From positions 1 to 48,959 of the forward strand of contig JANQSY010000099.1 of NCBI GenBank assembly GCA_028279065.1: a stretch of 48,959 nt of DNA, written 5' to 3'. This stretch comes from Cytophagales bacterium. GTDB lineage: Bacteria; Bacteroidota; Bacteroidia; Cytophagales; CCMP332. Made by a program: the position numbers and the translations under genes. The notes under the pieces were generated by a model. The model worked only from the letters and a program-made list of their open reading frames with translations, ran no database searches and was not told the DNA's origin. Below, in pieces: positions 1-48,959 of this stretch (positions within the stretch are counted from its first letter, which is position 1; each line of letters opens with the position of its first letter).

Positions 1-984
1 AAGCGTGAATGAGCCCTTATCGATACCCCTTCTACTCATGAAATTCCCTTCGGTATAAAAAAGAACTTCGTCGGAATCGATATTGCTATGGTTATAAGGT
101 GCCGGAATGGCCAGGGGATGGTAATCAAAAAGCCTTGGCACGAAAGAGCATATAACATAATTCCAAGCCTGAAAAGTCTGGTGGATGGGAGGGGGCTGAT
201 GTATCCGACCCGTTAAAGGCTCAAAATCAAGAATATTGAACGCATAGGGCCAAAGGAAACCATCCCAACCAACCACATCGAAAGGGCTGGTCCTGTAACT
301 GAAGGAATGTAGCCTCCCAAGCTTTTTCACCTTGACAAGATAATCCCCTTCTTCTGTATTGGTTACGAGATCCTGAGGCGGACGGATATCCCTTTCACAA
401 AAGGGAGAGTGTTCTTCCAATTGACCCAACTCATTCCTGTATTTATTGGGAGTTTCGATCGGGGAACTCGATTCCACAACCAACAACCTGGATTCTTCTT
501 TAAGCTCTAACCTGTAAATGATGGTTCTGGGGATAACCAGATAGTCCCATTTTTTGAATTCAATTGTTCCCAATTGGGTATGAAGGATCCCACTTCCCTC
601 ATGGATGAATATTATCTCATCGCATTCTCCATTCTTGTAGAAGTAATCCATTTCCAAATTTTCAGGATTACATATGGCAATAGCTACGTCATTGTTGACC
701 ATCAGATATCTTCTTCCGTAAAGGAAGTCAACTCCTGTCTTTCCGAAATTACTGGTGTTCAGGTGTGTGGGCTTGAGGTCCTTGTCTTGAGAAAGTTCCC
801 ATGCGAAATCTTCAGATTTTCCTAATTTCTCGATCCGTGTAGGGATCTCATAATGATAAAGATTTGAGTAGATCCCTGAAAACCCCTTTGAACTTACCAG
901 TTCTTCAGAATACAGTTCCTTATTCTCTTTTCTGAATTGCGTATGTCTTTTTGGTGGGATCTTTCCCAGCTTATGATAAAACAT
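1..984 (-). CDS. hmgA: Homogentisate 1,2-dioxygenase, 3' end outside window
   Basis: This protein is predicted to open the aromatic ring of homogentisate to maleylacetoacetate in tyrosine/phenylalanine catabolism, using a non-haem Fe(II) site in the cytoplasm. Translation of the minus strand from an ATG at 984 gives 328 residues without a stop down to base 1. Family-typical stretches include FDVVGWDGFLWPYAFNI, TGRIHQPPPIHQTFQA and the metal-site region PYNHSNIDSDEVLFY near residues 295-310, where the His and a following Glu are candidate iron ligands. The last visible residues are GSFTL, so the C-terminal part of the cupin, including a further His ligand, is missing from the window and not from the gene. 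The start lies 1 base after the stop of the upstream protease gene, so the two are probably co-transcribed. The fold and family call are secure; activity is inferred from the family. Confidence 0.9.
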   Translation of the reverse strand, partial: MFYHKLGKIPPKRHTQFRKENKELYSEELVSSKGFSGIYSNLYHYEIPTRIEKLGKSEDFAWELSQDKDLKPTHLNTSNFGKTGVDFLYGRRYLMVNNDVAIAICNPENLEMDYFYKNGECDEIIFIHEGSGILHTQLGTIEFKKWDYLVIPRTIIYRLELKEESRLLVVESSSPIETPNKYRNELGQLEEHSPFCERDIRPPQDLVTNTEEGDYLVKVKKLGRLHSFSYRTSPFDVVGWDGFLWPYAFNILDFEPLTGRIHQPPPIHQTFQAWNYVICSFVPRLFDYHPLAIPAPYNHSNIDSDEVLFYTEGNFMSRRGIDKGSFTL

Positions 985-985
985 G

Positions 986-2605
986 CTAGTTGCTTTTTGC
1001 TAAATATTCCTCGACCCTTGAAACACTTTGAAGAGCGGTTTGATATATGTCATCACCCTGAAAATAGATCTGGTAAAAGAACTCATTCCCATATATGCTT
1101 TTTGCAATGAAGGCCTTAAGCTCCAGTTTAATCCTTGATTCGGATTTTTCAAGTTCCTTGCCTTTAACCTCAATTCCGCTTTTCTCGACAAGATCCAGGA
1201 ACTCGGAATACTCTGAGTTACTCAACTCAAATTCCTTACTGTAATTCTTGAACTCGATCGCTTTCAAACGCTTTTTATTCTTTTCTGTGTATTTGTACGA
1301 GAACTCCCTAAGAAGATTTTTTGCGTAAATCCTTCCAAGAGTCCTGGACCAGTCTGATGTATCCTGAGCTACAAATACATCCGGCATGATCCCACCCCCA
1401 CCAAAAACCTTCCGACCATTGTCAGTATAGAATAAAAGGCTATCAGGTAGCTCAATGCTGTCCTTATGGAAGAACTCACCTTTTTGATAACGATTCATGA
1501 TATCTAAAGAATAATCCCGGTTCCCGTCCGAATAGGGCTTTTGGATACTCCTTCCACTTGGAATGTAGTACCTTGATATGGTAAGCCTGAGTTCACCCTG
1601 GTTCCTTAAGGGTATAGGTTGTTGGACAAGTCCTTTTCCAAAAGTCCTTCTACCGATCACAAGGCCTCTATCATGATCCTGAACCGCACCAGAAACGATC
1701 TCGGAAGCTGATGCACTACCTTCGTTCACCAGGATTATGAGTTTCCCCTCCTCGAAATCTCCTTTTCTTCCAGAGTAAAGTTTCTGATCATACTTACCGC
1801 TTTTCGATTTTGTGAATACGATCACTTTTTTGCTGGAAATAAACTCATCCGCAATATTTACGGCCCTGTCCAAATATCCCCCAGGATTATCTCTTAGGTC
1901 AAGGATCAGGTTTTTCATCCCCATTCCAAGAAGTTTTGCCTGGGCCTCTTTGAATTCATTGAAAGTAGTGGATGAAAATCTTGTAAGCTTTATAAATCCG
2001 GTTTCATCATCAGCCATAAATGCCACCTCCATGGAATGGGTAGGAATTTTATCTCTGACAACTGGAAAATCAAGCAAGCCTTTAACTCCTCTCCTTTTTA
2101 TGCTCAAAAGAACTTCAGAACCCTTCTCCCCCCTCAGGGTATTTATCACATCAGAGTTTTTAAGATTGATCCCTGCAAAATTTTCACCATCCACCCTTAT
2201 GATCCGATCACCGGCCCTGATACCTATCTTTTCTGATGGACCTCCGGTGAGGGGTGTAACCACATAAACCGTATCCTCAAGCAAGCTGAATTCAATACCA
2301 ATACCTTCAAAGTTTCCTCTTAGCTCGCTTTGAACCATCTCCAATTCCCTGGGTGGGATATAAACCGAGTGGGGATCCAACTCTTCAAGCATTTGCTGAA
2401 TCCCATATTCTGTGAGTTTGTCAAGGTTGACGGTATCTACATAGTCCTTTTCGATGTAGTAAAGGATCTCCTTCAGGTTCCCGATCGACTTTGACAATTC
2501 CTGATCATCGGGATCAGAAGGAAATCGGGCACCAATAACAAGGCCAATTGCCGTGCTAGCCAGAAGCAAAAGGAAGATGGTAAATCTTGAATTTTTTATG
2601 GACAT
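986..2605 (-). CDS. C-terminal processing (tail-specific) protease, S41 family
   Basis: The gene encodes a 539-residue S41A serine protease anchored in the inner membrane and facing the periplasm. An N-terminal hydrophobic segment (about residues 8-27) acts as signal or anchor. A PDZ domain follows at about 100-172, then the S41 core. The Ser-Lys dyad is visible: Ser299 in GSASASE and Lys324 in TFGKG, with the 25-residue spacing usual for CtpA/Prc enzymes. About 200 residues follow the dyad, longer than minimal CtpA. Such proteases trim the C-termini of envelope proteins; the substrate here is unknown. The ATG at 2605 places a good hydrophobic segment right after a short basic N-terminus. The gene is followed at once by hmgA and faces the RIC-like gene across a 60-base divergent promoter region. 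Confidence 0.92.
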   Translation of the reverse strand: MSIKNSRFTIFLLLLASTAIGLVIGARFPSDPDDQELSKSIGNLKEILYYIEKDYVDTVNLDKLTEYGIQQMLEELDPHSVYIPPRELEMVQSELRGNFEGIGIEFSLLEDTVYVVTPLTGGPSEKIGIRAGDRIIRVDGENFAGINLKNSDVINTLRGEKGSEVLLSIKRRGVKGLLDFPVVRDKIPTHSMEVAFMADDETGFIKLTRFSSTTFNEFKEAQAKLLGMGMKNLILDLRDNPGGYLDRAVNIADEFISSKKVIVFTKSKSGKYDQKLYSGRKGDFEEGKLIILVNEGSASASEIVSGAVQDHDRGLVIGRRTFGKGLVQQPIPLRNQGELRLTISRYYIPSGRSIQKPYSDGNRDYSLDIMNRYQKGEFFHKDSIELPDSLLFYTDNGRKVFGGGGIMPDVFVAQDTSDWSRTLGRIYAKNLLREFSYKYTEKNKKRLKAIEFKNYSKEFELSNSEYSEFLDLVEKSGIEVKGKELEKSESRIKLELKAFIAKSIYGNEFFYQIYFQGDDIYQTALQSVSRVEEYLAKSN

Positions 2606-2627
2606 CAGAAACTAAATGCTAATAGGT

Positions 2628-2635
2628 CAAAAATA
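2628..2635 (-). promoter_or_regulatory. Candidate -7 element for the protease/hmgA operon
   Basis: On the minus strand these bases read TATTTTTG, an exact match to the Bacteroidota -7 consensus TAnnTTTG. It lies 22 bases upstream of the protease ATG. No clear TTG at -33 was found. A plus-strand box sits back to back with it at 2643. Confidence 0.45.
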
Positions 2636-2642
2636 ATTTAAG

Positions 2643-2650
2643 TAATTTTG
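2643..2650 (+). promoter_or_regulatory. Candidate -7 element for the RIC-like gene operon
   Basis: The bases read TAATTTTG, an exact TAnnTTTG match, 15 bases upstream of the ATG at 2666. It points away from the minus-strand box at 2628-2635, as expected for a divergent promoter pair. No -33 TTG was identified. Confidence 0.45.
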
Positions 2651-2665
2651 AACAGGGACTTTTAG

Positions 2666-3418
2666 ATGGAAAAAATGCTGGATTCTCAAATAGGTGAAAT
2701 AATAACAAAAGACCCTGATCTTGGGTTTGCCTTTTATCAATTAGGGATAATGTTCCCCTCCATTGAGGATAAAAAAGTCTCTCACATTTGCGAGAACCAT
2801 AATCTGGATAAGGATTGGTTTCTAAAACATATAGATGACCTGAAATCCTTTGATCCGGTTGACTGGAAGGAAAATCCTCAATTCAGGATGTCCAGTATGA
2901 TCCTGCATCTTAAACAGGTCCACAGGTTCTTTATTCAGGAAAAACTCCCATTTCTCTTAAAGCTGATCAAGGGGATAGAGCCTAAAAAGTTTGTGGATCC
3001 GAATATCGGAAAGGACCTCAAGCTTCTTTTTCCACTTTTCTACGATGATTTTGTGGGCCATATCAAGAAAGAAGAGTCAGAAGTTTTCGATTATGTTCTT
3101 TTCTTAAATGATCTTGAAAAGGGCAAGGGGAATCCCGGTCTGATCCATTTTTTAAAACCAGAACAAAGCATTAACCAGATTGCCCTTGAACACCTCGAAG
3201 AGGATGACGAGATGGAAGGAATAAGAGCGTTAACAAGTGATTTCTATTGCCCGGATGATTGCTCGGTTTCTGAAAAGGTGATCTTCTGGGAGCTGAAAAG
3301 ATTTGAAAAGGATCTAAGGAAGCACTCGAGAATAGAAAATGACCATTTTTTCCCAAAGGCGGTCGGATTGGAAAGATCAGTCAGGGAAATGATAGGATCG
3401 AACCTCCTGAAAAATTAA
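2666..3418 (+). CDS. RIC/ScdA-like di-iron (hemerythrin-fold) protein lacking the N-terminal Cys pair
   Basis: This 250-residue protein resembles the RIC family (YtfE/ScdA), di-iron proteins linked to repair of iron-sulfur clusters after nitrosative or oxidative damage. The helical-bundle ligand set can be traced: His86 (or His81), His132 with Glu136 in HIKKEE, His176, and His220 with Glu224 in HSRIENDHFFP. Spacings match those known for YtfE. Residues 7-45 align by eye with the ScdA N-terminal domain (QIGEIITKDP), but the family's conserved DFCCGG motif is absent; the sequence there reads LGIMFPS. The C-terminal part carries a Cys-rich spot, CPDDC (195-199). The gene starts an overlapping run: its stop overlaps the ATG of ruvX by one base (TAATG). 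The di-iron assignment is an inference from ligand pattern; function may differ from classical RIC. Confidence 0.72.
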   Translation: MEKMLDSQIGEIITKDPDLGFAFYQLGIMFPSIEDKKVSHICENHNLDKDWFLKHIDDLKSFDPVDWKENPQFRMSSMILHLKQVHRFFIQEKLPFLLKLIKGIEPKKFVDPNIGKDLKLLFPLFYDDFVGHIKKEESEVFDYVLFLNDLEKGKGNPGLIHFLKPEQSINQIALEHLEEDDEMEGIRALTSDFYCPDDCSVSEKVIFWELKRFEKDLRKHSRIENDHFFPKAVGLERSVREMIGSNLLKN

Positions 3419-3834
3419 TGGGGAGGATCCTTGCCATTGATTATGGCACCAAAAGAACTGGATTGGCAGTTACGGATCCATTGAAGATTATCGCTACCCC
3501 CCTGACCACTGTACAAACAGAAGAACTCATTGAATTTCTAAAAAACTATTTCAGATCAGAAGATGTTGAGGAGGTGGTCCTTGGAGAGCCGAAGGATCTG
3601 AAAGGAGAGAAAACCCATAGCTCTGGAGAAATTGAAAAGTTCAAGCAGAACTTCAAAAAGGATTTTCCGGAGATATTAATTTCCTCAGTAGACGAACGAT
3701 TTACTTCAAAAATTGCGGAACAGAGCATGATAATGGGTAATACGAAAAAGAAGTACAGAAGAGAAAAAGGAAATCTGGATAAAACCTCCGCAGTGATTAT
3801 TTTACAGGATTATTTACTTCAAAAACAATTATGA
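3418..3834 (+). CDS. ruvX: Putative pre-16S rRNA nuclease / Holliday junction resolvase-like RuvX (YqgF)
   Basis: The 138-residue protein has the RNase H-like fold of the YqgF family, whose members process the 5' end of 16S rRNA and were also described as resolvase-like. Visible motifs are AIDYGTKRTG near the N-terminus with the first catalytic Asp, the LGEPKDLKG segment, SVDERFTS, and the C-terminal LDKTSAVIILQDYL carrying the last acidic residue. Length is normal for the family. The ATG overlaps the preceding stop by one base, and its own stop overlaps the deformylase ATG (ATGA), so translation is probably coupled. Confidence 0.93.
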   Translation: MGRILAIDYGTKRTGLAVTDPLKIIATPLTTVQTEELIEFLKNYFRSEDVEEVVLGEPKDLKGEKTHSSGEIEKFKQNFKKDFPEILISSVDERFTSKIAEQSMIMGNTKKKYRREKGNLDKTSAVIILQDYLLQKQL

Positions 3835-4382
3835 TCTATCCGATCGTTGCATATGGGGATCCTGTTCTGCGAATGAAGTGTGAGAGTATCAAGGTAAATT
3901 CTGATATCTCAGAATTGGTATCAGATATGTTTGATACCATGTACAATGCGAATGGTGTTGGGTTGGCAGCCCCTCAGATAGGTAAGAGTCTGAGATTATT
4001 TGTCATTGATGGAGAACCTATGGGGGAGGAAGAATTGATCGGTTTTAAAAGGGTATTTGTAAATCCCAGGATCGTAGAGGAAGAGGGGTCGCCCTGGGCT
4101 TTCGAAGAAGGCTGCCTGAGTATTCCGGATATCAGGGAGGATGTGGAAAGGGAACCAAGCGTAAGATTGAGGTTCTTTGATGAACATTGGGAAGAGCATG
4201 AGGAAGAATTCACCGGGCTGCAAGCAAGGATCATCCAACATGAATACGATCACATCGAAGGCATTTTGTTTACCGACCATCTGGGCCCCTTAAAAAAGCG
4301 ATTGCTCAAATCAAGATTGAACAATATTTCTAGAGGAAAAGTGAAGGTTGGCTATAACATGAAATTCCCAAACAGAGTCTGA
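3831..4382 (+). CDS. def: Peptide deformylase
   Basis: The enzyme removes the N-terminal formyl group from nascent proteins at the ribosome. All three signature motifs are present in its 183 residues: GVGLAAPQIG, EGCLSIP with the metal-binding Cys, and the QHEYDH zinc/iron-binding helix with two His and the catalytic Glu. Length is typical of bacterial deformylases. The ATG overlaps the ruvX stop by four bases, and the aminotransferase gene follows 10 bases downstream, so def is internal to the operon. Confidence 0.96.
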   Translation: MIYPIVAYGDPVLRMKCESIKVNSDISELVSDMFDTMYNANGVGLAAPQIGKSLRLFVIDGEPMGEEELIGFKRVFVNPRIVEEEGSPWAFEEGCLSIPDIREDVEREPSVRLRFFDEHWEEHEEEFTGLQARIIQHEYDHIEGILFTDHLGPLKKRLLKSRLNNISRGKVKVGYNMKFPNRV

Positions 4383-4392
4383 CCTTCCGCAA

Positions 4393-5532
4393 ATGACCCA
4401 ATCCAAACTACCAAACGTAGGGACCACGATCTTCGCGGTCATGTCGGGCCTGGCTGAAGAGCATGGAGCCATCAATCTCAGTCAAGGATTCCCGGATTTT
4501 AGCCCTTCCGAAAAGCTGATCTCAATGGTCAACAGGTATATGGAAAGAGGATATAATCAATACTCTCCACCCATGGGGCACCCAAAGCTCAGGCAGGCAA
4601 TCTCCCAAAAAACAGAAAATGACTATGGGGTCTATTTTGATCCCGACAAGGAGATTACCGTTACATCTGGTGCTACAGAGGCACTCTTTTGCGCAATTAC
4701 AGCATTTACGAACCCTGGTGATGAGATCATAATTTTTGAACCGGCCTATGATTCCTATGTTCCGGCAATAGAGCTTTCGGGAGGAATTCCTGTTCCCATT
4801 GAATTGTCCTATCCGGATTTTTCAGTGGACTGGGACCAGGTAAAGCAAAAAATAAGCGCCAAAACCAAGATGCTGATCATCAATAATCCCCACAATCCTA
4901 CCGGGGCAATTCTGGATGAGGCCGATCTTAACACTCTTGCTGAGATCGCAGAGAGCAATGATCTGAAGGTCATCAGTGACGAGGTCTACGAGCACATTGT
5001 TTTTGACGGAAAGACCCATCAGACTGTCCTGGGTAATGAATCTCTTCGGGCTAGAAGCCTTTTCATCGCATCCCTGGGAAAAACCTTTCATGCAACTGGC
5101 TGGAAGGTGGGATATTGCATAGCTCCCGAGGAACTTTCCAGAGAATTCAGAAAGATCCATCAGTTCGTGACTTTTTGCACCCATACCCCTACTCAGTTGG
5201 GCTACGCAGATTTCATCCAAAACAGAAAGGAATACCTGGATCTTCCCACCTATTATGAAAAAAGAAGGAATAAATTCCTTTCTCTGATCAAAGGATCAAG
5301 ATTTGAATGGAGCCCAGCTGGCGGTACCTATTTTCAATTATTATCCTATAAGGGTATCAGCGAGGAAAAGGACGTTGATTTCGCGAAAAAACTAACGGTT
5401 GAGAACGGGATTGCATCTATTCCCATCTCCGTTTTTTTCTCAAGCAGGAAGGATGAAAAGGTTCTTCGGTTCTGCTTTGCGAAGAAGGATGAAACCCTTG
5501 AAAGAGCAGCTGAGATAATATGTCAGATCTGA
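4393..5532 (+). CDS. PLP-dependent aminotransferase, methionine/kynurenine (glutamine transaminase) type
   Basis: This is a 379-residue fold-type I, class I/II aminotransferase. The PLP lysine is Lys230 in SLGKTFHATGWKVGY. Other active-site motifs are NNPHNPTG (about 164-171), SDEVYE (195-200) and the C-terminal Arg in LRFCFAKK. The N-terminus (NVGTTIFAVMSGLA, INLSQGFPDF) resembles the YbdL/kynurenine-oxoglutarate transaminase group, which accepts methionine, aromatic amino acids and often glutamine. Its 3' end overlaps the start of an omega-amidase gene by 13 bases. That pairing fits a glutamine-transaminase/omega-amidase route in which 2-oxo acids such as 4-methylthio-2-oxobutyrate are re-aminated. 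Exact substrate is inferred. Confidence 0.88.
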   Translation: MTQSKLPNVGTTIFAVMSGLAEEHGAINLSQGFPDFSPSEKLISMVNRYMERGYNQYSPPMGHPKLRQAISQKTENDYGVYFDPDKEITVTSGATEALFCAITAFTNPGDEIIIFEPAYDSYVPAIELSGGIPVPIELSYPDFSVDWDQVKQKISAKTKMLIINNPHNPTGAILDEADLNTLAEIAESNDLKVISDEVYEHIVFDGKTHQTVLGNESLRARSLFIASLGKTFHATGWKVGYCIAPEELSREFRKIHQFVTFCTHTPTQLGYADFIQNRKEYLDLPTYYEKRRNKFLSLIKGSRFEWSPAGGTYFQLLSYKGISEEKDVDFAKKLTVENGIASIPISVFFSSRKDEKVLRFCFAKKDETLERAAEIICQI

Positions 5533-6302
5533 AAATCAGTCTTTTTCAGGTAGACCTTTTTTGGGAGGATCCTGAAAAGAACCGGGAAAAACTATCCCGG
5601 CTGATCAAAGGTCATTCCAAAACCGATGTCATAATCCTTCCTGAAACCTTTACAACTGGCTTTTCCATGAATGTAAAGGGCTATTCTGAACCAAAAGGTC
5701 AACCTACACTCGATTGGATGAAGGACCTTGCCATCAAGTCCGGGTCTTGTATTTGCGGGAGCATGATGGTCATGTCCGGCCGTGGGGTTTATAGGAATAG
5801 GCTTTATTGGGTATTCCCTGATGGGAACCATAAGCATTACGATAAAAGACACCTTTTCACTTTTGCCGAAGAGGATCGATACTATACCAGAGGATTAAAA
5901 AACCTGATTGTAGAATACAAAGAGTGGAGAATCCAGCCATTGATCTGCTATGACCTAAGGTTTCCGGTTTATGCCAGGAATAAATCAAAAAACCCTTATG
6001 ATCTTTTGATCTACGTTGCAAATTGGCCCAGTGTTAGACAAACCGCTTGGGACAATCTACTGCCTGCCAGGGCCATTGAAAACGCAAGTTATGTTGCTGG
6101 AGTTAACCGGGCTGGAAGCGATGAGAAAGGGATTAGGTATAGTGGGGGTTCTGTTGTTTATGATTTCCTTGGTACTCCACAAAATAGATTGGTCAAAAAG
6201 GAAAACCTGATAGACGTTACCATATCCCTTGAAAAGCTAAAAGACTATCGGAAAAAATTCCCTGTTCTGATGGATGGTGACCGATTCGAGATCAAGGATT
6301 GA
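5520..6302 (+). CDS. Omega-amidase, nitrilase superfamily (YafV/Nit2-like)
   Basis: The 260-residue protein belongs to the carbon-nitrogen hydrolase family. The catalytic triad is visible: Glu42 in ILPETFTTGFSMN, Lys109 in YDKRHLF and Cys143 in LICYDLRFP. The YDKRHLFTFAEEDRYY context is typical of YafV/Nit2-type omega-amidases, which hydrolyse 2-oxoglutaramate or 2-oxosuccinamate to the dicarboxylic 2-oxo acid and ammonia. The gene begins inside the last codons of the aminotransferase gene, and the two probably act in sequence: transamination with glutamine gives 2-oxoglutaramate, and this enzyme removes it. The 3' end overlaps the converging FG-GAP gene by 11 bases. Confidence 0.9.
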   Translation: MSDLKISLFQVDLFWEDPEKNREKLSRLIKGHSKTDVIILPETFTTGFSMNVKGYSEPKGQPTLDWMKDLAIKSGSCICGSMMVMSGRGVYRNRLYWVFPDGNHKHYDKRHLFTFAEEDRYYTRGLKNLIVEYKEWRIQPLICYDLRFPVYARNKSKNPYDLLIYVANWPSVRQTAWDNLLPARAIENASYVAGVNRAGSDEKGIRYSGGSVVYDFLGTPQNRLVKKENLIDVTISLEKLKDYRKKFPVLMDGDRFEIKD

Positions 6303-8562
6303 TCTTCACCAATCTTGCAATTCCTGGACCGTTATTTCCACTTACCTTGATCAAATAAACACCTTGTGGAAGGTCATATGTTTCAATTGACCTTGGATTT
6401 AGGTCCTGTCCACTTAAAACCTTCATAGATCTTCCCCCAAGACTTATGACCTCTACCCTTTCAGGTGTTCCTGGATAATCGAAATTGACCAAATCCTGGG
6501 CAGGGTTTGGCCAGATCTTCAATTGGAATCCTTGCCCAACCTTTGGTTTTTCCAGGCCTGATACCAGGGAGTCCGCGTAACGGATATACTGAATTCCTCC
6601 TGTAGTGGAACCCATAATCCAATCAATACCATTATCCCCGTCCAGATCACCAGGGGCAAGGAAGATCGAAGAGCCAAGCATATCGCTTACCAGGGAATCA
6701 ACCAATGAATTATAAACCAAGCTGGAGTATGGTACAAGTTTTCCATAAATACCTGGAACAAAATCGTCATAGATCCTGAATTTGCCATCCTGGATTCCAT
6801 AGGCTAGGTCCAGCTTGCCATCCCGATTAAAGTCCCCTACTTGAACATTGGTACCTTGATCACCGAAGAAATTCCCAATATTCCCAAGGCTGACCTCTTC
6901 AAGCTGCCAATCTGGGTTTGCCGTGGTCCCTGAATTCTTAAAATACGTAATGGTCGCAAGAACATCCCTTGCGATGAGCAGGTCAAGGTTTCCGTCTCCG
7001 GATATGTCAGCAAAATGTGGCATATCATCTCTGCTCAAGAGCGTATCCACACCCCCATAGGTTAGAGGAGAAGAAGGGTCAAGGATCATTTGCCCACCGG
7101 CGACACCTTGATTTTCATAGTACCGGAACAAAGAACTAATGCCGTTACTATCCAAAGCTGCAAAGCCAAAATCCACGATTCCATCTCCAGAAAGATCCTG
7201 GAAAAGCGGCCTGATATTCCAGTATTTTCCGGAAACAAGGGACATGAAATCAGATGTGTTATACGTGAACTCCGGGTGATTGGAATCACCTGTGTTCTCT
7301 AGATAGGCAAGATTTGAGTAGTAATCCCCCCCAAAGTTTCTCCCTCCATTACCTACGAAGAGATCCAGATCCCCGTCACCATCATAATCCGCCAAAGCCG
7401 GAGAGGAAAAATCCCCTACATCCAACATTTGATCCTGTAGAAAATTTGTTTGGGTGAAATTGAAATCCGGACTATCTACCTGGGAGATATCTTCATAGTA
7501 CCAGATCGATTCATCAAGGCGATAATTGTTGCCAGGATTTCCCTGTGTATTTGGGGTAACAATTAAATCTCTTTTCCCATCAAAATTCACATCGACATGA
7601 AACATGGCGGGATAAAAGAACCCTGTGGCCGGTACGTCATATTGAGGAAAACCCAGTCGGGCGCTATCCATTACATCCAATGAACTGGATCCTTTATTGC
7701 GCATACTTACTATTGGCACGCAACCTATGTCCCCCAGAAGGATATCCAGCAGTCCATCATCATTGAGGTCCAAACTCAAAGAGGTAGATCCAGAGTGGCT
7801 ACCACCCCTGCAAAAATCTGTGGTTCCATTCACAAGACACCTTGAATCCAAATCAATATCGTACTGTCCACAAACAGGGCATTCATGAAATCTACCCCAA
7901 CAATAATCTTCAAGAACATAGATCATACTATCGCAATTCCCATTTAATTCAACCGACATGTTTTTGTAATACTGCAGGAAGCCACCACTCAACCATTCAA
8001 AGGCAAGAATATCGGTATCACCATCCCCGTCCACATCGAGTATGGATGGGTAATCCCCTTGATTGATGATCATATTGCTCCAACCAAAGGAATCCAGGTA
8101 AAACAAGGTCGATTCAAATAGAGCCCAATGGGAAAATCCTGAACCTGGAATATTTTTAAAAACACTTGGGCCTGCAGGGCCATAGACATATAGATCCAGA
8201 ATTGAATCACAATCAGCATCAGCAACGACTATCCACCCGTCCTGAAGATTTGGAAGGCTTGTTCCATAACGAGGATCAAAACGCCATTCGGTATCGTTAT
8301 GATTGATAAAGGTGTGAAAATCATAGCCAGACCTATCATAGCAGATAAGATCCAGTTTTCCATCAAGGTTAAGATCTATGTTTTGCACCTGTGGGCTATT
8401 GAGACCCCTGCCCCATGGTATACTAAGAGTGTCCCCTCCTTTTATTATTAGAGGGCTCTGATCGATCTGATATGCGAATGCCTGTGAATAAGCTACCTCT
8501 TGGGAAAAGAGTAAGAATAAAGAGGGGATAAATAATTTAAAAAGACTGTTCCTGAGTACCAT
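6292..8562 (-). CDS. FG-GAP/VCBS repeat protein with type A T9SS sorting domain
   Basis: This large exported protein (756 residues from the ATG at 8562) begins with a signal peptide that probably ends near AYSQA. About ten FG-GAP/VCBS-like repeats follow, each with a calcium-loop pattern such as DVDGDGDTDIL, DYDGDGDLDLFVGN, DISGDGNLDLL or DFNRDGKLDL, suggesting a beta-propeller. A cysteine-rich insertion (about residues 210-255, including HECPVCGQYD) interrupts the early repeats. The C-terminus is a canonical type A sorting domain: WPNPAQD, then GVYLIKVSG and ARLVKI at the end. The protein is therefore a likely T9SS substrate destined for the surface or secretion; the window also encodes the T9SS core. 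A TTG six bases upstream (8568) is in frame, but ATG 8562 gives the better signal peptide. Ligand or target is unknown. Confidence 0.88.
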   Translation of the reverse strand: MVLRNSLFKLFIPSLFLLFSQEVAYSQAFAYQIDQSPLIIKGGDTLSIPWGRGLNSPQVQNIDLNLDGKLDLICYDRSGYDFHTFINHNDTEWRFDPRYGTSLPNLQDGWIVVADADCDSILDLYVYGPAGPSVFKNIPGSGFSHWALFESTLFYLDSFGWSNMIINQGDYPSILDVDGDGDTDILAFEWLSGGFLQYYKNMSVELNGNCDSMIYVLEDYCWGRFHECPVCGQYDIDLDSRCLVNGTTDFCRGGSHSGSTSLSLDLNDDGLLDILLGDIGCVPIVSMRNKGSSSLDVMDSARLGFPQYDVPATGFFYPAMFHVDVNFDGKRDLIVTPNTQGNPGNNYRLDESIWYYEDISQVDSPDFNFTQTNFLQDQMLDVGDFSSPALADYDGDGDLDLFVGNGGRNFGGDYYSNLAYLENTGDSNHPEFTYNTSDFMSLVSGKYWNIRPLFQDLSGDGIVDFGFAALDSNGISSLFRYYENQGVAGGQMILDPSSPLTYGGVDTLLSRDDMPHFADISGDGNLDLLIARDVLATITYFKNSGTTANPDWQLEEVSLGNIGNFFGDQGTNVQVGDFNRDGKLDLAYGIQDGKFRIYDDFVPGIYGKLVPYSSLVYNSLVDSLVSDMLGSSIFLAPGDLDGDNGIDWIMGSTTGGIQYIRYADSLVSGLEKPKVGQGFQLKIWPNPAQDLVNFDYPGTPERVEVISLGGRSMKVLSGQDLNPRSIETYDLPQGVYLIKVSGNNGPGIARLVKINP

Positions 8563-8806
8563 GTCCAAAATCCTGCAATGGAATCCCTGTAAATTTAAAA
8601 TGTTTTACTGCCCTGATTGTATCAACTTACAAATATCCCCCTAAAAGGGTGAATTTTTTACTTTGCAGCTTCTTTTTTCAAGGGGTTACCTTTCTCCGTT
8701 TAACAGAACCTTTATTTGAAGAAAACGTTTAAATTAACTGAGGAAAGAACCCCTATAACCCCCTAAGAGGAAGTATTTCCCCAAAAGGAAAAATCATACT
8801 GAAATT

Positions 8807-11440
8807 ATGAAGAGTTTATCGACCACAATCCTATTCATCGGGTTGACATCCTACCTTTTTGCACAGGACAATGTGGGAATTGGAACAACCACCCCAAATC
8901 CAAATTCAATACTCGAACTTGTTTCTGCCGACCAGGGATTCCTTATGACAAGGCTGAATTCCGGGGATACAAGCACCATAGGTAATGCAGGTTCAAACAC
9001 TGGGATAATGTTTTATGCTCAGGATGTAGGCTTGTTCTTTTTCTTCAACGGCTCAAAATGGGAATCACTGAGTACAGGCACAAATTATTGGGGTGCATCC
9101 GGTTCAGATATTTATAACCTGAACACCGGAAACATAGGCTTTGGAACGAGCAGTCCACTGGTTGACTTCCAAATGGAGGGGGCAAACTATACCGCGAGAT
9201 TGAAGAGTACTCAATCCACTTCCCTGGCATCCACATCAATCGCGTTTGGCAGGGATAACGGTGGTGGTGGATTTACCAGGATAGGAAGTATTGAAGATCC
9301 AGGCTCGGGTGATTTCTTCAGGATAGAAACTCCATACTTTCTTCAATTCCTTGTCAATGGCGCCGAAAGGATGAGGGTAACAGGTACAGGCCAGGTTGGA
9401 ATAGGAACTTCAGGTCCAACAGCTACGCTTGATGTAGATGGCACAGTCCGATTAAGAGGCCTTGGAGGAAATGGAAATCAGATAGTGATAGTAGACAACA
9501 GTGGAAATCTGGATACCGTGAACCTTGGATCGACCATTCTTTGGGCGCAAAATGGAACGGACATCTATAACCTGAATTCAGGTGGGGTCAGCATTGGAGG
9601 TACCTCAACAGCACTTAAGCTGCAGGTGACGGAGAACCTTGCGACAACCAACCCGATCATGGCCATACAAAACCAAAATTCTCTCGGCGATGTGGGATAT
9701 GGACTTGCAAACACGGGAAATGGCGAAAGCTATGTTATGGGAATTGATGCTTCAGATGGCACCAGCTTTAAGATCTCCAATGGAGGCTTTCTCGGAGCCA
9801 ATGATAGACTTTGGATAAACTCAACCGGGAATTTTGGAATAGGAGCTAATCCTGGCACATTGTATCGGGTTTACAGTTATGTCGATCCTTCAAATACTAC
9901 CACACCATATGGATTTAGATCCAATAACAATTACTCAGGAACCTCAACAAAATTCGGGATCTACAATAATGTCACTTCCAATGGTACCGGCATAAAATAC
10001 GGAACCTACAACCTGGTGGCCCAACCCTCTGGGGAAGCTTCTGCAGCCTATGGTACTTTGAATTTCATGAATCATGATGGAACCGGTCCATCTTTCGGGC
10101 TTTATAATAACTCAACCAGCGCAACAACCACTGGTTCAGTATACGGGGTTTATAATGTTGGAGAGGATTATAACTACTTCGACGGAGCTGTTGGAGTGGG
10201 ATTTAATACCCCTGAGGCGGACCTGCACGTATATGCCGGTGCAGGGCCTAGCGGAGGAGGGGTTAGCTCACTTATTGACCTATACATTGAAAGCAACACC
10301 CAGTCTTTCCTTGAATTCAATACAGGAAGTTGGGCGGGTGTTTCCTTTAATGACGATAATCAATCGGTGCGTGCTGGATATTTGTACAACCCCACTTCAG
10401 ATTATATCCAAATAAAGACAGGAGGAGTTGATAGCCGCCTTGTAGTGGATGAAAATGGGGATGTGGGAATAGGAGGAGTCATCAACCCAGTAAACAGGCT
10501 GGACGTAGAAGGAGGGGTTGCAATCGGATCGGCATACTCAGGAACCAGTACCGCACCAACAAATGGTCTGATTGTAGAAGGAAGTTCTGGTATAGGGGTG
10601 AGCTCTTTGAATTCCGCCTACAAACTTCATGTTAACACCGGCTTTGGAGGGACCGAAAGATACGCTGGCCTTTTTCAGTCCGATTATGATGGAACCGGCA
10701 CTTCATATGGGGTTTTCTCCTGGATGACTGGAGCCGGTACGGGGACTCATTATGGGGTATATGTTTCAAATGGTTCAACAACTTCAGGCACTGAATACGG
10801 ATTATATGTTACTGGTGAGGACAGAAATTATTTTTCAGGACCAGTAGGAATTGGAACTACCTCTCCCTCGTCACAAGGTGATCTTCATGTTGCAAGTAGC
10901 AGTATAGCGATTGATGCAAGTTCTGCCCATGGGATCAGGTGGGTCACGGGGAATTCACTTGAAGCTCATATTTTCAGATGGTCGTTAAATGATAGATTGT
11001 ATTTCACAAATAATGGTCCTGGAAACACTACAGGTGTATATCTTGCGGATGGGGCCACCTGGTGGACCTCAACTTCCGACCGGAGACTTAAAGAGAACAT
11101 CGTGGAGAGCTCTTATGGATTGGAAGAGATACTGAAGCTTAACGTGAAAGAATACAATTACATCAACACCAATGGATCCGAGAAAGAGATCGGATTGATC
11201 GCCCAGGAGGTTTATGAAGTGATACCCGAAATCGTTCAAAAAGGAGATGACGGTCCATATAGAGGGAACGGGAATGCTGAGCAATCTCAGGAATTGGGGT
11301 TTTCTCCATGGGGAATTGAATACTCTGCGCTTATACCCGTTTTGGTGAAGTCAGTTCAGGAACTAGCTGCCGAAGTCGAAGATCTAAAGGTTCAAAATCA
11401 GAAATTACGATCTGAAATGGACCGAATAACCAATAAGTAG
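8807..11440 (+). CDS. Exported repeat protein with C-terminal S74 intramolecular chaperone domain
   Basis: The 877-residue protein starts with a signal peptide (about residues 1-19, ending LFAQ). The body contains about nine spaced copies of a head-type motif like VGIGTTTP, IGFGTSSP and VGIGTSGPTATLDVDG, each followed by a short beta-rich segment such as LDVEG or LHVYA. This is the pattern seen in phage tail-fibre-like and Bacteroidota surface proteins. The C-terminus is a Peptidase_S74/endosialidase chaperone domain: TSDRRLKENI, EIGLIAQEVYEVIPEIV and a final coiled coil (LKVQNQKLRSEMDRI). Such domains trimerise a beta-helical fibre and often cut themselves off at the conserved Ser-Asp. No T9SS sorting domain was seen. 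Function is probably a trimeric surface fibre; ligand unknown. An intrinsic terminator follows directly. Confidence 0.85.
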   Translation: MKSLSTTILFIGLTSYLFAQDNVGIGTTTPNPNSILELVSADQGFLMTRLNSGDTSTIGNAGSNTGIMFYAQDVGLFFFFNGSKWESLSTGTNYWGASGSDIYNLNTGNIGFGTSSPLVDFQMEGANYTARLKSTQSTSLASTSIAFGRDNGGGGFTRIGSIEDPGSGDFFRIETPYFLQFLVNGAERMRVTGTGQVGIGTSGPTATLDVDGTVRLRGLGGNGNQIVIVDNSGNLDTVNLGSTILWAQNGTDIYNLNSGGVSIGGTSTALKLQVTENLATTNPIMAIQNQNSLGDVGYGLANTGNGESYVMGIDASDGTSFKISNGGFLGANDRLWINSTGNFGIGANPGTLYRVYSYVDPSNTTTPYGFRSNNNYSGTSTKFGIYNNVTSNGTGIKYGTYNLVAQPSGEASAAYGTLNFMNHDGTGPSFGLYNNSTSATTTGSVYGVYNVGEDYNYFDGAVGVGFNTPEADLHVYAGAGPSGGGVSSLIDLYIESNTQSFLEFNTGSWAGVSFNDDNQSVRAGYLYNPTSDYIQIKTGGVDSRLVVDENGDVGIGGVINPVNRLDVEGGVAIGSAYSGTSTAPTNGLIVEGSSGIGVSSLNSAYKLHVNTGFGGTERYAGLFQSDYDGTGTSYGVFSWMTGAGTGTHYGVYVSNGSTTSGTEYGLYVTGEDRNYFSGPVGIGTTSPSSQGDLHVASSSIAIDASSAHGIRWVTGNSLEAHIFRWSLNDRLYFTNNGPGNTTGVYLADGATWWTSTSDRRLKENIVESSYGLEEILKLNVKEYNYINTNGSEKEIGLIAQEVYEVIPEIVQKGDDGPYRGNGNAEQSQELGFSPWGIEYSALIPVLVKSVQELAAEVEDLKVQNQKLRSEMDRITNK

Positions 11441-11443
11441 GGC

Positions 11444-12628
11444 TTAAATGGGTTCACATTGAGCCCATTTTTTTTTGCCCATTTCATCCGAAAAGAAGAT
11501 CAATACTTCGGAATTACCTTCCTTGATCTTTTGCTCCTTCATTACCTGGGCTTTATCAACGGGGAAATTTCTAAAAAGGACTTCAAAAGATCGTCTGTTA
11601 TCCCATTGGTCCTTCTTAAAATATCCTTTATCCAGAACACGTAATCTTCTTCCTGGAAAATCCGATCTGGGTTTTTGGGAGCTGAACAAGTGGGTATTTT
11701 GACCGATCTTTTCAAGTCCAAAGCGATCACAAGCCCAATGAAAAGCTTTCGCCTTTAACATCGAGGGGTTTGGATCATAAACATATTCTCCAAGATCTCT
11801 GTACTTTCTGATTGGGAGTTTTAAATCCGAATAGTCCAGTTCTTCTGATTGCCATTTGAAATCGGAAAACCAATCCAGAAAAACTTTTGGATCATCCTTA
11901 TTATCCCGCCTGCTGAAGAAGAAAAGAACTTCTTTGCATTCCCAGCCTATAGAGATGATTCTAACAGAGGTTGGGCTACCCAACTCTCTCATCCCGTAAT
12001 CCAGATCCAACATGGGGCTAGACTTAATAAGTACCCGCTGGGATTTGCTTAAAAGATCCGTGATTCTCCCAGAAATCAATGGCTCGGAATCCGCAAACCT
12101 AAAGACCCGGTTGCCTCCACTCCTCCGATCAGGGTCGACCAGGATCAGATCAAAGGAGTCTGCTTCCATGGTGGTAAGGAAACCCAATGAATTGCCGCTT
12201 CGGACAGTTGCTTTTGATCCTAGGGCCTTAAAATTGTGCTGGGTCACTTCGGCAAGATCATTGTCCTTTTCAACACCGATAGCTTCATTAAACGATTCTG
12301 CCAGGAAGAAAAGATCCCCACCCATTCCAGCACTCAGATCGAGAAGTTTTTGGCCTTTGAACAATTGGCCTTTCCAACGGGCACTTATCTCAGAAGATGC
12401 CTGCTCAATGGCCTTTTTGGGAGGTATTATGATTCTCTGTGCTTCCAGGCCCGGAAATTTCCTTTGGAATGGCTTTTTCCCTTCCAGCTGAGCATGGATA
12501 TAATCCCTTGACCAGGAAGCATCTGTTGGGATCTTGAGCACCGCTTCCCAAGGTTCCAGCTCTGAATTTCTTGCAAGGAACTCCCGGACTTCAGGGTCCG
12601 AATGGGTTCTTAACCAGTTCCAACCCAT
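11444..12628 (-). CDS. THUMP-like domain class I SAM-dependent methyltransferase
   Basis: This 394-residue protein carries a Rossmann methyltransferase core in its middle: motif I LLDLSAGMGGDLFFLAE with the adenosine-binding Glu in IGVEKD, and the catalytic-region motif LVDPDRRSGG. It resembles Bacteroidota proteins annotated as THUMP-like class I methyltransferases. The N-terminal 90 residues are helical and the C-terminal third would hold the THUMP-like RNA-binding part. An RNA substrate is inferred only from the domain name. The ATG at 12628 lies inside the 3' end of asd (19-base overlap), so the two genes are translationally linked. The last codons contain the terminator of the converging S74 gene, and the two stops are only 3 bases apart. 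Confidence 0.8.
   Translation of the reverse strand: MGWNWLRTHSDPEVREFLARNSELEPWEAVLKIPTDASWSRDYIHAQLEGKKPFQRKFPGLEAQRIIIPPKKAIEQASSEISARWKGQLFKGQKLLDLSAGMGGDLFFLAESFNEAIGVEKDNDLAEVTQHNFKALGSKATVRSGNSLGFLTTMEADSFDLILVDPDRRSGGNRVFRFADSEPLISGRITDLLSKSQRVLIKSSPMLDLDYGMRELGSPTSVRIISIGWECKEVLFFFSRRDNKDDPKVFLDWFSDFKWQSEELDYSDLKLPIRKYRDLGEYVYDPNPSMLKAKAFHWACDRFGLEKIGQNTHLFSSQKPRSDFPGRRLRVLDKGYFKKDQWDNRRSFEVLFRNFPVDKAQVMKEQKIKEGNSEVLIFFSDEMGKKKWAQCEPI
11446..11476 (+). terminator. Intrinsic terminator of the S74 gene
   Basis: A 10-bp stem (AAATGGGTTC pairing with GAGCCCATTT, one G-T wobble) with loop ACATT is followed by a run of nine T ending at 11476. It begins 5 bases after the S74 stop and lies within the 3' coding end of the converging methyltransferase gene. 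Confidence 0.88.
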
Positions 12629-13623
12629 CGGTTATCATAGATCAGCTTGGCGATCTGAAGCGCATTGGTTGCCGCACCTTTCCTTAGATTATCGGATACG
12701 ATCCATAGGTTTAAGCCATTGGGGATGCTTTCATCCCTCCTTATCCTCCCAACAAAAACCTCATCTTTTCCTTCGGAATCCAAGGGCATGGGATAGATCT
12801 CATTTTGAGGATCATCCTGGACACTGACCCCGGAGGTGCCCTCCAAAAGCCTTTTTATATCCTCAATTTCAAATTTCTTTTTCAACTCGACATTCACCGA
12901 TTCGGAGTGGCCGGTCTTAACAGGTACCCGAACGCAGGTGGTCGTGATCTTTAGCCGTGGTAAAGCGAGCAACTTCCTTGACTCCTCCACTATCTTCCAT
13001 TCCTCCTTGGTATAGCCGTTGTCCAGGAATACATCTATGTGAGGAACAAGATTTTTGTCGATGACCTGATTCAGCGGCTTTCTGCCACGATAGGGTTCCC
13101 CATTTCTTTCTTTTTCCATTTGGTTTACGGCATCTTTACCTGCACCTGATACCGATTGGTACGTGGAAACGATCACTCTCTCCATGTCATAATTCTTTTC
13201 CAGTACATCCAGAACCAGGGCCAATTGGATGGTTGAGCAATTTGGATTGGCTATCAGTCTTTTTTCAGAACTGAGTATTCCCCCATTGACTTCTGGGACG
13301 ATCAAGGGAACCTCGGGATCCATTCTCCAGGCACTGGAGTTGTCAATGACATAAGAACCTGCTGAGGAGAACTTGGCAGCATATTCACGGGAAATGGTGG
13401 CCCCGGCTGAAAAAAGAGTTATGTCTGGCCCGGACTCCAGGGCCTGACCGATATCCACCAAGGTTAAAACCCCAAACTTTGAATCAAGATTTGATCCAAC
13501 CGATCTTTCAGAAGCTGCGGCTATGAGCTCCACATCACTTCCGAAATAATCCCCGATCAATTCGATCATTAGTTGACCTACATTCCCGGTAGCTCCTACA
13601 ACCGCGATTTTCAGCTTTGACAT
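12610..13623 (-). CDS. asd: Aspartate-semialdehyde dehydrogenase
   Basis: The enzyme reduces aspartyl phosphate to aspartate semialdehyde with NADPH, the branch point to lysine/diaminopimelate, threonine and methionine. The 337-residue sequence has the NADP-binding loop VVGATGNVGQ at the N-terminus, the catalytic Cys129 in NPNCSTIQ and the active-site His239 in VPVKTGHSESV. Length is typical. The ATG is at 13623, only a few bases from the putative TTG start of the divergent lamin-tail gene, so the promoter must lie within that gene's 5' coding region. The 3' end overlaps the methyltransferase gene. Confidence 0.95.
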   Translation of the reverse strand: MSKLKIAVVGATGNVGQLMIELIGDYFGSDVELIAAASERSVGSNLDSKFGVLTLVDIGQALESGPDITLFSAGATISREYAAKFSSAGSYVIDNSSAWRMDPEVPLIVPEVNGGILSSEKRLIANPNCSTIQLALVLDVLEKNYDMERVIVSTYQSVSGAGKDAVNQMEKERNGEPYRGRKPLNQVIDKNLVPHIDVFLDNGYTKEEWKIVEESRKLLALPRLKITTTCVRVPVKTGHSESVNVELKKKFEIEDIKRLLEGTSGVSVQDDPQNEIYPMPLDSEGKDEVFVGRIRRDESIPNGLNLWIVSDNLRKGAATNALQIAKLIYDNRWVGTG

Positions 13624-16600
13624 CTCGCAAAAAAACTAAAGAATTAGTATATTCAGTTGTGGTCCGATGTATTAACCTAATCTTGGCGGTAACCCTGCCC
13701 TTGGCTGCTATTGGTCAAATTCTTGAAGATTTTTCAGATGGGGAGTTTCTTTCAAACCCAGGATGGTATGGTGATACATCCTTGTTCACGGTCACCCCAG
13801 ATCTCCACTTACGATCCATGGGGAACCCAATTTCTGAGACCATCTCACTGGCAACTTCTTCTTCCAGGTTAAAAAACCAAGTCTGGGAGTTTTGGGTAGA
13901 ATGTGACTTCTCTCCTAGTTCAAGCAATTTCGTCAGGATCTTCCTGGCAGCGGATACCGGTTTTGTTGATCCAAGGGGTTATTACCTGAAGTTCGGTGGA
14001 AAATCCGGAGCCGGGGATGGAATAGACCTTTATGTTTACAATGGAAGCAACGATTCCAGGTTGATCAAAGGGCGGGACAGCCTTTTTGGAAAGGATAAGA
14101 ACTTCGCCTGGATACGGGCAAAAAGAAGTTTTGAAGGCGAATGGGAGCTCGAAATCGATACAAACCGAACCGGAGGAAACTACCTTTCAATGGGAAGCGC
14201 TATCGACACTGGCTTTTCCTCGGCTCAATCATTTTTGATCCAGTTCAAACATACCAGCACCAGAAAGGACCTCTTTCAATTCGATGACCTTAAGATCAAA
14301 AATGGTTTGTTTGAGCTACTCGGGGCAAAGCAAAATAGCTTCGGCAATATCCTCGTCGAATTCAGTTCCCCTCTTTCAACGATAAACCCGATATCCAGCT
14401 CGGATATCAGTATTGGACCAGAAGGCCTTACTCCTTCCTTTATTCAGATCCATCCTTTTAAAAAAAATATTCTGATGCTGGATCTACCAATTTCCCTGGA
14501 CGAAGGCCAGCATTGGATAAGGGTTAAAAACATAAAGGATAACGAGAATAATATCATCTGGAGAGACTCGATTTCCATCTTCATATATGAAAACAAAATC
14601 AATTTTCGCGATATAACTATCAACGAGATCTTCTTTGACCCCAGTCCACAAATCGGTTTGCCCAAAGGGGAATTTGTGGAATTATTCAATTCTTCAGAAT
14701 CAACATTCCAACTTTCCCGACTATCTCTGGTTTTGGGATCAAGATCAGCATCTTTGCCCAACCTTCCCATCTTTCCTGGAGAGCATATTATTCTTTGCAA
14801 AGACGACTTTGAGGATGAATATAGATTTCTTGGCAAGACCATCGGACTTAAGGACTTTCCAACGCTGATCAACTCCGGCGGAACACTATCACTGATCCTT
14901 GATGATTCTATAGTAATTGATCGGGCAAGCTATTCATCCTCTTTTTTTTCAGATCCGGAAAGCTCCGGCGGAGGGATCTCATTAGAACAGATAGACCCAC
15001 TACAATCCTGTCCGGGAGCAGGGAATTGGGACGGATCAGTAGCACCCGAAGGGGGTACTCCGGGTTCAAGGAACTCCATTTTTAATGATCCAATCTCCCC
15101 CACTCAAAACGTTCTTTTGGTATGCAAAACCATCGGAAAAAGATTCCTTGAGCTGGAGTTTTCAGGACCAGTAGATTCCAGGTCATTATCTCCAAGAAAT
15201 TTCAGGATCCAGCCTTTCAATCAGGTAACCAGTTTTGAGATTTCAGACAGTGTGTTCTTAAATAAGGTCCTCTTAACCTTGGATCAGGAAATGGTGGAAG
15301 GGTCGATCTACTCAATGGACCTAGATTCTTTAAGGGATTGCAACGGCCAGAATATTCTGATTTCAGGATTTATGTTTGGTTATGGGGTAGACCCGGAGTT
15401 TGGAGATCTTGTCATTTCGGAATTTCTGCCTGTTCCTTCCTCCGTAAATGGCTTTCGGAATGAGTTCATCGAGCTTCATAACCCGTCCCAAAAGCTTTTG
15501 GACCTGGAGGGAGTAACAATCACAGATGGTGCAAGCCAATTGGTCCTTGAAGACAAGGTGATGTTCCCCGGTTCTTATCTCATCCTTTCAAAAGAAGAGG
15601 ATCCCTTATTCCCACCTGAGGTCAGCATGATACAGGTAAGCAATTTGCCATCACTAAATAATAGTGGAGACACCATCCTCCTTAGGTCGAAAAATGGAAA
15701 TACACTTCAATTCCTCAACTATACGCGGGAGGATTTTAGCGAGGATCTTTCAGGTAGATCTATTGAAATGATACATCCGGCAGGTGTTTGCCTTCGAAAA
15801 AATGTATGGAAGATCAACTTGGGAGACAGCTATGGAAGCCCCGGGTATCAAAATCAGAACTGGGACCCAAACTTCGAACTGCCAGAATTGAAGATCACAT
15901 ATGCATATTTCCTAGATTCCATACTCGTACTGAGGTTAAATCAATCAATTGATAGCTCCAAAAGCTCCAATTCAGTTATGGGGCTTAGCTCCAAAGATCA
16001 ATTCATTTCTCATTGGAGGATTTCACCAGGGCTTCACGATTTTCTTTATTCAGCCAACCCCATCCCCATGGAAAAACTGAGATTAGAGGGTATTGAAACT
16101 TGTTCAGGGGAAAGCTCAGGGACCAATTGGGTCCAGGTAGATCAACCTAGATCACCCGAGGGTTCAAGCCTGTTGATCAATGAGATCCTTTTCAACCCCT
16201 TTTCTACAGGCACTGATTTTATCGAAATCCATAATCCCAGTCCTTTTCCTGTTTTGATTGATGGGATTAAAATTGGGAATCGCAAGGGTGGACTAGGATC
16301 ACAAGTAGAAATCTTCCCGGTCAGGTCCCCCATCCCCTATATTTTGCCAAAAGGATACCTGGCCCTTACCGGAGATACCATGGTCTTGAAGAGTCGTTTT
16401 CCCTTCTCGCCCTCAAAAAACTTTATTCAACTATCCTCTTTTCCTTCCCTGCCCGATGATGCAGGGCACGCAATCCTGATGTGTAAAGATCAGTTGTTGG
16501 ATAGTTTGAAGTACAACAAGGAAATGCATTTTGAATTACTGGATGACCTTGAAGGGGTCAGTCTGGAAAGGATAAATCCAAACCTGCCCACCAATGACCC

Positions 16601-17006
16601 GGATAACTGGACTTCGGCTTCTTCAACAAGTGGCTTTGGTACGCCTGGAGCTCTAAATAGCCAAAGAAAGACACCGATGATGAATTCAGATCAGATCTTG
16701 ATTCATCCTCAAATTTTCTCCCCGGACGGAGATGGCTACCAGGACCTGGTGGAAATATCAATCCCCCCAACAAACAAGACTTCTTCCGTTACCATAGAAA
16801 TTTTCAATACTCAGGGAGTACCGATAAGGAGACTGGCTTCCAACTCGATCCTGGGGAACAAAAACATCTTCTACTGGGATGGTCTTAATAATAAAAATGT
16901 TAGAGTGACATTTGGAAATTATATAGTTTTGGTTTCGGTTATTGATCCAAATGGTAAACCAGCCAGATTCAAAAAAATAGTTGGTGTCGGAGGTTATATA
17001 AAGTAA
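13617..17006 (+). CDS. Large exported protein with three lamin-tail domains and a C-terminal FlgD/CHU_C-like domain
   Basis: The product (1129 residues from TTG 13617) has a signal peptide ending near LAAIGQ. A jelly-roll-like N-terminal region (DFSDGEF...) follows. Three lamin-tail (LTD) domains then start at about residues 340 (INEIFFDPSP), 595 (VISEFLPVP) and 850 (LINEILFNP); each has the EFVELFN/EFIELHN/DFIEIHN core and a closing GTPGS, GSPG or GTPGALN. The last 100 residues read IFSPDGDGYQDL then WDGLNN and GNYIVLVSV, like FlgD-Ig or type B T9SS C-terminal domains. The start is uncertain: no ATG is available, TTG 13617 overlaps asd, and GTG 13659 would also give a signal peptide. Probably a cell-surface or secreted adhesive/scaffold protein; no enzyme motif was seen. 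Two further envelope genes follow closely. Confidence 0.8.
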   Translation: MTSRKKTKELVYSVVVRCINLILAVTLPLAAIGQILEDFSDGEFLSNPGWYGDTSLFTVTPDLHLRSMGNPISETISLATSSSRLKNQVWEFWVECDFSPSSSNFVRIFLAADTGFVDPRGYYLKFGGKSGAGDGIDLYVYNGSNDSRLIKGRDSLFGKDKNFAWIRAKRSFEGEWELEIDTNRTGGNYLSMGSAIDTGFSSAQSFLIQFKHTSTRKDLFQFDDLKIKNGLFELLGAKQNSFGNILVEFSSPLSTINPISSSDISIGPEGLTPSFIQIHPFKKNILMLDLPISLDEGQHWIRVKNIKDNENNIIWRDSISIFIYENKINFRDITINEIFFDPSPQIGLPKGEFVELFNSSESTFQLSRLSLVLGSRSASLPNLPIFPGEHIILCKDDFEDEYRFLGKTIGLKDFPTLINSGGTLSLILDDSIVIDRASYSSSFFSDPESSGGGISLEQIDPLQSCPGAGNWDGSVAPEGGTPGSRNSIFNDPISPTQNVLLVCKTIGKRFLELEFSGPVDSRSLSPRNFRIQPFNQVTSFEISDSVFLNKVLLTLDQEMVEGSIYSMDLDSLRDCNGQNILISGFMFGYGVDPEFGDLVISEFLPVPSSVNGFRNEFIELHNPSQKLLDLEGVTITDGASQLVLEDKVMFPGSYLILSKEEDPLFPPEVSMIQVSNLPSLNNSGDTILLRSKNGNTLQFLNYTREDFSEDLSGRSIEMIHPAGVCLRKNVWKINLGDSYGSPGYQNQNWDPNFELPELKITYAYFLDSILVLRLNQSIDSSKSSNSVMGLSSKDQFISHWRISPGLHDFLYSANPIPMEKLRLEGIETCSGESSGTNWVQVDQPRSPEGSSLLINEILFNPFSTGTDFIEIHNPSPFPVLIDGIKIGNRKGGLGSQVEIFPVRSPIPYILPKGYLALTGDTMVLKSRFPFSPSKNFIQLSSFPSLPDDAGHAILMCKDQLLDSLKYNKEMHFELLDDLEGVSLERINPNLPTNDPDNWTSASSTSGFGTPGALNSQRKTPMMNSDQILIHPQIFSPDGDGYQDLVEISIPPTNKTSSVTIEIFNTQGVPIRRLASNSILGNKNIFYWDGLNNKNVRVTFGNYIVLVSVIDPNGKPARFKKIVGVGGYIK

Positions 17007-17024
17007 TTCCTGATTTCATTTTCA

Positions 17025-17402
17025 TTGCTAAACTGCATACGGGTTCTTGTTCCCTTAATTCTCTTTTCTTCTTGTGCCACCATTTTCGGAGGCAAGTACA
17101 ATTCCATCGTGATCGGTAAAAAGGCAGGAACCGATGCTCATTTTAGTGTTGATGGAAAGCTGATCGGAACAGGACCAGGAAAATATAAATTCAAAAAAGG
17201 GGAAATCTTACCAGGGTCGATAATTGAGGTCGAAAGCTCAAGAGGGGATCTTTTGCTGGATACAGTGGAGATGCGTGCCCATCCGGTCTACCTTGCCGGA
17301 GATTTTTTGCTTCTTGGATTGGGGTTGATCGTGGATGTACCTACCGGGAACATTTACAGACCTTACCCAAGGAAATTCTTTAAAAAAGATGAAAAGGAAT
17401 AG
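17025..17402 (+). CDS. PEGA-like small lipoprotein
   Basis: This 125-residue protein has a short hydrophobic start with a lipobox-type LFSSC (Cys17), followed by ATIFGGKYNSI. It then shows a PEGA-like beta domain (HFSVDGKLIGTGPGKYKFKKG) and a C-terminal hydrophobic segment (about 92-104) ahead of VPTGNIYRPYP. The pattern matches small Bacteroidota and proteobacterial lipoproteins with the CATIF-type start whose role is not known. The start codon is TTG at 17025; no in-frame ATG gives the lipobox. It sits 18 bases after the lamin-tail gene and overlaps the next gene by 14 bases. Confidence 0.7.
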   Translation: MLNCIRVLVPLILFSSCATIFGGKYNSIVIGKKAGTDAHFSVDGKLIGTGPGKYKFKKGEILPGSIIEVESSRGDLLLDTVEMRAHPVYLAGDFLLLGLGLIVDVPTGNIYRPYPRKFFKKDEKE

Positions 17403-18594
17403 GCTTCTTTTTTTGGTTGTTTTCCTTTTCTCCACCCAGGCATTTGGCCAGGGAAACGATTCGTTTAAGTCAACGCGGAACTATGGTTTCTTTAATTACA
17501 TAGAGGCTAAAGGGCATTTTGGAAACTTCGTAAAACATACGGACAGCCTCAAGGATGTGGTAAACGGGAACTACTACAGCGGAGAGATCAGGGTCGGTTT
17601 CCAATCTGTCGGCAAGGATGATTGGCAAAACCTTTACAAACTTCCGAGCTACGGATTTGGATTTTATCATGGGAACGTAAACAGCCCAAATGAGATCGGG
17701 AATCCCATGGCGGCATTTTTCTTTTTCAATGTACCGATCGTCCGAGGCGGCAAGGTCGATCTTACCTATGATTTTGCTTCAGGGATCGCCTTTAATTTCG
17801 AGGAATATGACTCGGTCTCAAACCCAAGAAATGATGTTCTGGGTTCCTTGGTGAATATCTACTTCAACCTGGGTTTGGTGGGGTACTACCACCTTAGCAA
17901 AAGAATCGATCTTTCCCTCGGTGTTGATTTTACCCATTTCTCAAATGGAGCAATCCGAACCCCAAACAAGGGTTTGAACATGTACGGTATAAACGCTGGA
18001 TTGAGGTATTTCATAAACCCAGTGAAAAACTTGACCTCAAAGATCGACCCATCCTATCAGCCGGTATTGAGACCTGAATACAGGATCAGAAAACTAGCTC
18101 CACACCAGAAATACCTTGAATTCTACTCTGTTGTATCCGGGGGACTAAAAACAACCTCAGCGGATATCAATGATAGGGATACATACCATCCAATTTTCAC
18201 AATGACCCTGGACGCTGCTTATAAATATGCCCATAAAGGAAGGGTTGGTGTTGGAGTGGATTACTTCTACGATGGATCAATGGAGAATTGGCTCTATACT
18301 GTATATCCGGATTCAAGCTTCGACTGGACGAATTATTCTCATGCAGGGATCCATATCGGGCATGACCTTGTGGTGCAGAAAGTTTCCCTTGTCACCCAGT
18401 TGGGGGTCTACATCTATAAAGGAAATGATAAGGGAGACATTTGGGCCAGAGTAGGACTCAGATATGATTTTACCAGAAACATTTTCGGTCGTATTTCCTT
18501 AAAAACAACCGAAGGATTTATTGCAGATCTAACCGAGTTGGGTATAGGTATACGATTTCAAAAAGACCTAGTTAGAACCAAAGATCTCTACTAA
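17389..18594 (+). CDS. Acyloxyacyl hydrolase / lipid A deacylase (PagL)-like outer-membrane protein
   Basis: From ATG 17389 the protein has 401 residues with a clean signal peptide (MKRNRLLFLVVFLF, cleavage near AFGQG). Residues about 60-210 resemble the PagL/acyloxyacyl hydrolase barrel. The signature DFTHFSNGAI gives His183 and Ser185, the His-x-Ser of the PagL active site, followed by NKGLNMYG. By simple counting the residue 14 after the His is Asn197 rather than the Glu of PagL, so catalysis is not certain. The second half (about 225-401) is a further beta-strand-rich region ending IGIRFQ, giving a protein about twice PagL length. An upstream in-frame ATG at 17335 would put 18 extra residues before the signal peptide and was not chosen. 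The 3' end overlaps the converging asparaginase gene by 27 bases. Confidence 0.72.
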   Translation: MKRNRLLFLVVFLFSTQAFGQGNDSFKSTRNYGFFNYIEAKGHFGNFVKHTDSLKDVVNGNYYSGEIRVGFQSVGKDDWQNLYKLPSYGFGFYHGNVNSPNEIGNPMAAFFFFNVPIVRGGKVDLTYDFASGIAFNFEEYDSVSNPRNDVLGSLVNIYFNLGLVGYYHLSKRIDLSLGVDFTHFSNGAIRTPNKGLNMYGINAGLRYFINPVKNLTSKIDPSYQPVLRPEYRIRKLAPHQKYLEFYSVVSGGLKTTSADINDRDTYHPIFTMTLDAAYKYAHKGRVGVGVDYFYDGSMENWLYTVYPDSSFDWTNYSHAGIHIGHDLVVQKVSLVTQLGVYIYKGNDKGDIWARVGLRYDFTRNIFGRISLKTTEGFIADLTELGIGIRFQKDLVRTKDLY

Positions 18595-19575
18595 CATGGT
18601 GCCGTCTTCAAAAAGCACCCCTCTGTACATGCCCTCCGTGTTGAAATGCCATGCATAGTTTCCATCTTTATCCAATCCTATAAGTCCTCCATCTCCTCCC
18701 ATTGGGGCAATTTTTTTCTCAATAACCTCAATCAAGGCTTCATTAAGGCCTTTTTTCTGATATTCCATTATGGCTGAAACGCTGTGGGTAGCCTGGACTC
18801 GAATGAAATACTCCCCGTCCCCGGTGGCTGAAACTCCGCAAGTAGAGTTGCTGGCATAGGTTCCAGAGCCAATTATTGGACTGTCACCTATCCTTCCCTT
18901 TAACTTGTTCGATGTCCCTCCAGTGGATGTTCCTGCACAAATATTTCCATTTTGGTCCAGGGCCACTGCTCCCACCGTTCCATACTTGCTATCCTTGAAG
19001 ATCAATTCACCCCTTCGGTCTCCGGCTTTTTTCCTCTCCTCCAGCTGCTTCAACCTTCTTTCTGTCTGGAAGTACTCAGGGCTTTCCAAAGGAAGACCAT
19101 TCTCTTCTCCAAACTCATCCGCACCCTCTCCGGCTAAAAAAACATGTTTGGTTTTGTTCATAACCAATTGGGCAGCCCTGATAGGATTCTTGATCTTTCT
19201 TACGCCGGTAACAGATCCGCAACTCTGATCCTTTCCGTTCATTATGGAAGCATCCATTTCAACCTCGCCATCTTCATTAAGGACCGAGCCCCTTCCCGCA
19301 TTAAAGAGTGGGGAATTTTCCATGTTTTCAATCGCCTCAATTACCGCTTGCTCAGCACTCCCTCTTGTCTTAAGGATCCTGTGACCGATTTGCAAGGTTT
19401 TGGCCAATTCAGATCGGTATTCTTTTTCGAGCTCAGGATTAAGCCGATCCCTGGTGATCACACCAGCGCCACCATGAATGATTAGAATAGCCTTTTTTGT
19501 CACTTTTTGAGGAGAAAAACCCAAAAGAAATGAAAAAATGAAGATCCCAATAATGGAAATTAGAGCGTTTTTCAT
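18568..19575 (-). CDS. Exported isoaspartyl peptidase/L-asparaginase (Ntn hydrolase)
   Basis: The 335-residue protein is a plant-type asparaginase/beta-aspartyl peptidase that matures by self-cleavage. The nucleophile is Thr200 in KYGTVGAVA, and the substrate pocket motif GTSTGGTSNK follows. The N-terminal segment ALISIIGIFIFSFLLG predicts export or membrane anchoring, so it likely acts in the periplasm on isoaspartyl dipeptides or asparagine. IIHGGAG and FNAGRGSVLN are family motifs in the alpha chain. A 40-residue helical charged stretch (about 168-190) precedes the cleavage site, as usual for the family linker. It diverges from the DksA-like gene across 106 bases. Confidence 0.92.
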   Translation of the reverse strand: MKNALISIIGIFIFSFLLGFSPQKVTKKAILIIHGGAGVITRDRLNPELEKEYRSELAKTLQIGHRILKTRGSAEQAVIEAIENMENSPLFNAGRGSVLNEDGEVEMDASIMNGKDQSCGSVTGVRKIKNPIRAAQLVMNKTKHVFLAGEGADEFGEENGLPLESPEYFQTERRLKQLEERKKAGDRRGELIFKDSKYGTVGAVALDQNGNICAGTSTGGTSNKLKGRIGDSPIIGSGTYASNSTCGVSATGDGEYFIRVQATHSVSAIMEYQKKGLNEALIEVIEKKIAPMGGDGGLIGLDKDGNYAWHFNTEGMYRGVLFEDGTMLVEIFGSN

Positions 19576-19587
19576 AGGACAAATAAA

Positions 19588-19595
19588 TATATTTG
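19588..19595 (+). promoter_or_regulatory. Candidate -7 element upstream of the DksA-like/scpB/rluB operon
   Basis: The sequence TATATTTG matches TAnnTTTG exactly. It lies 86 bases upstream of the ATG at 19682, which would leave a leader of roughly 80 bases. No -33 TTG was found at the usual distance. Confidence 0.42.
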
Positions 19596-19681
19596 CGAGC
19601 CAATTCGAACTTGAACAGATTGACGATCGAAACTAGCTCGAAGGGTCAAAATTCTTTTTTAATGATTAAAAATCTTCGGTT

Positions 19682-20059
19682 ATGGGAGAAAAATTGAGGT
19701 ATTCGGATGAGGAGCTCAAAGAATTCGAGGAAATAATTCTTGAAAAACTTGAAAAGGCACGGAAAGAGCTCGAATATATTAAGGATAGCCTTAGCCGAAA
19801 GAACGATGAGGGCGCCGATGGTACATTGAATAATATTAATGTGATGGAGGATAGTGCTGAAGCCTCAGAGAAAGAAAACCTAAATCAGCTCGCTGGAAGA
19901 CAGATCAAGTTCATGCAGCAGTTGGAAAACGCACTGGTAAGGATCAAGAATAAGACCTATGGTATTTGTATTGAGACCGGAAAACTGATCAGTAAAGAAA
20001 GACTTCGTGCGGTTCCACATACCAGACATTCGATCGAAGCAAAACTGAAGCAGAGCTGA
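19682..20059 (+). CDS. DksA/TraR-family protein with degenerate zinc finger
   Basis: This 125-residue protein has an N-terminal coiled-coil helix pair (about residues 8-90) and a short C-terminal module reading YGICIETGKLISKERLRAVP. That arrangement is the DksA/TraR family, which enters the RNA polymerase secondary channel and modulates initiation. Only one Cys (Cys96) remains of the four-Cys zinc site; the later pair is replaced around HTRHSIEAK. From memory, many Bacteroidota members share this loss, so it is probably a family trait and not decay. The gene leads the scpB-rluB operon; scpB starts one base after its stop. Confidence 0.82.
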   Translation: MGEKLRYSDEELKEFEEIILEKLEKARKELEYIKDSLSRKNDEGADGTLNNINVMEDSAEASEKENLNQLAGRQIKFMQQLENALVRIKNKTYGICIETGKLISKERLRAVPHTRHSIEAKLKQS

Positions 20060-20060
20060 G

Positions 20061-20669
20061 TTGGACTTTTTAAAAAACCATGTCGAAGCATTGGTTTTTT
20101 GTTCTCCCGATCCGATTTCCGAGGAAGATCTAAGAAACTGTCTTATTGAGATGTTCGATGCCAAGGTTCCGGCAAAGGATATCTCTGCGGCATTAACAGA
20201 AATAGAAGCGAAATACAAGGGAAAGGACCATTCCTTTGAGCTCATAAGATCCGGAGGTGGGTATCAGTTTATGACCAAACCTGAATACCAATCCTCGGTT
20301 TCTATCCTCCTCAAGCAAAAATCCAAGAAGAGGCTGTCTAATTCCTCATTAGAAACTCTTTCGATCATTGCTTACAAACAACCTGTCACCAAGGTTCAGG
20401 CAGAGAAGATCCGAGGCGTTGGTTGTGATTATTCCATTCAAAAGCTTCTCGAGAAAGAACTGATAGAGATCAAAGGGAAGGCAGACACCGTTGGAAAACC
20501 CATATTGTATGGTACAACCCAAAAGTTCCTTGACTACTTCGGCATCAATGATCTTCAAGAGATGCCAACGCTAAAAGATTTCCAGAAAGAATCAAATGAG
20601 ATCACACCGGAAGAAGGAGTTCCCCAAAAAGAAGAACCTCAAGAGCCCAACCAAGAGGAAACCGAATAA
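20061..20669 (+). CDS. scpB: Segregation and condensation protein B
   Basis: ScpB forms the SMC-ScpAB condensin with ScpA and Smc, organising the chromosome. The 202-residue sequence starts with the family-typical FLKNHVEALVFCSPDPIS and contains the two winged-helix domains (about 1-85 and 95-170), with LETLSIIAYKQPVTK and the conserved IRGV in the second. The start is TTG at 20061, supported by the exact placement of the conserved N-terminus one base after the preceding stop. The C-terminal tail (about 180-202) is Glu/Pro-rich, and its last 74 bases overlap the start of the pseudouridine synthase gene. Confidence 0.92.
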   Translation: MDFLKNHVEALVFCSPDPISEEDLRNCLIEMFDAKVPAKDISAALTEIEAKYKGKDHSFELIRSGGGYQFMTKPEYQSSVSILLKQKSKKRLSNSSLETLSIIAYKQPVTKVQAEKIRGVGCDYSIQKLLEKELIEIKGKADTVGKPILYGTTQKFLDYFGINDLQEMPTLKDFQKESNEITPEEGVPQKEEPQEPNQEETE

Positions 20670-21414
20670 TCGTCCCAAGCCTTCTCCTGCGCCCCAAGAG
20701 AAGGGAATCAGATTAAATCGATTTATTGCTAACGCAGGTATCTGCTCTCGCCGTGAAGCAGACCAGCTTATCAAGGATGGCAGGGTTAAGGTCAATGGAA
20801 AAAAGGTCCTTGAATTGGGGTCGAGATTGGATAGATCGGATAAGGTAGAGGTAGATGGAAAGAGCATTTCCGGAGAAAAGAAGGTTTATCTGTTGCTCAA
20901 TAAACCAAAGGATTTTATCACAACCCTCAAGGACACTCACGACAGAAAGATTGTTACAGACCTGATAAAAGGAAAGATCAAGGAAAGGGTTTATCCTGTA
21001 GGAAGACTGGACCGGCTTACCACAGGAGTGCTACTCCTTACCAATGATGGAGAATTAGCTGATGTTCTAATGCACCCGTCTTCTAGGGTATCAAAAGTAT
21101 ATTCTGTGGAATTGGATAAGCCACTAACTAGAGAGGATGAGACCGCACTGATCGCCGGCACCAAACTGGCAGACGGGGTTTTCGCTCCCGATGAATTAGC
21201 CGCAATATCCGAGGAGAGAAATGAATGGGGTGTGGAGATCCACTCGGGCAAGAATAGAATAGTAAGGCGGCTTTTTGAACACTATGGATACAGGATCAAA
21301 AAGCTGGACAGGGTGGTTTTTGCTGGCCTAACCAAGAAAAATCTGGCTAGAGGGCAATGGCGATTCCTAACGGAGAAAGAAATTGTTAGGCTGAAATATT
21401 TGAAACGCCATTAA
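20596..21414 (+). CDS. rluB: 23S rRNA pseudouridine synthase, RluB/RsuA type
   Basis: The 272-residue enzyme isomerises uridine in rRNA. Residues 1-36 form a strongly basic Lys/Pro/Arg tail. An S4 RNA-binding domain follows (about 37-95, IRLNRFIANAGICSRREAD). The catalytic domain has the Asp139 motif VGRLDRLTTGVLLLTNDG and the later GKNRIVRRLFEHYGY and LARGQWRFLT, matching the RluB/E/F-RsuA group. The ATG at 20596 lies inside the end of scpB; the next Met is too far downstream, so the basic tail is probably real. The gene ends 16 bases before the tRNA-Phe terminator. Confidence 0.9.
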   Translation: MRSHRKKEFPKKKNLKSPTKRKPNNRPKPSPAPQEKGIRLNRFIANAGICSRREADQLIKDGRVKVNGKKVLELGSRLDRSDKVEVDGKSISGEKKVYLLLNKPKDFITTLKDTHDRKIVTDLIKGKIKERVYPVGRLDRLTTGVLLLTNDGELADVLMHPSSRVSKVYSVELDKPLTREDETALIAGTKLADGVFAPDELAAISEERNEWGVEIHSGKNRIVRRLFEHYGYRIKKLDRVVFAGLTKKNLARGQWRFLTEKEIVRLKYLKRH

Positions 21415-21430
21415 TGCTTTAATTAGCACA

Positions 21431-21452
21431 AAAAAACCTCCGAAAGGAGGTT
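21431..21452 (-). terminator. Intrinsic terminator of tRNA-Phe
   Basis: A perfect 7-bp stem AACCTCC/GGAGGTT with a GAAA-type tetraloop occupies 21435-21452. Read on the minus strand it is followed by a run of T (21436-21431), directly downstream of the tRNA. On the plus strand there is no T run, so it does not serve rluB as a strong terminator. Confidence 0.88.
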
Positions 21453-21457
21453 CGTTG

Positions 21458-21530
<73 letters not shown>

Positions 21531-21548
21531 AGCCAAAAATTGGGAGTG

Positions 21549-21578
21549 CAAAACTACCCAATATTTGAAATCGTGCAA
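21549..21578 (-). promoter_or_regulatory. Promoter of tRNA-Phe
   Basis: On the minus strand TTG (21578-21576) is followed after 19 bases by TAGTTTTG (21556-21549), an exact TAnnTTTG. The -7 box ends 18 bases before the mature tRNA 5' end. It is the best-spaced promoter in the window. Confidence 0.7.
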
Positions 21579-21598
21579 GCTGAGGTGAACATAAAAAT

Positions 21599-22909
21599 AT
21601 GAGCATCATTCAACAGGGGCTTTTTGTTTTGGTACTGGCTGGTTTTGGCTGGTTATTATTCAAAAGGGTAAAGCTGATCTCAAAACTTATTTCCCTGGGT
21701 AAAACAAGTTCTAAGGAGGTTAACAAAAGCGAAGCCCTGAGCCGAACTCTTCTATTTGCTTTTGGTCAAAAGAGGATGTTTGAAAAACCTCTGGTTGGGA
21801 TTCTCCATTTTTTCATTTATGCCGGCTTTCTGCTGATCAATCTGGAGGTTCTTGAGATCGTCCTCGATGGGGTTTTAGGAACCCACAGAGTGCTCGCTCC
21901 TTTTCTGGGAGGCCTTTATCCGGTTTTGATCGGATTTTTCGAATTCATGGCAGTTGCCGTGTTGATCTCATGTCTGGTTTTCCTGGTCAGGAGGAATATT
22001 TTGAAACTGGACAGATTTCAATCCACGGAAATGACCTCCTGGCCAAAACTCGATGCCAACCTTATCCTTATCATTGAAATTGTCCTGGTTTCAGCGATCC
22101 TGTTTTTAGGGGCTGCGGATCAAAGCTTACAGGTCCTGGGCTCTACGGGATATACGAGTACCGGGCCTTTCTATTTCTCCTCCTTTTTGATGCCTGTCTT
22201 TTCGGGGGCCGAAGAAGCATCAATTATCATAGTTGAACGTGGGCTTTGGTGGGGACATATCATTGGCATCCTGTTTTTCGCTGTTTATGTCACCTATTCA
22301 AAGCACCTTCACATTTTTCTGGCCTTCCCGAATACCTATTATTCCGGTTCCGAACCAAGCGGGAAAATCCAGAATATGCCTGAGATCACCAGTGAAGTTC
22401 AGCTGATGATGGGCCTGTCCTCTGAACAGCAGGGAAACCCACCTGAAAGTTTTGGGGCAAAAGATGTCTTCGACCTTTCAAGAAAGAGTTTAATGGGAGC
22501 TTTTTCCTGTACAGAATGTGGGAGATGTACTGAGGAATGTCCGGCAAACCAAACGGGGAAAAAACTTTCACCCAGAAAGATCATGATGGACACCAGGGAC
22601 AGGCTGGAAGAAATTGGTCGCAATGGAAAGTTTGAAAGAGATGAAAAGACCCTGATCCGGGATTATATTTCTGAGGAAGAGATCCTTGCGTGCACCTCTT
22701 GCCAGGCTTGTGTTCAGGCTTGCCCTGTCCAGATAAATCCTTTGGAGATCATTTTGGAGCTAAGAAGGTATTTAGTAATGGAAGAATCCAAAACCCCACA
22801 GGAATGGACCGCGATGATGACCAACATTGAAAACAATTTTGCCCCATGGGCATTCCCTTCGGCTGACCGATTCAAATGGGCAAATGAATTTAACAAGGAA
22901 CAGGAATGA
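21599..22909 (+). CDS. Membrane cytochrome b-like/4Fe-4S protein, N-terminal half of an EMO/FadF-type oxidoreductase
   Basis: The 436-residue protein combines a NarI-like membrane domain (about residues 5-245, five to six helices) with a cytoplasmic ferredoxin-like domain. Candidate haem ligands are His70, His96, His220, His236 and His238 (WWGH and SKHLHIF). Two [4Fe-4S] motifs follow: Cys304/307/310/314 in CTECGRCTEECP and Cys365/368/371/375 in CTSCQACVQACP. The next gene, overlapping by ATGA, supplies two CCG-type domains. Together they have the domain order and combined length (about 700 residues) of fused ETF:(methyl)menaquinone oxidoreductases (FadF/EtfD/EMO). The inferred role is passing electrons from electron-transfer flavoprotein, from acyl-CoA oxidation, to menaquinone. 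A heterodisulfide-reductase-like role with another donor cannot be excluded. Confidence 0.82.
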   Translation: MSIIQQGLFVLVLAGFGWLLFKRVKLISKLISLGKTSSKEVNKSEALSRTLLFAFGQKRMFEKPLVGILHFFIYAGFLLINLEVLEIVLDGVLGTHRVLAPFLGGLYPVLIGFFEFMAVAVLISCLVFLVRRNILKLDRFQSTEMTSWPKLDANLILIIEIVLVSAILFLGAADQSLQVLGSTGYTSTGPFYFSSFLMPVFSGAEEASIIIVERGLWWGHIIGILFFAVYVTYSKHLHIFLAFPNTYYSGSEPSGKIQNMPEITSEVQLMMGLSSEQQGNPPESFGAKDVFDLSRKSLMGAFSCTECGRCTEECPANQTGKKLSPRKIMMDTRDRLEEIGRNGKFERDEKTLIRDYISEEEILACTSCQACVQACPVQINPLEIILELRRYLVMEESKTPQEWTAMMTNIENNFAPWAFPSADRFKWANEFNKEQE

Positions 22910-23694
22910 ACAACGTGAAGACAGCTGCAGAACTGAAGGCAGAAGGAAAAGAGATAGAGGTCCTTTTTTGGGTAGGCTGCGCGGGTTCCTTTGATGATCG
23001 GTACAAAAGAGTTACTCAATCCATAGTTAGGATCCTAAAAGGGATCGGCACGGAATTCGCCGTTCTCGGTGAAGAGGAAACATGCACGGGTGATCCTGCA
23101 AGAAGAGCGGGAAATGAATTTCTGTTCCAAATGCAGGCCCTAAGCAATATCCAGGTTCTCAATGGATATGGAGTCAAAAAGATCCTAACGGCCTGTCCGC
23201 ATTGTTTTAACACAATAAAAAATGAATACCCGGAGTTGGGGGGGGCATATGAGGTTTTCCATCATTCTGAATTCCTTCAGGACCTCATTGAAAAAGGAAA
23301 GTTGAAGCTGGAAAATGGGGGAGAATTCAAAGGGAAAAAGATCACCTACCATGATTCCTGCTACCTGGGAAGGGCAAATGATATTTACGAAGCTCCCAGG
23401 GATTTGCTTAGATCACTGGATGCTGATCTGGTGGAAATGGAGCGTTCAAGGCAAAAAGGATTTTGCTGTGGCGCCGGAGGGGCTCAAATGTTCAAGGATG
23501 CAGAACCGGGGGATCGGGAAGTAAACATCGAAAGAACCGATGAAGCTCTAAGGACTAATTCAGAAGTTATTGCATCCGCCTGTCCATTTTGCATGACCAT
23601 GCTTTCTGATGGCGTTAAAAACCGGGAACAAGAAGACCGGGTAAAAGTGTTTGATATAGCAGAACTGATAGAAAAACAACAAAAAAAGGAATGA
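22906..23694 (+). CDS. CCG-domain iron-sulfur oxidoreductase subunit, HdrB/EMO C-terminal-like
   Basis: This 262-residue soluble protein holds two cysteine-rich CCG-type modules. Module 1 has Cys25 (WVGCAGS), Cys60 (ETCTGDPARRAGNE) and Cys97/Cys100 (ACPHCFNT). Module 2 has Cys152 (HDSCYLGR), Cys187/188 (GFCCGAGG) and Cys226/229 (ACPFCMTM). Module 1 has a single Cys (CTG) where classical HdrB has CCG. The CTGDPARRAGNE and CPHCFNTIKNEYP stretches resemble the C-terminal half of EMO/FadF proteins. It starts within the stop of the membrane subunit gene (ATGA) and its own stop overlaps the next start the same way, so the three proteins are likely made in step. Confidence 0.85.
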   Translation: MNNVKTAAELKAEGKEIEVLFWVGCAGSFDDRYKRVTQSIVRILKGIGTEFAVLGEEETCTGDPARRAGNEFLFQMQALSNIQVLNGYGVKKILTACPHCFNTIKNEYPELGGAYEVFHHSEFLQDLIEKGKLKLENGGEFKGKKITYHDSCYLGRANDIYEAPRDLLRSLDADLVEMERSRQKGFCCGAGGAQMFKDAEPGDREVNIERTDEALRTNSEVIASACPFCMTMLSDGVKNREQEDRVKVFDIAELIEKQQKKE

Positions 23695-24188
23695 TTGTAG
23701 ATTTCGATAAGCTTTCAGACAAGGCAAAAGTCTGGATCTTCAAAGGTGAGAGGAAACTGAATAAGGAGGAAATTGACTCATCCAGAAAAGGGATAGACTC
23801 TTTTTTTGCGCAATGGCTTAGCCATGGAGAAAACGTGAATGGCGGGGCCAAGTTTATCAATGATCAGATCCTGGTTGTAGGCGCCGAAACCAGTGAGGGA
23901 AACCCAAGTGGCTGTTCTACCGACACCTTGATAAAATTTGTGGGTGAACTTTCATCCTTCCTAAAGGTGGACCTCAGGGACAGTGCTTCTTTTCTGGTGG
24001 AAGGAGAAGATGGTTTTGATAGGGTGGATTTTCGTCAGATAAACGAGAAGATCAGTTCAGGTGAGATAACTGAGGAGTCGAAAATGGTCAATAGCCTTAT
24101 TCAAAAAAAGGGCGACCTGGAGGCCAATTTCCTACTTCCTGCCTCAAAAATCCTAGGAGGTAGATATTTTGAAACTGTAAATGAATGA
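23691..24188 (+). CDS. Conserved Bacteroidota protein of unknown function in the Fe-S operon
   Basis: The 165-residue protein has no signal peptide and no membrane segment. From memory it matches a Bacteroidota family often labelled 'ABC transporter ATPase', but no Walker A, Walker B or signature motif is present, so that label is not supported. Notable stretches are KVWIFKGERKLN near the N-terminus, a central SGCSTDTL with the protein's only Cys, and a C-terminal FLLPASKILGGRYF. It is the last gene of the three-gene operon and overlaps the CCG subunit gene by four bases. It could be an assembly factor or small subunit of that complex; this is inferred from position alone. Confidence 0.7.
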   Translation: MIVDFDKLSDKAKVWIFKGERKLNKEEIDSSRKGIDSFFAQWLSHGENVNGGAKFINDQILVVGAETSEGNPSGCSTDTLIKFVGELSSFLKVDLRDSASFLVEGEDGFDRVDFRQINEKISSGEITEESKMVNSLIQKKGDLEANFLLPASKILGGRYFETVNE

Positions 24189-24193
24189 TTTTG

Positions 24194-24266
24194 GTCGGAT
24201 TTCTAACATATAGGTATTAAAACGTTAAGATTTCCGTAATTTGCATTCTGTTTTTAAAAATCCGAC
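24194..24266. repeat. 9-bp inverted repeat flanking the PorE-like gene's presumed promoter
   Basis: GTCGGATTT at 24194-24202 is matched by its exact reverse complement AAATCCGAC at 24258-24266, 55 bases apart. Between the arms lies TAATTTG (24237-24243), a one-base-shorter relative of the -7 consensus. The downstream arm ends 14 bases before the ATG at 24281. It could be an operator pair or a long-loop RNA stem. Confidence 0.4.
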
Positions 24267-24280
24267 TAATTATTTTCCAA

Positions 24281-26275
24281 ATGAGTAAGAGTTTAAGCAG
24301 GATTATTGTTGTTGGCCTTTCTGTTGCCCTTTTAGCATGTTCAGGGGGAGTTCACAAATACGTTAAGAAAGGAAACAAAAAGCTTAAGAGAGGCGAGTTT
24401 CAAAATGCCATTGAGAAATACGAAGAAGCTTTAGCAGATGGAGCAGATACAGCTACCGCCGCAAAACAGATCGGACAAGCTTACAGACAAAGTAACAGGA
24501 TCAAGGATGGCCTCCCTTATTTCGGATACTTGGTAGAAAAAGGCCGTGCAGATGATGAGACCATGTTCCTTTATGCTGAGGCCCTGAGAGCCAATGGAGA
24601 TTACAAGAAAGCAAAAGAGATCTATGGTCAGTACATGAAATCAGGTCAAAGCACCTATAGAAAAGCCCAGGCCAAAATGCATGTTAAGAACCTGGATCAG
24701 GTTGAGGAGATCATGAACAGGAAGAATTACTACGAGATCAGCAATGTGGATGTGGTTAACACTCCTGAGGCTGAATACTCTCCTGTCATTTTCAACCAGG
24801 AACTTGTTTTTACAACCTCAAGAAATTCAACGGCGATATTCCCTGGTGATGGAAAAGGGTTTACAGGGATCTACACCTTCAAGTTTGATGATGGTTCAGA
24901 ATCAAGCGGTGTTGCTGTTCCATTCGAAGAATATGTAAACCTTCCAAAGAGACACCAAGCAAGTGCCACCTTTTCAAAGGATGGCAAAACCATGATCTTC
25001 GCCAGAGGAAACGATGGAAGGAAAAAAGGAGACCAGGATGTTAACCTCTACATCTCTAGATTCAGAGATGGTGCCTGGTCTGAACCAGAGTTATTGAAGA
25101 TTAGCGACCAGAATGCATGGGATGCTTGTCCTTCATTCTCTCCTGATGGTTCTACCCTTTATTTCTCTTCCAACCGTGAAGGCGGAAGAGGAGGAATTGA
25201 TATTTACCAATCTAAGATGGACAGAAGAGGGAATTTCAGGAGGGTTAGAAACATGGGCAAGAACATCAATACCCCTGGAAACGAAATGTTCCCATACATC
25301 TCCGATGATAGGAAACTTTACTTCTCTTCAGATGGTCTTCCAGGAATCGGAGGGCTTGACCTTTTTGTCGCTGAAAGGCAAGGAAAGAAAACCGTTGTCT
25401 CTAATATGGGGGTTCCAATGAATTCCGGATCAGATGACTTTGGGGTTACATTCATAAACGAGAAGGAAGGGTATTTCTCTTCCAACAGAGCAGGTGGAAA
25501 AGGGGATGATGATATTTATAAGTTCATCAACAACAGCCCGGATTTCAAGATCGCATATTACTATATGTCGGCCAAGATCGTAGATGATGCTAGCGGACAA
25601 ACGATCCCAAATGCCAAAGTGAAAATGTATGACAGCAGGGGTAATCCTGTTACCGAAGGTTCAGCAGATGCAGAAGGTAAGTTCAGATATCAGGTTCAAA
25701 CAGGACAGAACTATACTATAATTGCTGAAGAAGCAAATCACTTAACAGCAAATACAGTTTTCTCCACCATTGGAAAAACCGTAAGCCAGGATGATCTTCC
25801 TGAATTCGAAAATGATGTGGACCTTCCTTTTACGGTCAAGATGATCAAGAAAGAAGTTAACCTTGTTATCGTACTTGAGGATATCTATTACGATTATAAC
25901 TCTGCAGAGATCAGAGATGATGCGGCTGCCCAACTGGATGATCTTCTGACTCTACTTCAGGACAACGCTGATATGAGGATCGAGTTAAGCTCTCACACCG
26001 ATGCAAGGGGTGATGGAAAATATAATATGAAGCTCTCTCAGAAAAGGGCGGAAAGTGCGAAGAAGTATATCACTGACAGAGGGGTTGGAGATGATAGGAT
26101 CATCCCTAAAGGATACGGTGAAACACGTCTGATCGTTGAGAACGCCTCCTCAGAAGAAGATCACCAAAAAAACAGGAGGACAGAATTCAAGATCCTTGGA
26201 TTCGATGCGGAACAAGAACCGGAAAAGGCTCCTGAAGAAAAGGGAGAACCTGAAAAACCGGACGACGGTGAATAA
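24281..26275 (+). CDS. porE: PorE-like T9SS lipoprotein (TPR, PD40 propeller, OmpA domain)
   Basis: The 664-residue protein is an outer-membrane lipoprotein with lipobox VALLACSGG (Cys20). In order it has TPR-like helices (about 25-130), a PD40/WD40-type beta-propeller (about 155-430, with repeats such as PSFSPDGSTLYFSSNREGG and FPYISDDRKLYFSSDG), a carboxypeptidase-regulatory-like fold (about 430-510) and an OmpA peptidoglycan-binding domain (about 530-640, SSHTDARGDGKYNMKLSQKR). This order is that of PorE, which links the T9SS to peptidoglycan. An acidic Glu/Pro/Lys tail ends the protein. The gene stands apart from the gld operon, as is common for porE. A strong terminator follows. Confidence 0.87.
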   Translation: MSKSLSRIIVVGLSVALLACSGGVHKYVKKGNKKLKRGEFQNAIEKYEEALADGADTATAAKQIGQAYRQSNRIKDGLPYFGYLVEKGRADDETMFLYAEALRANGDYKKAKEIYGQYMKSGQSTYRKAQAKMHVKNLDQVEEIMNRKNYYEISNVDVVNTPEAEYSPVIFNQELVFTTSRNSTAIFPGDGKGFTGIYTFKFDDGSESSGVAVPFEEYVNLPKRHQASATFSKDGKTMIFARGNDGRKKGDQDVNLYISRFRDGAWSEPELLKISDQNAWDACPSFSPDGSTLYFSSNREGGRGGIDIYQSKMDRRGNFRRVRNMGKNINTPGNEMFPYISDDRKLYFSSDGLPGIGGLDLFVAERQGKKTVVSNMGVPMNSGSDDFGVTFINEKEGYFSSNRAGGKGDDDIYKFINNSPDFKIAYYYMSAKIVDDASGQTIPNAKVKMYDSRGNPVTEGSADAEGKFRYQVQTGQNYTIIAEEANHLTANTVFSTIGKTVSQDDLPEFENDVDLPFTVKMIKKEVNLVIVLEDIYYDYNSAEIRDDAAAQLDDLLTLLQDNADMRIELSSHTDARGDGKYNMKLSQKRAESAKKYITDRGVGDDRIIPKGYGETRLIVENASSEEDHQKNRRTEFKILGFDAEQEPEKAPEEKGEPEKPDDGE

Positions 26276-26290
26276 AATACTCAACTCAAA

Positions 26291-26321
26291 AGGCCTCCGA
26301 AGTGGAGGCCTTTTTATTTTT
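26291..26321 (+). terminator. Intrinsic terminator after the PorE-like gene
   Basis: The stem AGGCCTCC/GGAGGCCT with loop GAAGT is followed by TTTTATTTTT. It ends only about 8 bases before the PurM ATG at 26329, and a possible GTG start at 26302 falls inside it. Confidence 0.9.
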
Positions 26322-26328
26322 ACTCCAT

Positions 26329-27495
26329 ATGACCGATAGATACGAGAGTCGCGGGGTATCCTTCAGCAAGGCGGATGTTCATAAAGCCATAAAGAACCTC
26401 GACAAAGGTTTGATCCCAGGAGCATTTTGTAAGGTAATAGAAGATTCAATTACCGGATCGGAAGACCACTGTATCATCATGCATGCGGATGGTGCAGGAA
26501 CAAAGAGCTCTTTGGCCTATCTGTATTGGAAGACTACTGGAGACCTATCGGTTTGGGATGGAATTGCCCAGGACTCGATCGTAATGAATCTTGATGATCT
26601 GGTGTGCGCCGGGGCCAGGTCAAATTTCCTCTTATCCTCTACCATTGGAAGGAATAAACATTTGATCCCCGGAGAGGTGATCAGCCGTTTGATCAGTGGA
26701 TCTGAGAAGTTCATCAATACCTTAAGAAGCCTTGGGGTTGAAGTGATCAATACAGGAGGTGAAACAGCTGACCTTGGGGACCTTGTGAGGACAGTGGTTG
26801 TTGACAATACCATGGTGGTAAGAGAGGAAAGAAGAAATATCATCGACAACCATAGGATCTCTCCTGGCGACGTGATAGTGGGTTTAAGTTCATCCGGCCA
26901 AACCAGCTATGAGGAAGAATATAATGGGGGAATGGGGAGCAATGGCCTTACCTCCGCACGCCATGATATTCTATCTGACCAATACAGACAGATCACAGAG
27001 AGCTTTGACCCCAACACTCCTTTGGACTTTATCTATTCCGGAAGCAAAGCCCTGGAGGATCCTGTGCCTGAAATAGAGGGAGTGAACTTTGGTAAACTAA
27101 TCCTCTCTCCTACCCGAACCTATGCACCGGTTTTGCTCAAGATCTTTGAGGAAATACCAGAAGGAATTCATGGTTGTATCCACTGCACTGGTGGAGGGCA
27201 GACCAAGATCATGCATTTTTTGCCACGGCATCGGGTAATTAAAGACCAGCTTTTTGAAGTTCCACCTCTCTTCAAACACATCAAAACCGAAAGCAATACC
27301 GATTGGAGGGAAATGTATTCGGTTTTCAATATGGGACACAGGATGGAGTTCTACGTCCAAGAAGAAATAGCCCCTTCAATTATGAACATCGCCAGGACAT
27401 TCGATCTTGATGCAAAGGTGATAGGAAGAGTTGAGGATTCAGAAAAACCCGAGCTCCTGGTCACTGACCCTGAGGGTCAGGTCCATAAATACTAG
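26329..27495 (+). CDS. purM: Phosphoribosylformylglycinamidine cyclo-ligase (AIR synthase), Bacteroidota type
   Basis: PurM closes the imidazole ring in purine synthesis, converting FGAM and ATP to AIR. The 388-residue sequence has the AIR-synthase features HADGAGTKSSLAYLYW, the acidic MNLDDLVCAGA segment, INTGGETADLG, GLSSSGQTSYEEE and a C-terminal GRVEDSEKPELLV. It is longer and more divergent than enterobacterial PurM but resembles the form common in Bacteroidota. The ATG at 26329 is preferred to GTG 26302 because the latter lies in the preceding terminator hairpin and would add a non-conserved hydrophobic leader. The leader left by the ATG is unusually short. The gene ends one base before the stop of the converging atpG. 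Confidence 0.88.
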   Translation: MTDRYESRGVSFSKADVHKAIKNLDKGLIPGAFCKVIEDSITGSEDHCIIMHADGAGTKSSLAYLYWKTTGDLSVWDGIAQDSIVMNLDDLVCAGARSNFLLSSTIGRNKHLIPGEVISRLISGSEKFINTLRSLGVEVINTGGETADLGDLVRTVVVDNTMVVREERRNIIDNHRISPGDVIVGLSSSGQTSYEEEYNGGMGSNGLTSARHDILSDQYRQITESFDPNTPLDFIYSGSKALEDPVPEIEGVNFGKLILSPTRTYAPVLLKIFEEIPEGIHGCIHCTGGGQTKIMHFLPRHRVIKDQLFEVPPLFKHIKTESNTDWREMYSVFNMGHRMEFYVQEEIAPSIMNIARTFDLDAKVIGRVEDSEKPELLVTDPEGQVHKY

Positions 27496-27496
27496 T

Positions 27497-28381
27497 TTAG
27501 GATTGAGAAAGGGCTTCGGCCCCACCAACGATCTCCAGGATCTCCTTGGTAATTGCCGCCTGCCTTGTTCTATTGTACGTGAGCTGTAGCTCAGAAAGCA
27601 ACTCACCGGCGTTCTCAGTTGCTTGATTCATGGCAGTCATTCTTGCTCCTTGTTCAGATGCGTTGGACTCCAACAAAGCCTTGAAGAATTGAATACGAAG
27701 GGAGTATGGGATCAACTCCTCCACCATGTATTCTGCATTGGGTTCAAAGATGTAATCAGTGTTCTTTGGGGATTCAGATTCTTCGCTTGACAAGGGAAGG
27801 ACCGGAAGGAATTGGTTGCTTTTAAGGACCTGAACAGCAGCGTTCTTAAATTCATTATAAACCAGGTAAACCCTATCATAATCACCACCCTTGAACGAAT
27901 CCAAAACATAATTCACCGACTCAAGGGTCTTGTCAAAGCTCAATGATTCGAAGATCTGATAATGATCCTCGATAACGTCAAAATCCCTTCTGACGAAGAA
28001 ATCCCTGACCTTCTTTCCAAGAGGAAGAATGGTAAAATCGGTTCGTCCAAGTTCCTCATTGACTTCGTCGATCAGATTAAAAACCGCCTTGTTGATATTG
28101 CTGTTGAAAGCACCACAAAGTCCCCTGTCTGAGGAGATCGGAACAATAAGAACCCTTTCAACCTCCCTGATCTGAGAATACTCAAGGTTCAAAGTATCTT
28201 CCGATGTAGAGGTGACATTGGAAAGTATCTCATTGAGTTTTTCAGCATATGGCCTAATCTGAAGGATCCTATCCTGTGCCCGTCTCAACTTGGCAGCAGC
28301 AACCATCTTCATAGCCTTTGTGATCTGCTGCGTAGATTTAACGGAAACTATCCTTCCCCGAACTTCCTTTAAGTTGGACAT
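27497..28381 (-). CDS. atpG: F-type ATP synthase subunit gamma
   Basis: Gamma is the rotating central stalk of F1. The 294-residue protein has the conserved N-terminal helix (LKEVRGRIVSVKSTQQITKAMKMVAAAKLRRAQ), the SSDRGLCGAFN segment and the C-terminal helix (RMTAMNQATENAGELLSELQLTYNRTRQAAITKEILEI) in full. It is the last gene of this operon; beta and epsilon do not follow, since the next gene is the converging purM. Confidence 0.96.
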   Translation of the reverse strand: MSNLKEVRGRIVSVKSTQQITKAMKMVAAAKLRRAQDRILQIRPYAEKLNEILSNVTSTSEDTLNLEYSQIREVERVLIVPISSDRGLCGAFNSNINKAVFNLIDEVNEELGRTDFTILPLGKKVRDFFVRRDFDVIEDHYQIFESLSFDKTLESVNYVLDSFKGGDYDRVYLVYNEFKNAAVQVLKSNQFLPVLPLSSEESESPKNTDYIFEPNAEYMVEELIPYSLRIQFFKALLESNASEQGARMTAMNQATENAGELLSELQLTYNRTRQAAITKEILEIVGGAEALSQS

Positions 28382-28399
28382 ATCCTGATCCCTATACTT

Positions 28400-29977
28400 C
28401 TAAGCTATTTTTGCAACAACCTCACCCGCAACTTTTTCAAGTGTCGAAGTGATCTTATCATCCAATTTTCCCTGACTCAGTGCTTCAAGGACGTCTTTTG
28501 CCTGAGCTTGTAGGGCATTTACATATTCGGATTCAAACAATTTGACCTTATCCTCATCCAAAGAGTCGATCAAACCCTTGGTTGAGGCATAAATTACAGC
28601 TACCTGAGCTTCCACAGGAACCGGAGAATATTGACCCTGCTTAAGGATCTCCTGGTTCAACCTTCCTCTGTGAATGGTCTTTTTTGTGGCGGCATCTAGA
28701 TCCGACCCGAATTTTGCAAACGCTTCCAATTCACGAAACTGTGCCTGATCAAGTTTCAGGGTACCTGCAACCTTTTTCATCGATTTGATCTGGGCAGATC
28801 CTCCAACCCTTGATACCGAAATACCAACGTTGATCGCCGGTCTGATCCCTGAGTTGAAAAGGTTGGTTTCGAGGAAGATCTGACCATCCGTAATCGAGAT
28901 CACGTTGGTTGGAATATAAGCTGAAACGTCACCCGCCTGTGTTTCAATCAACGGAAGGGCAGTAAGTGATCCGCCTCCTTTAACCTTGTCCTTTAATGAT
29001 TCAGGAAGGTCATTCATGTTTTTTGCAATATCATCCGAATCGATGACCTTGGCAGCCCTCTCCAGCAATCTGGAGTGAAGGTAAAAGACATCACCCGGGT
29101 ATGCTTCCCTCCCTGGAGGCCTCCTCAAAAGGAGGGATACCTCTCTATAGGCAACAGCTTGTTTTGAAAGATCATCATATACCACCAAGGCTGGTCTTCC
29201 TGTATCCCTGAAGAATTCGCCGATTGCAGCTCCGGTGAAAGGAGCAAAATACTGCATAGGAGCAGGATCAGAAGCAGAAGCGGATACCACAACGGTATAG
29301 CTCATCGCTCCATGCTGTTCCAAGGTACTCACGATCTGGGCAACAGTACTGGCCTTTTGCCCGATAGCTACATAAATGCAATAAACAGGCTCGCCCTTAT
29401 CAAAGAACTCCTTTTGATTAATGATGGTATCAATGGCCACGGCGGTTTTTCCAACCTGCCTGTCCCCGATGATCAATTCCCTTTGTCCCCTTCCGATAGG
29501 GATCATTGAGTCAATGGATTTGATACCTGTCTGAAGAGGCTCATTTACAGGCTGCCTGAACACCACACCTGGAGCTTTTCTTTCCAATGGCATGGAATAA
29601 AGATCCCCACCAATGGGCCCCTTGCCATCAATAGGCTGTCCAAGGGTATCAACTACCCTTCCCAGCATTTTTTCTCCTACTTCAATGGAGGCGATCTTCT
29701 TTGTTCTTTTGATCGAATCTCCTTCCCTGATATCGCTGGACTCCCCTAGGACAACGGCTCCCACATTATCTTCTTCAAGGTTCAGGGCCAAAGCCTGAAG
29801 GCCGTTCTCGAATTCTAGAAGTTCCCCGGCTTGTACCTGGGTAAGTCCGTAGATCCTTGCTACACCATCCCCTATCTGGAGAACCGTACCAATTTCTTCG
29901 AGTTCAGCATCACTTTTGAAGTTCGATAGCTGTTCCCTAAGTATCGCCGATATTTCGTCTGGTCTAACTTCTGCCAT
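28400..29977 (-). CDS. atpA: F-type ATP synthase subunit alpha
   Basis: This 525-residue subunit carries the non-catalytic nucleotide sites of F1. It shows the P-loop GDRQVGKT (171-178), the [12 protein letters not shown] segment, [12 protein letters not shown], and the arginine-finger region [13 protein letters not shown]. Length is as expected for a complete alpha subunit. It is separated by 18 bases each from atpH upstream and atpG downstream. Confidence 0.97.
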
Positions 29978-29995
29978 TAGTTCAAATTTTACGAC

Positions 29996-30529
29996 CTATG
30001 AAAGGCCTCTTTTTAACCTGGATAATTTTGTTTTTATAGTTTCATCGATCTGGCGGTCCCCGATCCTAAGGGCAAATCCACCGATCACTTCCTCGTCCTG
30101 TTTGGAGATCAACTTAATGTCTCCCTGGATAGATCTTTTTACCATTTCAGCAACAGAATTGGTCAATTCCTGATCCAACTTGATCGCGGTGGTCAAATGG
30201 GCATCTACAATTCCCTTATGCTTTTTGTATTGCCTGATATACTCTTTTGCTATTCCTTCGAGGAAATAATCTCTTCCCTTTCTTGTGATCAACCTGAAAA
30301 ACTCCATACTGATCTTTGAAATCTTATCAGCAAAAAGAGCTTCAAGGATCTTTAGCTTTTGTGAGGGTTTAACGATTGGCTTTCGAAGTAACCCTGATAA
30401 CTCCTTGCTTTGATCCAAGAATGCAAGGAAAAGCTCCATATCATCATAAACGACCTCCAACTCCTGCCTTGATTCCGCCAGGTCAAGGATGGATTTCGCG
30501 TAGCGATATGATAGTTTAAAATCAGACAT
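29996..30529 (-). CDS. atpH: F-type ATP synthase subunit delta
   Basis: The 177-residue protein is the peripheral-stalk connector (OSCP type) joining b to the top of F1. The N-terminal helical domain starts YRYAKSILDLAE, and the C-terminal part contains the family pattern GDIKLISKQDEEVIGGFALRIGD. Its ATG overlaps the atpF stop by one base (TAATG), suggesting coupled translation of the two stalk subunits. Confidence 0.93.
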   Translation of the reverse strand: MSDFKLSYRYAKSILDLAESRQELEVVYDDMELFLAFLDQSKELSGLLRKPIVKPSQKLKILEALFADKISKISMEFFRLITRKGRDYFLEGIAKEYIRQYKKHKGIVDAHLTTAIKLDQELTNSVAEMVKRSIQGDIKLISKQDEEVIGGFALRIGDRQIDETIKTKLSRLKRGLS

Positions 30530-31023
30530 TAATTAAGCTTGGTGTCTTTTAAGAGGTCATTCACCAGTTTCTCCTGAGACCCCTTATCTTCCAATTCCCG
30601 CCTAAGCACTTTTTCAGCGATGTCAATGGATAGATCAGCTACCATTCCTTTCATTTCAGCAAGAGCTTTTTCCTTTTGCTGTATGATCTCTCTTCTGGCA
30701 TCATCAAGGATCCTGGAAGCAGATGATTCTGCATCCTCCTTTGCCTCAGAACGAATCCTGTTTGCAGCTGTTTGGGCTTCCTTTAGGATCTCATCCCTTT
30801 CTTTTCTTGCCTCCTGCAGAAGCTTCTCATTATCCGCCTGGAGGATCTTCATTTCTTCTTTGGCCAGATCGGCCGCCCTCAAGGCATCTTCAATTGAATC
30901 CTCCCTTGCTTTCAGGGAGCTCATTATCGGGCCCCAGGCAAATCTTCCTAAAATGAAGACCACGGCAAGGAAGGTGATCGCCTGCCAAAAGATCAATCCG
31001 GTACCGGGAGTAAGTAATTCCAT
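30529..31023 (-). CDS. atpF: F-type ATP synthase subunit b
   Basis: The 164-residue protein has one N-terminal membrane helix (about residues 7-28, LIFWQAITFLAVVFILGRF) and a long charged coiled coil with many Ala, Glu and Lys, the normal peripheral-stalk design. It lies 65 bases after atpE, and that gap holds a strong hairpin. The stop overlaps the atpH start. Confidence 0.94.
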   Translation of the reverse strand: MELLTPGTGLIFWQAITFLAVVFILGRFAWGPIMSSLKAREDSIEDALRAADLAKEEMKILQADNEKLLQEARKERDEILKEAQTAANRIRSEAKEDAESSASRILDDARREIIQQKEKALAEMKGMVADLSIDIAEKVLRRELEDKGSQEKLVNDLLKDTKLN

Positions 31024-31041
31024 ATATAAATTTTTTAAAAG

Positions 31042-31080
31042 GGTGCCTGGATCCGGTCAATCACCGAAATACCAGGCACC
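31042..31080 (-). promoter_or_regulatory. Intercistronic hairpin between atpE and atpF
   Basis: A perfect 9-bp stem, GGTGCCTGG with CCAGGCACC, encloses an inner CGGT/ACCG stem. It starts 8 bases after the atpE stop and is followed on the minus strand by CCTTTTAAAAAATTT, a weak T run. It may act as a partial terminator or a 3' stabiliser of the atpE message, giving more c subunit than b. Confidence 0.65.
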
Positions 31081-31088
31081 AATCCTGA

Positions 31089-31346
<258 letters not shown>

Positions 31347-31353
31347 TTAGATC

Positions 31354-32379
31354 TTAATGATGCTCCTCCACTGCCATTCCAATATAAAGTGAGGAAAACA
31401 TCGTAAATACATAGGCCTGTATGGTAGCCACCAGGATCTCTATCAAATTGATGAAGATCACGATCAACGAACTACCCACACCTACGACATAACTGTGAAA
31501 AACAAAACTTAAACTGATAAGGCTGAGGATCACGATGTGTCCTGCAGTAATTGCAACAAAAAGCCTTATCATCAATGAGATTGGTTTGGTAAACATCCCA
31601 ATGATCTCAACCGGAACAATGATCGGTTTTAATACAATTGGAACCCCAGGGGTGTTAAAGATGTGTCCCCAATAATTTTTATTACCGCTGATGGTGGTCA
31701 GGATAAAGGTAGCCACTGCCAAAACAAGAGTTACCGCGATGTTTCCTGTCATATTTGCGGCACCTGGCATGAGCCCGAGCAGGTTCCCAAACCAGATGAA
31801 GAAGAAAAGAGTGAGCAAATACGGGAGATACCTCTCGTAGCGAGGTCCAATATTCGGTTTTACTACTTCATCCCGTATAAAAAGAATGATAGGCTCAAAG
31901 AAGGATTGAATACCTCTTGGTGGTCCTCCTTCATTTTTCCTATACCCCTTGGCCACGCTTAAAAAAACGAAAACCAACAAGGCAGCATTAAGGAAAAGGA
32001 AAGCAACGTTCTTGGTAATTGAAAAATCCCAGACCATGGCTTCAGAACCCTCAAGCCCAATATGGCCATGATCTAAAACATAACCGTTATAGGGGACCAC
32101 ATCATGATCTTCATTGTAAAAATTGGACGAGGAGAATACCACCAATCCACGATCAGCAGAGTAAACTATTACGGGAAGATACAGGGTGCCATATGGGCCA
32201 TCCCAGAAATGCCAAATATGATCATCGAGAACGTGATGAAGAATAACATCACCAGGTCTGAACTCCTCTGAATCTGAGGAACTGGCAAAAGTTTTTCCGG
32301 AGAGAAAAAACATGGAAATGATCAACAAAAAGCGAAGGGCAAAAATTCGATTGATCAATTGTAAGTTTTTGTTTTTCAA
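31354..32379 (-). CDS. atpB: F-type ATP synthase subunit a
   Basis: The 341-residue protein is the stator channel subunit. The essential Arg is Arg272 in SLMIRLFVAITAGHIV. It has an N-terminal signal-like helix followed by about 90 extra residues rich in His and Asp (for example VILHHVLDDHIWHFWDG) before the core helices, a long periplasmic N-terminus I associate with Bacteroidota subunit a. The start at 32379 is TTG; the only nearby ATG is inside the signal helix. A TAnnTTTG box lies 42 bases upstream. Confidence 0.93.
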   Translation of the reverse strand: MKNKNLQLINRIFALRFLLIISMFFLSGKTFASSSDSEEFRPGDVILHHVLDDHIWHFWDGPYGTLYLPVIVYSADRGLVVFSSSNFYNEDHDVVPYNGYVLDHGHIGLEGSEAMVWDFSITKNVAFLFLNAALLVFVFLSVAKGYRKNEGGPPRGIQSFFEPIILFIRDEVVKPNIGPRYERYLPYLLTLFFFIWFGNLLGLMPGAANMTGNIAVTLVLAVATFILTTISGNKNYWGHIFNTPGVPIVLKPIIVPVEIIGMFTKPISLMIRLFVAITAGHIVILSLISLSFVFHSYVVGVGSSLIVIFINLIEILVATIQAYVFTMFSSLYIGMAVEEHH

Positions 32380-32421
32380 TTACTTATAAGAATCCACTTG
32401 CCTCCCCTCCAAAATCGGTTG

Positions 32422-32429
32422 CAAATGTA
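32422..32429 (-). promoter_or_regulatory. Candidate internal promoter upstream of atpB
   Basis: The minus strand reads TACATTTG, an exact TAnnTTTG, followed by C. It lies in the 76-base gap between the small membrane protein and atpB, 42 bases from the TTG start. No -33 TTG was identified. It could let the ATP synthase genes be expressed apart from the M23/bactofilin genes. Confidence 0.48.
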
Positions 32430-32455
32430 GAAATTAATTCTGCCAGAGAAAAAAT

Positions 32456-32836
32456 TTACCCGACTTTTTGCTCGGATCTTGAAATAAGAAAAATGTCAAG
32501 AAGGGTAAGGAAGAGGTATAAGAAACTGAGGAACAGGGCGGCTCTGAAAAGTTGTGTCTTATCCACAATATATACCCCGACTATCATGGCAATCATCAGG
32601 ACTATCCTACTGAAGATCCCAAGATATGAGGCCTTAAGCCAGGAAGCGCTTTCAGATCTCTTTGAGCGGACCTCGAGGTATCTGAAAAGAATGAAGGCGA
32701 GGCTCAAGATCAAACCCAATATTGCTGATATTTTGAAAGGAGACTCTCCTGGAGAGATCCCTAGGAACCACATCCAGCAAAGAGTGAAAAGCGCGTAAGC
32801 ACCAAAAAAGACATAGATAGAATACCTGAAAGCCAT
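32456..32836 (-). CDS. Small four-helix membrane protein (AtpI-like position)
   Basis: The 126-residue protein is almost wholly hydrophobic, with about four membrane helices (residues about 5-28, 34-55, 68-90 and 96-118) and a short basic linker near 58-65. It lies where atpI is found in many ATP synthase operons, between AtpZ and subunit a, and could aid c-ring assembly, but no signature motif was recognised. The ATG at 32836 overlaps the AtpZ stop by one base; a TTG one codon earlier is less likely. Confidence 0.68.
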   Translation of the reverse strand: MAFRYSIYVFFGAYALFTLCWMWFLGISPGESPFKISAILGLILSLAFILFRYLEVRSKRSESASWLKASYLGIFSRIVLMIAMIVGVYIVDKTQLFRAALFLSFLYLFLTLLDIFLISRSEQKVG

Positions 32837-33066
32837 CAAGAGTTTTTCTTGAGTTCCTGGAACAAACGATAAAAGATCCCAAATAAGGCTACCATTGAAA
32901 GGGACAGAGTGAATACCGGAAAGCTCAGCTCAAGGTAGTCATCAATAAAATATCCGATCGCTATGAACACCGCTAGCGTGATCAGCAATTGGATTGCCAG
33001 GCCGGAAAATTTAAGAAATTGCTCAGGCTGTCCTCTCCTGCCCTTCTGCTGGGGTTTCTGATCCAA
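32836..33066 (-). CDS. AtpZ/AtpI family protein
   Basis: This 76-residue protein has a basic, Gln-rich N-terminus and two membrane helices (about 20-42 and 49-70) joined by DDYLELSFP. Proteins of this AtpZ/AtpI type precede ATP synthase operons and have been linked to c-ring assembly or magnesium/calcium transport. The start is a TTG at 33066, inside the 3' end of the bactofilin gene (44-base overlap). No in-frame ATG precedes the first helix. Confidence 0.75.
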   Translation of the reverse strand: MDQKPQQKGRRGQPEQFLKFSGLAIQLLITLAVFIAIGYFIDDYLELSFPVFTLSLSMVALFGIFYRLFQELKKNS

Positions 33067-33439
33067 TAGTAATATCCTTTACTACAGCTCCCATTTGGCA
33101 ACTACCATTGAAATTAGCTCCGGATTCGATCACCAATTTATTGGTAACGATATCACCATGGATAATTGCAGACGGTTTTAGGATCAGGATTTCAGATACT
33201 TCAACCGAACCTCTAACCTCTCCGGCAACCTCCGCGTTCTGCGCAAGCATGTTGCCCTCGATGGATCCGGTATCACTCAAAACAACCTTTGACTTGGACT
33301 TGATGTTTCCAACAACCTTTCCCTCGATCCTAATATTCCCATAGGTTTGAATATCACCTTCAAGGATGGTACCCTTACCAATGTTGTTGCTGGAATCACG
33401 AAGTTCCGCTAGTTCCTTGCTGTCTTTTGGTCCAAACAT
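33023..33439 (-). CDS. Bactofilin family cytoskeletal protein
   Basis: The 138-residue protein has the right-handed beta-helix pattern of bactofilins between about residues 18 and 115. Short repeats such as GTILEGDIQTYGNIRIEGKV, VLSDTGSIEGN and ILKPSAIIHGDI are spaced with small and hydrophobic residues. Bactofilins polymerise at the membrane and often recruit peptidoglycan enzymes. Here the gene follows an M23 peptidase gene by 7 bases, the pairing seen for bactofilin/M23 shape modules in other phyla. The 3' end overlaps AtpZ. Confidence 0.9.
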   Translation of the reverse strand: MFGPKDSKELAELRDSSNNIGKGTILEGDIQTYGNIRIEGKVVGNIKSKSKVVLSDTGSIEGNMLAQNAEVAGEVRGSVEVSEILILKPSAIIHGDIVTNKLVIESGANFNGSCQMGAVVKDITIGSETPAEGQERTA

Positions 33440-33446
33440 AACAGTG

Positions 33447-34313
33447 TCAGTTAAACGAAATAAATTCTTCCGGGTTTACCGGATTACCATTATACCATAT
33501 TTCAAAATGGAGATGAGGTCCGGTAGTAAGTTCACCTGTATTCCCGATAATGGCGATTATATCACCATCAGAGACAAAATTACCAACTTTTTTCAATAGC
33601 TCGGAATTATGCTTATAAACGGATATAAGATTGCTACGGTGCTGGATCATGATCACATAGCCTGAATCCTCGGTCCAGGAGGACATTATTACCGTTCCAT
33701 CGGCAATGCTTTTTATTGGTTCGTTGTCCTTTGCAACGATATCCACGCCCCAATGGTCAATTTTTGAGTCATATCCTCTCGTAATGATCCCGGCTACAGG
33801 CGGAAAGAAGAACATCTGAGGCAGATCGTCCCTCGAAGATGTCCGCACCAAGCTTACCCGGTCCTTACCGGATTCAAATTCAAGCTTAAACAACGAATCG
33901 ATCTGGGTACTGGACATATTGTTGACAAATTCAACATCCTTTCCGTCATCCTGGACCTCTCCAACCAGAGTGTCACGTAAAACGTTCTCCTCTCCTAAAA
34001 GGTATTTAAAGCTTTGAATAAATCTATCCTTGCTACCGACTTCGTTTTCCAATGAATCTACTTTGGCGGTAAGGCTAATAAGGCTTTTTTGCAAATTGAA
34101 CTGGTCTTCAGGAGGGAAGATTATATCCTTTAACCACCTGTCATAAGTGAGCATGCTTCCAATCGAAAGGCTAAAAAAGGCAAGAACCAATACCACCAAA
34201 ACCCTTGCGTAATTAAAGCTGAAAGAGCTCTTTTCCGCAAAGTTCTCCTCGTTTCGGATCACCAGGAGATATCTTGTAGTTAACCAGGAACTTAGGGTTT
34301 TTTTTGCCCGCAC
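33447..34313 (-). CDS. M23 family metallopeptidase, membrane-anchored
   Basis: This 288-residue protein has a cytoplasmic N-terminus, one membrane helix (about 36-56), a coiled-coil stalk (about 70-100) and a C-terminal LytM/M23 domain. The zinc ligands and active-site His are visible: His187 and Asp191 in DHWGVDI, His235 in VYKHNSE, and His267/His269 in GPHLHFE. It is therefore probably an active peptidoglycan endopeptidase in the periplasm. The start is GTG at 34313. It heads the run M23-bactofilin-AtpZ-atp and shares an overlapping promoter region with the divergent PorW gene. Confidence 0.9.
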   Translation of the reverse strand: MRAKKTLSSWLTTRYLLVIRNEENFAEKSSFSFNYARVLVVLVLAFFSLSIGSMLTYDRWLKDIIFPPEDQFNLQKSLISLTAKVDSLENEVGSKDRFIQSFKYLLGEENVLRDTLVGEVQDDGKDVEFVNNMSSTQIDSLFKLEFESGKDRVSLVRTSSRDDLPQMFFFPPVAGIITRGYDSKIDHWGVDIVAKDNEPIKSIADGTVIMSSWTEDSGYVIMIQHRSNLISVYKHNSELLKKVGNFVSDGDIIAIIGNTGELTTGPHLHFEIWYNGNPVNPEEFISFN

Positions 34314-34330
34314 TTAAACCAGTAATTTTG
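34303..34330 (+). promoter_or_regulatory. Candidate promoter of the PorW/PBP1A/uvrC operon
   Basis: TTTG at 34303-34306 is followed after 16 bases by TAATTTTG (34323-34330), an exact -7 match. The spacing is a little short. The -7 box is one arm of a palindrome whose other arm is the opposing promoter. It leaves about 60 bases of leader before the TTG start at 34398. Confidence 0.55.
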
Positions 34331-34332
34331 CA

Positions 34333-34340
34333 CAAAATTA
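34333..34340 (-). promoter_or_regulatory. Candidate -7 element of the M23 peptidase operon
   Basis: The minus strand reads TAATTTTG, an exact match, 19 bases from the GTG start at 34313. It is the mirror image of the plus-strand box, with two bases (CA) between them, so the two polymerases would face each other. Confidence 0.5.
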
Positions 34341-34397
34341 AACACAATAATCTGCGTTATTAAACACAAACCCAATAATCGCGATTCAGGGCCATAG

Positions 34398-37055
34398 TTG
34401 AGATCAAACTTCACCATATCTAGGAAGGGTATTCCTCCTCTTTTACCCCTTATTTTCTATGTCTTTTTGTTTTCATGTTCTTCAGAAAGGCAAAACGCTA
34501 TTTCTGTACTCTATCATAATACCACAGCTCACTACAATGCCTACTATATCGCCCGTGAAGAACTGAATGAAGCCGAATTCACGATCGCAAACAGCAGACA
34601 GGAAAACTACAATGAGATCCTTCCACTCTATCATCCCATGGATGAAGGGCTTTCAAGTCAGGTTAACAGCTATGCAGATGAAGCGATCGAAAAGGCATCT
34701 CTTCCCATTCAGTATCATAAGAATAGCAAATGGGTAGATAACTCTTATATTCTTATTGGCAGGGCGAGATTCTACAAGCGGGATTTTCCAAATGCTATTC
34801 AGACCTTCAAATATGTAAACTCGAAAAGTGAAGAATCCTATGAACGCCATGAAGCCCTCAGCTGGTTGTTGAGGTCTTATATAGAGGCTGGGGAACTGCA
34901 TAATGCCAGGGCGGTTTCAGATTTTCTTGCACTTGAGGGCCTCGACAAAAAAAATGTCAGCAAAGCTACTCTTGCCCGGGCCCACTTTTTCATTCAGATT
35001 GGAGACCTACAAGGCGCACTAGACAATATCGCACTTGGTGTAAAATACACCAAACCCAAAAAGGCAAGAGCAAGATTGCATTTTATCGCTGCCCAAATCG
35101 CGCAGGAAATCGGTATGGATGAGACTGCTGAGGAGCATTATAATTTGGCCTTGAAGAGTAATCCTTCCTACGAATTGGAGTTCTACTCCAAGCTATATCT
35201 TGCTCAGGTTTCAGGTCTGGATTCCGAGACCGACAAGCGGACCATTGAAAAATTCTTTCTGAAGCTCCTTAAGGATCAAAAAAACCGGGATTTCAGGGAT
35301 AAGATCTATTATGAGATGGCCAAGTTTGAGCTGAAACAAGACAATGTCAAAGGGGCAATCGGCTATCTGAATGAATCTATTAAGGCCAGTGTCTCAAACC
35401 AAAATCAAAAGGCTTATTCCTACTTGATGCTTGCTGAGATCTATTACGAAAGGTCACAGAAATATGAACTCTCAAAGGCATATTATGACTCGACCCTGCA
35501 GGTATTGGATGATGGTCATAAGGATTATGAGTTTATCAAAAAAAGGCATGAGATCCTGATCGACTTCACCACCCAGCTGAGCATAGTAAGAAACGAGGAT
35601 AGCCTTCAAAACCTGGCGAGGATGGATTCTACAGCTTTATTGGCCTACATCGATGAGATCATCGATAAGGAGGAGGAAGAAAAAAGGCTGGCACTAGAGT
35701 TACAGGAAAGGCAATCATCATTTGTCGACCCCTTTGACGAGGGTGGATTTACCGCAAGTGCTGAGAGCGGGGGAACATGGTACTTCTACAACCCATCTTC
35801 AATTAGTATTGGACGTACTGAATTCACAAGACTATGGGGAAACAGAAAGCTTGAAGACCATTGGAGGAGGTCGGATAAAGGAATTGTGAATGTGACCCCA
35901 CAGGAGTTGGCTGCAGAAACGATCCCTGGATTTGAGGATTATGATCCGGAGAAATACTCAAGCAAGGAAGAGTATGAAAGGGAAAAAAGGAGAGTTGAGC
36001 TACTGACCCCTATACCCTTCTCAGCAGAAGCCCTTTCAGCTTCCAACAAGCGTCTTGAAGATGCCTTATATCTTCTTGGTAAGATCTATAACCTTAGCCT
36101 GGAAGAATATGCCAATGCAACTGAGGTTTTCATCCGTTTGCTCGAAGATTTTCCCAATTCAGAGTACAAGCTTGAGGTGATGTACTTTCTGTATAGGATC
36201 AATATTGATATAGAACCATCAATCTCTGAGAAATACAAAAACATCCTACTAAATAATTATCCCAATTCGGTTTATGCCAAGTTGATCCTTAATCCTAATC
36301 ACCTGGAAGATTCCGAGGCAGAGGATCGATTGGCCAGTGAACTATACAACATTGCCTATACCGCATACCAGGCAAATAACCTTGAAGTGGCCAGAGGCAA
36401 CCTTCAATCACTAATAGCCAATTATCCTGAATCATCCTTTATAGATAAGGCCCAGCTATTGTTGGCCATGATAATCGGTAAATCAGGTGATTGGGTAGCC
36501 TATAAAAAAGCGCTGGAAGATTTCATAGCCACCTTCAAAGAAAGCGAGCTGCTTCCCTTTGCCAAAGAATTGCTGGCTACCTGCAATCAATATATGGAAG
36601 CTGCGGTAAGGGGTAGCCAACCCTTGGTATCTGAATCAACGGGGATGCCAGAGGACCCTGCAGATATTGAAGAAGAGGAGACCGGCCCAGGATACACCTA
36701 CAGACCCGATGCACCACATTTCTTCGTCTTGATCTTGTCAGGAGAAAAACTCAAGACGACCTCGGTAATGATTGAATTGTCAAAGTTCAATAACAAATAC
36801 TTCAAGGAGCTTGGCCTAAGCAGCAATCAATTGCTCTTGAAAGATGACAAGTTCCTTTTTTCAATTCGAGAGTTTGGAGATTCGAAAACCGCAATGAGGT
36901 ATTACGAAAAAGCCCAGGGAGCGGACTCGCCAGTAAAGAAATTCAAATCTAATTCCCCCAAATATTTTCTGATAAGCACGGAAAACTTTCCTTTATTTTA
37001 TGAGGCGAAGGATATTGGAGAGTATATGAGCTTCTTTAGGGAAAAGTACCAGTAA
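34398..37055 (+). CDS. porW: T9SS accessory lipoprotein PorW/SprE, TPR-rich
   Basis: The 885-residue protein has a hydrophobic start and lipobox-like FLFSCSS (Cys27), then the typical opening YHNTTAHYNAYYIAREEL. Tetratricopeptide-like helical repeats run through most of the length (clear around residues 90-380 and 540-720). A short Gly/Phe-rich WYFYNP segment near 460, a charged region and a C-terminal domain (about 765-885) with PHFFVLILSG complete it. This matches SprE of gliding bacteria and PorW of Porphyromonas, needed for T9SS function. The start is TTG at 34398. PBP1A follows after one base. Confidence 0.85.
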   Translation: MRSNFTISRKGIPPLLPLIFYVFLFSCSSERQNAISVLYHNTTAHYNAYYIAREELNEAEFTIANSRQENYNEILPLYHPMDEGLSSQVNSYADEAIEKASLPIQYHKNSKWVDNSYILIGRARFYKRDFPNAIQTFKYVNSKSEESYERHEALSWLLRSYIEAGELHNARAVSDFLALEGLDKKNVSKATLARAHFFIQIGDLQGALDNIALGVKYTKPKKARARLHFIAAQIAQEIGMDETAEEHYNLALKSNPSYELEFYSKLYLAQVSGLDSETDKRTIEKFFLKLLKDQKNRDFRDKIYYEMAKFELKQDNVKGAIGYLNESIKASVSNQNQKAYSYLMLAEIYYERSQKYELSKAYYDSTLQVLDDGHKDYEFIKKRHEILIDFTTQLSIVRNEDSLQNLARMDSTALLAYIDEIIDKEEEEKRLALELQERQSSFVDPFDEGGFTASAESGGTWYFYNPSSISIGRTEFTRLWGNRKLEDHWRRSDKGIVNVTPQELAAETIPGFEDYDPEKYSSKEEYEREKRRVELLTPIPFSAEALSASNKRLEDALYLLGKIYNLSLEEYANATEVFIRLLEDFPNSEYKLEVMYFLYRINIDIEPSISEKYKNILLNNYPNSVYAKLILNPNHLEDSEAEDRLASELYNIAYTAYQANNLEVARGNLQSLIANYPESSFIDKAQLLLAMIIGKSGDWVAYKKALEDFIATFKESELLPFAKELLATCNQYMEAAVRGSQPLVSESTGMPEDPADIEEEETGPGYTYRPDAPHFFVLILSGEKLKTTSVMIELSKFNNKYFKELGLSSNQLLLKDDKFLFSIREFGDSKTAMRYYEKAQGADSPVKKFKSNSPKYFLISTENFPLFYEAKDIGEYMSFFREKYQ

Positions 37056-37056
37056 A

Positions 37057-39324
37057 TTGAAAGGAACAAGCCGTAAGATCATTGTAATATCATGGTTGGT
37101 TTTGATCCTTTTTTCGGGATCAATCACTGCGTTCTTCTGGGCGGTATCAACGAATTTTTTGAACCTCTTCGGAACCATGCCTTCCCTTGAGATCCTTGAA
37201 AATCCTGAAAGCGAACTGGCTTCAGAGATCTATTTCGCAGATAACAGTCTAATCGGAAAATATTACCGCTACAACCGTCAGATAGCGGAATTTGAAGAAT
37301 TGTCTACGTCCTTGGTCCAGGCTTTGCTGGCTCAGGAGGACATAAGGTTCTATGAACATTCCGGTGTTGACCTCGAAGCCATCCTCCGCGCCATCTTCTT
37401 TCTGGGACAAAGGGGTGGTGGTAGCACATTGACCCAGCAGTTGGCAAAAAACCTATACAAGATCAGGGGAGACCATAATAATGGTACCCTTAGAAATGTA
37501 AGGTTCCTAAAATTCAATACCATTGTTTCCAAGGCCAAGGAAATGATAACCGCCATCAAGCTTGAACGAGCCTATACAAAGGAAGAGATACTCACAATGT
37601 ATTTAAACACTGTGGATTTCGGTGGGAACTCTTTTGGCATCAAGGTGGCCTCAAAGACCTTTTTCGGAGCAAGCACCGATACCCTAAAACCGGAAGAGGC
37701 TTCGGTATTGGTAGGGGTGTTAGGAGCAACCAATCGATTCAACCCCATCTATAACTATGAAAAATCCATAGCCCGTAGGAATCAAGTCCTGGGACAAATG
37801 CACAAGTATGAATTTTTAACTCAGGAGGAATATGATTCCTTGAAAGCCTTACCTATTAATCTGGATAACTACGGGGTGGAAAATCAAAACAAGGGACAGG
37901 CACCATATTTCAGGACAAGGGTAAAGGTGGAGTTGATGCATTGGTGCAAAAAGAATGGATATGACCTTTTCGCTGATGGCTTGCGGATCTACACTACCAT
38001 TGACCCAAGGCTTCAGGAAATGGCTGAAAAAGCTGTTTCGGAGTGGATGATGAAACTGCAGGACACATTCAATATCCATTGGAAGGGAAGAGAACCCTGG
38101 GTGGATGAAGAATTCAAACCGCTTAAAGGTTACATTCAAAATTCAATAAAAAGGACCCCTTACTATCGAAGTCTCGTACTTAAATATCCCGACCACCCAG
38201 ATTCGGTTGAGCACTTCATAAATAGGAAGAAAAAAATGAGAGTGTTCTCATGGAAAGGTGAGATCGATACGACATTCAGCACCCTGGATTCTCTTAAATA
38301 CTACAGACATTTTCTTCATACCGGGTTTATGGCAATGGACCCTTATAACGGACATGTCAAAGTTTGGGTGGGGGGAATTAATCATAAATACTTTAAGTTC
38401 GATCATGTGAAGCAAGGGAAGAGGCAACCAGGCTCAACCTTCAAGCCAATGGTATATACAGCGGCAATAGACAATGGTTTTTCACCCTGCTTTGAATTAG
38501 AAGATGCTCCGGTGACTTTCATTCTGCCAACCGGGGACAGTTATACACCCAAGAATGCAAATGGAAGGTTCTCCTATGAAAAAATGACCCTTCGTCAGGC
38601 TCTTGCCCGCTCTGTAAATTCAGCCACCGCAAACCTCCTAAAAAGAGTGGGTGTTGAGGTTGTGGTTGATTATGCAAGGAAACTTGGGGTAAAATCGCAT
38701 TTGGATGCCGTCCCATCACTCTGCCTGGGAACAAGCGATGTATCACTTTTCGAACTGATCGGCAGTTATTCAACTTTTGCAAATAAGGGCATCTGGGTTG
38801 AACCGTTTTATGTTTCAAGGATCGAGGATAAATATGGCAACCTGATCCGAGAGTTTGTTCCCAAAACCTCAGAAGCTCTTAATTCAGAGAGCGCAGAGAT
38901 CATGTTGTACATGCTCAGAGGATCAACAGAGCTTTCAGGGGGTACGGGGCTTGGTCTATACAGGTGGAACCTAAGAGAAGGGAATCAAATAGCAGCCAAA
39001 ACGGGAACGACCTCAAACTACTCCGATGGTTGGTTCATAGGAATTACTAAGGATCTGGTAGCAGGTGCCTGGGTAGGTGGGGAGGAAAGGTCCATCCATT
39101 TCAGGACCATTAGCCTTGGTTCAGGGGCCAGAATGGCAATGCCCATTTACGGAAGATTCCTCCAGCAAGCATATGCGGATTCGATTTACACCAAGGGTAA
39201 ACTTGGGATACCTGAAGCCTTGGAAACAGAATTGGATTGCAATAAATATCTGAATCCTAACGCTGACAGCCTGGAATTGATCGATCCATCACTATTCGAA
39301 AACCCCGATAAGGATATCTTTTAA
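37057..39324 (+). CDS. mrcA: Class A penicillin-binding protein (PBP1A type)
   Basis: This 755-residue bifunctional enzyme polymerises and cross-links peptidoglycan. It has an N-terminal membrane anchor (about 8-30) and a GT51 domain with catalytic Glu94 in QEDIRFYEHSG and the GGGSTLTQQLAKNL motif. The transpeptidase domain has the active-site Ser460 in STFK, the SVN motif at 519-521 and KTGT from Lys648. All catalytic motifs are intact. The start is TTG at 37057, directly after the PorW stop (TAAATTG); it gives the expected basic residues before the anchor. uvrC follows 9 bases downstream. Confidence 0.94.
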   Translation: MKGTSRKIIVISWLVLILFSGSITAFFWAVSTNFLNLFGTMPSLEILENPESELASEIYFADNSLIGKYYRYNRQIAEFEELSTSLVQALLAQEDIRFYEHSGVDLEAILRAIFFLGQRGGGSTLTQQLAKNLYKIRGDHNNGTLRNVRFLKFNTIVSKAKEMITAIKLERAYTKEEILTMYLNTVDFGGNSFGIKVASKTFFGASTDTLKPEEASVLVGVLGATNRFNPIYNYEKSIARRNQVLGQMHKYEFLTQEEYDSLKALPINLDNYGVENQNKGQAPYFRTRVKVELMHWCKKNGYDLFADGLRIYTTIDPRLQEMAEKAVSEWMMKLQDTFNIHWKGREPWVDEEFKPLKGYIQNSIKRTPYYRSLVLKYPDHPDSVEHFINRKKKMRVFSWKGEIDTTFSTLDSLKYYRHFLHTGFMAMDPYNGHVKVWVGGINHKYFKFDHVKQGKRQPGSTFKPMVYTAAIDNGFSPCFELEDAPVTFILPTGDSYTPKNANGRFSYEKMTLRQALARSVNSATANLLKRVGVEVVVDYARKLGVKSHLDAVPSLCLGTSDVSLFELIGSYSTFANKGIWVEPFYVSRIEDKYGNLIREFVPKTSEALNSESAEIMLYMLRGSTELSGGTGLGLYRWNLREGNQIAAKTGTTSNYSDGWFIGITKDLVAGAWVGGEERSIHFRTISLGSGARMAMPIYGRFLQQAYADSIYTKGKLGIPEALETELDCNKYLNPNADSLELIDPSLFENPDKDIF

Positions 39325-39333
39325 AGGGCCATA

Positions 39334-41118
39334 ATGGAAGGGAAAAAGCCTCCGATTCCACTTTCTTCTATTCCCAATGAGCCTGGGGTTTACAGATTTA
39401 TCGATTCCCAGGGAAAGATAATTTATATAGGAAAAGCCAAGGATCTAAGGAAAAGGGTTTCCTCATATTTCCAAAAATCTTATCCAAAAGGTAACAAGGT
39501 GTCAAAAATGGTCGATCAGGCAGAGAACCTGGAATACTCTATAGTCCCTTCAGAGACCGATGCCCTATTGATGGAGAACAATCTGATCAAACTTCATCAA
39601 CCGAAGTACAATGCCCTTCTAAAGGATGGGAAGTCCTTTCCGTTTGTTTTCGTAACCAAAGAGCCCTTTCCGCGGGCCTTTAAGCTGAGAAACAAAACCA
39701 AACAAAAGGGCGAATACTATGGGCCTTATACCAGTGTGAAGGCTCAGAAACTACTTGTTGATTTCATTCAGAAACTTTTCAAAATAAGGACTTGCAGTCT
39801 GCCGCTGAATGAAAAGAACATCAAGGCTGGAAAATTCAAGGTTTGCCTTGAATACCATCTTGGCAACTGCCTGGGACCTTGCGAGGGATTACAATCCGAA
39901 GAAGATTACAATGATAATCTTGATCAGGCAAAAAGGATCCTTAAGGGGAAATGGGGAGAGGTAAAAGAGTACTTCAAATCAAGGATAGATGAATCTGCAA
40001 ATGGTCTTGATTTTGAAAAAGCTCAGGAGCTTAAAACATACTTCGAGAAATTGGAAAGCTTCAGAGAAAGGTCCTTGGTGACCAACCTTACCCACGAAAA
40101 ACATGAGGTGATCACACTCCTTAAGGAAAAGGAAAAGTTCTTTTGCAATTACCTAAAGGTATCCGAGGGATCGATCATTAAAACCAAGAATTTCATCATT
40201 CAAAACCCGCTAAAACTTGATGACAAAAGTATCCTTGAGATAGCGAGGAATTCTATTGAAACCGAGGAAAACGAATCGTTCGAGTCTATCCTCACAAATA
40301 TCAAGATGGAGAATATTGAGAACAACCTTTGGCATTCTCCCCAAAAGGGAGAGAAAAAAAATCTTGTCCTTCTCTCTCTTAAAAACTGTAAGGAATTCTT
40401 TCTCAGCAAACTTAAATCGGAGAAGCCTGAAAAGATCAATCCAGGATTACTGGAGTTAAAGGAAGCGCTAAACCTAAAAACTCTACCAAAGAGAATTGAG
40501 TGTTTTGATAACTCCAACATTCAGGGTTCGAATCCTGTTGCCTCAATGGTATGCTTTTTAAATGGATATCCTGCCAAAAAGGAATACCGCCATTTTAATG
40601 TAAAAACGGTAACTGGACCTGATGATTTTGAATCCATGAGGGAGGTGGTAGGAAGAAGGTACAAAAGGGTTTTAACCGAAGGTACTGAGCTTCCGGACCT
40701 TGTTGTGATCGATGGAGGAAAAGGGCAGTTAAGCTCGGCTTGGTTTTCCATGAAAGAACTTGGTTTGGACATCCCAATTATCGGAATTGCCAAAAAGCTG
40801 GAAGAACTTTACAAACCGGAAGACCCGTATCCATTGATGATAGGGAAGAAATCACCTGCACTGAAAATTATACAACGATTGAGAAACGAGGCCCACCGCT
40901 TCGCGATCAATCATCATAGAAATCGCAGATCAAAGAGTGCCCTGGAAACAGGTTTGATCAATATTTCAGGAATGGGAGAAAAAACCCAGGAAAAAATCCT
41001 CAGGCATTTTGGTTCACTAAAACAGATCAAGGAAGCCTCAGAAGAGGAGATCGTTCAGATCATTGGTCGTTCTAAGGCAAAACTAATTTCAGAGGCAAAA
41101 AAAAAGGGAGTCATTTGA
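39334..41118 (+). CDS. uvrC: Excinuclease ABC subunit C
   Basis: UvrC makes both incisions in nucleotide excision repair. The 594-residue protein has a GIY-YIG nuclease domain (about 12-95, GVYRFIDSQGKIIYIGKAK), a central Cys-containing segment (KVCLEYHLGNCLGPC), a UVR motif (about 205-240), the RNase H-like domain (from about 385, CFDNSNIQGSNPVASMV and VVIDGGKGQLSSA) and C-terminal HhH repeats. Length is normal. Its last codons contain the terminator of the converging gld operon. Confidence 0.95.
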   Translation: MEGKKPPIPLSSIPNEPGVYRFIDSQGKIIYIGKAKDLRKRVSSYFQKSYPKGNKVSKMVDQAENLEYSIVPSETDALLMENNLIKLHQPKYNALLKDGKSFPFVFVTKEPFPRAFKLRNKTKQKGEYYGPYTSVKAQKLLVDFIQKLFKIRTCSLPLNEKNIKAGKFKVCLEYHLGNCLGPCEGLQSEEDYNDNLDQAKRILKGKWGEVKEYFKSRIDESANGLDFEKAQELKTYFEKLESFRERSLVTNLTHEKHEVITLLKEKEKFFCNYLKVSEGSIIKTKNFIIQNPLKLDDKSILEIARNSIETEENESFESILTNIKMENIENNLWHSPQKGEKKNLVLLSLKNCKEFFLSKLKSEKPEKINPGLLELKEALNLKTLPKRIECFDNSNIQGSNPVASMVCFLNGYPAKKEYRHFNVKTVTGPDDFESMREVVGRRYKRVLTEGTELPDLVVIDGGKGQLSSAWFSMKELGLDIPIIGIAKKLEELYKPEDPYPLMIGKKSPALKIIQRLRNEAHRFAINHHRNRRSKSALETGLINISGMGEKTQEKILRHFGSLKQIKEASEEEIVQIIGRSKAKLISEAKKKGVI

Positions 41119-41123
41119 CTCCC
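41097..41123 (-). terminator. Intrinsic terminator of the gld operon
   Basis: The stem GGGAGTC/GACTCCC with a four-base loop lies at 41106-41123. On the minus strand it is followed by nine T (41105-41097). It sits 17 bases past the gldN stop and spans the last codons and stop of uvrC. In the plus direction only a weak T-rich stretch follows. Confidence 0.88.
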
Positions 41124-41139
41124 TGAATTTCTTATCCTC

Positions 41140-42102
41140 TTAGTAGGACCATAGCTCATGCTCATACTGCATAAGCTTCATTTCCCACCACTCAGAACCG
41201 TAAAGAGTCCTTTTTGGGTCCCCTCCAAAAATATCGGCTATGTGAGCGTTATCGGTGTTTCCAACCTTAATAATCCTACTAGCAAACAACCTTAAGTCAA
41301 AAGCATGTTGAAGATTAAGGTGAGCTGCTGAGTTTTCAGGGTTATACCAAATTGCTTCTGGATTGTCCTTGAAAAGTTTTTCAACCAGTTCCTTATAAGA
41401 AAAGACCGCAACATCAAAATCGACCCCATCAGGTCTTTCTGTTCCATCAACCACGATCTTGACAGTTAGGATATCCCAATACATTCTGGACCTTTCCTTG
41501 TCGAAGATCGCATCTTCTTGTAGCTCCAGAACATACAATTGGTTTGGAAGATACATTTGGTCTTCTGATGGCCCGGTTTGTTCCTCGGCAGCTTCTTCCT
41601 CTGCTCCCAGCCCTTCGTCTCCACCACCGGAATCATCCCCTCCTCCACTATCATCTGTGGCCCAGTCATCTCCTCCACCACCCCAGTCATCGCCACCAGA
41701 GCCCCAATCATCATCACCACCTGATCCCCACTCATCATCACCTTCTCCACCTTCTTCCTCTTCTTCTTCCATAAGGAATGGGTCAGTCATGTTTTCCAAC
41801 AACTTTTCCATTGACATTGGAGTCCCAAGAGTATCCGTCTCATATGGAGTGATGATGCCTTGTTTTGCAGCATCAAGGATCATTTTTGTGATCTGTCTTC
41901 CATTTGAGAAGAAGGAAGCATTTTGCTTTTCCTTGAGGTTCATCCTTCTCCAAACCCTCTTCTTGAACATAATATCAGAAGCATGAATAGGTCTTACGGA
42001 GAGATCGTTAAAACCTTCATTAAGGTTTTCCTGGGCATAGCCAGCATTCAAACCACCGAAAAAGCAAATTGCAACGGACGCAACTAATATTAATGCTCTC
42101 AT
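41140..42102 (-). CDS. gldN: Gliding/T9SS protein GldN with acidic Asp/Gly/Trp-rich insertion
   Basis: GldN (PorN) binds GldK and forms part of the periplasmic T9SS ring. The 320-residue protein has a signal peptide (cleavage near GYAQ), then the conserved N-domain (VRPIHASDIMFKKRVWRRMNL) and C-domain (YLPNQLYVLELQEDAIFDKERSRMYWDI to EWWEMKLMQYEHELWSY). Between them, residues 112-180 are a low-complexity stretch: a run of Glu, then repeats of GSGGDDDW/GGGGDDW type and a Glu/Ala tail. This insert is not part of the GldN core I know. It is the last gene of gldKLMN, 6 bases after gldM, with a terminator downstream. Confidence 0.93.
   Translation of the reverse strand: MRALILVASVAICFFGGLNAGYAQENLNEGFNDLSVRPIHASDIMFKKRVWRRMNLKEKQNASFFSNGRQITKMILDAAKQGIITPYETDTLGTPMSMEKLLENMTDPFLMEEEEEEGGEGDDEWGSGGDDDWGSGGDDWGGGGDDWATDDSGGGDDSGGGDEGLGAEEEAAEEQTGPSEDQMYLPNQLYVLELQEDAIFDKERSRMYWDILTVKIVVDGTERPDGVDFDVAVFSYKELVEKLFKDNPEAIWYNPENSAAHLNLQHAFDLRLFASRIIKVGNTDNAHIADIFGGDPKRTLYGSEWWEMKLMQYEHELWSY
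41563..41769 (-). repeat. Low-complexity Asp/Gly/Glu repeat region inside gldN
   Basis: The 69 codons 112-180 of gldN are almost only Glu, Asp, Gly, Ser, Trp and Ala. Units resembling GSGGDDDW recur about four times. On the plus strand this reads as repeated (t/c)catc(a/c)cc-type sequence, which may be prone to slippage and length change. Confidence 0.8.
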
Positions 42103-42108
42103 TATTCT

Positions 42109-43710
42109 TTAGTTAAGAGGAATTGTAATGATCCTTGAAGTAACGGGAATATCAACGTTCTCGTTCCTGTTCTGGAAATTCCTTCTAATTACTTGTTTCA
42201 CTTCAATAACGTAACGATCACCTGGTTTAGCCTGCGCAGCAAACTGTGTAAGGCTTAGATCTGGTGATTTAAAAGTTTGTCTTTTGATAGCCCTTTTCCC
42301 CCTGGCAAGAGTAACATCAACCTCAACAGCTCTATACCTGGCGTCTTTAGGAAGGAAGGAAGCGAAGTCCTTGTCAGCCTGAGCCTGGATCTCAATTTTT
42401 CTTGGCCCAGGAACGGCAACACCATCCTTGATATTTACAGGCCTTTTATTTGAAATAGCCACAAGATTTGGCAATGGGACACTCCTTACTTTAAAAGTTT
42501 GGTCTCCTACCAAGTCTCCACTACTATATACAGTGAGCTTTACATTCCTTGCTGAAGGAACAATGGTTACGATTCCTTTCTTAGAACCGGAAATTGCCGA
42601 ACCGCCAGTCGCTTTGAATGAAGGATTATAAGAAGTACCCAAAGCAGGGACCTGAACATCCAATTCATTTCCACAATTCCTATACAAGGCTTGTACAGAA
42701 GCTGACTGGATCTGAATTACGGGACGAGCAACAAAATACTCCTCTTCAACAACGAAGGTGGTATCACCCCCGGTTGGTTTTGGAAGAGTAATTTCACCTT
42801 TCCAGGTTTTCTTGGCCAATCCTTCTTTGTCATAGGTTCCGGGAGTGGCCTTGAATTTGATGGTTCCAATTCCATTTTCAACCGGTACATCTTTACCTGC
42901 AAATTTCATTGTAGGTTTTACAGCAGAAGAGAAGGCAGCAATGAACATCTCAGCCTCGTAATTGGCACCAGCAGCTACAATCTTTGATTGAGGCCTTACC
43001 ATGGCCTGGGTAACATCAAACTTGAAATCCGCAGCACCTACTTCAGCAGCAAGTTCAGAAAGGATCTCAGATTCGATCTGTACGATCCGGCTTTGCATTT
43101 CAGAAAGAACAGCCATGGCCGCAACCATTGGGGTGTTCTCAAAAGTTAACTGGGCAAAGTCCTTTTCCTTTTGTTCAGGGATGTTCTTGAAAAGAGGATC
43201 ATCCTTTCCATCAAGTGCGAAGGGCGGGTAGTCTTTGGGATTGTGAGCAAGTTCTTCCACTTCATCAACATATTCATTCAGCTTGTCTCTAAGCTCGTAC
43301 CCCTTTCCTTGCTTATTTGGTCCAATGAACATTACCTGAACAACGTCTTCATTTTTGGCACCTAAATAAAAACCGTGTTCATCACGTCCACCAGATTGCT
43401 TAACAAGATCTTCCTGCAACCCATTTACATAATCAAGGAGGTTTTTGGTATGCTCACGGACCATGGTGGCCTTATTCATGATATCAACCTCAGTATCCTT
43501 GTTTCCCCTTTCCTCAACCTTTGCCTTGATATTAGCTGTAACGTTTACATTCCTCTCATGGGTCTCTTCGACAACATAGTCCATTTGATCCTCAAGGAAC
43601 TTAAACTTATACATGACGGAACTACTCACCTGGAGGGCCAATAAGGCCGTAAGTACCAGGTACATCATCCCGATCATCTTCTGCCTGGGTGTCTCTTTTG
43701 CTCCTGCCAT
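42109..43710 (-). CDS. gldM: Gliding/T9SS motor protein GldM
   Basis: GldM (PorM) is the inner-membrane protein whose periplasmic dimer transmits energy from the GldL motor to the outer-membrane ring. The 533-residue sequence starts AGAKETPRQKMIGMMYLVLTALL; Arg9 is the conserved residue that pairs with the GldL glutamate, and one membrane helix follows (about 12-32). The periplasmic part has the helical D1 region and the later beta domains D2-D4 (from about 225). The ATG lies 34 bases after the gldL stop. Confidence 0.96.
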   Translation of the reverse strand: MAGAKETPRQKMIGMMYLVLTALLALQVSSSVMYKFKFLEDQMDYVVEETHERNVNVTANIKAKVEERGNKDTEVDIMNKATMVREHTKNLLDYVNGLQEDLVKQSGGRDEHGFYLGAKNEDVVQVMFIGPNKQGKGYELRDKLNEYVDEVEELAHNPKDYPPFALDGKDDPLFKNIPEQKEKDFAQLTFENTPMVAAMAVLSEMQSRIVQIESEILSELAAEVGAADFKFDVTQAMVRPQSKIVAAGANYEAEMFIAAFSSAVKPTMKFAGKDVPVENGIGTIKFKATPGTYDKEGLAKKTWKGEITLPKPTGGDTTFVVEEEYFVARPVIQIQSASVQALYRNCGNELDVQVPALGTSYNPSFKATGGSAISGSKKGIVTIVPSARNVKLTVYSSGDLVGDQTFKVRSVPLPNLVAISNKRPVNIKDGVAVPGPRKIEIQAQADKDFASFLPKDARYRAVEVDVTLARGKRAIKRQTFKSPDLSLTQFAAQAKPGDRYVIEVKQVIRRNFQNRNENVDIPVTSRIITIPLN

Positions 43711-43744
43711 TTTCTATTTATTAGAGTTTATAATAATCAATCGA

Positions 43745-44554
43745 TTACGATTTCATCGCAGACAACATGTTGCCGTAGATGTTATTCAAGTTAGACAGGT
43801 TACCGGTCAACCTTGAAAGCTCCTGACGGAAAGTTTCAGTCTCGTTAGAGGCCTCAGAAAGGTTGTCCAGTGCAGTGGACAGATTACTATAAAACTTATT
43901 CAATGCTTTTAGATGGCTATTGGCATCCTGAAGTTCCATTTCATAAACAGAATTCAGAGCTCCCAGATTCTTGGTCATGCTCTGAATTGCTTCGTGATAT
44001 TCAGTAGCGTCAGAACTGGCGTTTACCAAAGTAGATAGGGCATCGGCAGTTGAAGCATAAGAATTGTTCAACTCTCCCAGTTTAGAGGCAGCCACTCTCG
44101 CATTTTCAGCATAATCGTTGGAAGCAACAGCTGCGTCAGAAAGGTCAGCCATGTTCCCAACATTATCATTAAGCCTCGAGAATCCAGCGCCTAATCTTTC
44201 AAGAAGTTCTTCATTAATATTCGCATCTTCCAGCATATCATCCAGTTTTTCAACCGCATTCTCTGCTGTAGCAGGCTTATTTCCGAACTCATCTTCTTCT
44301 TCAAAATCATCGCTTTCTTCTTTCAGCTCAGGATAAACCTTTGTCCAGTCAATTTCCTGATGCTGGGGTTCAAAAGCAGAAAGGAAGAAAATTACAGCCT
44401 CCGTTGACATTCCAACTCCAAGCATAAATCCTGCTCCGGGAATGTGGAGAATTTTAAACATCGCTCCCAAGATCACAATCGCCGCTCCAATACCGTAGAT
44501 CATCGGCATGATCTTTTTATAGAAGACTTCAACAAAACCACCTTTGTGTGCCAT
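43745..44554 (-). CDS. gldL: Gliding/T9SS motor protein GldL
   Basis: GldL (PorL) is the proton-driven motor partner of GldM. Two N-terminal membrane helices are seen (about 15-36 and 40-60); the second carries Glu52 in GMSTEAVIFFLSAFEPQ, the likely proton-coupling residue. The remaining 200 residues are acidic and helical, with heptad-like stretches (about 105-265), and form the cytoplasmic part. Length (269) is in the family range. Confidence 0.95.
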   Translation of the reverse strand: MAHKGGFVEVFYKKIMPMIYGIGAAIVILGAMFKILHIPGAGFMLGVGMSTEAVIFFLSAFEPQHQEIDWTKVYPELKEESDDFEEEDEFGNKPATAENAVEKLDDMLEDANINEELLERLGAGFSRLNDNVGNMADLSDAAVASNDYAENARVAASKLGELNNSYASTADALSTLVNASSDATEYHEAIQSMTKNLGALNSVYEMELQDANSHLKALNKFYSNLSTALDNLSEASNETETFRQELSRLTGNLSNLNNIYGNMLSAMKS

Positions 44555-44603
44555 AGTTATTTCTGTTTAGTAGATTCGATTTAGAGTTTAAATATATCCA
44601 ATT

Positions 44604-45629
44604 TTAAAATTCAGCTCCGGATGACCTGCCTAAGAAAGTCATTGCACAACGGAAGCCAATATACGATGTGGCGCTATCCTTATATTCAAAGGTTCTTGTT
44701 CCTGTTTGAAGGAAATAGGCGACATCTTTCCAGGATCCACCCCTAATTACTTTTCGGGGTTCATTTTCATCAAAATAAGTAGGGTTCAGGTCCCATACTA
44801 TTGGCATGGCTGCTTCAAAGAACGCATCCTCGCACCACTCACTTACATTACCAGCCATATCATAGATTCCATAATCATTAGCGAAATAAGAAGCTACAGG
44901 TGCAGTATATGCGAATCCATCATCATAGTAGTTACCTCTGCCAGGTTTGAAATTGGCCAAAGCACAACCTCTTCCATTCCTGATATATGGATTACCCCAA
45001 GGGAACATAGCCATATCCCTTCCGCCCCTTGATGCATATTCCCATTCAGCTTCAGAAGGAAGTCGGAAATTCGGCATTTTGAAGAGACCGTTATCCTCTC
45101 TCCATTGGTTGAGGTATTTCGTTCTCCAATCACAAAAGTATTGAGCACCTTCCCAGCTTACCCCGATCAATGGATACTCATCATAGGCAGGATGATAGAA
45201 ATAATACTCAGTCAATGGATCTCCCATATGGTGAGTAAAATCCCTGATCCAAACAGTGGTATCGGGATAAAGTATCTCATAAATGAAATCCTCACCCAAA
45301 ATGTCCAGGGAATCCTCCATGATGGCATAGATGAATTGCCTGTACTCATTGTTGGTGATCTCAGTGTCATCTATATAGAATCCACCGATGGTAACCTGCT
45401 TGTTCAGATTAACAAGAGTGTTGGGAATATCTTCATCGGCCTGTCCCATGTGAAATGTTCCAGGGGGGCAGTAAACCATTCCATAAGGAGTGATCATCTG
45501 CCATGAATCACGGTCGGGAACCCCAACCAGTTGTCCATTGTCATCGGTGGTTCCGAGCTTGTTACAGCCAGCAAAAATCGCCGACACCAATACTATCCCG
45601 AATATGTGAAGGAAAGGTGTTTTCTTCAT
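44604..45629 (-). CDS. gldK: Gliding/T9SS lipoprotein GldK
   Basis: GldK (PorK) is an outer-membrane lipoprotein that builds the periplasmic ring with GldN. From ATG 45629 the 341-residue protein has a signal peptide with lipobox AIFAGC (Cys22). The body is an FGE-sulfatase/SUMF1-like fold: YCPPGTFHMG, FYIDDTEITNNEYRQF, FRLPSEAEWEYASRGG, YDMAGNVSEW and KVIRGGSW. A TTG at 45653 would add eight residues before the signal peptide and was not chosen. It leads the gldKLMN operon, 151 bases after the PorP/SprF gene. Confidence 0.95.
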   Translation of the reverse strand: MKKTPFLHIFGIVLVSAIFAGCNKLGTTDDNGQLVGVPDRDSWQMITPYGMVYCPPGTFHMGQADEDIPNTLVNLNKQVTIGGFYIDDTEITNNEYRQFIYAIMEDSLDILGEDFIYEILYPDTTVWIRDFTHHMGDPLTEYYFYHPAYDEYPLIGVSWEGAQYFCDWRTKYLNQWREDNGLFKMPNFRLPSEAEWEYASRGGRDMAMFPWGNPYIRNGRGCALANFKPGRGNYYDDGFAYTAPVASYFANDYGIYDMAGNVSEWCEDAFFEAAMPIVWDLNPTYFDENEPRKVIRGGSWKDVAYFLQTGTRTFEYKDSATSYIGFRCAMTFLGRSSGAEF

Positions 45630-45779
45630 AGCGGCAAAAACCTGTTCAATCAAAAAGCAATTCTTTAACTATTCTACTAACTCAAATTAACGATAAAAAT
45701 TGTGGACTGAGCAGCCTCTAAAGTACTTTGAATCAAAAAAAATTCAAAATCCATTAAAAAGGCATGTTTGGCAATCCTT

Positions 45780-46775
45780 CTAGAACCTGTAACGGGGAGT
45801 CCTAACAATAGGTTTCTTTCTTGCCCCGACAGATGGAATTTTGTAGGTCACATAAACCTCGGGTGAGACCGGTTGAAGGGCTTCATTTCTTTGTGAATCC
45901 AAACCGATATCAAAGGCAAGTCCGAATTTCAGGACATTGTCCTCAAGAAAACCCATCCCTACCAGAGCAACCACATCCGTAGTGCTTCTGTAAGAAACTC
46001 CACCCCAGAATCTATCTTGGTAGAAAGCCATTGCATTGACTTCCCAAACAGTTTGGTCAAAATTGGCGGATTGTACAATGAAGGAAGGTGTGATCTTCAA
46101 TTCGTAAGAGGCTTCTATATTGACACCTCCCATAAGATTGAAATGAGGAACTAATTCATTTTCAGCTGGGGTAATATCCCCTTGATTATTCTCAAACCTT
46201 ACACCAAAATCAAATGAGGATGGGAGTAGGTGATTAATGCCGAACCCGCCAAAGAACCTTTGTGCTTCGTACCATACCCCAAGTCCAAGATCTGCGCCAA
46301 ACCTGCTTTCCGCACCAAGTGGAATCAGGTTATCATTATCATCTACTACACGGACCTTGGTAAAATCCACGGTTTTATAGATCCCACCAATTTTTAGTCC
46401 GAATGAGATCTTTCCAGGACCGAGGTCCCTATAATAAGAGGGGGTCACATGAAAGTGAACATCCTGGGTAAACCCATAGTTATCCACCATCAATAGTCCA
46501 CCAATGCCTGCTTCTATCTTCTTTATATAAACCGGAGAACTCATAGACACCAAAGCGGTACCTGGAGCCCCACCATCGTCAAAACTTGATTCATAGCCAA
46601 TCCATTGATTCCTATAGGTCAGTCCAAAATCCATATCTCCATTAACTCCAGCATAGCCTGGATTATAATAAAGCTTGTTGAACATATAGTGACTGAATAG
46701 GGGATCCTGCTGACTCCATACTACTGAGAAAGTAGAAAGGAAAAGAGTAAGAGTAAGGAGTAAATTCTTCTTCAT
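45780..46775 (-). CDS. PorP/SprF family T9SS outer-membrane protein
   Basis: The 331-residue beta-barrel protein (from ATG 46775) has a signal peptide ending near VVWSQQ and the family opening QQDPLFSHYMFNKLYYNPGYAG, followed by alternating beta-strand pattern to the C-terminus. PorP/SprF proteins sit in the outer membrane and in several species pair with GldK/GldN or with particular secreted adhesins. Its place just upstream of gldK fits the porP-gldKLMN arrangement. A second in-frame ATG six codons upstream (46793) is possible. Confidence 0.92.
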   Translation of the reverse strand: MKKNLLLTLTLFLSTFSVVWSQQDPLFSHYMFNKLYYNPGYAGVNGDMDFGLTYRNQWIGYESSFDDGGAPGTALVSMSSPVYIKKIEAGIGGLLMVDNYGFTQDVHFHVTPSYYRDLGPGKISFGLKIGGIYKTVDFTKVRVVDDNDNLIPLGAESRFGADLGLGVWYEAQRFFGGFGINHLLPSSFDFGVRFENNQGDITPAENELVPHFNLMGGVNIEASYELKITPSFIVQSANFDQTVWEVNAMAFYQDRFWGGVSYRSTTDVVALVGMGFLEDNVLKFGLAFDIGLDSQRNEALQPVSPEVYVTYKIPSVGARKKPIVRTPRYRF

Positions 46776-46868
46776 ATTAAAAGTTTTCCTCATGCAGCAA
46801 AAAACAAGCCGCTAAACTATGGATAATTCAGCCTACAAAAAAAAATAGAAACCAAAGAAAACCTACTT

Positions 46869-47651
46869 CTATTTGTTGGCGTCTTTTATATACATCTCCA
46901 AAGCCCCTGTCATGGAAGGAGCTTCCGGAAGGGGAGCCTCAATGTCAAGGACCAAACCAGCATCCTTCACCGCTTTAGAAGTGGAGGGTCCAAAGGCCGC
47001 TATCCGGGTGTTATTCTGCTTGAAATCGGGAAAATTAACGAACAAAGAGTTGATTCCCGACGGACTGAAAAAAGCAATCACATCATACTTGATGTCAGCC
47101 AGGTCTGAAAGGTCGCTGGCCACGGTCTCATATATCACGGCTTCAGTAAAATTGAATCCATTATCATTCAGATAATCAGGGATGTCATTTTTACGAATGT
47201 TGGAACATGGAAAAAGAAATCTTTCCTCTTTATGCTTACTCAAAATCTCAGTAAGCTCCTGAACGGTTTTATGCCCTGTGTAAAGCTTTCTCTTCCTTAG
47301 GACAATGTACTTCTGCAGGTAATAAGCAGTCTGCTCTGAAATACAGAAATACTTCATGTCTGCAGGCATCTCGATCCTCGCCTCTTTACAAATCCTGAAA
47401 AAATGATCAATCGCATTTCTGCTCGTAAAAATCACAGCAGAATGGTCAAGGATATCTATCTTACCCTTTCTGAATTCCTTGAAGGGAATCCCCTTGACTT
47501 CGATAAATGGCCTGAAATCAATCTTCAGGTTATACTTATCGGATAACTTATGATAAGGTGAGTCTGGTTTCCCTGGTTGTGGTTGCGATACAAGTATTGA
47601 CTTTACTTCCTTCTTTCTTTCGTTAATGATCTTTGCTTCCGCGCTGCTCAT
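46869..47651 (-). CDS. hemD: Uroporphyrinogen-III synthase
   Basis: HemD closes the tetrapyrrole ring on the way to haem. The 260-residue protein is weakly conserved, as usual, but shows the two-lobe pattern: ILVSQPQP near the N-terminus, IFTSRNAIDHFF in lobe one, ETVASD with IAFFSPSGINSLF in lobe two, and RIAAFGPSTSKAV. A 17-residue charged N-terminal extension precedes the first strand. It lies between the DUF4271 gene (13 bases upstream) and the PorP/SprF gene. Confidence 0.85.
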   Translation of the reverse strand: MSSAEAKIINERKKEVKSILVSQPQPGKPDSPYHKLSDKYNLKIDFRPFIEVKGIPFKEFRKGKIDILDHSAVIFTSRNAIDHFFRICKEARIEMPADMKYFCISEQTAYYLQKYIVLRKRKLYTGHKTVQELTEILSKHKEERFLFPCSNIRKNDIPDYLNDNGFNFTEAVIYETVASDLSDLADIKYDVIAFFSPSGINSLFVNFPDFKQNNTRIAAFGPSTSKAVKDAGLVLDIEAPLPEAPSMTGALEMYIKDANK

Positions 47652-47664
47652 TTCCTCCTAATTT

Positions 47665-48687
47665 TTAACCTTCAAATAAAACTTTTACTATAACTACAGT
47701 TGGAAGAATCTCCATAGCGACAATCCCAAAAAACCGCACAGAAACCGGGACCTTTATTCCCATATTTAAGTGAGTAAAAAGCATGCCGATTCCAAAAAGC
47801 GCTGCAAATATAATGAATATAAAAGCGACAATTCGAGGATGATCATAAACAAAGTTCCCAAACCCCAAAAGCGAAACGAGAATTGTTAGGAAAATCAACA
47901 GGACCGATGCCATGATCAACGAGGAGGAGAAAAGAATGGTGCCCAGGCTTTTATCATCGGTAATGAAGGACAGAAGATTGTAAAAAACAAAGCGAACAAT
48001 GACGAAGGCCAATGACAGGAGAAAAAAGACCCATGCAGAGGGAGTTTCGCCAACAATAAACCCTCCGCTAGAAATCTCAAAGCTATATACACCTGGAATG
48101 ACCAAGTCAAGAACGAATCCCAGCAAGGTGCTGAAACCTATAAAAACCCCAAGAAAAATAATAGGAAAAACCCCAGAGGAAAACCGTTCCAAGTCCAATC
48201 CCCGTCCAAAGGTTGTGATGGGTTGGACAAGAAACGAATAGGAATAGGAATTTAAGACCCTAATTAAAGCGATCACCAGGAAAAAGAAGAGAAACGAAAT
48301 CAAGAGCGCGTCATCGTTTCTGAATATGCGTTTGCCAGGATGGACCGTGGCAGGCCTTCCCCCTATCGGATCAGGCTGAAATCTGGAATATTCCCAAGCT
48401 CCTTTCTTTTCTGAATCTGGAACCACCAGTATTCCATGCTGATTATTGAACTGACCAAGATTTACATCAATGAATTCCTCTTTTGGAACGAAAGTCAAAA
48501 GTTCCCCTGAATCACTGAAAAGAGAAAGGCCGGATTTAATTGCCTTGATCCTGTATGTGGATCGGTCAAATTCAGAATCCCATGTCAGTCTTTTTTGTCC
48601 TGAATTCAAATCTCCTGTATCCGCAATGGTTCTTAAACCAATGGAAAGCAACACAACAAAGACAAGAAAAGTAATGAACCTCATCAT
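47665..48687 (-). CDS. DUF4271 family integral membrane protein
   Basis: This 340-residue protein has an N-terminal hydrophobic signal-like segment (about 2-20), a soluble periplasmic part (about 25-125) and about seven membrane helices in the remaining 210 residues. The arrangement and the hemD neighbour match Bacteroidota DUF4271 proteins. I know no function for this family. The ATG overlaps the stop of the upstream transferase gene by four bases. Confidence 0.8.
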   Translation of the reverse strand: MMRFITFLVFVVLLSIGLRTIADTGDLNSGQKRLTWDSEFDRSTYRIKAIKSGLSLFSDSGELLTFVPKEEFIDVNLGQFNNQHGILVVPDSEKKGAWEYSRFQPDPIGGRPATVHPGKRIFRNDDALLISFLFFFLVIALIRVLNSYSYSFLVQPITTFGRGLDLERFSSGVFPIIFLGVFIGFSTLLGFVLDLVIPGVYSFEISSGGFIVGETPSAWVFFLLSLAFVIVRFVFYNLLSFITDDKSLGTILFSSSLIMASVLLIFLTILVSLLGFGNFVYDHPRIVAFIFIIFAALFGIGMLFTHLNMGIKVPVSVRFFGIVAMEILPTVVIVKVLFEG

Positions 48688-48959
48688 TCGGAAATCGCCT
48701 TCTTCCCCCTTCCCAACAAGGTCAACAACAAATTAGCAATTAAAAAAGCTCCAAATATGAATAGTACCATGAATGAATTCCCGAGGGGAGATAGCCAGTA
48801 GCAGATCAAGATCATCATTAGATTAAACATCGAAAGGGCGAAGACCGTTTGCAACTGGGAAAGGCCAATCCTCAAAAGCTGATGATGGATATGGTTCTTA
48901 TCCGGAGAGAAGGGAGAAACACCTTTCACAATTCTTATAAAAAATACCCTGAGAAGTCG
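48684..48959 (-). CDS. WecA/MraY-type undecaprenyl-phosphate sugar-1-phosphate transferase, C-terminal part
   Basis: The reading frame is open to the window edge, so only the last 91 residues are seen. They read RLLRVFFIRIVKGVSPFSPD, then KNHIHHQLLRIGLS and two or three membrane helices. The SPFSPDKNHIHH segment with the His-rich loop is the signature of the WecA/TagO branch, which moves a sugar-1-phosphate to undecaprenyl phosphate to start O-antigen, teichoic-acid-like or capsule synthesis. The 5' end lies outside the window. Confidence 0.88.
   Translation of the reverse strand, partial: RLLRVFFIRIVKGVSPFSPDKNHIHHQLLRIGLSQLQTVFALSMFNLMMILICYWLSPLGNSFMVLFIFGAFLIANLLLTLLGRGKKAISE

Follow-up and report, generated by a model that had tools for sequence, protein, structure and literature searches.

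A predicted disordered, acidic Trp-bearing loop in a Cytophagales GldN as a candidate docking arm for the GldM tip

We found that the GldN protein encoded in the window, the whole 48,959-nucleotide stretch of DNA analysed here, carries a long acidic loop with several motifs of the D-D-x-W-G type. We tentatively read this loop as an arm for docking, disordered and multivalent, that projects from the periplasmic side of the GldK-GldN ring or track, where it would most likely steer or dock the basic D4 tip of GldM. The GldM tip is the best-supported partner, contact with glycan is the main rival, and a receptor shared with a giant, apparently exported protein comes third. The excerpts available from PMC12635249 and PMC9127263 treat two questions as unsettled: the way in which the GldM/PorM arm engages the GldKN ring, and whether this ring bears on peptidoglycan. 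The natural series seen at this one site (a 13-aa loop, an acidic Trp arm and a CBM5/12 module) would make both questions testable, and D-D-x-W-G offers a search handle for more envelope partners.

Results and discussion

The gldN gene and its product

The genes gldK, gldL, gldM and gldN follow one another in this order on the minus strand, with TIGR03525, TIGR03513 and TIGR03517 above their cut-offs. Upstream lies a PorP/SprF gene; convergent with the cluster are sprE/porW, a PBP1A-type gene and uvrC. The positions used below are as follows.

34398..37055, plus strand: sprE/porW
41140..42102, minus strand: gldN/porN, 320 aa, stop included (open reading frame, family models, fold)
42109..43710, minus strand: gldM (TIGR03517 above cut-off)
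42112..42441, minus strand: last 110 residues of GldM, the D4 tip and proposed contact of the loop (TIGR03517, charge contrasts)
43745..44554, minus strand: gldL (family model above cut-off)
44604..45653, minus strand: gldK (family model above cut-off)

The PBP1A-type gene occupies 37057-39324 on the plus strand, between sprE and uvrC.

The gldN product matched Pfam GldN (PF19841) with 210.7 bits (cut-off 23) and TIGR03523 with 154.2 bits (cut-off 85.9). Its AlphaFold model superposed on PorN (9mzu_B) with a Z-score of 20.7 and an rmsd of 2.4 Å over 206 aligned residues. A PDB search with the lone sequence gave only chance matches to S2 proteins, and PorN was reached by profile. Outside the loop, family scores, fold and gene order all liken the protein to GldN/PorN, the T9SS ring subunit (PDB 9mzu, 9ots, 9myj, 7pvh). 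Of the 390 genomes of the order that were sampled, 375 had a GldN; the one other genome of the window's genus in the set (G001), rated 93% complete, gave no GldN match, perhaps owing to a gap in its assembly. Weak GldN-like matches, some of them paired, were also seen in frames of about 470-680 aa beside an ordinary GldN (e.g. G053:C33, G140:C541, G087:C99, G092:C24 and G080:C31), and these frames perhaps represent another protein family, of greater length, that contains GldN-like domains.

The acidic loop is predicted to be disordered

41563..41769, minus strand: acidic Asp/Gly/Trp loop, residues 112-180 (sequence; AlphaFold pLDDT; PorN much shorter here)
41725..41739, minus strand: motif DDEWG, residues 122-126 (sequence and DNA pattern match)
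41701..41715, minus strand: motif DDDWG, residues 130-134 (sequence and DNA pattern match)
41680..41691, minus strand: motif DDWG, residues 138-141 (sequence)
41659..41670, minus strand: degenerate motif DDWA, residues 145-148 (sequence)
41500..41532, minus strand: strand 191-201 after the loop, running toward the turn that contacts PorK in PorN (DSSP; PorN alignment; excerpt of PMC12421860)

The first-pass annotation had described a low-complexity block of 69 residues, acidic and rich in Asp, Gly and Trp, with a Glu run, and this block was confirmed at residues 112-180. Six Glu are followed by DDEWG, DDDWG, DDWG and DDWA units and then by a Gly/Asp/Glu tail. Residues 112-177 (66 aa) comprise 22 Gly, 14 Glu, 14 Asp and 4 Trp with a net charge of -28, and the 83-aa segment between our alignment anchors carries -31. 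In ten-residue blocks, the mean pLDDT was 91-98 for residues 31-110 and 181-320 and 49-59 for residues 121-170; residues 112-180 are predicted to be disordered in an otherwise PorN-like fold. The charge, the Trp content and the low pLDDT thus agree with the earlier description of a flexible, highly negative, Trp-bearing loop. The underlying DNA, which had also been called repetitive, indeed contains period-21/24 arrays of 2.3-2.9 copies with a 75-87% match, and because the repeat units use differing Asp, Gly and Ser codons the loop is not a fresh perfect expansion. Relatives carry loops of this kind and the reading frame is open, which makes an artefact of assembly unlikely, with the repeat number taken as assembled.

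The loop site probably faces away from PorK

Profile alignment placed about 26 residues of P. gingivalis PorN (GIYYQPST...DIPSAE) at the loop site; this segment has no Asp/Trp motif and D-D-x-W-G is absent from the aligned PorN, whereas the window protein has its long acidic Trp loop there. Strand 191-201 of the window protein ends at the turn aligned with PorN FTPTNSD. In the cryo-EM structure, PorN residues F156-D162 touch PorK (excerpt of PMC12421860), and our PorN numbering fits P158, T159, N160, S161, D162 and W154 as given there. Because the post-loop strand ends at the turn that contacts PorK, the loop should leave the end of the sheet that is far from PorK, and we infer from this alignment that it lies on the side of the GldK-GldN ring that faces the periplasm. 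PorM D4 has been modelled on that side with weak confidence metrics, where it occupies a cleft between copies of PorN (excerpt of PMC12635249), and on the flexible PorN loops 4 and 6 (excerpt of PMC12421860), one of which possibly corresponds to the window loop.

A Trp-centred motif recurs in the loops of relatives

Loops were taken from 197 open reading frames out of 198 sources (L001 and L002 duplicate the window and were excluded, L195 and L196 were missed, L199 yielded two), with heavy sampling of families f10, f12 and f19. Motif statistics used 151 rows of the order (145 non-redundant) and 39 others (32 non-redundant), with seven named-genome rows excluded; in the family counts, and in the charge controls where they refer to the order, L195 (f31) and L196 (f30) default to f19, so that the f19 denominator of 42 is slightly too large. 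Alignment with the GldN of relatives showed that the loop varies in length between species, the segment between two fixed anchors measuring 13-124 aa within the order and 13-125 aa over all 197 frames. What had been called an insertion is a real loop, but it is not private to this genome: it is one form of an order-wide variable loop in which D-D-x-W-G recurs.

We counted 72 copies of DD.WG in 47 of the 145 non-redundant order loops, about 100-fold above composition-preserving shuffles (mean 0.6 and maximum 6 over 500 shuffles, which do not correct for kinship), while the rest of the loop could barely be aligned between relatives. Among the 179 Trp residues in order loops, 146 were followed by Gly and 127 had Asp two positions before. 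The looser pattern D[DE].?W occurred in 10 of 21 families and in none of the 32 non-redundant loops sampled outside the order; strict DD.WG occurred in 7 of 21 families, most strongly in f10 (28/28 loops) and f12 (12/23). No Trp was present in any loop read from seven families (f5-f9, f14, f22). The nearest relative, L010, has DPNDPF units where the window protein has its Trp units, similar Phe units occur in f8 loops L117 and L129, and a clade of 14 rows within f19 has a loop of just 13 aa; these exceptions count against the docking reading. Since the shuffles are uncorrected for kinship, this distribution may stem either from a single ancient feature that was lost in places or from gains on several occasions.

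Because relatives carry the like motif at this site, and one related group a CBM-type module, the arm probably serves for docking and is not filler, and we suggest that selection keeps D-D-x-W-G for binding. DPF/DPW endocytic motifs and SSB tails are acidic-aromatic short linear motifs in disordered regions. Like them, the GldN loop repeats an aromatic residue beside Asp in disorder, although compartment and proteins differ and the likeness is one of resemblance only; by this analogy, a multivalent use of the loop motifs is plausible. Among the published papers listed in literature searches, we noticed no account of the GldN acidic loop, of a CBM in GldN or of D-D-x-W-G.

Loop charge and GldM tip charge run in opposite directions

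GldM tips (C-terminal 110 residues) were taken from the same loci as the loops, 176 of 181 rows with a tip of at least 100 residues were kept, and phylogenetically independent contrasts were computed on a FastTree tree of about 200 GldN core columns. The window GldM tip has a net charge of +8, at the 93rd percentile. Net charges of loop and tip showed a modest negative correlation (r -0.29 over 175 contrasts, with a sign-flip p of 2e-4; signed-rank -0.32), also without the ten largest products (-0.17, p 4e-4), and the contrasts had opposite signs in 77 of 126 cases (p 0.016); this comparison is one of about 30 related tests. By r, the controls were near zero for GldM -220..-110 (-0.007) and -330..-220 (-0.02), and +0.11 for the GldN core. 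By sign count the controls were less clean: GldM -220..-110 shared the sign of the loop in only 35 of 90 contrasts (p 0.045) and so leaned the opposite way too, as did GldM -160..-110 with 30 of 90 (p 0.002), for which r was -0.17 (p 0.11); GldM -220..-165 ran with the loop (r +0.26, p 0.036). In the 41 genomes shared with the giant protein described below, tip and loop gave r -0.32 (p 0.009), with the same sign in 12 of 35 contrasts (p 0.09). The charge of SprE 30-700 went with that of the GldN loop (+0.53, 30 genomes). Our reading of these sequence comparisons is that loop and tip charges may compensate each other amid exported proteins that acidify together. Single columns of the GldM tip were too weak to use, one of 106 (window N421) reaching a family-wise p of 0.037.

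The opposite charge trends make contact with the motor tip somewhat better supported than the earlier suggestion that the loop adjusts the ring, and GldM D4 is our candidate for its partner. In the mechanism that we propose, an acidic disordered arm would leave the periplasm-facing end of GldN, distal to PorK/GldK, bearing several copies of the D-D-x-W-G short linear motif. With about 33 subunits per ring (a figure from P. gingivalis PorKN papers), the arms would form a dense, multivalent acidic surface along which the D4 tip could step from one GldN to the next, docked or steered by the arms, with the Trp motifs acting as short-lived stickers for the moving tip. Loop Trp count did not track D4 charge (r of contrasts 0.05), which indicates that the motif as such has no tie to GldM; similar motifs in other apparently exported proteins suggest that the partner is a common one in the envelope and not GldM.

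A CBM5/12-like module occupies the same site in one clade

In 15 rows (L009, L067, L126, L134, L141, L203-L210, L215, L216) the GldN loop resembles a CBM5/12 module. The Pfam model CBM_5_12 (PF02839, cut-off 26.2) was passed by L009 (29.3 bits) and L067 (27.0); L126 (25.1) and L134 (13.2) fell below it and L141 gave no match. When the loops were searched alone, with L216 left out as a near-copy of L215, 11 of 14 matched CBM_5_12 at an E-value of 0.05 or better (best 3.8e-8). A deacetylase and chitinase binding domains (2rts, 4e-9; 2d49, 4e-6; 1ed7, 0.0016) were matched in the PDB by a profile of these 14 loops, and some phage tail proteins were matched weakly. In a quick tree of the loop-free core (61 rows) the 15 rows formed one clade with SH-aLRT 100, indicating one origin; the clade joins Marivirga rows with D-D-x-W loops at a support of only 84. 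The module thus takes the place of the loop in the GldN of several relatives, L009, L067 and L126 among them, whereas the window loop is predicted to be disordered and the window GldN has no PF02839 match (Pfam at E 0.001 found GldN alone).

The module lends indirect support to a contact with peptidoglycan or another glycan, which the first-pass annotation had listed among its suggestions: the moving ring or track would bear on peptidoglycan, or avoid sticking to it, with Trp stacking on sugars. GldN has been proposed as a peptidoglycan bushing in a review (excerpt of PMC9127263). However, a strongly acidic loop would be an odd binder of anionic peptidoglycan, three of the 14 CBM-like loops fall short of E 0.05, and sugar binding in GldN is putative, given that the module also weakly matches phage tail proteins. 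We regard glycan contact by the window loop as possible but somewhat unlikely.

A giant, apparently exported protein shares the motif

DNA patterns for D-D-x-W-G in five genomes and for D-D-G-W-G in twelve genomes led to a giant protein, two examples of which are the following.

L229:4784-11230, minus strand: giant apparently exported protein of the window's own genome (G000:C34)
L230:906-7376, plus strand: giant apparently exported protein of G002

These two proteins are 2148-2156 aa long and have a long, repeat-rich acidic C-terminal part. In the window's genome, 13 D-D-x-W-G DNA matches were found, five in the giant-protein gene and two in gldN. The 21 D-D-G-W-G matches in twelve genomes comprised 12 in gldN, three in the giant protein, two in other exported-looking proteins (L239, L242) and four in short or apparently cytoplasmic frames. 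With an intact frame, the giant protein measures about 1500-2150 aa, and it has an acidic, often Trp-rich loop in its N-terminal third (without Trp in four f14 and two f8 sequences read). Scans of two examples gave no Pfam match, a TolA-like match below threshold and a chance NCBIfam match being all that appeared, and one example gave no PDB sequence match. Residues 250-1000 were predicted with confidence (pLDDT 89.6) and are similar to Lpt beta-folds. The best structural match was a modelled LptD (9a39; Z-score 11.5, 154 aligned residues, 4.2 Å), followed by the LptDEM cryo-EM structure 9kn3 (9.5), with LptA and LptC rows and a winged helix (4hbl_B, Z-score 9.2) interspersed and with mixed Foldseek probabilities; the protein is perhaps a lipid bridge that spans the periplasm.

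The giant protein was found in 52 of 75 genomes. Within f19 it occurs in each of the 15 tested genomes whose GldN has a long loop or a CBM, and in none of four genomes of the short-loop clade (three loops of 13 aa; G035 placed by its 13-aa genus mates). A simple link is contradicted by the f14 genomes with 17-aa GldN loops, all four of which have it, and by 7 of 13 genomes of the order that lack a GldN match yet have it; on the latter ground it was rejected as a strict T9SS partner. It is missing from 10 tested genomes with GldN.

A common envelope receptor might read D-D-x-W-G in several exported proteins, including GldN and the giant Lpt-like protein. This would fit the acidic Trp-rich loop of the giant protein in several of the same lineages, the covariation of the two loop charges (r of contrasts +0.53, p 0.004, 48 genomes), the changes in Trp count, which had the same sign in 21 of 28 contrasts (p 0.013; rho 0.45 over 48 genomes with phylogeny ignored), and further apparently exported carriers (L232, L233, L239, L242). 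However, the Trp contrasts themselves correlated at 0.11 (p 0.86), the sign test on loop charge gave 26 of 43 (p 0.22), four of the nine D-D-G-W-G matches outside gldN in the twelve genomes fell in short or apparently cytoplasmic frames, and the two proteins occur apart, as counted above. We consider such a shared receptor fairly unlikely. A broader picture, in which an exchangeable adaptor arm of the T9SS ring or gliding track combines a D-D-x-W-G envelope docking code, shared with the giant protein, with a charge tuned to the GldM tip, and in which one clade swapped the arm for a chitin-binding-type module and so made its ring a circle of glycan grippers in direct touch with peptidoglycan, is in our estimate unlikely.

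The signal peptides of these non-GldN carriers were judged by eye. Two of the carriers lie in one genome.

L232:1078-1878, plus strand: apparently exported protein with motif tail (G320)
L233:2249-3544, minus strand: apparently exported protein with motif tail (G320)

Their C-terminal tails are near-identical (ADDGWGSGGSGW and ADDGWGSPAGSGW), as if the motif doubled as a C-terminal tag. L239 (G292) and L242 (G053) each encode a further apparently exported protein, which has a single DDGWG inside or close to an acidic stretch.

Linker, calcium and SprE alternatives

The loop could also be an unconstrained acidic linker at a site that tolerates insertions, its acidity mirroring a generally acidic exported proteome. 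The length range within the order, the low-complexity DNA and the parallel charges of SprE 30-700 and the giant-protein loop would be expected of such a linker; the Trp-centred order of the motif, far in excess of shuffles, and the opposite charge trend of the GldM tip argue against it, and we hold it to be quite unlikely. Calcium binding, the remaining early suggestion, gained no support and is highly improbable: the loop is acidic and a Cytophaga hutchinsonii study (PMC7906972) ties, in its title, T9SS components to calcium acquisition, but Pfam at E 0.001 finds GldN alone with no loop match to RTX, EF-hand or TSP3 (degenerate repeats could escape these models), and D-D-x-W-G is unlike the spacing of RTX and EF-hand repeats.

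SprE/PorW was considered alongside the GldM tip, the preferred partner. P. gingivalis PorW binds PorN (excerpt of PMC8754138). We searched 75 genomes, 71 of which had a SprE match, and used 30 loci. The C-terminal domain of SprE was rejected as the reader of the motif, because f10 has DD.WG in all of its loops, yet the alignment of SprE from f10 genomes G381 and G235 stops at query residue 728-732 of 885. The charge of the SprE tail was not opposed to that of the loop (r +0.19, p 0.25). From about residue 730 onward, SprE/PorW was unmatched in the f10, f14, f5, f15 and f18 genomes read (loci L305-L334), and in six f12 genomes the SprE frame is longer, at 1026-1116 aa.
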